This document shows, one piece after another, positions 1 to 38,419 of a stretch of DNA of 38,419 bases. The translations under genes and the position numbers were made by a program. Every line of letters begins with the position of its first letter. Within the stretch, counting starts at the first letter, position 1. A model generated the notes under the pieces. The model was not told the DNA's origin and did not search any database. It was given only the letters and a program-made list of their open reading frames with translations. This DNA comes from Armatimonadota bacterium (GTDB lineage: Bacteria; Armatimonadota; Zipacnadia; Zipacnadales; JABUFB01): positions 1 to 38,419 of the forward strand of contig JABUFB010000022.1 in assembly GCA_013314775.1 (NCBI GenBank), given 5' to 3'.

Positions 1-122
1 ACCCTATCACGTCGTCATACAGCGAAGGGGTGCGGGGAAGGTCTTTGTGCTGCAACGCCATCACCTCACACCCACGATTCCCCTATGAACACGCAAGACC
101 TCCCAACTTTTTCAGCGATTAG

Positions 123-800
123 ATCATCGCGATCCTCGCCGCTATCCTCTTTCCCGTCTTCGCCCGTGCGCGCGAGAAGGCGCGACAGGCAAGCTGCCAG
201 TCGAACCTCAAGCAGATCATGCTGTCCGTAATCATGTACCAGCAGGACTACGACTCCCGGTATCCGATCGTCACGACTGGCCCGGACGCAGGTAACCTCG
301 GTGCGCGCATTCCGGGGAACACCTGTGGCGTGATGGGCTGGTGCGACAACAAGACGCAGACGCTGCCCATCTCCGCGCCCGGCATGTGCCGCGCCGGATG
401 GGTTCACAAGCGCCTGGAGCCCTACGTCAAGAACATCCAGATCTGGACCTGCCCGTCCATGACCCCGAATGCTGACCCCAATACCCAGAACTTCACATCC
501 TATCTGAGCACTCTGTGCACGGTCAGCGCCTGGCCGACGTGGTGCCTCGAAGGCGATGCAGAGCAGGACCTGCGGCACTCACCAGCCGAGACCCCGCTTT
601 ACTTGGACGCAGTGCGCTGGTATGAGCCCGGCGGCGCCGCAAACATGCCGCGCAGTACGCTCCAAGCCGACAAGTATGGCTCGCCGCACACCCGCGACGG
701 CAACGGCCCGATGAACGTTGGCTATGCCGACGGCCACGTCAAGTCAATGCCGGTCATGACCGCCGTCAAGGATATTGTCGCGAAGATGCCGCTCAACTAA
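123..800 (+). pseudogene. Pseudopilin (H-Xn-DG class) lacking its N-terminal signal
   Basis: The frame opens directly on [17 protein letters not shown], the second half of a prepilin helix, and continues through QASCQSNLKQI to a C-terminal YADGHVK. The codon just before it (120-122) is TAG. No GFTLIELL cleavage/methylation motif occurs upstream in any frame, so the leader and half of the membrane helix are gone. The first ATG (219) would remove the helix entirely. The body is otherwise open to TAA at 798-800. The spacing from His to DG is 13 residues rather than the 9 seen in the other pseudopilins here. I read it as a 5'-truncated or recombined copy of the intact neighbour at 1013. An assembly error is possible. 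Expression from 219 as a soluble fragment cannot be excluded. Confidence 0.6.
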
Positions 801-823
801 GCCCCGGGCCTCCCGCACGATCC

Positions 824-859
824 GAGACCGCCGGCACGTCTGTCCTGGTCGGCGGTCTC
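824..859 (+). terminator. Hairpin after the truncated pseudopilin
   Basis: Ten-base perfect inverted repeat, GAGACCGCCG at 824-833 and its complement at 850-859, with a 16-nt loop, 23 nt after the stop codon. Only a TT follows, so it is terminator-like without a full U-tract. Confidence 0.55.
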
Positions 860-920
860 TTGCTGCCTCTCGCTCCGCAGGGCAGAACTTCTGACGCCGC
901 TGCAGCGTCAACAACGACAC

Positions 921-949
921 TTGACGAGAAGTCCCTGGCTTTCCAGAAT
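921..949 (+). promoter_or_regulatory. Putative sigma-70 promoter for the intact pseudopilin
   Basis: TTGACG (921-926), a 17-nt spacer, then CAGAAT (944-949). This matches 5/6 and 4/6 of the consensus and lies about 64 nt before the start at 1013, with a Shine-Dalgarno sequence in between. Confidence 0.45.
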
Positions 950-1012
950 CGACGGTCTCAAACACCTGCACCCGGGGTGCAGAACAGCTTCCCGAAGGAA
1001 GGGATCCGGCAC

Positions 1013-1675
1013 ATGAAGCAGAAGGGCTTTACCTTGATCGAACTGCTCGTTGTCATTGCAATCATTGCGATCCTTGCGGCTATTCTTTTCCCGGTCTTCG
1101 CCCGGGCACGAGCCAAGGCACGTCAGGCGAGTTGTCTGTCCAACACCAAGCAAGTCATGACCGCGTTTCTCATGTACAACCAGGACTACGATGAACAGTG
1201 GCTCTATGATTCCGTGGTGCCGGGCAAGCCCCTGGGCAGTCAGGCTGCGAACGTCTGCTGGTGGCGGTTCCAGCTGGAACCGTACCTGAAGAACTGGGGC
1301 GTCCTGGTCTGCCCCGACGGCCTCCGCGACTCGGTGGCCGCGGCCGATTCCACAAACCAGTTCCATTTCAACTACGGATACAACGCCAACCTGCGGGCCC
1401 GTAAGGACGGCGATATCCGCACCCCTGCCGAGTGCGTGGCTTTCGGCGACTCGTCCCACTGGTACGGGAACCTCTGTAATGGTCTCTCCTTTGCCTGGAG
1501 CCGGGTCGACAAGCGTCCCGCGGGCAATGCCTGCAATGCTTCCCAAACCGCCAACTGGGTGGATTCGTGCACTCGACACAACGGCGGCTCGAACCTGGGG
1601 TACGCCGACGGGCACGCCAAGTGGCTCGCGGCCCAGGCGATTCAGAGCATGATGCCCGGTGCCGCCTTGCCGTAG
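1013..1675 (+). CDS. Type II secretion/type IV pilus-like pseudopilin, H-X9-DG class
   Basis: A 220-residue protein starting [18 protein letters not shown], a classical prepilin peptidase site: a short basic leader, cleavage after Gly5 and Phe at mature position 1, then a hydrophobic helix to about residue 30. The ATG at 1013 is chosen because AAGGAAGGG lies 7-8 nt upstream; the open frame extends further 5' but without a leader. The C-terminus carries RHNGGSNLGYADGHAK, the H-X9-DG motif of the short pseudopilins abundant in Armatimonadota and Planctomycetes-type genomes. Cys residues at the CPDG and C-rich loops suggest disulfides. It is expected to be processed by a prepilin peptidase and held in or on the envelope. 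The partner machinery is not in the window, and the role of this paralogous family is unknown. Confidence 0.93.
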   Translation: MKQKGFTLIELLVVIAIIAILAAILFPVFARARAKARQASCLSNTKQVMTAFLMYNQDYDEQWLYDSVVPGKPLGSQAANVCWWRFQLEPYLKNWGVLVCPDGLRDSVAAADSTNQFHFNYGYNANLRARKDGDIRTPAECVAFGDSSHWYGNLCNGLSFAWSRVDKRPAGNACNASQTANWVDSCTRHNGGSNLGYADGHAKWLAAQAIQSMMPGAALP

Positions 1676-1700
1676 TTGCGAGCAATGTGTCTGCAGTACA

Positions 1701-1738
1701 GCGGCCACCGTTCCGACGCCTGGAACGGTGGCCGCTTT
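1701..1738. terminator. Strong hairpin between convergent genes
   Basis: A perfect 14-bp stem (1701-1714 with 1722-1735), 7-nt loop, then TTT. It sits between the stop at 1675 (+) and the stop at 1762 (-), so it probably serves both directions. Confidence 0.85.
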
Positions 1739-1761
1739 CGCGACTCGGTGGTTCTCGCTGG

Positions 1762-2160
1762 CTACCGCAGCGACGGCGCCTGCCAGCTTTCCTCCGTGTA
1801 ACTGTGCAACTCCAGGCGGTTACCGTCTGGATCGGTAATCCATGCCTGCCAGGAATTGTCCATGCCAAGCTTGGCGTCTGTGATCTCCACGCCGCGTTCG
1901 CGCAGCATCTCGACCGCCTGGGCGACATCCTCCACCTCCAGGCAGATGTGCCGATAGGAGCCGCCCTGCGACGAATCGTGGGTCCCTGTGAACAGTTCGA
2001 TGAAACTCCGGCCAGCCACGTGCAGGTAGACACCGTACCGCTCGCCTTTGTCGTTGATGAAGTCAAAGGCCCGCGTCATCCCGAGCTTTTCCACGTAGAA
2101 ATCGATTGCGGCATCCAGGTCCCGGACGGTGAAGCAGGCGTGCGCCAATGCTTTCAGCAT
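1762..2160 (-). CDS. VOC superfamily (glyoxalase/dioxygenase-like) metalloprotein
   Basis: A 132-residue single-module vicinal-oxygen-chelate protein containing both beta-alpha-beta-beta-beta repeats. The expected metal ligands are all in place: His7 (ALAHACF), Glu55 (FIELF), His71 (YRHICLEV) and Glu117 (NRLELH), the HEHE pattern of glyoxalase I. The C-terminal ITDPDGNRLELH block is diagnostic of the lactoylglutathione-lyase-like subgroup. Length fits a glyoxalase I monomer that dimerises. The start has GGAGG 6-7 nt upstream, and the gene follows the 745-residue gene by 31 nt, so they are probably co-transcribed. Methylglyoxal detoxification is plausible, but VOC substrates cannot be assigned from these residues alone. 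Confidence 0.93.
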   Translation of the reverse strand: MLKALAHACFTVRDLDAAIDFYVEKLGMTRAFDFINDKGERYGVYLHVAGRSFIELFTGTHDSSQGGSYRHICLEVEDVAQAVEMLRERGVEITDAKLGMDNSWQAWITDPDGNRLELHSYTEESWQAPSLR

Positions 2161-2191
2161 TCTGATCCTCCACGAGTCTGCGCAAAGTGAG

Positions 2192-4429
2192 TCAGCTTTG
2201 TTCGGATGGGGCGGGGGTGCTTAGAAGCGCCGCCCCCAGGTCTGAGAGTTCCACCGTCATGCAGCCATCCGGCGCCGGCAGTTGCCGCCCGGAGATCAGG
2301 TCCGTCCACGGTTCGGTGCGAGGCAGGCCCTTGAGAGTGACCGTCGCATCATCGCTGAAACTAGTGACGAGCAGGTACTCCCTGCCATCTGCGCCGGGGA
2401 CGATACAAGCGCGTCCCAGCTGTTCTTCGCACTGGACCGCACGGACACCGTCAGCAAGGTCGGCCGTATATTGCGCGTCCGCTCCGGAAACAACCGCCGA
2501 GGCGCAGTCGAGTACCACCGCGCCCGGGCTCACATCGTGCGGCTCTGCCCGGCACGGGAAGCAGAGCTCTTCATAGTACAGGCTGTCGCCGTAGCCGGAA
2601 GCTCGTCGTTGACCGGCCTGGTAGACGGCCATTTCTTCGGCCCCGTAGATCCCGATGCACCCGACCTGCCCATCGAGATTCATCCAACGTGAGCCGGTGC
2701 GGATGACCCCGCGCCCGTCACCCTTCGTCTCAATGGTCCCCGTCGCCGTCCGGTAATTGCGCCGGAAGCCGTTGAAAAGGTCGTTGGGCACATTGAGCTT
2801 CAGCCCCTTGACCTGTGACAGGTAGGTGCGTATGCCGAGGACACAGTATTCCATGACCACCATCGTGCAGTCATCCGGCAGCGCCGCCACCGCGTATTGA
2901 TGCCGCGCTTTCTCGGGCGAAGTCCACCCTTCGGGCAGAACCGCTTTCACACAGTCGACCATCGTGCCCTTGGTGAGGAACCCACCCGGGAAATGCGCCT
3001 GCCGGTTCTCCTCCACGCTCCGCTTGCCGCTGTCCCCGAGCAGCCGCACATGGCCGCCCATGTTCGCACACCACTCCGCGTAATGGCCCGAGTCCGGGGG
3101 AAGGCACAGGCCCTGCGGCGGTTCGGATGCTCTCCAACTCCAGGATGCGATCCGCCGCAGCGAACGGTGCAGAATCGCCCCATGCGCGGGTTCCTGCCAG
3201 CTTCCTGCGACGCTCTCCTCAAAGGCCTCCGCGGATGGCGCAGGCGCAATGTTCAGAACCCGACGCCAGTACGCATTCATCGATAGCACCACTGCTTTGT
3301 CTGATTCAAGGCGGGTGTAATAGTAGGGGCTATCTTCGCGGATCGTCGCCAGGCGGGGGCTCAGGAAGCTCTGCTCCACGCTCGCCGCCTGTTCCGTCCG
3401 GATCAGCTCGAGTGCACCTGCCTCCAGCTCGGGCGCGTGCCCGTCGCCCAGGTAGTCCGCGCACCACAGGAGCGCGGGAAGCAGGTAGTCCTGGCAGTAG
3501 CAGTACCGCGTGCGGGTATCGCCACCGATTCTGCACAGCCTGCCGTCGGCGAAGATCAGCCGCTTCACCAGCCGCCACAGGTCTCCCGCGTGGTGGTAGA
3601 GTGCCTCAGGCGGGTCCCAGCTGTTGGTCCTGCAGGCAAAGTGGAACATGGCGATATTGCTCAGGCAGATGACCATGTACCCGACATTCAGGTACCCATG
3701 GTGGTCAAGGGCATAGTTCGGGAAGAAGTTGGGCCCCACGTGCCAGTCCCGCAAAGGTTTGCCCGAGATGATGCGGTCCTGGAGGGCGTCTGACACAACC
3801 GAGATACCATTGAGCAGGAACTGGGTGGACTTCTCGGCCCATTCCGGGATTCGCGGCTCATCCGGGTACATGCGGCAGACCCGGGCGAGCAGGGCACCAT
3901 TCCAGATGTTTGACTCCGGCTTATTGCCACCCTCCGATGCCCACAGCGTTCCCTGAACAGGCAACTTCAGGATGCCGTCGGCTTCAGAGACCAGCATCCG
4001 CCGCAGACCGTCGCGATCGGCCTGGGTGAGATGGGGCTCGATGGCCTCCACGCCGTGCATCATGCGCTCGATGCCCAGCACTGAGATCCACGTGTGCCCC
4101 CATTTGCGGCCATCCGTGCAGTGGTGGCTGCCAGTGATATGGCTCTCAATCGAGAACCGCAGTGCTCTCAGGCAGCGGTCGAGGATCTCCTCGCGGGACA
4201 CTCCCGCTGCCGCTTCATCAAGGTTTGGGTCAGCCGCGAGCACTCCGAAGGCCCCGATGAACTTCTGGTTGGTCTGCACCCCCCAGCTGTCGTAGCCGGA
4301 GCCAAAGCAGCCGAGGTCGGGTCGCGCAGGGTCATCCCACCAGTATGTACGCGCGAATTTCGCCCACGGCTGCAGTACGCGCGTGAAATCGGCGGCGGTT
4401 GGGGGCGCTGGCATATCGCGGATCACCAT
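2192..4429 (-). CDS. Large protein of unknown function, alpha-toroid plus beta-sandwich, polysaccharide-lyase-like
   Basis: 745 residues, no signal peptide, so cytoplasmic as read. The first ~430 residues are helical and rich in Trp, His and Tyr (GRKWGHTWISVLGIERMM, PNFFPNYALDHHGYLNVGYM), as in (alpha/alpha) toroid barrels of polysaccharide lyases and heparinase-like proteins. Residues ~440-740 look like antiparallel beta sandwich. I recognise the architecture but no specific family, and no catalytic residue can be named with confidence. Start choice is uncertain: the first ATG (4429) has no ribosome site, whereas Met6 (4414) has GGTGAT about 7 nt upstream. It probably heads an operon with the VOC gene. 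A role in uronic-acid or glycan breakdown is an inference from fold and neighbourhood. Confidence 0.88.
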   Translation of the reverse strand: MVIRDMPAPPTAADFTRVLQPWAKFARTYWWDDPARPDLGCFGSGYDSWGVQTNQKFIGAFGVLAADPNLDEAAAGVSREEILDRCLRALRFSIESHITGSHHCTDGRKWGHTWISVLGIERMMHGVEAIEPHLTQADRDGLRRMLVSEADGILKLPVQGTLWASEGGNKPESNIWNGALLARVCRMYPDEPRIPEWAEKSTQFLLNGISVVSDALQDRIISGKPLRDWHVGPNFFPNYALDHHGYLNVGYMVICLSNIAMFHFACRTNSWDPPEALYHHAGDLWRLVKRLIFADGRLCRIGGDTRTRYCYCQDYLLPALLWCADYLGDGHAPELEAGALELIRTEQAASVEQSFLSPRLATIREDSPYYYTRLESDKAVVLSMNAYWRRVLNIAPAPSAEAFEESVAGSWQEPAHGAILHRSLRRIASWSWRASEPPQGLCLPPDSGHYAEWCANMGGHVRLLGDSGKRSVEENRQAHFPGGFLTKGTMVDCVKAVLPEGWTSPEKARHQYAVAALPDDCTMVVMEYCVLGIRTYLSQVKGLKLNVPNDLFNGFRRNYRTATGTIETKGDGRGVIRTGSRWMNLDGQVGCIGIYGAEEMAVYQAGQRRASGYGDSLYYEELCFPCRAEPHDVSPGAVVLDCASAVVSGADAQYTADLADGVRAVQCEEQLGRACIVPGADGREYLLVTSFSDDATVTLKGLPRTEPWTDLISGRQLPAPDGCMTVELSDLGAALLSTPAPSEQS

Positions 4430-4606
4430 CCCGGTCGAGATCTAGTCGTCGTCTTCATCTGTGCTTTGTTCGCCCGGAAATGGGGGAAACCTCCGCGGCT
4501 GAGACTTTGGGAGGTGAGCGCACAAGCTGTTGAGAATTGCATTCCTGCATTCCGCAACCCTGCCTGCTCAATGCCACCGCAGGCTAGCCCTGTGTGGAGT
4601 TGATCC

Positions 4607-5764
4607 ATGTCTCGCGTCTGTGTCGCTCCTTGCTCCGGCTACGACCCTGCATCGGTGCGCAGGGCCGTGCGTGAGTGCTTCGAATGCTGGCCGGACGCAT
4701 CCTCAAGGCTCAGCGACGGCGCTCGGGTTCTGCTGAAGCCAAACATGATCAACGCACGTCCTCCTGAGAGCGCCGTCTGCACGCATCCCGCCTTGGTGCG
4801 CGCTGTGGCTGAGATCTGCTGCGAAGCCGGATGCGAAGTGGTGGTTGCGGATGAGCCCGGTTACGCGCTCGTGGATGACCCTGGTCGGCTCTTTTCAGAT
4901 GCCGGGATCGTTCAGGCCCTGGAAGGCCTGCCGGTTGAGGTACGCCTGCTCAAGCACGGCGGGTACCGGGAGGTCTCTGTCGACAGACCTCTGCGCGTAA
5001 GTCAGCTGCGCATCTCACGGATGATTCTCGATGCCGATGTGGTCATCAACCTGCCCAAATGCAAGACCCACCAGATGACCCTGTTCACCGGAGCCGTCAA
5101 GAATATGTTTGGCGCGTTGGCTCCGCGAGACCGGGTGCGCCTGCACATGCTGGGGGAGTTCGTGGCCTTCGGCGAAGCCGTCGCGGACACATTCTCCACC
5201 TGCATCCCTGATTTCAATCTGATGGATGCGGTCACCGCCATGGAGGGCAAAGGCCCCAGCCATGGGAAACCGCGCCAACTCGGTGTGGTCCTCGCCTCGG
5301 CGGACGCGGTTGCTCTCGATACAGTGGCGGCCCATCTCATCGGGATCACCGCAGACGAAATCCAGGTCATCGTGGCCGCTGCCGACAGAGGCCACGGGAG
5401 CGCTGACCTGGCCGGCATCTCTGTTGGCGATGTTGACCTGACGCCTTTTCGGCAGGAGTTCGAAAGGCCCCCCGGAGGAATCCGGCGGGGATTCCCGGGG
5501 TGGATGGGGCGCCTCGTCCAGAATTCCCTCTGGGTACGCCCCAAGGTGCTCGCCGGCAAGTGTATCCGGTGCGGCGCCTGCGCGGCGATCTGCCCCGGCG
5601 ACGCGATTATCATCCGCCGGCATGCGGAGATCGACCGCGACAAATGCATCGAGTGTTTCTGCTGCCAGGAAGTCTGCCCAGTGGGAGCCATCGACACCGC
5701 CACCAGTTTTCTGTACCGCACTTTCCTGCATGGCCGCCGCGGCCGCCCCGTGCGGACTGCATGA
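4607..5764 (+). CDS. DUF362 domain protein with C-terminal 2x[4Fe-4S] ferredoxin domain
   Basis: 385 residues. The N-terminal ~280 residues are a DUF362 domain, recognisable by LLKPNMI, NLPKCKTHQMTLFTGAVKNM and the VALDTVAAHLIG block. From about residue 318 comes a bacterial ferredoxin domain with two complete cluster motifs, CIRCGACAAICP and CIECFCCQEVCP, which predict two [4Fe-4S] clusters. It probably acts in cytoplasmic electron transfer. DUF362 proteins have no settled general reaction. The start at 4607 has TGGAG about 7 nt upstream. It is transcribed divergently from the 745-residue gene. Nothing downstream is close enough to be in its operon: the next gene begins over 500 nt later. 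Confidence 0.95.
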   Translation: MSRVCVAPCSGYDPASVRRAVRECFECWPDASSRLSDGARVLLKPNMINARPPESAVCTHPALVRAVAEICCEAGCEVVVADEPGYALVDDPGRLFSDAGIVQALEGLPVEVRLLKHGGYREVSVDRPLRVSQLRISRMILDADVVINLPKCKTHQMTLFTGAVKNMFGALAPRDRVRLHMLGEFVAFGEAVADTFSTCIPDFNLMDAVTAMEGKGPSHGKPRQLGVVLASADAVALDTVAAHLIGITADEIQVIVAAADRGHGSADLAGISVGDVDLTPFRQEFERPPGGIRRGFPGWMGRLVQNSLWVRPKVLAGKCIRCGACAAICPGDAIIIRRHAEIDRDKCIECFCCQEVCPVGAIDTATSFLYRTFLHGRRGRPVRTA

Positions 5765-5960
5765 GCGCTGAAGGAAGCAGCATCGGGTGGACTCTTCTCG
5801 CGGGCATCTGCCCGTCATCTGATCGCGTGCCTGAGAGTGTCTGCACCTTCCGAGATCAGGCGCTTTTCCTGCTGTGTATGAGTTCCGCCGGCCAGGAGCG
5901 TGCTAAGATCTCGCTGGTGGGCCTTCTGCCTCACAGCCCGCGAAGCGGGGGGCAGCCTAT

Positions 5961-6009
5961 AGCCACGGGTGGGGTGGAGCGATGGGGAACGGCCCCCGTG
6001 GACTTGGCT
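5961..6009. repeat. REP-like stem-loop relic (AGCCACGGG... CCCGTGG...GGCT)
   Basis: Nested inverted repeat: CCACGGG (5963-5969) with CCCGTGG (5995-6001), and AGCC (5961-5964) with GGCT (6006-6009). The wording resembles dispersed palindromic repeats I have seen in GC-rich planctomycete-like genomes. It is a single copy in this window, so repeat status is an inference. Confidence 0.35.
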
Positions 6010-6217
6010 GTGTTTCAGGGACTCTTGGATAATCCTCGCAAGCCGGTGTCCGGGAGCTTTTAGCGTCGCTGTGGCTGATCCCGTGCCGCCGGACCTGCCG
6101 GCTGTGACGCAACGGCGGCGCCTCCTTCTGTTTCCGGTAGGGTCGGGGAGGGACACGAGGTTGGGGCTTGAGCGGATCCACCTGCTTGTGGGCAACGCGC
6201 CCAACAACGCGCTTAGC

Positions 6218-6246
6218 TTGTTGACAGCTGCCGTTTCCGCTACAAT
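6218..6246 (+). promoter_or_regulatory. Putative promoter for the tandem kinase operon
   Basis: TACAAT (6241-6246) is a good -10 element. TTGTTG at 6218-6223 gives a 17-nt spacer. A better -35 match, TTGACA at 6221-6226, has only a 14-nt spacer. It lies about 40 nt before the kinase start. Confidence 0.4.
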
Positions 6247-6287
6247 AGCGCCTTGATGCCATTCAGGCTGGATTGAAGGTGATAGCC

Positions 6288-7004
6288 GTGAGGTCCATCA
6301 GCGACATGCCCGGTAAGCTCTTCGTGGTGGAGGGCATTGACGGGTCCGGGAAGAGCACCCAGATCTACCTCCTCTACCGCTGGCTCATGTCCGAACGATA
6401 TTCCACCTTCTTCTCCGAGTGGAACTCCTCGCCACTGGTCAAAGAAACCACGCGGCGGGGCAAGCGCAAGCATCTGCTTACGCCTACCACATTCAGCCTG
6501 ATCCATGCCACAGATTTCGCCGACCGGAACGAGCAGAACATTCTTCCTGCGCTGAAAGCCGGTGCGGTCGTGCTCGCGGACCGCTATGCATACACCGCCT
6601 TCGCGCGTGACGTCGCCCGGGGTTGTCACCCTGAATGGGTGCGCGAGGTGTATTCCTTCGCAGTCCAGCCCACTGTCGGATTCTATTTTCGCGTGCCGCT
6701 GGATGTGGCTCTGGAGAGAATCTTGGTGGGACGACCGGAGCTGAAATGGTACGAGGCAGGCTTGGACTTGGGCCTGAGCGATGATCCGTATGAATCTTTC
6801 AGGCTGTTCCAGGAACGCATTCTGCGGGAATACGACAAGATGATCGAAGAGTTCGGCCTGCACGTGATCGACGCAACGCTTCCCATCGCCGAACAGCAAG
6901 AGCAGGTTCGCGAGATCGTCCGGCCCTACCTGAAAGATGTGCTTCGCCAGCCGGAGGGATTGCGCGGACGCAGGCTCGGCGCAGCCAAGGAGGCAGCCGA
7001 ATGA
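6288..7004 (+). CDS. Thymidylate-kinase-like P-loop nucleotide kinase (first of tandem pair)
   Basis: 238 residues from a GTG start, chosen because AAGGTG lies 6 nt upstream; a TTG at 6273 in the same frame has no ribosome site. The Walker A motif is intact (EGIDGSGKST, Lys22). Later elements match the dTMP kinase fold: a DxxDR-like region with ADRYAYTAFARD (the DRY motif that positions the nucleotide) and a helical C-terminus. It would transfer phosphate from ATP to a nucleoside monophosphate in the cytoplasm. The stop overlaps the start of a paralogue (ATGA), so the two are translationally coupled and probably form a pair. Because both differ from standard Tmk in the lid region, I do not assign the symbol tmk. 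Confidence 0.9.
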   Translation: MRSISDMPGKLFVVEGIDGSGKSTQIYLLYRWLMSERYSTFFSEWNSSPLVKETTRRGKRKHLLTPTTFSLIHATDFADRNEQNILPALKAGAVVLADRYAYTAFARDVARGCHPEWVREVYSFAVQPTVGFYFRVPLDVALERILVGRPELKWYEAGLDLGLSDDPYESFRLFQERILREYDKMIEEFGLHVIDATLPIAEQQEQVREIVRPYLKDVLRQPEGLRGRRLGAAKEAAE

Positions 7005-7819
7005 AGCCCCAGAGCTACTGGCACCCGATGTCGTCCATGCCCGCTGAGCCCCTGCCGGGGAAACTCATCGTGCTGGAGGGCACCGATGGCGTGGGCCGCT
7101 CTACGCAGATCCAGATGCTCAAGAACTGGCTTGAGAGCATGGGCGTCGCGGTCTACGATACGGGCCTGAGTCGTTCGGTGCTGTGCGGCCGGGACCTCCA
7201 GCGCGCGAAGCAGGGGCATACGCTCGACCCGATCACCCAGGCGCTGTACTATGCTACGGACTTCGCCGACCGCCTGGAAAACGAGATGCTTCCTGCCCTC
7301 CGGGCGGGTTGCGTGGTCCTCACCGATCGCTATATCTATTCGCTCATGGCTCGAGCCATCGTGCGCGGCAACGACCCGAAATGGGTGCGACGCGTCTACG
7401 GCTTCGCAGTGATCCCGGACCTGATTCTCTATCTGCAGGCCGATCTCAGCGCTCTAATTCCCCGTGTCCTGGCCGCCGGCGGCTTTGACTACTGGGAGTC
7501 GGGCTCAGACTACCTGCGTGGTGACAGCCGATACGACTGTTTTGTGCGACACCAGGACGCGTTGCTGGGCGTTTTCAAGCGTATGACTGACGAGTACGGT
7601 TTCGTCACCATCGATGCGAACCGCACCGTTATGGAGGTCTTCGCAGACCTGCAGGCACGAATCCGCGAGGTGGTGAAGGACCTGACCTTCATCCCGTCGC
7701 GGGAGCCTGCATCACCCGAAGAGTATATGCTTCCCGTTCCCAAGCCCCTCGACGAGCGCCCGACCCGCAGTATGGCCGACATCATCGCGGACCTGCTGGC
7801 GAGCCTTCAGGACGAGTAG
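7001..7819 (+). CDS. Thymidylate-kinase-like protein with Arg in the Walker A motif (second of tandem pair)
   Basis: 272 residues, paralogous to the preceding gene: both share the sequence order P-loop, ATDFADR, DRY and WVRxVYxFAV. Here the P-loop reads EGTDGVGRST, so the phosphate-binding Lys is Arg33. The DRY motif (LTDRYIYSLMAR) is kept. It has a ~20-residue N-terminal extension and a ~45-residue Pro-rich C-terminal tail absent from its partner. AAGGAGG lies about 8 nt before the ATG, inside the upstream gene. The pairing and the Lys-to-Arg change suggest either a weakened or regulatory subunit of a heteromeric kinase, or altered nucleotide handling; this is inference. Arg at this position is tolerated in some P-loop kinases. 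Confidence 0.88.
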   Translation: MKPQSYWHPMSSMPAEPLPGKLIVLEGTDGVGRSTQIQMLKNWLESMGVAVYDTGLSRSVLCGRDLQRAKQGHTLDPITQALYYATDFADRLENEMLPALRAGCVVLTDRYIYSLMARAIVRGNDPKWVRRVYGFAVIPDLILYLQADLSALIPRVLAAGGFDYWESGSDYLRGDSRYDCFVRHQDALLGVFKRMTDEYGFVTIDANRTVMEVFADLQARIREVVKDLTFIPSREPASPEEYMLPVPKPLDERPTRSMADIIADLLASLQDE

Positions 7820-7861
7820 GGGCTACAACAACCAGGCTGTCATGATGGCGCTTCTGGGTGC

Positions 7862-7923
7862 CACACCACGCTCGCCGCGGTGTGTTCCGGCGCGAGCACT
7901 GCTTCGGCTTCGCCGGAAGCAGT
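7862..7923. repeat. Two adjacent hairpins, repeat-like
   Basis: Hairpin A pairs CACACC (7862-7867) with GGTGTG (7879-7884). Hairpin B pairs ACTGCTTC (7898-7905) with GAAGCAGT (7916-7923), with an inner GGC/GCC pair. The surrounding 7820-8000 has low-complexity CTATTC units and no gene. It looks like a decayed dispersed palindromic element, or a terminator for the kinase pair. Confidence 0.4.
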
Positions 7924-8006
7924 CGCACCCGCCGCGTCTGCTGCTGCACCTTAGCGTTCTCCATTCGCTATTCACTATCCGCTATTCCCCATCCACCTGC
8001 CCCTGC

Positions 8007-8035
8007 TTGACTCCCCTCCCGCCTTCTTGTAGTGT
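8007..8035 (+). promoter_or_regulatory. Putative promoter for the ROK-like gene
   Basis: TTGACT (8007-8012), 17-nt spacer, TAGTGT (8030-8035). The -35 is good and the -10 is weak. It is 59 nt before the start at 8094. Confidence 0.3.
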
Positions 8036-8093
8036 TTCCGTGCTCTGTGCGAAGCAAGTTTGCGAGTCTCTGCGCCGAAAGGAAGTCCGCGAA

Positions 8094-9494
8094 ATGCGAC
8101 ACGATCTGCTCCTTGTGACCCCGCCTTCGGTTCCGCCACTGGACCCAGAATTCAAGCCCGCCGTCCTCGGTAACCGGGCATTTCTGAAGGCTGTTGATGA
8201 ATCCGGAAAGGGCGTGCCGCTGCGGATAGCTCTCGTCCGTGGCGACGGTTCCGTCTCGACCTTCGACACCCGCGCCTTCGCGCCCGATGCCCCTCTCGCC
8301 GCCGCCAACCTGACGTATGCCGAGCGCCTGGTGAAGTTCTTGCTTTGGCAACGTGGCGGATGGAAGGTCATCGTCGGCGGTCCGACAGAGATCGGCGAAC
8401 ACATTCGCAAGGTCTATTCACCCCAGGGCGAGCGCGCCTTTGACTACGAGTTCATGGGCGAGACAGTCTACGAGCATCCCTTCACGGTGGAGATCACTGA
8501 CGCCGAGAGCGTCCCCGAAACCAGCGAAACAACCGCGCCGCTTGGCCGGCATCTCGATGGCTGCCGCGTTGGCTTCGACCTTGGCGCCAGCGACCGCAAG
8601 ACGAGCGCAGTCGTGGACGGCAAAGACGTCTTCACGGAAGAGGTCAAGTGGGATCCCAAGACAGCGACGGACTGGCACTATCATTACGAGGGCATCAAGC
8701 ATTCAATCCAGCGCGCGGTGGACCACCTGCCCCGTCTCGATGCAATCGGCGGCAGCGCTGCGGGTGTCTACATCAACAACCGCGCTATGGTTGCATCGCT
8801 GTTCCGCGGTGTGCCGAAGGACGATTTCAACGCGCACATCAAGCCTCTGTTCGAGAACCTCGGGCGGGAGTTTGGCGTGCCCCTCGTCGTGGTCAATGAC
8901 GGCGAAGTGACAGCTCTTGCCGGCTCTATGTCCCTGGAGGCCAACGCAGTTCTCGGCGTCGCCATGGGTTCAAGCGAGGCCGCGGGCTATGTGACGCCCG
9001 ATGGCAACATCACGGGGTGGCTGAACGAGCTTGCTTTCGCGCCGGTTGACTTCAACCCCAATGCCCCGCAGGACGAGTGGTCGGGCGATATCGGGTGTGG
9101 TGTGAACTACTTCTGCCAGACCGGGGTTATGCGTCTTGCCGCCGCCGCGGGCCTGGAGTTTGAGGCCGAGAAGTCGGTGCCGGAGCGCCTGGAAGACGTG
9201 CAGGCGTGGATGAAGGAAGGCAAGCCGGGCGTCGCAGAGATCTACGAATCGATCGGCATCCAGTTCGGCTACACCATCGCCCATTACGCGGACTTCTACG
9301 AGATCGAAAAGATGCTGATCCTCGGCCGCGTCACCACTGGTTCCGGGGGCGACTTGATCCTTGAGAAGGCCCAGGACGTGCTGGCCAGGGAGTTCCCGGA
9401 ACTCTCGACGAAGATCGAGTGTATGCTGCCCAACGAAAAGCTGCGCCGCGTGGGGCAGGCGATCGCCGCAGCCAGCCTGCCGGTGATCGGATAG
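8094..9494 (+). CDS. ROK-like ASKHA-fold protein (sugar kinase or regulator homologue)
   Basis: 466 residues from ATG 8094 (AAGGAAG about 9 nt upstream); the frame is open 250 nt further but that part is low-complexity intergenic sequence. A ~155-residue N-terminal region of unknown type precedes an actin-like fold beginning GCRVGFDLGASDRKTSAVV (phosphate-1 loop). It is followed by GGSAAGVYINN, VVNDGEVTALAGS (in the place of the ROK catalytic NDANAA region) and GVAMGSSEAAGYVTPDG. The catalytic Asp of the NDxxxxA block is present. The ROK zinc motif (CxCGxxGC) is absent. It is most likely a sugar-phosphorylating or sugar-sensing protein of the cytoplasm. The downstream PIG-L deacetylase suggests amino-sugar or glycoside metabolism. 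Confidence 0.88.
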   Translation: MRHDLLLVTPPSVPPLDPEFKPAVLGNRAFLKAVDESGKGVPLRIALVRGDGSVSTFDTRAFAPDAPLAAANLTYAERLVKFLLWQRGGWKVIVGGPTEIGEHIRKVYSPQGERAFDYEFMGETVYEHPFTVEITDAESVPETSETTAPLGRHLDGCRVGFDLGASDRKTSAVVDGKDVFTEEVKWDPKTATDWHYHYEGIKHSIQRAVDHLPRLDAIGGSAAGVYINNRAMVASLFRGVPKDDFNAHIKPLFENLGREFGVPLVVVNDGEVTALAGSMSLEANAVLGVAMGSSEAAGYVTPDGNITGWLNELAFAPVDFNPNAPQDEWSGDIGCGVNYFCQTGVMRLAAAAGLEFEAEKSVPERLEDVQAWMKEGKPGVAEIYESIGIQFGYTIAHYADFYEIEKMLILGRVTTGSGGDLILEKAQDVLAREFPELSTKIECMLPNEKLRRVGQAIAAASLPVIG

Positions 9495-9540
9495 GCGCGA
9501 CACCCGAGACGCAGGTCCCACCGTCGAGCACGGCGAACTA

Positions 9541-9570
9541 GACGCCTGTCCCGTCGCGGGCAGGCGTCTT
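9541..9570 (+). terminator. Hairpin after the ROK-like gene
   Basis: Stem GACGCCTG-CCCG (9541-9553, one bulged T) with CGGGCAGGCGTC (9557-9568), 3-nt loop, then TT. It lies 47 nt after the stop and just before the deacetylase start, so some read-through may occur. Confidence 0.65.
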
Positions 9571-9609
9571 CCGTGACAGGCAATGAATAGACCCGAAGGG
9601 ATGGTCACG

Positions 9610-10461
9610 ATGGAATTCCGAACACCCGGCGCACAACTGTACATTCCCGATGGAACCCCGGAGCCCGAGGCGATCAGCCGGACGACGCACATGGGCATTT
9701 CCGCGCACCAGGACGACCTGGAGATCATGTCCTACGCGGGCATCATCGAATGCTTCCAGAGCGACAGCAAGTGGTACGGCGGCGTCATCATGACCAACGG
9801 TGCCGGCGCGCCCCGCGCTGATCTCTACGGCGAGTACACGGATGAGATGATGATCGAGGTGCGCGCCAAGGAACAGAAGAAGGCCGCCTACGTGGGCGAG
9901 TACTCCTTCCAGGCGCTCCTTCACTACGGAAGCAAGGCTCTGAAGGATCCGGCCTGCGTGGACCCCACCGAGGAGCTTCGCGACCTGCTCCAGATCGCCC
10001 AGCCCGAGGTGATTTACACCCACAATCTGGCCGACAAGCACCCGACCCATGTCGCCGTGACCATCACGGTCATCCAGGCCTGCCGCCTACTCCCCGCCGA
10101 GCTCCGTCCGAAACAGGTCCTTGGCTGCGAGGTCTGGCGCGACCTAGACTGGATGATTGACAAGGACAAGGTCGTCCTGGACTGCACCAGCCATGAGAAC
10201 CTGCAGGCTTCGCTCCTCGGCGTGTTCGACTCCCAGGTCTGCGGCGGAAAGCGCTATGATCTCGCGACCCTGGGGCGCCGCCGGGCACACGCGACCTATC
10301 ACGAATCCCACGGCGTTGATGTGGCCGAACTGCTCAACTTCGCCATGGACCTGACGCCGCTCATCAACGACGCGAGCCTGTCGCCCGTGGATTATGTGAA
10401 TGCATACATTGACCGGTTCAAGGCTGAGGTCGAGGAACTCATCAGCGCTGTGCTGCCATAG
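9610..10461 (+). CDS. PIG-L/LmbE-family deacetylase
   Basis: 283 residues of a zinc-dependent N-acetyl-sugar deacetylase-like fold. The signature AHPDDxE appears as AHQDDLE (His33, Asp35, Asp36, Glu38), so the usual Pro is Gln. The second metal motif is HPTH (His144, His147), corresponding to the family's HPDH. Zinc ligands are therefore intact. There is no signal peptide, so it is cytoplasmic. ATG 9610 is preferred because AAGGG lies 9 nt upstream; an ATG at 9583 in frame lacks a site. It follows the ROK-like gene and its hairpin by ~115 nt. Likely substrates are N-acyl amino sugars or glycoconjugates; the exact one cannot be inferred. Confidence 0.9.
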   Translation: MEFRTPGAQLYIPDGTPEPEAISRTTHMGISAHQDDLEIMSYAGIIECFQSDSKWYGGVIMTNGAGAPRADLYGEYTDEMMIEVRAKEQKKAAYVGEYSFQALLHYGSKALKDPACVDPTEELRDLLQIAQPEVIYTHNLADKHPTHVAVTITVIQACRLLPAELRPKQVLGCEVWRDLDWMIDKDKVVLDCTSHENLQASLLGVFDSQVCGGKRYDLATLGRRRAHATYHESHGVDVAELLNFAMDLTPLINDASLSPVDYVNAYIDRFKAEVEELISAVLP

Positions 10462-10479
10462 AAAGCAACCCAACCTGCA

Positions 10480-10497
10480 GGTCGGCGTGGGCCGACC
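10480..10497 (+). terminator. Short hairpin after the deacetylase gene
   Basis: GGTCGGC / GCCGACC (7 bp) with a GTGG loop, 18 nt after the stop, no U-tract. Weak terminator candidate. Confidence 0.4.
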
Positions 10498-10561
10498 GTC
10501 CCAGTCATCCGCCTTCCGCGTTCACGGTGCGACAGGGACATTCATCTTCGTTGTCTGACCC

Positions 10562-10598
10562 GAGACAGGCGCCCGCCGCCAGGTTGGGTGCCTGTCTC
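10562..10598 (+). other. Long hairpin in the leader of tsaE
   Basis: Thirteen-base stem, GAGACAGGCGCCC (10562-10574) with GGGTGCCTGTCTC (10586-10598), including one G-U pair and an 11-nt loop, ending 23 nt before the tsaE start. No U-tract follows. It may be a terminator for the upstream gene or a structure in the tsaE leader, which also lacks a clear ribosome site. Confidence 0.5.
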
Positions 10599-10621
10599 CA
10601 CTGGATTGCCGCCCTCACGCC

Positions 10622-11077
10622 ATGACCCGGTATCAGTTTGAGACCAACTCCACCGAAGAGACCGAAAGCATTGGCGCGGCGCTTGGCGCGGTTCTGCGCG
10701 CGGGTGACGTCATCGCGCTCACCGGTGAGCTCGGTGCAGGCAAGACCTGCTTCGTGCGCGGGCTGGCCAGGGGTATCGGCGTTCGAGATGCGGTCACCAG
10801 CCCCACTTTCATTCTCATCCGCGAGCATCGCGGAGACCCTGGTCTCTGCCACGCCGACGCGTACCGCCTCTCTTCGGGCGCTGAACTGGAGGACCTTGGC
10901 CTGGAAGACATCCTGTCGCATTCGGTTTTCGCGGTGGAGTGGGCGGAGCGTGTGGCTGACGCCCTGCCTCCAGATCGCATCGAGGTTCACCTCGAGTACG
11001 AGGAGGACGGGCGTCGGATCACGCTGACTGCTCTGGGCGACTCTGCGGCCGAAAGACTGCGGGAGGCGTTGGCATGA
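10622..11077 (+). CDS. tsaE: tRNA threonylcarbamoyladenosine (t6A) biosynthesis ATPase TsaE
   Basis: 151 residues, the usual length for TsaE (YjeE). Motifs are all in order: Walker A GELGAGKT (about residues 35-42), TSPTFILI (switch-like), HADAYRL (metal/nucleotide-binding) and VEWAER. TsaE is the ATPase that works with TsaB-TsaD to put threonylcarbamoyl on A37 of ANN-decoding tRNAs. The stop overlaps the tsaB start by 4 nt (ATGA), the standard operon arrangement. The start at 10622 has no obvious Shine-Dalgarno and is preceded by a strong hairpin. tsaD and tsaC are not in the window. Confidence 0.97.
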
Positions 11078-11790
11078 AGGTCCTCGGTATCGAGACTTCC
11101 GCTCACCACAGCAGTCTCGCGCTCTTGGTTGATGGCCACCTGGAACGAGAGAGCTTCTTCCCCAGCCGCATGTCCCTGGGCCAGACCCTCGCCAGCCACA
11201 TCCAGGAAGTCCTTGGCTGCCCAGTGGCTGCGGACGCCGGCCTGACGGCTATCGGTGTCTCCCTTGGCCCGGGCTCCTTCACCGGACTGCGCGTGGGCAT
11301 CGCCGCGGCAAAAGCCCTGGCGCATGCACTGGGAATCCCGCTGGTCGGTATTCCCACCCACGAAGCCATCGCTTGGCCTGTCGCCAGCATCTCCGACCGC
11401 TCGATCTGCATCCTGCAGCATGCCCGGACGGACCAGGTCTATTGCACGCTTTTCGCCCCGGGCTTGTCTGACGGCCATCTGCAGCCGATCTTCGACACGT
11501 GCGTTCTCCCAATCTCGGCCCTGGTCGGGCGACTCACCATCCATGCCAGACCACTGATCGCGCTGGGTGACGGACTGGAACGCCACGGAACAGTCCTGCG
11601 CGATGCACTTCGTGAGGAACTCTTCATCCCCCCGTCCGTTCTCCAGATACCCCGAGCCGCCGTGGTTGCCAAGCTTGCCTCGGAGCGGGCCGCGCAGGCC
11701 GATCCCGGCGCGGCGATGAACCTTCGCCCCACATATCTTCTGGTCTCCCAGGCCGAAATGTCTCACAATGTAGACCTCGGACAGAAGTGA
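11074..11790 (+). CDS. tsaB: t6A biosynthesis protein TsaB
   Basis: 238 residues, an ASKHA-fold non-catalytic partner of TsaD. It starts [18 protein letters not shown] and has the family signature GPGSFTGLRVGIAAAKALA followed by PLVGIPTHEA. Translation is coupled to tsaE through ATGA. In other bacteria TsaB forms a heterodimer with TsaD and recruits TsaE. It differs slightly from the common form in having AHH in place of the usual cytosolic TS-x-xxS region after IETS, which is within family variation. A secreted protein gene follows after only 17 nt, so read-through transcription is likely, although the functions look unrelated. Confidence 0.96.
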   Translation: MKVLGIETSAHHSSLALLVDGHLERESFFPSRMSLGQTLASHIQEVLGCPVAADAGLTAIGVSLGPGSFTGLRVGIAAAKALAHALGIPLVGIPTHEAIAWPVASISDRSICILQHARTDQVYCTLFAPGLSDGHLQPIFDTCVLPISALVGRLTIHARPLIALGDGLERHGTVLRDALREELFIPPSVLQIPRAAVVAKLASERAAQADPGAAMNLRPTYLLVSQAEMSHNVDLGQK

Positions 11791-11807
11791 TCCACAGGAG
11801 GCCCGCC

Positions 11808-14795
11808 ATGCGTGCTCTCTGGCCGGTGATGTTGTCCGCGACGTTACTCGCCGTGGCTATGGTCCATGCTCAGAGCCTCGTGATCAAGCAACCCATTTCA
11901 GACGAGAGTGCCCGGCAGGCCCAGCTTATCGACAATGGCGACCTGGGGATCGTCGAAGACGGACAGTTCGCCGGCTGGAAGGCGTGGGAGCTCGGGTACG
12001 AGGTGGACGCGGAGGTCAGCCGGAGCGCCCCCACAAGTGCGCGGTGCGTGCTGGATTCGGCGGATCAGGTGCGGGGGATGACCTATGTCCTCACCCTGAA
12101 CCAAACCCGTCCCACGCCCATCGTCGCCGAGTGCTGGAGCAAATGTGAAGGCGTGTCCGGGGGCCGCGACGGCAACTACTCGCTGTATCTCGACCTGGAG
12201 TATATGGACGGGACGCCGCTGTGGGGCCAGATCGCACCCTTCCGGTCCGGCACCCATGATTGGGAAAAGCGGACAGTCACGGTTGTCCCCACAAAACCTA
12301 TCAAGAACGTGAGCATCCACGGGATCTTCCGCCTGCGCAAAGGGACTGCGTGGTTCGACGACTTCAAGTGCTGGGAGCTATCCCTGCCGGAAGGTGCCAG
12401 CCAGTTCGACAGCGTGGGCGTTGGCCGCACTGTGCCCATTCCCGCCGACAGGCTCATCCGCGGTCTGGGACTGGCGGTACGCGATGCCGCCGCTAATTCC
12501 GGGATCATAGCGCCCGCGATGACCGTCACCGCCGACGCCACAGGCACGCTGGCCAAGGGTGACATCCCCGAGCTGAGCCTGCAACTTGAGGCCCGCTTCA
12601 CTGACATCGACAACGGTGTGCGGGTGGACGGCACGATCCGCGACACCACAGGGCAGGATCGGGCCGTCACCGTCTATGCCATCCAACCCTTGGATGCGGT
12701 AGGCTGGAACTGGCATCAGGACGCCCGCAGCCATCAGACCATTGCGCCCAATGTGAGCTACCGAAACTGGATTTCCGTGGGCGCAGGGTCCAACGGAATG
12801 GCGTCATGGTATCCACTTGCCTGCGTCTCCAATGACGAGCGAGCGGCTGCGATCGGCGCTCCCATGGATGTGCCGCGCCTGTATCGGTTCGCGTACGAGG
12901 CCGCTTCGCGCGAGCTGTACGCAGCCGTTGACCTCGGCCTGAGCGTTGACACCGCGAAGTACCCGTCCTCCGCCACCTTCAGCTTTGTGGCATACACCCC
13001 CGACCAGCCGTCCTGGGGGTTCCGCTCGGCTCTGGCCGCATACTACAGGCTGTTCCCGGACTGCTTCACCAAGCGCAACGCGAAAGAGGGCATCTGGATG
13101 CCCTTCACCGACATCTCCTCGGTGGAGGGCTTTGAGGACTTCGGCTTCCAGTTCCAGGAGGGAGCGCCCAACCCCGCCTTCGACGAAGAGCATGGCATCT
13201 ACAGTTTCGTCTATGTGGAGCCCATGAGCCATTGGCTCGCGATGCCGGAAGAGATGGAGCGCACCGATGAGCGGGCAAAAGCGCTGATCAGAGAGCAGGC
13301 TGCGCGCGGGGTGCTCCAATCCCAGTCTACCTTGACCTCCGCGATCGAGGACGAGAACGGCGAATGGCAGGGCGGCATCACCAAGGCGCCCTGGTGCGAC
13401 GGCGCCCTGTATATCCTGAACCCCAGCCCCAACGTGCCGTCCGATCCGCCAGGCAGCATCACCCAGTTTGAGCATGAATGGCGCAGCATCGAGGGAGCTT
13501 TCCGTAATGCATCCTCGCAGCGTAGTGCCTGGCGCGCCTGGGAGCGGGGTTTCGCACCGGCGCCCGGCGAGGGCCGCGCCGGCTCCACGGCAATCCGTCT
13601 GGTGCGGGCCGCCGGCCAGACCAACGCCGGCGCGAGCCAGTCGGTACAATTGGGCCAGAAGGAGCCTGCCCCGCTGGTTGCCCGCGTCTGGACGAAAGCC
13701 GTGGACGTTTCTGGCGAACCGGACAACAACTATGCGCTGTACATCGATCTGACTTACTCCGACGGCACGCCCGGCTGGGGGTTCGTGGCTTCTGCGCCCA
13801 CCGGCACAGGTGACTGGCAGCTTCTGGAGCAGACCATTCGACCCGCGAAGCCCGTAACCACAGTGAGCTATCATCTGCTCCTGCGCGCGCCCCATGAGGG
13901 CACAGTCTGGTTCGACGACGCCTTCCTCGGTCTGGAGGGCAGCGACGAGAACCTCCTGCGGCAGCCCGACTTCGAACCCGTGGCGACATCCACCCAGATG
14001 AAAGTCGAACTCGACGGCACGTACATCGACTCCTACGAGATGGGCGCCACCAATCTGAACTACCGGCGGAAGCACTTCGCGCAGGCTGACATCCCCCTGG
14101 TCTACGACTCCGAAAGGCGCGTCTGTCAGCTCGGCGTGTTCAATACGGTTGAGTTCTCGCGTGAGGTCTCGCGGCGTATGCTGGAACGGGGAAAGATGAT
14201 GTTCGCCAACTCCACGCCGATCCGCTTCCCGTGGCCCGCAGCGCATCTCGATGTGATGGGCATTGAGACCAACTGGGCTTCGGGCGGCAAGTACAGTCCA
14301 AATCCTGACCCGGTGATGAGCTATCGGCGCGCTATCTGCTACCAGCGTCCATACTTGCTTCTGCAGAACACGGTCTATGAGGACTTCAAACCCGAGTGGG
14401 TGGAGTTGTACTTCAAGCGGTGCGCGGCGTACGGGATCTTCCCGAGCTTCTTCAGCCACAACGCAGCGGATGATCCTTATTGGCAAAGGCCGAACCTGTA
14501 TAACCGCGACCGCCCGCTATTCAAACAGTGGATCCCGGTCATCAGCGCTTTGAACGCCGCAGGGTGGGAGCCCGTCACTCATGTTCGCAGCGACGATCCG
14601 AAGGTTTACGTGGAGCGGTTCGGAAGGCCCGGCGGGCCCTTGTATCTGACAGTCTTCAATGACAGCCAGGAGCCGCGCACAGCGAAGTTGACCGCGGATC
14701 TAGAAGCGCTTGGGCTCACAGAGTTGCCGGGAGAGTGGGGAAGAGACGGGGTAATGCTTCCGGCGGAAGACGTGGCGGTGATCCGGCTGAAGTGA
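11808..14795 (+). CDS. Secreted glycoside-hydrolase-like protein with two carbohydrate-binding modules
   Basis: 995 residues from ATG 11808, which has AGGAGG 6 nt upstream (an in-frame ATG at 11787 lacks one). Signal peptide MRALWPVMLSATLLAVAMVHA, cleavage near A|QSL. Residues ~37-191 and ~552-710 are two copies of one beta-jelly-roll module: each has GNY/NNYxLYxDLxYxDGTPxWG, TGD/HDWxxxxxTVxPxKPxxxVSxH and ends in TxWFDD. Copy 2 lies inside what reads as one barrel (residues ~397-548 and ~730-910, with DGTYIDSYEM, MGIETNWAS and LLLQNTVYEDF). A small beta domain closes the protein. The order suggests an uncatalogued glycosidase with a substrate-binding insertion. I cannot name the catalytic acids with confidence. 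Confidence 0.85.
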   Translation: MRALWPVMLSATLLAVAMVHAQSLVIKQPISDESARQAQLIDNGDLGIVEDGQFAGWKAWELGYEVDAEVSRSAPTSARCVLDSADQVRGMTYVLTLNQTRPTPIVAECWSKCEGVSGGRDGNYSLYLDLEYMDGTPLWGQIAPFRSGTHDWEKRTVTVVPTKPIKNVSIHGIFRLRKGTAWFDDFKCWELSLPEGASQFDSVGVGRTVPIPADRLIRGLGLAVRDAAANSGIIAPAMTVTADATGTLAKGDIPELSLQLEARFTDIDNGVRVDGTIRDTTGQDRAVTVYAIQPLDAVGWNWHQDARSHQTIAPNVSYRNWISVGAGSNGMASWYPLACVSNDERAAAIGAPMDVPRLYRFAYEAASRELYAAVDLGLSVDTAKYPSSATFSFVAYTPDQPSWGFRSALAAYYRLFPDCFTKRNAKEGIWMPFTDISSVEGFEDFGFQFQEGAPNPAFDEEHGIYSFVYVEPMSHWLAMPEEMERTDERAKALIREQAARGVLQSQSTLTSAIEDENGEWQGGITKAPWCDGALYILNPSPNVPSDPPGSITQFEHEWRSIEGAFRNASSQRSAWRAWERGFAPAPGEGRAGSTAIRLVRAAGQTNAGASQSVQLGQKEPAPLVARVWTKAVDVSGEPDNNYALYIDLTYSDGTPGWGFVASAPTGTGDWQLLEQTIRPAKPVTTVSYHLLLRAPHEGTVWFDDAFLGLEGSDENLLRQPDFEPVATSTQMKVELDGTYIDSYEMGATNLNYRRKHFAQADIPLVYDSERRVCQLGVFNTVEFSREVSRRMLERGKMMFANSTPIRFPWPAAHLDVMGIETNWASGGKYSPNPDPVMSYRRAICYQRPYLLLQNTVYEDFKPEWVELYFKRCAAYGIFPSFFSHNAADDPYWQRPNLYNRDRPLFKQWIPVISALNAAGWEPVTHVRSDDPKVYVERFGRPGGPLYLTVFNDSQEPRTAKLTADLEALGLTELPGEWGRDGVMLPAEDVAVIRLK

Positions 14796-14810
14796 TACAG
14801 AAACCGGGGA

Positions 14811-14871
14811 CCGGCACCCGGGTCGTGCAGCCGTGGGCGCGATCGGTGCCTGTATCCGACCCGGGTGCTGG
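14811..14871. terminator. Long inverted repeat between convergent genes
   Basis: Fifteen-base stem, CCGGCACCCGGGTCG (14811-14825) with CGACCCGGGTGCTGG (14857-14871), one G-U pair and a 31-nt loop. It lies between the glycosidase stop and the stop of the small nrdD cistron, so it is probably a bidirectional terminator. Confidence 0.7.
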
Positions 14872-14906
14872 AGACGACACTGCTCCGCAGGAACAAATGC
14901 CTGCTG

Positions 14907-15122
14907 TCAGATGCCCAGCTTGAGCTGCCCGGTGGGATCCTGGATGAACGCCGGGGTCTCGCGGAACAGGACGCGCTCGGCCTGTTCGCTGCGCTTCCCC
15001 GGATTCCAGGAGGAGACCGGCCGATAGTACCCCATGACTCGCGTCCAGACCTCGCACGGCTGGCGCTCAGATTCCGGGATGTCGGCGATAGTCACGGTTG
15101 CTGCATTTCTGGGTTCGGGCAT
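14907..15122 (-). CDS. Stand-alone glycyl-radical tail of class III ribonucleotide reductase
   Basis: 71 residues. The core CEVWTRVMGYYRPVSSWNPGK (residues 23-43, Gly31 in RVMGY) matches the C-terminal glycyl-radical segment of NrdD proteins of the Thermotoga type. There it normally follows the zinc site in the same chain. The ATG has GAGGAG about 7 nt upstream, overlapping the stop of the upstream nrdD gene, with 11 nt between the stop and start. The frame differs from nrdD. A ~20-residue N-terminal part and a C-terminal ETPAFIQDP tail are additional. It probably supplies the radical glycine in trans, comparable with the spare radical domain YfiD of pyruvate formate-lyase. Not an obvious single-indel frameshift: see nrdD. 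Confidence 0.85.
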   Translation of the reverse strand: MPEPRNAATVTIADIPESERQPCEVWTRVMGYYRPVSSWNPGKRSEQAERVLFRETPAFIQDPTGQLKLGI

Positions 15123-15133
15123 GGCTGCTCTCC

Positions 15134-17185
15134 TCAGACGGCGACCTGTTGCACGCTGTCGCGGCTCTGCGAAGCCAGTTCCGCGCGCTTGCGGGCGATG
15201 AGCTGCTCATCGCACTTCGGGCAGTACCTGTGCTCCCCGCTGATGTACCCGTGGCGCGGGCAGATCGAGAAGGTGGGCGTCACCGTGATATATGGCACCC
15301 GGAATCGTTCCAGGCACCTGCGCACCAGATTCTTGCAGGCCTCGGGGCTGGTGATCTGCTCGGCCATGTACAGGTGAAAGACAGTTCCGCCGGTGTACAT
15401 TGCCTGCAGCGACTCCTGATGTTGCAAGGCCGCGAATGGGTCATCCGTGTAGCCCACTGGCAACTGGCTGGAGTTCGTGTAGTATGGTGCGTCTTCTGGT
15501 CCAGCCTGGATGATGTCAGGAAAACGCTTGCGATCTTCGCGCGCGAAACGGTATGTTGCGCTCTCAGCAGGCGTGGCCTCCAGGTTGTACAGGTTTCCGG
15601 TTTGCTGCTGGAACTCCACCATTTTCTCCCGGATATGCTGGAGCATCTCAATGGCCAGCGCCTTGCCGGCGTCTGTAGTTATGTCCTCGCGGCCGCCGGT
15701 GAAGTTGGCTATGCACTCGTTGATTCCGTTCACGCCGATGGTGCTGAAGTGGTTCTTCAGACGCCCGAGATACCGCTGCGTGAAGGGCAGGAGCCCGGAA
15801 TCAATGCAGCGCCCGATGGTCTTGCGCTTGAGTTCAAGGCTGGTTTTCGCGATCTCCAGCAGTGCGTCCATGCGAGCGTAGAGGCTCTGCAGATCGCCCT
15901 TCGCCAGGTAGCCAAGCCGCGCGCAGTTGAGCGTCACGACCCCTACCGACCCCGTCTGTTCCGCTGATCCGAACAATCCGTTGCCCCGCTTCAGCAGTTC
16001 TCGCAGGTCAAGTTGCAGGCGGCAGCACATTGACCGCACCATGCTTGGGGACAGCTCGGAATTGATGAAGTTCTGGAAGTACGGGGTGCCGTACTTGGCA
16101 GTCATCGCAAACAGCGGCCCGGTGTTCGGGTGGTTCCAGTCGAAGTCCGGGGTGATGTTGTAGGTTGGGATCGGGAAAGTGAACACTCGACCGCGCCGGT
16201 CGCCTGCGGTCATGACCTGGAGGAACGCGCGGTTGATGATGCCCATCTCTTCCGAGAGTTCGCCGTAAGTGAAATCTGCGGGCTCGCCGCCGATGAGTGG
16301 CTGCTCGTCTCGGAGGTCCTCGGGGCAGGTCCAGTCAAGGGTGATGTTCGTGAAAGGCGTCTGAGTGCCCCAGCGCGAAGGGACATTGAGGTTGTACACG
16401 AACTCCTGAATGCACTGCAGCACTTGGTCGTAAGTCATATTGTCGCGCCGCACGAAGGGCGCAAGGTACGTATCGAAAGAGCTGAATGCCTGGGCGCCGG
16501 CCCACTCGTTCTGCAAAGTGCCCAGGAAGTTGACCATCTGCCCGACCGCGCTGGACAGGTGCTTTGGCGGCGCCGCCTCGACCTTCCCCCGCACTCCGTT
16601 GAAGCCCTCGACAAGCAGCGTCCGCAGAGACCAGCCCGCGCAGTAACCGGCCAGCATGTCCAGGTCGTGGATATGCAGATCGCCCTCGCGATGGGCTTTG
16701 CCGACTTCGGGTGGGTACACGGCTGTGAGCCAGTAGTTGGCGGTCACCTTGCCGCTCACATTCAGGATTAGTCCGCCAAGGGAGTAGTCCTGGTTCGCGT
16801 TGGCGTGGACCCGCCAGTCGGCCTGATCGAGGTACTCGTCGATAGATGAGACCGCATCCACCAGCGCCTGGCGTTCCTGGCGCAGTCGCTGATGCTGCTC
16901 GCGGTAGAGGATATACGCCCGGGCTGTCTCGAAATACTCGGCAACCGTCAAGGTCTTTTCGACGACATCCTGAATCTGCTCGACCGTGGGGGCATCGTTC
17001 CAAGGCAGCGCGCGGATCGCATCGAGCACCTGTGCCGTGAGCGTCGCGGCTTCATCGTCCCCGTATTCCCCCGTGGCCTTTCCGGCTCGCGCTATCGCCG
17101 ACTGTATCCGAGTTGCATCGAAAGGGGCTCGCGAACCATCGCGTTTGACCACATGAGTGACGGGGAAACCGCGCCTTGTCGTCAT
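15134..17185 (-). CDS. nrdD: Anaerobic (class III) ribonucleoside-triphosphate reductase, catalytic chain lacking the glycyl-radical motif
   Basis: 683 residues. N-terminal ATP-cone (HVVKRDGSRAPFDATRIQSAIARAG, about residues 11-100) for allosteric control. A large ten-stranded-barrel catalytic domain follows, with the thiyl-radical finger-loop Cys at residue 421 (TLNCARLGY). A C-terminal zinc site is formed by Cys642, His645, Cys655 and Cys658 (CPRH...CPKC). After that the chain runs on for 25 residues and stops with no RVxGY glycyl-radical motif, which is in the next cistron. It makes deoxynucleotides without oxygen; the enzyme family needs the NrdG radical-SAM activase, not seen here. Start MTTRRGF has GGGAGGG about 10 nt upstream. 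A cobalamin riboswitch precedes it. Confidence 0.95.
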   Translation of the reverse strand: MTTRRGFPVTHVVKRDGSRAPFDATRIQSAIARAGKATGEYGDDEAATLTAQVLDAIRALPWNDAPTVEQIQDVVEKTLTVAEYFETARAYILYREQHQRLRQERQALVDAVSSIDEYLDQADWRVHANANQDYSLGGLILNVSGKVTANYWLTAVYPPEVGKAHREGDLHIHDLDMLAGYCAGWSLRTLLVEGFNGVRGKVEAAPPKHLSSAVGQMVNFLGTLQNEWAGAQAFSSFDTYLAPFVRRDNMTYDQVLQCIQEFVYNLNVPSRWGTQTPFTNITLDWTCPEDLRDEQPLIGGEPADFTYGELSEEMGIINRAFLQVMTAGDRRGRVFTFPIPTYNITPDFDWNHPNTGPLFAMTAKYGTPYFQNFINSELSPSMVRSMCCRLQLDLRELLKRGNGLFGSAEQTGSVGVVTLNCARLGYLAKGDLQSLYARMDALLEIAKTSLELKRKTIGRCIDSGLLPFTQRYLGRLKNHFSTIGVNGINECIANFTGGREDITTDAGKALAIEMLQHIREKMVEFQQQTGNLYNLEATPAESATYRFAREDRKRFPDIIQAGPEDAPYYTNSSQLPVGYTDDPFAALQHQESLQAMYTGGTVFHLYMAEQITSPEACKNLVRRCLERFRVPYITVTPTFSICPRHGYISGEHRYCPKCDEQLIARKRAELASQSRDSVQQVAV

Positions 17186-17422
17186 GCTCGAACGCCCTCC
17201 CGGGTCCGCGACGAATGCTGGAAAGCGGCTCTGACGCCAGTTTCGCTACTCCACAACAACCAAGGACAGTGGGGGCTGAACTTCCCCCCGCTCGTCAAAT
17301 GCGTGCCGCGTCCGACCTGAGGAGACCGGTCCCACAATCGCCTGCCCGCGATCGGTCAAACGGAGGCCGGCTGGCTTCACCCTCGAAAGCGCCGGGTGTG
17401 GAAGACGCCGCAACTGCGACGC
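17186..17422 (-). other. nrdD leader between riboswitch and start codon
   Basis: About 237 nt of untranslated sequence. It holds a short G/C hairpin (GGGGG 17271-17275 with CCCCC 17284-17289 on the plus strand) and the nrdD ribosome site. One of these could act as the expression platform, but no classical U-tract terminator is seen, so translational control is the likelier mode. Confidence 0.5.
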
Positions 17423-17596
17423 CGCTCGGGCCAGGTATTCGGACTTGCGGGCTGTGCGGTCCGCCTGCGAGCTGGGGAGCTCCGTGCTGTGCCGCCGGGT
17501 TTCCGCTACAGTTCTCGTTCCCGCTCACCGCTGCGGGGCAGTTCCGGTTTTTCACCGGATTCCCTGTGCGAACTCTTTGGGAGTCCACCGCGAGCG
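17423..17596 (-). ncRNA. Cobalamin (AdoCbl/B12) riboswitch upstream of nrdD
   Basis: On the minus strand the order of conserved elements is that of the cobalamin aptamer. It begins with GGTGGACTCCC near 17589, then AGGGAATCCGGTGAAAAACC, ACTGCCCCGCAGCGGTGAGCGGG, and finally the B12-box-like GTCCGAATACCTGGCC (17429-17444). P1 is closed by CGCTCG (17591-17596) with CGAGCG (17423-17428). The element sits entirely between a good promoter and nrdD. Known function of the family: B12 binding represses the downstream gene. Here it would switch off a B12-independent reductase when B12 allows another class to work. Confidence 0.92.
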
Positions 17597-17602
17597 AGAG
17601 TA

Positions 17603-17631
17603 AGCTTAGAGGGATGACGCCCTTTTGTCAA
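17603..17631 (-). promoter_or_regulatory. Sigma-70 promoter of the riboswitch-nrdD unit
   Basis: Perfect -35 TTGACA (plus-strand 17626-17631), 17-nt spacer, -10 TAAGCT (17603-17608). Predicted transcription start near 17596, exactly at the first base of the riboswitch P1 stem. Confidence 0.75.
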
Positions 17632-17830
17632 GCCGGATTCGGGCCAGGAATTGTGCACGTTGGTACATGTTCTGGGCCCCAATTTTATACAGACTTCACA
17701 CATTTCTGCCCCGGCAGCTCAAGGAGTCCGGGACCTGGAAAGCTTTTGGATTCTTGCAGGAAACCAGTCTTCGCGTAGCGAAACTGGGCCCTGACCTCAC
17801 GTCCAGAATGCGCTCCTGGAGGCGCCTATC
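17632..17830 (+). other. Leader region of the propeller-GRE gene cluster
   Basis: No gene. Weak promoter candidate TTGGTA (17660-17665), 18-nt spacer, TTTATA (17684-17689). A hairpin at 17764-17787 pairs CCAGT and TTCGC with GCGAA and ACTGG. GGAGG lies about 8 nt before the start at 17831. Confidence 0.35.
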
Positions 17831-18994
17831 ATGCCTACGATCGACCACTTTCTGCCGGCCGTCGCAGTCACACAGGGCCCGAAGTTCCACTGGTTCGGCT
17901 ACTATGACAAGTTTCCCTGGGATGCCACCGGGCGCTATCTTCTGGCGCTCGAAGTCGATTTCATGGACCGCGTGGTACATCCGGATGACGTAGCCACCAT
18001 CGGCATGGTCGACCTCGCCGACGGGAACCGCTGGATCCCGCTGGCTGAGACTCAGGCCTTCAACTGGCAGCAGGGCACTCACCTTCAGTGGCTCGCGACA
18101 GCGCCCGACCGCGAGATTATCTACAATGCACTCAAGGGCGACCATTACGTGTCCGTTATCCAGGATGTTTTCACCGGGGAGAAGCGCGAGTTGCCGCGGC
18201 CAATCTATGCGGTGAGCCGGGACGGGACCAAGGCGGTCAGCCTCAACTTTTCCCGCGTTCACTCCACGCGGCCCGGGTACGGCTACAATCACCTCATGCA
18301 TCTGGCCGGGCCGGATGTAAGCGATGAAGACGGCATCTGGATCGTGGACCTGCGCACCGGCGAGAACCGGCTGATCATCAACCTGGAACAGATCACGAAG
18401 TTCGCTCCGCAGGATTCCTTCGAGGGCGCGCGACACTGGTTCAACCACCTGCAGTTCAACACCATTGACAGCAGGTTCATCTTCCTGCACCGCTGGCGGC
18501 ACGGCAGCGCGCCATGGGGTACGCGCCTGTTCACAGCAGCGACCGACGGCTCCAATATCTGCCTGCTCAATGACCACCAGATGACTTCGCATTTCGACTG
18601 GTGCGGAGCGGACAAGGTGCTCGCCTGGGCGCGGCGATATGATAGGGGCGACCATTACTACCTGTTCACCGACTGCCGAGACGACATCGAGATCGTGGGC
18701 GAAGATGTATTCCAGACCGACGGTCACTGCTCGTACTCGCCCGACGGCAAGTGGATCCTCACTGACACCTACCCGGATAAGGACCACATGCGCACGCTCA
18801 TCGTATACCGGGTCGCGGATAACACCCGCATCAACCTGGGCCGTTTCCTGTCGCCACCCGTGGCCGATGTCGAGTTCCGTTGCGATCTGCACCCGCGCTG
18901 GAGCAGAGATGGCCGGACCGTTTGCTTCGATTCGGTCCACGAGGGCCAGCGTCAGGTCTACCTGATGGATGTGAGTGAAGTCGTGGCGGGCTGA
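17831..18994 (+). CDS. Beta-propeller protein resembling oligogalacturonate lyase/TolB-like
   Basis: 387 residues without signal peptide. Repeated ~45-residue blades with the sugar-lyase/TolB hallmark of SPDG-type turns: VSRDGTKAVSL, YSPDGKWILTD and WSRDGRTVCFDSVHEG. The order FHWFGYYDKFPWD...FNWQQGTHLQW...HGHCSYSPDG...DLHPRW is like oligogalacturonate lyases (PL22), in which several His residues bind the metal. Expected role: beta-elimination or binding of a sugar-acid oligomer in the cytoplasm; only the fold is well supported. It heads a cluster with the Cys-rich protein (29 nt gap) and a glycyl-radical enzyme. GGAGG lies about 8 nt before the ATG. Confidence 0.88.
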   Translation: MPTIDHFLPAVAVTQGPKFHWFGYYDKFPWDATGRYLLALEVDFMDRVVHPDDVATIGMVDLADGNRWIPLAETQAFNWQQGTHLQWLATAPDREIIYNALKGDHYVSVIQDVFTGEKRELPRPIYAVSRDGTKAVSLNFSRVHSTRPGYGYNHLMHLAGPDVSDEDGIWIVDLRTGENRLIINLEQITKFAPQDSFEGARHWFNHLQFNTIDSRFIFLHRWRHGSAPWGTRLFTAATDGSNICLLNDHQMTSHFDWCGADKVLAWARRYDRGDHYYLFTDCRDDIEIVGEDVFQTDGHCSYSPDGKWILTDTYPDKDHMRTLIVYRVADNTRINLGRFLSPPVADVEFRCDLHPRWSRDGRTVCFDSVHEGQRQVYLMDVSEVVAG

Positions 18995-19022
18995 ACGACC
19001 CCACTTTCCCGGAGGGCTTGCC

Positions 19023-20018
19023 ATGTACGAGAATAAGCTGATGAAAGACGGCCTGTGTGATCCGCCGAGAATTGTCATCAAGGCCCGGCAATTGCCAGCG
19101 GTCGTCTGCCGGCTTGGCGGTGCCGACTGCCCGATTCTCGGCGAGAACCAGGCCCGAGCCATCCTCGAGGTCCTTCAGGCGGATCCGACGGCCTCGATAC
19201 GTCTCACCAGCGATGCCGACTGCGCACCGCACTACACCATGCTGGATGATGAGGACTTCCGGCGGCAGAATCGCGAGGCGGTGTTCAACCGAAAGCGCGA
19301 CCTGGATGTCCTGCAGAAGCTGGGCCTGTGCCCCGGGGATACCCGGCGCGCGCGCTACTTGTACGAGTTGCTCTTCACCAGGGTGGAGACCCTCCGCGGC
19401 ATATGCGCCTTCGATACGCCGGGCTGGGAGGGTTGCCCGCTGGCGTCTTCCGGCATCTATGAGAACGTGCGCTCGCGTGGCTGGCAGATGGTGGTGCATG
19501 CGCGCAGTTCCGAGGAGATGGCCCAGTCGCGGGAGGAAAATGTGGAGGCCATACTCCACGGTGACCGCATCTTCATGCGCCCGCATCACATCATGTGCCT
19601 GGCGTGCTGGTACAATGGCGGTCAGTCATCGGGCCTGCGGCCCAACGACACGCTCGCAGAGATTCTCGAACGGGTGCGGGCCGATCCGAAAGTCCCCATC
19701 ACTCTGGTCGAGGGCACCTGCATGGCCTGCCATTGCTGCGACGGGTTTGACCCGCCGACCGGTCGCTGCGTCCACAGTGGTGGGCTCATACGCGACTACA
19801 AGAAGGACCTGGACTGCTTCCAGATGCTGGGCATGTATCCCGGCGACACGCTCCCGGCGGACGAGATGTTCGCCCTGGTTCTTGAACGCATTGGCTCCAC
19901 CCGAGACGTCTGTGGATACGGTACGGGCGAGGTGACCGCCGAGGAGTGGCGCATCTGCAACGACCCGGCAGGTAGCCCGGGCTACGCTGAAACCCGGAAG
20001 AGCGGGCTACTCGGTTGA
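19023..20018 (+). CDS. Cys-rich protein with internal duplication, DUF1284-like
   Basis: 331 residues from ATG 19023, chosen for CGGAGGG about 6 nt upstream; the frame is open to 18975. Two related halves: the first ends DLDVLQKLGLCPGDT...RVETLRGICAF (about residues 95-140), the second DLDCFQMLGMYPGDT...RIGSTRDVCGYG (about 258-300). The second half begins RPHHIMCLACWYNGG and contains CMACHCC, like the HHLLC...CxxC pattern of DUF1284 proteins, which are suspected iron-sulfur or metal proteins. No radical-SAM CxxxCxxC motif is present. Its place between the propeller and the glycyl-radical enzyme suggests a redox or metal-linked accessory role. Function unknown. Confidence 0.85.
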   Translation: MYENKLMKDGLCDPPRIVIKARQLPAVVCRLGGADCPILGENQARAILEVLQADPTASIRLTSDADCAPHYTMLDDEDFRRQNREAVFNRKRDLDVLQKLGLCPGDTRRARYLYELLFTRVETLRGICAFDTPGWEGCPLASSGIYENVRSRGWQMVVHARSSEEMAQSREENVEAILHGDRIFMRPHHIMCLACWYNGGQSSGLRPNDTLAEILERVRADPKVPITLVEGTCMACHCCDGFDPPTGRCVHSGGLIRDYKKDLDCFQMLGMYPGDTLPADEMFALVLERIGSTRDVCGYGTGEVTAEEWRICNDPAGSPGYAETRKSGLLG

Positions 20019-20132
20019 GAGGTCGGGTTCTGTGTGGAGGCTTTGTATTGAACGCTCTGTCCCAACGCCGACCCCAGAAGCGTTCCAGCGATTTCTGGGT
20101 ATTGCTCTCACACGCAGAGGACCTGCCTGAGC

Positions 20133-22304
20133 ATGCGCGACCTGGTGCGACAGATCCGCGACGAACTCATGGGGACACCCGACACTGTGTGCCTGGAGCG
20201 CGCCCGTCTGGCAACCGAAGCCTGGCGAGTGCATGAGCATGAGCCGGCGCCGATTCGCCGCGCTCATGTGCTCGCGCACGTCTTGCGCAATATGACCCTC
20301 GACTTACGCTCCAACCCTGTCTTCGCCGGGAACACTTCGGCGCGCCCGCGGGCTTGGATGCTTCTGCCGGAGTACGGCATCGGAATGGATCCACAGGTCT
20401 TGCTGGAGCACTCCCAGCTTGCCGGGTTGCTTGATGGTGCGATCCCCGATGAGATTGCAGAGTTCTGGCGTGACCGTGCTTTCGGTGGGCAGACGGGAAT
20501 CGGACACCTTTCGGTTGATATGGACTGCGTGGTCCACCGGGGGCTGCAGGACTTGATTGCGGAGTGTGACCGCCTGGCGGACGAAGGTGATGAGGAGCAA
20601 CGGGTATATCGTGCGGCAATGCGAATTGCCCTGCAGGCCGTGATCGACTGGGCGCACCGTTACGCAAGGGCAGCACGTATCGAGGCGCTCTCAGAAAACG
20701 ATCCGTTGCGTCGTGAGTGCCTGGAACGGGTGGGGAGCGCCTGCGAACAAGTACCGGAGAAGCCTGCCAGGAACCTGTTCGAAGCTCTCCAGAGCATGGC
20801 GCTGGTGCACTTGGCGATCCATATCGAGGGCCACGGGATGTCGGTCTCTACGGGTCTGCCTGACAGGGTCCTTGCACCCTTCATCCAGCACGACTTCGAC
20901 CCCGAGCAGGTCACAAACCTGATCGCTGCGTTCATGCTGAAGATCACCGCGAACTCCCTGTATGGGCGAGGGTACCTGTCGCAGACCATCACCGTAGGTG
21001 GAGCGGATCATCTCGGCATTGACCGATCAAATGCGCTGACTGCCTGCTTCCTCGATGCCTGCGATCGGCTGAGGGTGGGCGATCCTCCGGTATTCCTGCG
21101 GTGGCACCCGGGGCTGGATCCCAAGATCAAGGCGATGGCCGCACGCATGCTGGCCGACGGGGTGACCATGCCCCTGCTGATCAATGACATTCCTACTGTA
21201 GCGGGGTTTGAAGGAGCGGGAGTCGCTCCACAGGATGCGTGGGAGTACGCCGTCATCGGGTGCAATGAGTTGGGCATCCCGGGGCGAAGCGCGGATTCGG
21301 CCACCGCGACATGCGGCAACATCCAGTATCTCGGACTCCTCAACGAGACCCTCGCTTGGCTAGACAATCCGGATGCCGTCTTGGGGATGGATCAGCTTCT
21401 TCAGAGGCTGGAGGGATTGATGAGAGACCGGCTGAGCGCCATGCGGCGCAACGGCCTCGCGCACAAGGCGCGTACGGCGCGGGAAATGCCCACGCCTTTG
21501 ACTTCTTCGCTGATGCGCGGGTGTATCCGGCGCGGCAAGGACATGGCGGTGGGGATGGACTACCACTTGCCGGGGGTCTATGAGCGCGGGCTGACCAATG
21601 CCGCCAACGCACTGGCGGCCATCGAGGAGCTTGTCTTCGACCGGCGTGAACTGCGATTGTCCGAACTCACCGCTGCGCTTGGGGCGAACCATGCTGAGGA
21701 GGGACTGCGCGCGCGTATGGCTGCCGCTCCGAAGTGGGGGAATGGTGACGACCGCGCAGACAGGTGGGCCCTCGCGCTCGTGGAAATGCGGGAGCGGGTA
21801 CTCGACGCAATCGATGCGGAGCACGGCAGCCCCGCCCACATGGTCTGTCACGTAGTGCGCAGCCTGCACCATCTCGACGGAGCGCGCATCGGCGCTTCGG
21901 CGGACGGCCGTAAGGCAGGCACTCCGGTGGCCGACAGCATCGGCGCGGCCGTGGGAACGGCACGGTCAGGCCCGACAGGCATCCTGCGCAGCGTCCTCAA
22001 ACTGGACCCGTCCCGCACCCACCGGGGCGGCTACAACCTGAACCTGACGCTACCCGGGGGCAGAGTGAGTGAGGATGAAGTGCTTGCGCTGATCGAAACG
22101 TTCTTCGATGAAGGCGGGCAGGAACTGCAGATCAGTTCGCTTGACCCCTTACGCCTTCGTCAGGCCCAGCAGAACCCCGGGGCCCACGGCGATCTGGTTG
22201 TGCGCATTGCCGGCTTCTCCGGTCGCTTCGTGGACCTGTCGAAGCTGGAGCAGGACGAGCTCATAGCCCGGGCCGAAGCGGCGGCGGGGGTCCCATCCGG
22301 ATAG
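20133..22304 (+). CDS. Glycyl-radical enzyme (PFL-like superfamily), substrate unknown
   Basis: 723 residues. The C-terminal radical motif is RIAGFSGRFVDLSKLEQDELIAR with the radical Gly at 694 (family RVxGYxAxFxxL). The active-site Cys is residue 377 in VIGCNELGIP, with Glu379 two residues on. The CxE arrangement is that of the dehydratase/lyase branch; pyruvate formate-lyase instead has two adjacent Cys. Length is slightly shorter than the typical ~760-800. It would use a thiyl radical made from the glycyl radical and needs an activase, which is not in the window. Preceded by the Cys-rich protein (114 nt gap with a hairpin at 20073-20099). ATG 20133 is used with GAGGA 11 nt upstream. Confidence 0.92.
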   Translation: MRDLVRQIRDELMGTPDTVCLERARLATEAWRVHEHEPAPIRRAHVLAHVLRNMTLDLRSNPVFAGNTSARPRAWMLLPEYGIGMDPQVLLEHSQLAGLLDGAIPDEIAEFWRDRAFGGQTGIGHLSVDMDCVVHRGLQDLIAECDRLADEGDEEQRVYRAAMRIALQAVIDWAHRYARAARIEALSENDPLRRECLERVGSACEQVPEKPARNLFEALQSMALVHLAIHIEGHGMSVSTGLPDRVLAPFIQHDFDPEQVTNLIAAFMLKITANSLYGRGYLSQTITVGGADHLGIDRSNALTACFLDACDRLRVGDPPVFLRWHPGLDPKIKAMAARMLADGVTMPLLINDIPTVAGFEGAGVAPQDAWEYAVIGCNELGIPGRSADSATATCGNIQYLGLLNETLAWLDNPDAVLGMDQLLQRLEGLMRDRLSAMRRNGLAHKARTAREMPTPLTSSLMRGCIRRGKDMAVGMDYHLPGVYERGLTNAANALAAIEELVFDRRELRLSELTAALGANHAEEGLRARMAAAPKWGNGDDRADRWALALVEMRERVLDAIDAEHGSPAHMVCHVVRSLHHLDGARIGASADGRKAGTPVADSIGAAVGTARSGPTGILRSVLKLDPSRTHRGGYNLNLTLPGGRVSEDEVLALIETFFDEGGQELQISSLDPLRLRQAQQNPGAHGDLVVRIAGFSGRFVDLSKLEQDELIARAEAAAGVPSG

Positions 22305-22378
22305 TCCGAGGGGCCCTGCCGGCTCGGTGTACAGATGTCCCCCGGTTGGTCCCTTGTGCTTCACGCGCCTGCCGGCTC

Positions 22379-25300
22379 TCACTCTCGCGCCCACATTACC
22401 CGGATCGCGATCCCGCGCGGGTGGTTGGGGTATGAGAGCAGGATTGTTCCATTCTCTTCGGTGAGCTGGACCTGAACGGGATTTCCGGCGACATCGCTGC
22501 TCGAGATTGCCCCCGGTCGTCTCCCGGCGCAGTCGATGCGGCAGACACCGGTGGTGCCCAGTGCCCCTGAGGCGATTATCCGCAACGATTCCGCGGCTTC
22601 ATCTTTCCATTCCAGGCACGAAGACGCGAATATGACCCGGGGAACGCCGTCCTTCGCCGCCACCCAGCGTTTGAGCACCGCCATATCGTCAGGCCCCAGC
22701 TGCACCTGCGGAAGGACGGATAGCAGCGGGTCCACGAGATCGATGAAAGGTCCGGTCAGCGTCTTGGCTTCGCCGAGGGTGCGGCAGACCACGTACGGAC
22801 CGCGCTCCACCGTCATGTGTGCCTGCTCGCGGTAAGCGTCGTCACCCAACGCGTATCTGGCGATGTCCCGCAACGCCTGCGCGCTCTCGACCGACCGCGC
22901 GAACCACGACGGAGACAACCCCCAGGTGATGACGCGGCCCTGCCCCACCGGTTTTTCCGCCATCAATGTCCCGCGCAGTCCTGTGTACAGACCGGTGAGC
23001 GAGGGATCCTCGTAACTCACCAGCGGCAGGTCGGGCGAGACATTGAACCGATCAGCACTGAGAACCGGCTTGCCCACCGCCTGGAACTTGCCGCTGATCT
23101 CCCCTGTCCCCGCTGCTGCATCGACGAGATACTGGTTGCCGATCTCCAGCACCAGTTGGGCCGGTGTGCCGGGGTCGAAGTCAAAGCGGTAGATGACGTA
23201 GCTGTTTCGGTCGCAGAAACGGTACGATTTCTCGGGGACCAACCCCGTATGGTTTTCCGCGAGGATGATCTCGTTCTCGGCCGGCGTGTCGGGCACGACG
23301 TCCAGCTCAATCCGGTCGCCATCGCGCAAGCCGCTGGCCCTGATGCGGGTGATGAGCGCCCCGAAGCCGTCGGTGGGGATGCTGTCACGGCAACGCACAA
23401 GCGCGGTTCCGTGCTGCAGAAAGGGCGTCAGGTCTATGGTGACTTGCTCCTGCCGCGACAGGTCCACCTCGTGCCCGGAGTAATCGGTGGTCGCCACCTG
23501 CTTCCACGTCAGGCCATCCCAGAGCGAAGCGGCCACCTTACGTGTCGAGACATCCACCCCGCACAAGTGCAAAAGGTGATCTTGCGGGCTCTCGAATCCA
23601 GCCTGCCTCCACCACTCGGGCACTGCGTTGTATGGGTCGGCTCCCCCGAGGACAACCAGCTTCCCGCCGGCTGTCGCCCAGTCCGCCAGAGCCTGATTGA
23701 TCTCCGGTCTCACGGGCTTGAGCATGTCGTATGAGACAAACAGCAGCTGGTATCTGTCGAGATACCCGGGTTCGTCAGCGCGGTCGAGGCAGGGGACCTC
23801 CACCGGGATGCCCTTCATCAGTAGGGGGAGCGCGATCCCGTAGAAGCAATCCAGGTCGCCCGAATGCGGTTCGCCGCGCTGCCACATCGCGCTGTCCGAC
23901 AGGAAGGTGCCCACTCCGGGCGTGCCGGCACTGACTTTGCCGTCAGGCCAGCGTTGCATGTCGGACAGGAGCTCGATCACCGCCCCGATGGTCGTCGCGA
24001 ACCCACCGGGCACTCGCCCGAAGATGCGCACCGGCCAGGGCATGGTTTCGTAACGGGAGACCTCCGGGAACATCAGCGCCGCCGCGAGGGTGCGCTTGTA
24101 GTTGAACAGGTAATCTTCCATGGACCGGTCCGGGTTGTCCTCCAGCGGGTCCATGAGGAACCACAGGTCGATGTCTGTGCCCCGGGTCAAGCCCAGGCAA
24201 GACGCGTACTCGAGGTATCCGTTCTCAAAGGTGCGCTCCCGCCGCTTGCCCTGATAACGCACCGGGGAACGCGCCGTGCCGGTCCAGACCTGGGCGATCA
24301 TCGCATCCACCTGACCGGTGGCCAGCATGTCCTGGTGCCCGAAAGTGATGCCCCAACTGGTGTAATTCAGCGGGCTGTGGGTCAGGAGAAACCGGGTGAT
24401 CGCCGGGTCGACACTGCGGGCGCCCTCGTAGCAGGCCTCGAGCAGTTGGCGCTCCAGCGCCATCTTCAGCCGCTCCGCCTTGATGCGCGCGGCCACCGAA
24501 CTCGCCGGGTCCTGCCATGGCTCGCCGTAGAAGGCCTGCCATTCGCGCTTGAACGCCTCACTGTAGCCTGCCCGGGCGAAAAACTCCGGCTCCTCAGGGC
24601 AAACGGCCTTCGCTCCGCGCGTCACCGCATCCGCGAAATACTGTCGGAAGATATCGCGCCGGTTCGCCGTCGGCACCATGTAATAGCTTCCAGGGCCGCA
24701 GTCCAAAAGGTTGCCGGCGGCATCGGTCTGCACTTCATCGCGCCCGGTGATGTCACCAAGCTTCCGTTGGAGGTAGTCAGGGCCCGCCCGGAACCCCACC
24801 ATGACGTGGGGCTCATAGCCGAAGGTCGCCCATGACCGGATGTCACGCTCCCGGTTCCCCGCAAGGATCACGATGTCCACCATCAGGTCATTGTCCTCGC
24901 GGTAGCCGGTGTGGGTCTGGAGACTGGTGGTCTTCGCGCGCGTCAGCCGCACGCTTTTCGCGGCATCCTCCGGCCGAATACCCAGGAACTCTTCGAGAGC
25001 GTCCGCGAGACCATTGCGGTCTGTGTCAGGCGGCAGCGAGTCTTCCGGACGGACAACCCTCCATTGTGCAGAAGCCGGCGAGGGGATCAGGAGCGCCTCC
25101 GCATCCGCTACGTCTCCGGACTTGACACAGGTCACACAGGCCACCTGGTAGCGCGCCCGGGAGCGTATCTGAAGAGACACATCGGCCCAGAGGGCACCAT
25201 CCGGCGCGGTAACTACACCCGAGAGCTTTGTCCAGACTCCCGGTAGATCGGCAGGTGTCGGTCCCTCCTGGCCGACAAATCGCGCGTTCGAGAAGAACCG

Positions 25301-25633
25301 CACGAACAGCCGGTCAGCCTGCGATCCGGCGGCTCCGTCCAGCGTCCGCATAAGCGCGGCGACGGCGATGTTCTCGCCGGGAGACACGGAAAACCGCCGC
25401 GAAGTCAGCCCCGCCCAGTCCGAGCCGCTGCCCTGGAGCAGCACCGCGCGCTCGCCGGGCACGTCGCCCGATTGCCAGTCTACAAGGTTGCCTTCGGAAG
25501 AATTGAAAGACCAGTCCGTTGGCGTCAGAAAGCCGCTGCGGAATGCGGAGTTGGTCAGCAAATTGTCCGGCCCGGCAGTGCTTGTTCCGGCCATGATCAG
25601 ACAGATCAGGGCCGGGACTATGAATAGCCGCAA
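22379..25633 (-). CDS. Large secreted glycosidase-like protein with Ca-binding repeat
   Basis: 1084 residues from TTG 25633, which has GGGAGG about 9 nt upstream and gives a clean signal peptide, MRLFIVPALICLIMAGTSTA. A GTG at 25675 in frame overlaps the upstream stop (GTGA) and is the alternative. N-terminal beta-sandwich (NLLTNSAFRSG) as in carbohydrate-binding modules; then DTDRNGLADALEEFLG, an EF-hand/thrombospondin-3-like calcium motif (about residues 205-220). The centre reads as a barrel with a GH42-like C-terminal Rossmann-type section (LLFVSYDMLKPVRPEINQALADWATAGGKLVVLGG). The C-terminal part is beta-rich. No catalytic pair is named. It is downstream of, and coupled to, another secreted glycosidase. 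Confidence 0.85.
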   Translation of the reverse strand: MRLFIVPALICLIMAGTSTAGPDNLLTNSAFRSGFLTPTDWSFNSSEGNLVDWQSGDVPGERAVLLQGSGSDWAGLTSRRFSVSPGENIAVAALMRTLDGAAGSQADRLFVRFFSNARFVGQEGPTPADLPGVWTKLSGVVTAPDGALWADVSLQIRSRARYQVACVTCVKSGDVADAEALLIPSPASAQWRVVRPEDSLPPDTDRNGLADALEEFLGIRPEDAAKSVRLTRAKTTSLQTHTGYREDNDLMVDIVILAGNRERDIRSWATFGYEPHVMVGFRAGPDYLQRKLGDITGRDEVQTDAAGNLLDCGPGSYYMVPTANRRDIFRQYFADAVTRGAKAVCPEEPEFFARAGYSEAFKREWQAFYGEPWQDPASSVAARIKAERLKMALERQLLEACYEGARSVDPAITRFLLTHSPLNYTSWGITFGHQDMLATGQVDAMIAQVWTGTARSPVRYQGKRRERTFENGYLEYASCLGLTRGTDIDLWFLMDPLEDNPDRSMEDYLFNYKRTLAAALMFPEVSRYETMPWPVRIFGRVPGGFATTIGAVIELLSDMQRWPDGKVSAGTPGVGTFLSDSAMWQRGEPHSGDLDCFYGIALPLLMKGIPVEVPCLDRADEPGYLDRYQLLFVSYDMLKPVRPEINQALADWATAGGKLVVLGGADPYNAVPEWWRQAGFESPQDHLLHLCGVDVSTRKVAASLWDGLTWKQVATTDYSGHEVDLSRQEQVTIDLTPFLQHGTALVRCRDSIPTDGFGALITRIRASGLRDGDRIELDVVPDTPAENEIILAENHTGLVPEKSYRFCDRNSYVIYRFDFDPGTPAQLVLEIGNQYLVDAAAGTGEISGKFQAVGKPVLSADRFNVSPDLPLVSYEDPSLTGLYTGLRGTLMAEKPVGQGRVITWGLSPSWFARSVESAQALRDIARYALGDDAYREQAHMTVERGPYVVCRTLGEAKTLTGPFIDLVDPLLSVLPQVQLGPDDMAVLKRWVAAKDGVPRVIFASSCLEWKDEAAESLRIIASGALGTTGVCRIDCAGRRPGAISSSDVAGNPVQVQLTEENGTILLSYPNHPRGIAIRVMWARE

Positions 25634-25671
25634 GCTCGTCGACCTCCCTGAAATAGCCGCAGCTTCAGCTC

Positions 25672-28383
25672 TCACTGACCGGCAAGAACCGCTCTTAGCC
25701 CGTCGGCCTTACCCGGCATGCTGACATACCCGAGATGGCTGCCCAATGACTTGCCGGCGGCCACGGGATTACCGAACAGGTCGTATGCAGTGAGCCTATC
25801 CACGTCAGGAACCGTGAATCCTGCTTCTCCGACGCGGGGTGAGATCGCAGCTACCGAGCGCGAACCGTCTTTCGCTTCGAACAAGTAGGCGTACAAGCCT
25901 TCGCGGAGGGTCACGACTTCAACGAAGCGCGCATCTTCCAGTTGCCAGGCAAGGGCGCCATGGGCGACGCCGCTGGGGTGCAGGAAGCCCTCTGGAGTAA
26001 CAATCACGCGCCATCCGCCTTCGGGAAGAGCGTGCAGCCCGCTTTGAGCGTGCATCGAGTAAAGGAACAACTTGTCCACGCCCTGGGCCAGGGTCGCCAC
26101 AACATACCGGCAAAGGCGGTCGGCGGTCTCCCACACGTCTTCTTTGTTCTCGTAGGGGAGCGTGTATTTGTAGAAGCCCGCGCCCAGGGTGTCGCGCCCT
26201 GCCGAACCTTCCGTCATCCACAACGGTTTCGGCATCTCCCCGAACTCTTCCAGCAACGGGCTGATCGCCCTCTGCGTCCCCTGCTCGACGACGTCGCCCG
26301 GATAGCCGGGCTTGCCGCCGATATACATGTGGTAACAGACGGCGTCACAGAAGCTGAGACCGCCCGCCTCCAGAACTCCGCGGGTCCAGTCGGTGCCGCT
26401 GAAATTGTTGCTGCTGCCACCGCCGGTAGTTGTGTTGAAGCCGAGAATCGTGATGTTGGGGTCCGTCGCTTTCGCGGTCCGATAGGCTGCTGCCATGAGC
26501 CTCGTGAAGCTCCCCTGCGGGTCTTCACTGGGCACGTACCCGGCGCGGCCCTCCTGACCCTCGTTATATCCGACCGCCCACCAGGAATGGATCCACGGCT
26601 CATTCCAGACATCGTAGGCATCAATGACGCCCTTGTAGCGTTCCGTGACCACCTTCACATAGTTCTCGTAGTCCTCAAGGCGTTTGGGCTGGTAGAACTG
26701 GTCGAAGTATCCGCTGTGCGGTTTTCCGGGGTAGTAGCTGGCCCAGAAGGGCGCTGTGCCAAGCTCGCCCAGTATCTTCACATGCTCCCGGCGGTAGCGA
26801 TAGATCTCCTTGTCGTGGAAAGTCCACTGTCCGGGTTGCTTCTCGATGTGGTACCAGCCGAGATACTGCAGGCCCGCATCATGCAGGCGCGTCCAGTTGG
26901 CGCCGATTGCTTTCAACATGCGGTTGTGCCGTGTGGTGGAGTTTGTGTGTACGCCGAAGGGAGAGTTCGGCGCGTCTTTGCCCCAGTAGTGCGGCCTTGG
27001 CAGGCGGTTCACCACGATTTCGCTCACGGGGCTGAGCGGACTCCCGGCTGCATCCTCCGCCCAGGCTTCGACGCGGAATGGCCCGAATGGGCGCTCAGGA
27101 AATGCGTCGAAGCTGACCTGCCCGGAGGTCGCTCCGTCAGCCGCCGGACACTCGAGCTCTCTCGTCTGCCCGTACACATTCACCACGCGCGCCCGAAGGT
27201 GCGCTCGCTGCGTCTCGCCGGTCAGCATCCAGTTCACTCGCGCCGGCTCATCCGCGAACTGCACGAGTGCGCAGGAGGCGTCGGACTCCGGAATCGCCAG
27301 CGCCACTTCGCAGGGCTGCTGTGGGCAGTAGGGGACAGGCTCAGCTCCGGAATGGACCTGCATCGCATCCAGCCAGAAAGTGCCCGGGGCCTCGATAACT
27401 ACCCCATAGACCCCGGCCATGAGCACCGGATCGAACTTCACCCACACCCGTTCCCAGGCGTCCGCGCTCGAAAGTGTCCATGCTCTGCGTGCGATCTGGC
27501 GTCCATCGCACCGGACGCTGATCGCAAACTCGCCGGTTCCGCGCAGATACAGACTGGCCGTGTGGGGCATGAAGGCCATCGGGACAGCGAAAGGCGCACT
27601 GTACAGCACGGTGCGTTCCGAGCAGGACACCTTGAGCGCGCGTACGCCGCTGGGCCCGGTAACTGCGTCGTCCGGGGCGATGATGACATCATCCCCGTCA
27701 GAGTTGTCGCGGTCCAGCGCCCAGCCGGTGGGCAGTCCCAGCGGGAACCGTGACTGTGCCACCAGGTTTGCGGGGCCCTCCTCTCCATACTGCTTCTTGA
27801 GCTCATCCACGTAGTCATCCCGCGAGAGTCGGGTGAGGCTGAAGCGCGCAATGTCCAGCTCGCCCACGGTGTTCACGCTCACCCAGACGCCCACGTCCTG
27901 CTCGATGGCCCCGAGCCGAAAGTCGGCGCTGAAGTCCTGCCATTCCGAGTTCAGCGCTACCGACTTCTGCCAGTGGAACTTGTAGGGTGCCGCGGAGTCG
28001 CGAATCCCCACCTGCAGTGGTATGCGCTGGGTGCTTCGCGCGGTCAGCTTCAGGCGGAAGAAGCTGTCGGCGTCGATCTTCGGGGTCGGGTGGCAGAGCT
28101 GGTACCAATGAGGCCCAAGGCGCTGGACCTTGAGCCGCAGAAAGCGCCTCCCTTCCTCTTCCATGGCGGTCCAGCTCGCGAAGACCTCCTCTGTCCAGCC
28201 CGAATCATCGCGCCAGTTACCGGCCATGACGCCGGTCACGCGTTCGTTGGGCCGGTCGCCGCGAGTGAGGACCGGCTGATCCGCTGCGCCGAAGTCGGTG
28301 TCGATAATAACCTGCGGGCCTGCGGCCGAGACTCCAGTGAAGAGCACTAAGAGCAACAACAGTGTCAGCACTCCGGGGATCAT
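25672..28383 (-). CDS. Secreted clan GH-A glycoside hydrolase with N-terminal beta modules
   Basis: 903 residues. Signal peptide MIPGVLTLLLLLVLFTGVSA; ATG has GGAGG about 7 nt upstream. Residues ~25-190 and ~200-350 are jelly-roll, CBM-like segments. From ~470 there is a TIM barrel with the clan GH-A acid/base in YDVWNEPWIH (Glu595) and the nucleophile in WMTEGSAG (Glu725), the spacing expected for strands 4 and 7. A small beta domain (about 800-903) follows. It is likely to hydrolyse an extracellular beta-linked polysaccharide; family (GH39/5/51-like) not resolved. The next gene overlaps it by 4 nt, or starts 38 nt on at the TTG. Confidence 0.92.
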   Translation of the reverse strand: MIPGVLTLLLLLVLFTGVSAAGPQVIIDTDFGAADQPVLTRGDRPNERVTGVMAGNWRDDSGWTEEVFASWTAMEEEGRRFLRLKVQRLGPHWYQLCHPTPKIDADSFFRLKLTARSTQRIPLQVGIRDSAAPYKFHWQKSVALNSEWQDFSADFRLGAIEQDVGVWVSVNTVGELDIARFSLTRLSRDDYVDELKKQYGEEGPANLVAQSRFPLGLPTGWALDRDNSDGDDVIIAPDDAVTGPSGVRALKVSCSERTVLYSAPFAVPMAFMPHTASLYLRGTGEFAISVRCDGRQIARRAWTLSSADAWERVWVKFDPVLMAGVYGVVIEAPGTFWLDAMQVHSGAEPVPYCPQQPCEVALAIPESDASCALVQFADEPARVNWMLTGETQRAHLRARVVNVYGQTRELECPAADGATSGQVSFDAFPERPFGPFRVEAWAEDAAGSPLSPVSEIVVNRLPRPHYWGKDAPNSPFGVHTNSTTRHNRMLKAIGANWTRLHDAGLQYLGWYHIEKQPGQWTFHDKEIYRYRREHVKILGELGTAPFWASYYPGKPHSGYFDQFYQPKRLEDYENYVKVVTERYKGVIDAYDVWNEPWIHSWWAVGYNEGQEGRAGYVPSEDPQGSFTRLMAAAYRTAKATDPNITILGFNTTTGGGSSNNFSGTDWTRGVLEAGGLSFCDAVCYHMYIGGKPGYPGDVVEQGTQRAISPLLEEFGEMPKPLWMTEGSAGRDTLGAGFYKYTLPYENKEDVWETADRLCRYVVATLAQGVDKLFLYSMHAQSGLHALPEGGWRVIVTPEGFLHPSGVAHGALAWQLEDARFVEVVTLREGLYAYLFEAKDGSRSVAAISPRVGEAGFTVPDVDRLTAYDLFGNPVAAGKSLGSHLGYVSMPGKADGLRAVLAGQ

Positions 28384-28543
28384 CGCATTTCCTCCGCGAA
28401 ACGCAATCTGTCGTCGAGTGCAGGCTGATTTCGCTCACAGGTCCAGCATCACCTTGTGCTGCAGGTGCCTCCGGAAGGAGTCCGCCGCACACCGGCGAAC
28501 CAGCCACTGGTCGCACGGCATCCCCCACGGAGGGTGGCTATCT

Positions 28544-29587
28544 ATGAAGAAGGTTCGCGCGGGTATCGTCGGGATGGGCATCGGCCGGCCCAATGCCAAG
28601 GCCATCGCGAGGAATCACAGGGGAGAGGTGGTGGCCCTTTGCGATCTGGACCAGATGCGCATGGATGACTTTGCCAAGGAGTTGCCCGGCCCCGTCCGCA
28701 CTTTCACCGACTATAGGGCAATGTGCCGCGACCCCGAGATCGATGCGGTCTTCGTGGGCACGCCGAACCAGCTTCACGTGCCCATTGCCCTGGAGGCGGT
28801 GCGGAACGGCAAACACGTGCTGGTGACAAAGCCCCTTGCGGACTCCGAACGGTCCGCGGCGCGACTTGTGGACGCGGCCGAAGCGGCGGGTGTCGTCAAC
28901 ATGATGTCCTTGTGCACCCGGTTCGGCGCAGCGTGCAGGTATCTGGGTGGGTTGGCCAGGGAGGGCTTCTTCGGCGAATTGTACTACGCCCGGGCACGCA
29001 GCATCCGGCGCAGCGGTATTCCCGCCTGGAACATGGGGTTTATCCAGCAGGGAGGCGGCGCATTCAGAGACATGGGTGTGCACGTGCTGGATGCCGTCTG
29101 GTGGCTTCTGGGCCTGCCGAAACCCGAATCTGCCCTTGCGGTGGCAGGGGCGAAGTTCGGTCCGCGCGGGCTGGGATACTGGGACTTCAGTACTCCGGAA
29201 AAGAAGATCTATTCCCAGTATGCGGCTGACGACTACGCGGGCGGGCTCATCGTCTTCGAGGGCGGTGTGGGGGTGCAGGTGGAGAGCTTTTGGGCTTCAC
29301 ACCAACAGCCGGAACTCCAGATCGAATTGTTTGGCACGGAAGCAGGGGGCAAGCTGTCTCCGCTCACCCTCTATCGGACCGTGAACGGTGCGCCGCACGA
29401 CACCACCGTGGACCTGCCGAAAGGACCAGAGCCGTGGGACAACATCGCCGGGCATTTCATCGACTGCATTCTGGATGGCGTCGAGTGCCAGGCGCCTCTG
29501 CGCCATGGACTCATCGTACAGCAGATGATGGAGTCAGTCCTCAAGAGCGCAGCGAAGGGGCGCGAGGTGCGCATCAAGGCGGGGTAG
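28544..29587 (+). CDS. Gfo/Idh/MocA-family NAD(P)-dependent oxidoreductase
   Basis: 347 residues. N-terminal Rossmann fold with GIVGMGIGRPN, acidic residue in VALCDLD and GTPNQLHVPIALEAVRNGKHVLVTKPLA. The usual EKP motif is TKP here, keeping the catalytic Lys96. The C-terminal substrate domain has QQGGGAFRDMGVHVLDAVWWLLG, the expected Asp/His segment. It probably oxidises or epimerises a sugar or sugar acid in the cytoplasm, in line with the secreted hydrolases transcribed divergently from it. The ATG at 28544 is chosen because GGAGGG lies 9-10 nt upstream; the frame is open to 28298 but the extra part is low quality. A strong terminator follows. Confidence 0.94.
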   Translation: MKKVRAGIVGMGIGRPNAKAIARNHRGEVVALCDLDQMRMDDFAKELPGPVRTFTDYRAMCRDPEIDAVFVGTPNQLHVPIALEAVRNGKHVLVTKPLADSERSAARLVDAAEAAGVVNMMSLCTRFGAACRYLGGLAREGFFGELYYARARSIRRSGIPAWNMGFIQQGGGAFRDMGVHVLDAVWWLLGLPKPESALAVAGAKFGPRGLGYWDFSTPEKKIYSQYAADDYAGGLIVFEGGVGVQVESFWASHQQPELQIELFGTEAGGKLSPLTLYRTVNGAPHDTTVDLPKGPEPWDNIAGHFIDCILDGVECQAPLRHGLIVQQMMESVLKSAAKGREVRIKAG

Positions 29588-29618
29588 ATGGGCCCTGGCA
29601 TCGCAATCGATAATGGAA

Positions 29619-29662
29619 GCGGCGCCCGGTGAGTCCTCACTCTCCGGGCGCCGCCTTGTTTT
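29619..29662 (+). terminator. Strong rho-independent terminator after the oxidoreductase gene
   Basis: Perfect 11-bp stem, GCGGCGCCCGG (29619-29629) with CCGGGCGCCGC (29644-29654), 14-nt loop, followed by CTTGTTTT. Located 32 nt after the stop. Confidence 0.9.
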
Positions 29663-29696
29663 CGGTAGAAACGACGACCGTGACTAGCGCTGTCCG

Positions 29697-30482
29697 CTAC
29701 TCCGCCGGGCTCTCCGCCAGTGCCAGCAGCGGTCCGCAGATCTCCTCGCGTCCCGAAGCCCACATTGCCGCGCCGACGATCCCGGCCTCATTCTGCAGTT
29801 CCGCCGGAACTACAGGCGTGCGTGTCTTGAGTTCATCCAGGAACTTCTGGGGCTTCTTGCTCACCCCGCCGCCGATGATGAACAGGTCCGGCCAGAAGAG
29901 AGCCTCCAGCACGTTCAGGTACTCGGTGACCCGCTCAGCCCACTTCTGCCAGCTTATCCCGTCGTCCTTTCTCGCTTTGTCCGATGCCCGGTGCTCGGCT
30001 TCTTTGCCCCGGATGTCCATATGCCCAAGCTCGGTATTAGGCACCAGCATGCCGTTGGTAAAGATGGCGCTCCCGATTCCGGTGCCGAAGGTCAGCATGA
30101 AGATTGTGCCCGCCTTGCCCTTTCCGGCGCCGAAGTGCATCTCGGCCACGCCGGCTGCATCGGCGTCATTGATCACCCGGGACGGGCAACCGGAGCGTTC
30201 GGTGAAGAGCTGCGCAGCGTTGGTGCCAATCCACTTCTTGTCGACGTTCGCCGCCGTGTGGGCTACGCCGCCCTTGATGACAGCCGGGAAGGTGCAGCCC
30301 AGGGGCCCTTTCCAGCTGAAATGGGCCGCGATCTGGGCGACTACGTCGGCAACAGCGTCCGGCGTGGCTGGTTCCGGGGTCTTGATGCGATGTCTCTCGC
30401 CGACCAGCACGCCCTTGTCGATGTCTACAGGGGCGCCTTTGATGCCTGTTCCGCCGATGTCGATTCCCAGGATCTCCATCAT
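29697..30482 (-). CDS. ppgK: Polyphosphate glucokinase (ROK family)
   Basis: 261 residues. [51 protein letters not shown] (catalytic Asp), [29 protein letters not shown] and the C-terminal [20 protein letters not shown] and RTPVVPAEL are the full polyphosphate glucokinase pattern. It phosphorylates glucose with polyphosphate (and, in several members, ATP) in the cytoplasm. Two ATGs lie in tandem (30482, 30479); GGAG upstream fits the second better. It follows the amidohydrolase by 107 nt on the same strand and ends near the oxidoreductase terminator. It completes the chain from secreted glycosidase to glucose 6-phosphate. Confidence 0.96.
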
Positions 30483-30589
30483 TTCGCTCCTGAAGGCTTC
30501 GTGATCTCCGTTTGCCGCGCATCCACGGCCATATATTACTTTACTTCGCCACAGGTCCTTCCAAGGCCTTCTCCTGCGTCAGCCCGCGG

Positions 30590-31633
30590 TCAGTAGCCTA
30601 ACCGCGCTTCGGTTCGCGCCACCAGCGCCTTCGCGTTTGCCCAGAAGACCTTGCGCACATCCTCCTGCCCCAGCCCGACGCGTTCTGCCGCCTTCTTGAA
30701 CGCCCGCACGATCTCGTAGGCATAGAAGGTGCAGCGAATCCGGTAGCTACCCGTGGAGTTGTGGATGCTCCAGGGGTGGATGCGCTTCGTGAAGAAATGA
30801 CGCTGGCCGTTGGCGCTGACCAGCTTGCCCTTCTCCTGGGCCACAGGCATGTCAAGTCCGAACAGGATCTTATCGGGTCCGAAGGCGTTGATCATGATCT
30901 CGCAGGCTTCCCAGCTCTGCACCATGGAGAAGTCCACGTAGAGGTTCGGGCAGTCGGGAAGGGACCGAAGATCGCCCACGGCCTCGGGGAAGTAGGCCCG
31001 CCCGAAATGGGCCATGATGATTGGCGAGCTGGGGCAGTCCTCGCAGAGCCGCAGGAGACCATCTACGTTCATCGGGTCTGCCAGCCTGCCCAGGCGCGGG
31101 ATGTGGACCATCTGGATCAGCCCGAGGCGCTCAGCCAGGCGTCTTTGCCCCGGCGGGATCATGTCCTCCAGCGTCACATCCGCCTGAGCCTTCCACGTGA
31201 CGTAGGTCCAGTAAGGCTTGGTCCCGAGGAACCTGCCGGAGCGCAGCTCCTCCTCCAGAGCCTCCTCGTCTTCGCTGACACCGCACATCATCAGTCCATG
31301 CAGGTTGTCATGCTCCTGCAACGCCCGGGCAACGTAGGCATTCTGGTCGCAAATCTTCGAGTCCGCGAGCACGGTGTTGAAGACCAGCGCCTCCAACTTC
31401 TTGCCGGGGAACAGACGCGCCATGGAATCCAGGTAGTTCTCCACCGGATAGTACTCGCAGACCGTTGGCAGAGATGGGTCGGGGTTTTCCTTTGGGCCGC
31501 CGGAGACGCAGTCTCGAGAATAGATGTGGGAGTGAAAGTCGAAGACCGAGTCAGGCAGCCACGGCCCCAGTTCGTCTTCGAAGACCGTCCGGTCAACATC
31601 CTCTTCGTAGTCCAGCGGGAAGGCGATATCCAT
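30590..31633 (-). CDS. Amidohydrolase-family (TIM-barrel) metal hydrolase/decarboxylase
   Basis: 347 residues. FDFHSHIY gives the strand-1 HxH metal pair (His34, His36). Later VHIPR, MAHFGRAY (strand-6-type His) and FGLDMP (metal Asp) follow in the order of amidohydrolase-2 family barrels. No signal peptide. It may act on a lactone, cyclic acid or aromatic acid; residues do not settle it. There is little ribosome site before the ATG. It starts 24 nt after the DUF1015 stop, so the two are probably one transcript, with ppgK as a third gene. Confidence 0.9.
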   Translation of the reverse strand: MDIAFPLDYEEDVDRTVFEDELGPWLPDSVFDFHSHIYSRDCVSGGPKENPDPSLPTVCEYYPVENYLDSMARLFPGKKLEALVFNTVLADSKICDQNAYVARALQEHDNLHGLMMCGVSEDEEALEEELRSGRFLGTKPYWTYVTWKAQADVTLEDMIPPGQRRLAERLGLIQMVHIPRLGRLADPMNVDGLLRLCEDCPSSPIIMAHFGRAYFPEAVGDLRSLPDCPNLYVDFSMVQSWEACEIMINAFGPDKILFGLDMPVAQEKGKLVSANGQRHFFTKRIHPWSIHNSTGSYRIRCTFYAYEIVRAFKKAAERVGLGQEDVRKVFWANAKALVARTEARLGY

Positions 31634-31657
31634 TCAGTTCAGTCCCGTCTGCGTGAG

Positions 31658-33016
31658 TCAGATTCTGAGGTCGTGGAAGACCAGGCCTGATAGAACCTTG
31701 GGGTAGAAGTATGTGCCCTTCTGGGGCATGTGCTCGCCGGCCAGAGCGACCTGCATTACGTGCTCAACACGCGTCGTGTTGATGTACAGCACCATCGCCG
31801 CCTCGCCCCGCGCCACACGGTTCGCGGCATCATGACCATCCCGGGAGTAGACCACGTTCGCTCCCGTCGCGGCCAGTTCTCCGGTCAGCCCCATGATACC
31901 CTCAATGACAAGCTTGTGCAGCAGCGCAACGTCAAGCTCACGGATGGCCGGCGGTAGCTGGTCAACTCCGTGGGCCAAGGCGCGGTCCATGTCCCGCAGA
32001 TGCAGAAGCAGCGCGTATGCGCCGCCCGAGTACAGGGCGAAGGTGTGCTCGCCCGGCGCCGACTTTGACATGCGGTCCAGCAGCGAGTGAATGCCGGCGA
32101 CCCGCGCCTCGTCAGAAGACCCGTCAAAGATCACCCGCTCAGTCTCGAACACGTCCATTACATTGCGCCACAACATGGCCTCGGCCTCCAGCGGCAGTTC
32201 GCGCAGAAGCCGGTGGCAAGGCAGGATCGTCAGCGCGCCCGCGTCCGTATTGCACAGAAACATGGACACATATTCCCAGGGCGCATCAGGGATATACCCA
32301 TGCCTGTCGCGCTGCTCGTTTCGGTACGCCAGAGCCGTCTCATAGCGGTGGTGCCCGTCGGCGATAACCACCGGACGGTCCACGAACACGGCGGCCAGGG
32401 CGGCACACATGTCCTCATCGGTCATGGCCCAGAACCGGTGGACGACCCCTTCTGCATCCGTGACTTCCCATAGCGGAGGCGTGGAGCAGACTTCCTCGGC
32501 CATCTTTTCGAAGGTCAACTGGGGATCGGAGTAGATGCTGAATACCTGGCTGAGGGAGCACTGGGTGGCCCGCATCAGGCGCAGACGGTCCTCCTTCGGG
32601 GCTCGCAGCGTGCTCTCGTGAGGCAGGACGACCCGTTTCTCGTATTCCTCCAGGCGCACGAGCCCGATGAACCCGCGGCGCCGCAGGGGCTCGTCGCCAT
32701 CCCGGGGCAGGGGTGTTGGCGGACGGTAGGTCTGTTCGTAGATGTAAAAGGCAGGTGAGCCCTCCTGCACTACGATGCCCTCGCGCCGCCACTCGCGCAG
32801 ATCAGCGGCCGCAAGCTCGTACCTGGATGGCGTGGGAGTACCGTCCAGCGGATCAATGCCCAAATCGAGACGCACGATATTGTACGGGCACCGGGCGACG
32901 AAAGCCTGGCGTTCGCCTTCGGAGATCACGTCATACGGCGGGGCTACGATGTCGGCCATCTCTCCGACGCGCTCCGGGTTGTATCGCCACCCTCGGAAGG
33001 GAATGACCTCGGCCAT
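31658..33016 (-). CDS. DUF1015 family protein
   Basis: 452 residues. The start VIPFRGWRYNP...MADIVAPPYDVIS, the YxIYEQTY strand and VIADGHHRYETALAYRNEQR (His-His-Arg signature) are the DUF1015 pattern. The family is cytoplasmic and of unknown function; the conserved HHRYET block suggests a phosphate- or anion-binding active site, which is inference. GGGAGG lies about 7 nt before the ATG. It is the first gene of a minus-strand run (DUF1015, amidohydrolase, ppgK). A promoter candidate is at 33067-33095. Confidence 0.95.
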   Translation of the reverse strand: MAEVIPFRGWRYNPERVGEMADIVAPPYDVISEGERQAFVARCPYNIVRLDLGIDPLDGTPTPSRYELAAADLREWRREGIVVQEGSPAFYIYEQTYRPPTPLPRDGDEPLRRRGFIGLVRLEEYEKRVVLPHESTLRAPKEDRLRLMRATQCSLSQVFSIYSDPQLTFEKMAEEVCSTPPLWEVTDAEGVVHRFWAMTDEDMCAALAAVFVDRPVVIADGHHRYETALAYRNEQRDRHGYIPDAPWEYVSMFLCNTDAGALTILPCHRLLRELPLEAEAMLWRNVMDVFETERVIFDGSSDEARVAGIHSLLDRMSKSAPGEHTFALYSGGAYALLLHLRDMDRALAHGVDQLPPAIRELDVALLHKLVIEGIMGLTGELAATGANVVYSRDGHDAANRVARGEAAMVLYINTTRVEHVMQVALAGEHMPQKGTYFYPKVLSGLVFHDLRI

Positions 33017-33066
33017 GGAGAACCTCCCGTTTCCTCAGTCAAGAGATGGACTGGGACGATGGCCAC

Positions 33067-33095
33067 TTTGTACCACGTACGGTCTGGCCATGCAA
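33067..33095 (-). promoter_or_regulatory. Putative promoter for the DUF1015 operon
   Basis: TTGCAT (plus 33090-33095), 17-nt spacer, TACAAA (33067-33072) on the minus strand, 51 nt before the start. Moderate match only. Confidence 0.3.
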
Positions 33096-33173
33096 GCCTG
33101 AGCGGGCCGTGAAGCCCACTGCAACTCTGCCCTGGCCCAATGGAGCACTCGATCCCTTCCACGGGTGATGCCG

Positions 33174-34280
33174 ATGACGTCCCGCGACCGTCTTCTGGCG
33201 GCAATGAGACGCGCGCAGCCGTACCAGTTGCCCATTCAAGTCCGTGGGGTTCGAGCCTGGGACCGGGAATGGGTGGCCACGCGACACCCGAGCTACCGTC
33301 CGGTGATTGACGTCGTCGCCGAGTATGGCGACTACGTGCTCAACTGGGGCCCTCCGGGCGGCTGGTTCCTCACGCAGGCCCAGGTGCCCGCCACCACTCA
33401 CCAGGTGGGGCACCCGGACTGGGTGGAGTCCATCACACTGTGGCATACGCCTCGCGGCGACCTGCGCACCCGTCATCTCGCCAGCAAGCGCGGTCTTCCT
33501 GGCATGCAGATGGAGTTTGCAATCAAGTCCCTCGAGGACGTGGAGCGCTTCCTGTCTGTGCCCTACGAGCCGCTGCGCGAGATAGACCCCACGGGATTCC
33601 GTGCGCAGGACGATCTGGCCGGCGACAGGGGCATCGTCCAGGTCTCCATCGGGCAGGACCCTATCGGCTACGTGCATGACCTGATGGGATCCGAGCTTCT
33701 CGCGATCTGGAGCATCGAGGAACGCGACACCATATTGGGCCTTGTGGACGAGTTTCTGCGCCGCATTCTCGACCGGGTGGACCTGCTGATATCTGCGGGA
33801 GTGGGGGAGGTCTTCGCCACCCTGGGGCAGGAGTACGTCACGCCGCCCCTCCACAGCGCCCGGGATTTTCGGCGGTTCTGCGTTGAGCCCGAGCGCCAGA
33901 TCCTCGAACGTATTCATGCCGCAGGCAAGCTCCTGCACGTCCACTGCCACGGGCCACTGGACGCTGTGCTGGACGATTTCCCGATGATCGCGGACGTTCT
34001 GCACCCGCTGGAAGCGCCGCCGATGGGAGATGTGACGCTGGCCGACGGCAAGCGCCGGATCGGCGATCGCGTGTGCCTGGAGGGCAATATCCAGATCGGT
34101 GACATCTACGCGACACCCACGGGGCGTTTCGTAGACATGGTGAAGCGGGCCATTGAGGATGGCATTCCGGGAGGGGGGTATATCCTCGCCCCGACCGCAT
34201 CCCCGCACACCGAGGTCCTGACCGACCTGACGGTGCGCAACTACGTGGCGATGGTTGAGACAGCTGCGGGGTACCGGTAG
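33174..34280 (+). CDS. Uroporphyrinogen decarboxylase-like protein (UroD/MtaA superfamily)
   Basis: 368 residues from ATG 33174 (GGGTGA upstream, and the start MTSRDRLLAAMRRAQPYQLPI is that expected in this family); GTG 33165 and ATG 33168 are alternatives. The sequence is a TIM barrel with HVHCHGPLDAVLDDF (His255 to His259) and the C-terminal CLEGNIQIGDIYATPTG, as in zinc-dependent methyltransferase members of the superfamily (MtaA-like corrinoid methyltransferases), rather than heme-pathway UroD. A methyl-transfer role is plausible; no corrinoid protein is nearby. Divergent from the DUF1015 operon. Confidence 0.92.
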   Translation: MTSRDRLLAAMRRAQPYQLPIQVRGVRAWDREWVATRHPSYRPVIDVVAEYGDYVLNWGPPGGWFLTQAQVPATTHQVGHPDWVESITLWHTPRGDLRTRHLASKRGLPGMQMEFAIKSLEDVERFLSVPYEPLREIDPTGFRAQDDLAGDRGIVQVSIGQDPIGYVHDLMGSELLAIWSIEERDTILGLVDEFLRRILDRVDLLISAGVGEVFATLGQEYVTPPLHSARDFRRFCVEPERQILERIHAAGKLLHVHCHGPLDAVLDDFPMIADVLHPLEAPPMGDVTLADGKRRIGDRVCLEGNIQIGDIYATPTGRFVDMVKRAIEDGIPGGGYILAPTASPHTEVLTDLTVRNYVAMVETAAGYR

Positions 34281-34421
34281 AGGCGAGAGGCCCACAGTTT
34301 CTCCCCGGTCTTGAACTTCCCGTCGGGGAGGGGGAATAGCCGTCGCTGCATGAAGCCGCGGTCCCGAATGACTGTGGTGGCGGCGTGGCATCGCAGTGAA
34401 GCCCTGCCGCGCAGCCCCTGG

Positions 34422-35435
34422 CTACCGTCGCAGGATACCCAGCAGTGTCTCCGCCAGGCAGTAGACGGAATCCGCGGCCTGTCTGGCCGTCGCGACCAGT
34501 GCAAGCACCACCACACCTACCCCGGCCAATGTGAGGAGAACGCCCGCGTAGGTGGCCTCGTGTCGGAGCGTGATCTGCGTCGCGCGTTCCGCCATGAGCC
34601 GCTCCACGCGCCTGTGCACATCCACATACCAGCGCCAGGCATTCAGGGCGCTGGGCAACAGCTTGCGCTCCGACTTCTCCCTGGACGCCTCTGCGAGCCG
34701 CCGGATACCCGACGCCACGACCTGTGCTGAATATTCCGCAGCGGCTGAGTCGTCGCAGGCGCGCTCGGCGTCCTCGCGCCGGTACCGGCGGTACAGGTGT
34801 AGTGTGGGCACCCAGGGCAGGCAAGTGACGCAACTGGACATCAGCAGGTCCAGGACGTTGTCGGACCTGCGGTGGTGGGCCAGCTCGTGGGCAAGAGCCG
34901 CCGCGAGTTCATCGCCCGGGAGCAGATTGACCACCGCGCTGGTCACCACCGTGACCGGCTGCAGGAAGCCGACGGTCGCCAGGAAAGCTTCCGGATGCTC
35001 GATGATCGCCAATTCGGACGCTCCCGGGCTCGCTTCTCGAAACCGCGCGGCAGTTCGTGAGGAGCGCACCGCACCCGCTACAAACCGGACCAGTCCTGCC
35101 ACGAACAGGGCGATGCTGACCCATCCGATCGCCTGCACGAACAGCGAGGCGTCGGGCACCCGCTGGATCCACCGGGCACATAGATGAACGCGTCCCGAAA
35201 CGAGGTGGGGGGAACCGTAGGGGTCATGAAGGGCGGCGTACAGCCCGTAGCCGGCTGCGAGAAGACCGCCGAAGACCGGGACGAGGGCTGCCGCAAGCCA
35301 CACAAAGCAGCGGGCCGCGGCCTTTTGGGTGGAAAGACTCTCGGCCACGGCCAGCGAAGGAAGGTACAGGAAAACGCTCAGCGTGGCGGTCACCGCCGCG
35401 AAGACCACGCCGGCGGCCACGATTACCGACAGCAT
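34422..35435 (-). CDS. M56 (BlaR1/MecR1-like) membrane metallopeptidase
   Basis: 337 residues. N-terminal membrane segments (MLSVIVAAGVVFAAVTATLSV and more near residues 40-70 and 100-125), zinc protease motif HELAHH (His183, Glu184, His187), further membrane helix near the C-terminus (~305-325). No penicillin-binding sensor domain follows, so it differs from BlaR1/MecR1 that sense beta-lactams. It is the signalling half of a BlaI-M56 pair: the start overlaps the BlaI stop (TGATG). It presumably inactivates the repressor by proteolysis on an unknown signal. The ~140 bases to the next gene hold no clear element. Confidence 0.94.
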   Translation of the reverse strand: MLSVIVAAGVVFAAVTATLSVFLYLPSLAVAESLSTQKAAARCFVWLAAALVPVFGGLLAAGYGLYAALHDPYGSPHLVSGRVHLCARWIQRVPDASLFVQAIGWVSIALFVAGLVRFVAGAVRSSRTAARFREASPGASELAIIEHPEAFLATVGFLQPVTVVTSAVVNLLPGDELAAALAHELAHHRRSDNVLDLLMSSCVTCLPWVPTLHLYRRYRREDAERACDDSAAAEYSAQVVASGIRRLAEASREKSERKLLPSALNAWRWYVDVHRRVERLMAERATQITLRHEATYAGVLLTLAGVGVVVLALVATARQAADSVYCLAETLLGILRR

Positions 35436-35878
35436 CAGCCCTTCTGCTCTCGACGCTTCTTCTCGATCAGGGCTGCAAGGGAGTCGAGCTTGCCCGGATC
35501 ATTCGCGCTCAGGGCTTCCACGAAGTAAGACATCGCCGGCTCGGCGAAGGTGGAGAGCAGTCCATCGACCACCTGCCGTGTCACCGTGTCGCTCAGCTCG
35601 CTGCGGGTGACGCGAGCAGTGTAGTGGTAGGCCTTGCCGCGCATGGTGCGGGCCAGGAAACCCTTCTTGTGCAGCCGGCTCAGGGTGGTCATCACCGTCG
35701 TATATGCGGCCTGCTTCCCGGTCTGGGCAAGGGCCTCCTGGACGTCCTGCACACTCACCTCGCCGTCCGCTGACCAGACAGCGTCCATGATCTGGGCTTC
35801 GAGAGTGCCCAGAGTCTTCTCCAGACCGTCCTTGCCTGGCCGGAATACGGGAATATCGGGACCTTTTCGTGCACTCAT
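35435..35878 (-). CDS. BlaI/MecI/CopY family transcriptional repressor
   Basis: 147 residues from ATG 35878 (GGAGG 8 nt upstream; an ATG 15 nt earlier lacks one). Winged helix-turn-helix: LGTLEAQIMDAVWS, VQDVQEALAQTGKQAAYTTVMTTLSRLHKKGFLARTMRGKAYHYTAR. The C-terminal dimerisation region has the SELSDTVTRQVVDGLLSTF pattern. Two inverted repeats in the promoter, one over the -10, indicate autorepression. The M56 protease gene is coupled through TGATG. No obvious target gene such as a beta-lactamase lies nearby, so the regulon may be elsewhere. Confidence 0.95.
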   Translation of the reverse strand: MSARKGPDIPVFRPGKDGLEKTLGTLEAQIMDAVWSADGEVSVQDVQEALAQTGKQAAYTTVMTTLSRLHKKGFLARTMRGKAYHYTARVTRSELSDTVTRQVVDGLLSTFAEPAMSYFVEALSANDPGKLDSLAALIEKKRREQKG

Positions 35879-35941
35879 TCTTCGCGCCTCCATCCGGCCT
35901 TGTACCCCGGCGGACGCTGGTGCCGGTATTCATGCGCCCGT

Positions 35942-35963
35942 CTACTATTATTGACGATAGTAG
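35942..35963 (-). promoter_or_regulatory. BlaI-type operator in the leader
   Basis: CTACTAT (35942-35948) and ATAGTAG (35957-35963), an inverted repeat with 8-nt spacer, about 25-45 nt downstream of the predicted transcription start. Confidence 0.6.
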
Positions 35964-35983
35964 GAGCCTGCGGTTCCATTGGG

Positions 35984-36001
35984 TTACTATCAATTATAGT
36001 A
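35984..36001 (-). promoter_or_regulatory. BlaI-type operator overlapping the -10
   Basis: TACTAT (35985-35990) and ATAGTA (35996-36001), 5-nt spacer. It shares its half-site with the operator at 35942 and covers the -10 of the promoter, so repressor binding would block RNA polymerase. Confidence 0.7.
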
Positions 36002-36020
36002 GCAGCGGCCGCGTTGTCAA
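35993..36020 (-). promoter_or_regulatory. Consensus sigma-70 promoter of the blaI-M56 operon
   Basis: Exact TTGACA (plus 36015-36020), 16-nt spacer, exact TATAAT (35993-35998). Predicted start near 35986. Confidence 0.88.
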
Positions 36021-36065
36021 CCCGTTCACCACTCGCATGCGTGCTTTGGCACCCGGGAATCGCAG

Positions 36066-36095
36066 CCGGGGACTGGCGCGCTCACCAGTCCCCGG
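36066..36095 (-). terminator. Hairpin after a minus-strand pseudopilin
   Basis: Eleven-base perfect stem, CCGGGGACTGG (36066-36076) with CCAGTCCCCGG (36085-36095), 8-nt loop, 30 nt after the stop at 36126. No U-tract. Confidence 0.65.
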
Positions 36096-36125
36096 TTCCA
36101 CTGACAATACTTGCTGCAGGAGATG

Positions 36126-36779
36126 CTAGCCTGTATACCAGGCGCGGGGGTACGCGTCGGACTTCACGAGGTTCTTCGCGTGCCCGTCGTACCACAACAC
36201 ATTGCACGAATCGGTATGGCGCCAATACTCGGCCACGCGGGTGGGATATGCGCGCCACTGGGTCAGATTGAGGGTCTGGCCACTGGCCGGGCAGAGCATG
36301 TCGCCATTGTCATCCATGCGCTGCTCCCATGAGTCGTGGCAAAGGATCGTCTCGGCAGGCTTGTCAAAGTTATTCCAGGTCCCTCCATTGGCGGTGACAT
36401 AGCCGTTGATACCGTAGGTGGTGTTCGCCACCTGCTCCGCGGTTCCCCCGTACAGGTCCACTTCCTTCATGGAAGGGCAGCGCCAGATCTGGCGGTTCTT
36501 GATGTAGGGGTCATAGAATGCGCCCCAGTAGAGATCATTGCTGCTCCAGGGGCGGTCTTCGGGCCAGAATGCGCCGTTGCGATGAGGATGGCAATAGCCG
36601 TCGTAGTCCTGCTGGTACATTCGGAATGCGATACCGATCTGTTTGAGATTGCTGATGCAGTTAGCTTGCTGTGCCTTCATCCGTGCCCGGGCGAAAACCG
36701 GAAACAAGATCGCAGCCAAGATGGCGATGATCGCGATGACCACCAGTAATTCGATGAGTGTGAAGCCTCTTCTGGTCAT
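36126..36779 (-). CDS. Pseudopilin, H-X9-DG class
   Basis: 217 residues from ATG 36779 (AAGGAG 7 nt upstream; the open frame runs further but lacks a leader). [18 protein letters not shown] gives a prepilin peptidase site and the helix. Body: [29 protein letters not shown], and [16 protein letters not shown], i.e. H-X9-DG. Paralogous to the genes at 1013 and 37824. It probably goes to the cell envelope after cleavage; the family is enlarged in these genomes and its function is not established. Confidence 0.94.
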
Positions 36780-37003
36780 TCCCCGTCTCCTTCTTTTCGT
36801 TGCTGTGTCCAACACGCTGGCTGAAGGATACGCGACGGACCTTAAGAAGATGACAAGGTTACGTTGCGCTACCATTAAACTAGATTGGGTGTGGGTGCCC
36901 GAGGTCCCCAGGTGCACAATGGCGAACTTACTTGATGGACCTCTCGTCATCATCAATGTCTGCCCCGGCTGAGCCGGTATCAATACCTCTGGAGGCGATC
37001 GCC

Positions 37004-37717
37004 TTGCGTCTCATCGTTGCCGTCACACTGATGGCTTTCCTCATTGGTTCGGTCCCCTGTCTCGCCCAGCCGGCGGGCGTTGAGGGGGGAGACACGCCCT
37101 CCGGGACCCCTATCAAGGCCAAATCGGAGAAATTCACTCTCGAGTGCCCCGCGGGCTGGCAGAGCCGACAGTATGAGAAGCTCGAGGAGTCCATGACCGC
37201 CAGGCTAACCATGCAGGGCGGTCTCATGAAGATGCTCGGGGAGGACCCGAAAGTCACCGATAACATCAACCTATGGTGGTCGCCCCAGGGCGAGGCATCC
37301 TGGTTCATGACCGGGATCGCATCCGTTCACCGGATCGAAACCAAAGAGGACGTGGACATGCAGAAGGTGTGGACCGACTTCAACGGAGGCAAGCTCCCGG
37401 AGGGGATCAAGGCCCAGCCGGCGCAGCTTGGCGACTACGTGGGCATCCTGGGTGGCGGATTGCTCCAGCAGCCACCGCTCTATATCGCCGCCGCCCTCAT
37501 CTCACAGGGCAAGTCCACCTACGTAGCCACCATCATGGGGCAACAGCAGGCGATCGCGCCGCAGTGGCCGAGTTTCATGAAGCTCCTGCGGAGCCTGAAG
37601 GCCACGGACCTCAAAGCCCAGAAGCTTGAGGATTTTCTCAAGCAGTCCACAAATCAGGAAGAAGAGGACGAAGGTGGAAGTGACGACGGGGCTGACGACG
37701 CAACCGAGGCGAAGTAG
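37004..37717 (+). CDS. Small secreted protein of unknown function
   Basis: 237 residues if started at TTG 37004, which has GGAGG 8 nt upstream and begins a typical signal peptide, [22 protein letters not shown]. Earlier in-frame TTG (36932) and ATG (36935) lack a ribosome site and would put ~24 hydrophilic residues before the signal. The mature protein has [13 protein letters not shown], a Trp-rich middle ([17 protein letters not shown]) and ends in an acidic, low-complexity tail. The central part resembles a single-domain protein with a central sheet, but I do not recognise a family. It is transcribed divergently from the neighbouring pseudopilin. Confidence 0.85.
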
Positions 37718-37767
37718 GAGTAGATAAGCGCTCCCCGCGCTTCAGTCAGTGGCCGGAAGGCTCCAGG

Positions 37768-37799
37768 AAAAACGCCCGGTGCGATGGTCGCACCGGGCG
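37768..37799 (-). terminator. Rho-independent terminator of the last pseudopilin gene
   Basis: Twelve-base perfect stem, CGCCCGGTGCGA (37773-37784) with TCGCACCGGGCG (37788-37799), TGG loop. On the minus strand it is followed by five Ts. Its distance from the stop at 37824 is 24 nt. Confidence 0.9.
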
Positions 37800-37823
37800 C
37801 ATTGGACTCGTCCAGCCCTGGAT

Positions 37824-38419
37824 CTATCCGTGGTAGTTGATGCAGAAGTGGAAATCCGGGCGTGCGCGGCCATTGGCTGATCCGTCTTCTTTGGACCACT
37901 TTGCATGGCCATCGAGGAAGGTGTAGTTGCAGCCGTCGTTGTGGCGGGTGTAGGCCCAGCCATAGGTGCCGCCACCGCAGTTGGTCAGACTCGGGCAGGG
38001 AAGGCGGTGGTAGTTGTTGTTGCCGCCGTCCATGTATCCGACCGTCACTGCCGGCTCCTTGGCCTGTGCCAAAGGAAGCTGCCAGATCCACAGGTTGCGG
38101 CTGTAGGACACACCGTAGCCCAGCGCGCTGCTGCTGCCGCCACCGGAATAGAAGACGGTGTACGGCTGGCTGGGGCAGTTGAAGACCTGCGTGTTCTTGA
38201 TGTACGGAGCAAGGGTGATAAACCACTCACCGGCCGTGTCGATGATGGTCTGCGGAGCCACATAACCGGCTCCGCGCGGGAGGATCTCGTCATAGTCCTG
38301 GGCGTACATCAGGAAGCCCATGGTGATCTGCCGCAGATTGCTGCTGCAACTGGCCTGCCTGGCTTTGTCACGAGCTTTCGCGAAAACGGGGAAGAGCATC
38401 GCCGCCAGTATGGCGATGA
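37824..38419 (-). CDS. Pseudopilin, H-X9-DG class, 5' end cut by the window
   Basis: The frame is open to the window edge and reads IAILAAMLFPVFAKARDKARQASCSSNLRQI at its start, so the helix is present but the leader lies outside. C-terminal RHNDGCNYTFLDGHAK has the H-X9-DG spacing. Cys residues and aromatic-rich loops resemble its paralogues. ATG 38399 is an internal Met, not the start. Same family as 1013 and 36126. Confidence 0.92.
   Translation of the reverse strand, partial: IAILAAMLFPVFAKARDKARQASCSSNLRQITMGFLMYAQDYDEILPRGAGYVAPQTIIDTAGEWFITLAPYIKNTQVFNCPSQPYTVFYSGGGSSSALGYGVSYSRNLWIWQLPLAQAKEPAVTVGYMDGGNNNYHRLPCPSLTNCGGGTYGWAYTRHNDGCNYTFLDGHAKWSKEDGSANGRARPDFHFCINYHG

Follow-up and report, generated by a model that had tools for sequence, protein, structure and literature searches.

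The oxygen properties of the ribonucleotide reductase (RNR) classes are well established. In Streptomyces, as Borovok reportedly described in 2006 (cited in PMC8620254), a coenzyme B12 riboswitch acts on the class Ia nrdABS operon, placing a B12-independent reductase under cobalamin control beside a B12-dependent one. Cobalamin control also extends to class III enzymes: a 2004 study reported B12 elements ahead of nrdDG from Desulfovibrio (D. vulgaris) and Desulfuromonas (PMC545781), and control of nrdDG was described in Propionibacterium acnes (PMC3848588) and Chlorobium (PMC8620254). A B12-dependent nrdJ was also reported in the systems of PMC545781 and PMC3848588, and the same isozyme switching was proposed. 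Cupriavidus H16 requires nrdDG to grow anaerobically on nitrate; added cobalamin overcomes this growth defect, an effect ascribed by the authors to NrdJ (PMC2864759).

RNRs made of two pieces are known from Pseudomonas aeruginosa, where NrdJa and NrdJb are two polypeptides from one operon, described in 2015 as the only split RNR in a non-viral organism (PMC4520616). A small stand-alone protein bearing a glycyl-radical loop is exemplified by YfiD/Y06I (GrcA), which completes a large enzyme by repairing PFL chains that are whole except for their cleavage by oxygen; spare-part repair for glycyl-radical enzymes other than PFL was raised as an open question in the same work (PMC8683613).

Here, we analyse a 38,419-nt stretch of DNA (the window) from the genome of an uncultured Armatimonadota bacterium, in which a cobalamin riboswitch precedes a B12-independent class III reductase gene, as in D. 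vulgaris, Desulfuromonas, P. acnes and Chlorobium. A B12 riboswitch on nrdD beside nrdJ is already published, and the Armatimonadota case extends this known arrangement; it differs from the published nrdDG systems in its split nrdD, its unlinked nrdG and the lack of a class I enzyme in the genome. The first-pass annotation had set the locus against Streptomyces. The distinction itself stands, the window's NrdD being an oxygen-sensitive class III enzyme whereas nrdABS encodes an oxygen-dependent class I enzyme, but the implied novelty does not, because class III nrdDG control had been described in the three studies cited above. The two-part class III enzyme is the less familiar and more unusual element of the locus.

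RESULTS

A full-length cobalamin riboswitch precedes nrdD

A cmscan search of the window returned a single Rfam match, to the cobalamin riboswitch family RF00174 (Table 1). The score of 63.7 bits lies well above the gathering score of 31.5 bits, and the alignment extends over the full model of 189 positions, and its core segments are intact. The covariance search that the first-pass annotation had proposed as a check is thus highly significant, and both its recognition of every conserved aptamer segment and its placement of P1 are borne out: on the minus strand, 17596-17591 (CGCTCG) and 17428-17423 (CGAGCG) form a perfect 6-bp helix. A B12-box variant, CCGAAnACC, is common to loci L012, L017, L027 and L052. 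The aptamer lies in the 5′ leader of a B12-independent isozyme gene, 227 nt upstream of the nrdD start codon on the same strand, with nrdJ elsewhere in the genome; nrdD is the first gene after it.

Table 1. Features of the riboswitch-nrdD locus, in window coordinates
Feature	Position	Strand	Evidence
Promoter -35 hexamer TTGACA	17626..17631	-	single TTGACA-N(16-18)-TAAGCT match in the window (17631-17603)
Promoter -10 hexamer TAAGCT, weak (3 of 6)	17603..17608	-	pattern match and comparison with relatives
Cobalamin riboswitch aptamer, RF00174, full length	17413..17607	-	63.7 bits, E=1.2e-13, model 1-189; retained ahead of nrdD in related genera
B12-box region of aptamer, GCCCGCAAGTCCGAATACCTGGC	17430..17452	-	aligned to conserved 3′ segment of RF00174
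Leader, aptamer to start codon (candidate expression platform)	17186..17412	-	no intrinsic terminator found in leader
nrdD large part: 683-aa class III ribonucleoside-triphosphate reductase chain with ATP-cone and NRDD barrel, lacking the glycyl-radical loop	15134..17185	-	NF006126, PF13597, PF03477
nrdD small part: 71-aa ORF, glycyl-radical motif RVMGYYRP, own Shine-Dalgarno	14907..15122	-	PF13597 positions 531-562, E=2.7e-9; separate ORF in relatives too

The riboswitch has a conserved promoter

The 5′ edge of the aptamer is overlapped by the TTGACA-N17-TAAGCT promoter named in the first-pass annotation. This pattern, searched with spacers of 16-18 nt, occurs once in the window, with 0.01 matches expected in shuffled sequence, and places the predicted transcription start close to 17596, at the base of P1. 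A generic promoter scan did not report it. In all 11 nrdD riboswitch loci tested, TTGAC[A/T] is found 22-25 nt ahead of the start of the aptamer model, and 10 of the 11 also have a plausible -10 element at 16-18 nt spacing, giving a promoter of sigma-70 type at a matching distance from the aptamer; the -10 position in relatives reads TAAGGT, TATAAG, TATACT or TATAAT. Because both elements are conserved in position across these loci, we regard the nrdD riboswitch promoter as credible. A search with a strict core pattern, which gives weak evidence, found no NrdR boxes at these nrdD loci.

The class III reductase is encoded in two parts

The large chain belongs to the class III NrdD family and contains the NRDD barrel (NF006126, 1113 bits, cut-off 548; TIGR02487, 476 bits, cut-off 326; PF13597, 588 bits), together with a PF03477 domain. 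Its match to PF13597 stops at position 531 of 562, and the chain ends after the zinc site. The RVxGY motif expected in the C-terminal region of this chain is instead found on the small ORF, which begins 11 nt past the nrdD stop codon, so that the split enzyme proposed in the first-pass annotation is confirmed at the level of the reading frames. The two ORFs jointly span the whole PF13597 model, and it is the pair, not the large chain alone, that has the complete features of the family. No match to a solved structure was found for the small part. Because the gene after the small ORF is convergent, the riboswitch-nrdD transcript is predicted to be bicistronic.

The small NrdD part resembles YfiD in being a separate loop protein proposed to complete a large enzyme. 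However, it matches only the NRDD family and not the PFL-type Gly_radical family of YfiD, and its partner is not an intact enzyme: YfiD repairs an otherwise complete PFL, whereas the NrdD loop exists only on the small protein. The likeness to NrdJa/NrdJb is limited in a similar way, since class and split site differ and in the class III split the small part is the radical-bearing loop itself. The closest counterpart is nrdD-nrdD'-nrdG on pHG1 of Cupriavidus necator H16, whose NrdD is 70.7% identical and is followed by the same separate small CDS (66 aa, RefSeq); there, nrdG comes directly next in the operon, whereas in the window it is unlinked.

The NrdD split is widespread

Among 95 NrdD homologues, 71 are split and 11 fused, so that the split accounts for 71 of the 82 scorable loci; the other 13 were scored neither way, and in some of these the contig stops short of the small ORF, or the pattern missed it. 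Split loci include Pseudomonas and Cupriavidus pHG1 as well as 12 loci of the order to which the source genome belongs. All three reading frames relative to the large ORF are represented among the small ORFs, the gap between the two ranges from -41 to 298 nt, and in 64 of 72 cases a ribosome-binding site precedes the small ORF, which makes separate translation, and not frameshifting, most likely. In RefSeq, the small piece is a CDS of its own in Cupriavidus, Sulfuricystis and Bradyrhizobium, and on several plasmids it is named 'anaerobic ribonucleoside-triphosphate reductase'.

On a quick tree of the NrdD homologues, the state changes between split and fused at least four times. A more distant NrdD from another genome of the same class (L026, genome G045) falls among the fused forms outside the main clade and yet carries the radical loop on an ORF of its own, and splitting has therefore probably arisen more than once. 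No description of a split NrdD was found in the literature searched, a limited set without subscription papers, which is not proof of novelty. At the Pseudomonas and Stutzerimonas loci L091, L092, L094, L095, L099, L100 and L112, nrdD is likewise split; the class II enzyme of Pseudomonas is split as well (PMC4520616).

Other RNR and B12 genes of the genome

The source genome comprises 6.12 Mb in 37 contigs and is 98.5% complete. The search for a class II reductase elsewhere in the genome, also proposed as a check by the first-pass annotation, found one NrdJ above the curated cut-off (NF006417, 1193 bits, cut-off 961; contig C6). The genome encodes one NrdD and, unlinked to it, one NrdG2 (TIGR02495, 208 bits, cut-off 131; contig C8), which provides the radical-SAM activase that accompanies a class III enzyme; the class I beta subunit NrdB was not found in the genome. 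The adenosyltransferase BtuR is present, and searches of the genome did not detect a PduO-type adenosyltransferase or the de novo B12 synthesis proteins CobS and CbiC. On the simplest reading, the organism would import B12 and possess two RNRs, a B12-dependent one that works whether or not oxygen is present and a B12-independent one restricted to anoxic conditions, and it is predicted to rely on scavenged B12 for its sole oxygen-tolerant RNR, NrdJ.

Linkage of riboswitch and nrdD is recurrent

Related genomes with a full nrdD match number 18, and all of them encode NrdJ. In eight of these, as in the window, a riboswitch precedes nrdD (9 of 19 loci), ahead of split and fused forms alike. Seven further genera of the order have both promoter and aptamer ahead of nrdD; a genome of the same family (G002) retains the riboswitch at 77 bits with an NrdD only 80% identical to that of the window, and a public Candidatus Zipacnadia genome (Armatimonadota; L041) has the same arrangement. 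Beyond the Armatimonadota, nrdD has the riboswitch ahead of it in Desulfovibrio, an actinobacterium and Propionivibrio, and most proteobacterial nrdD loci scanned showed none.

The remaining 10 of the 18 related nrdD genes have no detectable riboswitch despite the presence of NrdJ, although the upstream region is short or cut in some, and a relaxed Rfam search of these riboswitch-less relatives revealed no hidden aptamer. Six loci of one family (L014, L015, L019, L020, L021 and L023) lack the aptamer core but retain, about 300-200 nt ahead of nrdD, a TTGACT...TATAAG promoter and the beginning of the leader, similar to those of the riboswitch-bearing loci L016, L018 and L022. This pattern suggests that B12 control was lost secondarily and repeatedly while the promoter stayed in place. 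In a further genome, from the genus of the source genome and 85% complete (G001), NrdJ is present and nrdD has no match, through either real loss or an assembly gap.

A model for B12 control of the two-part enzyme

We propose, with a probability of roughly 0.85, that the two genes, which encode a class III RNR in two pieces, form an operon repressed by a riboswitch of the adenosylcobalamin type that has a promoter of its own. Adenosylcobalamin as the ligand and repression as its effect are expected from the riboswitch family and isozyme logic, and the two NrdD parts are presumed to assemble. With an ample supply of imported, adenosylated B12, the aptamer would bind it and nrdD expression would fall, and dNTPs would come from the class II NrdJ. 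When B12 is scarce, the leader would be permissive and both NrdD parts would be made; the unlinked NrdG2 would then install the radical on the small part, allowing B12-independent dNTP synthesis under anoxia. The model is supported by the aptamer score and the position-conserved promoter, by the linkage across genera, by NrdJ in all 18 relatives, by the presence of NrdJ, NrdG2 and BtuR with no NrdB, CobS or CbiC detected, and by the physiology of Cupriavidus H16. It is weakened by the 10 of 18 related nrdD genes without a detectable riboswitch, by a score below that of the best copy in the genome, and by the fact that no expression platform was found.

Alternative explanations

Of the three cobalamin riboswitches in the genome two are full-length, of which the nrdD copy has the lower score (63.7 versus 97.4 bits), and the six leaders that have kept promoter and leader start without the aptamer core show that loss occurs in the order. 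The aptamer might accordingly be a decaying remnant, recognisable to the covariance model and no longer controlling nrdD. We consider this unlikely, since all 189 model positions are matched with an intact core at twice the gathering cut-off, and G002 retains the riboswitch despite the divergence of its NrdD. Less probable still is a sequencing or frameshift artefact, or an nrdD pseudogene that would leave nothing functional to regulate. Since a class III enzyme would be inactive without its radical loop, gene breakage is a reasonable first assumption, but the same break recurs at 12 loci of the order and at 71 of 82 scorable homologous loci, and the variable gaps, the three relative frames, the small ORF's own ribosome-binding sites and its separate annotation in RefSeq led us to reject this reading.

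Terminator-like hairpins with U-runs lie downstream of both other cobalamin riboswitches of the genome, the nrdD start codon is further from the aptamer than in many translational riboswitches, and Rho action is compatible with the sequence. The same switch might thus act by transcription termination, Rho-dependent or at an unrecognised terminator, and not at translation, a possibility that deserves weight without being the one we expect. Against it, no G+C-rich hairpin with a U-run was found in the window's nrdD leader, and the leaders of eight other nrdD genes contained a single weak candidate. Because no intrinsic terminator was found in the window's leader, control at translation or via Rho is favoured over intrinsic termination. 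A Shine-Dalgarno sequence, GGGAGG, lies 10 nt ahead of the nrdD ATG. Sequestration of the ribosome site, computed for eight loci, followed no consistent pattern among them; leader folding revealed no consistent switch.

A possible exchangeable glycyl-radical carrier

Repression by adenosylcobalamin in the Armatimonadota locus would extend B12 control of anaerobic DNA-precursor synthesis to this phylum, and the locus highlights a class III RNR that is common and whose radical-bearing loop is made as a small protein of its own. Cleavage of such enzymes by oxygen occurs at the glycine. Tentatively, and with more doubt than conviction, we suggest that a widespread, little-described class III RNR consists of two proteins, a catalytic subunit and an exchangeable glycyl-radical carrier of ~60-70 aa, of which only the carrier would need replacing after air exposure because that is where oxygen cuts, and that in Armatimonadota it stands under a B12 riboswitch. 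A spare-part role for the small NrdD part, by its likeness to YfiD (PMC8683613), is speculation; the natural two-part NrdD makes the spare-part question directly testable.

Other glycyl-radical and riboswitch loci of the genome

A PFL-like glycyl-radical enzyme (PF02901, PF01228) is encoded at 20133-22304 (+) of the window, on the strand opposite to nrdD and ~3 kb away from it. The strongest cobalamin riboswitch of the genome (97.4 bits; L001:1501-1700 (-), contig C1:165147-165346) is followed by its terminator-like hairpin and then by a pseudopilin-like gene (N-methylation motif, DUF1559 and H-X9-DG domains), an unexpected target. The third (L003:1501-1665 (+), contig C8:394724), a short match to model positions 45-169, lies upstream of a homocysteine S-methyltransferase gene and is followed by the terminator-like hairpin GACCGCTC...GAGCGGTCTTTTT.
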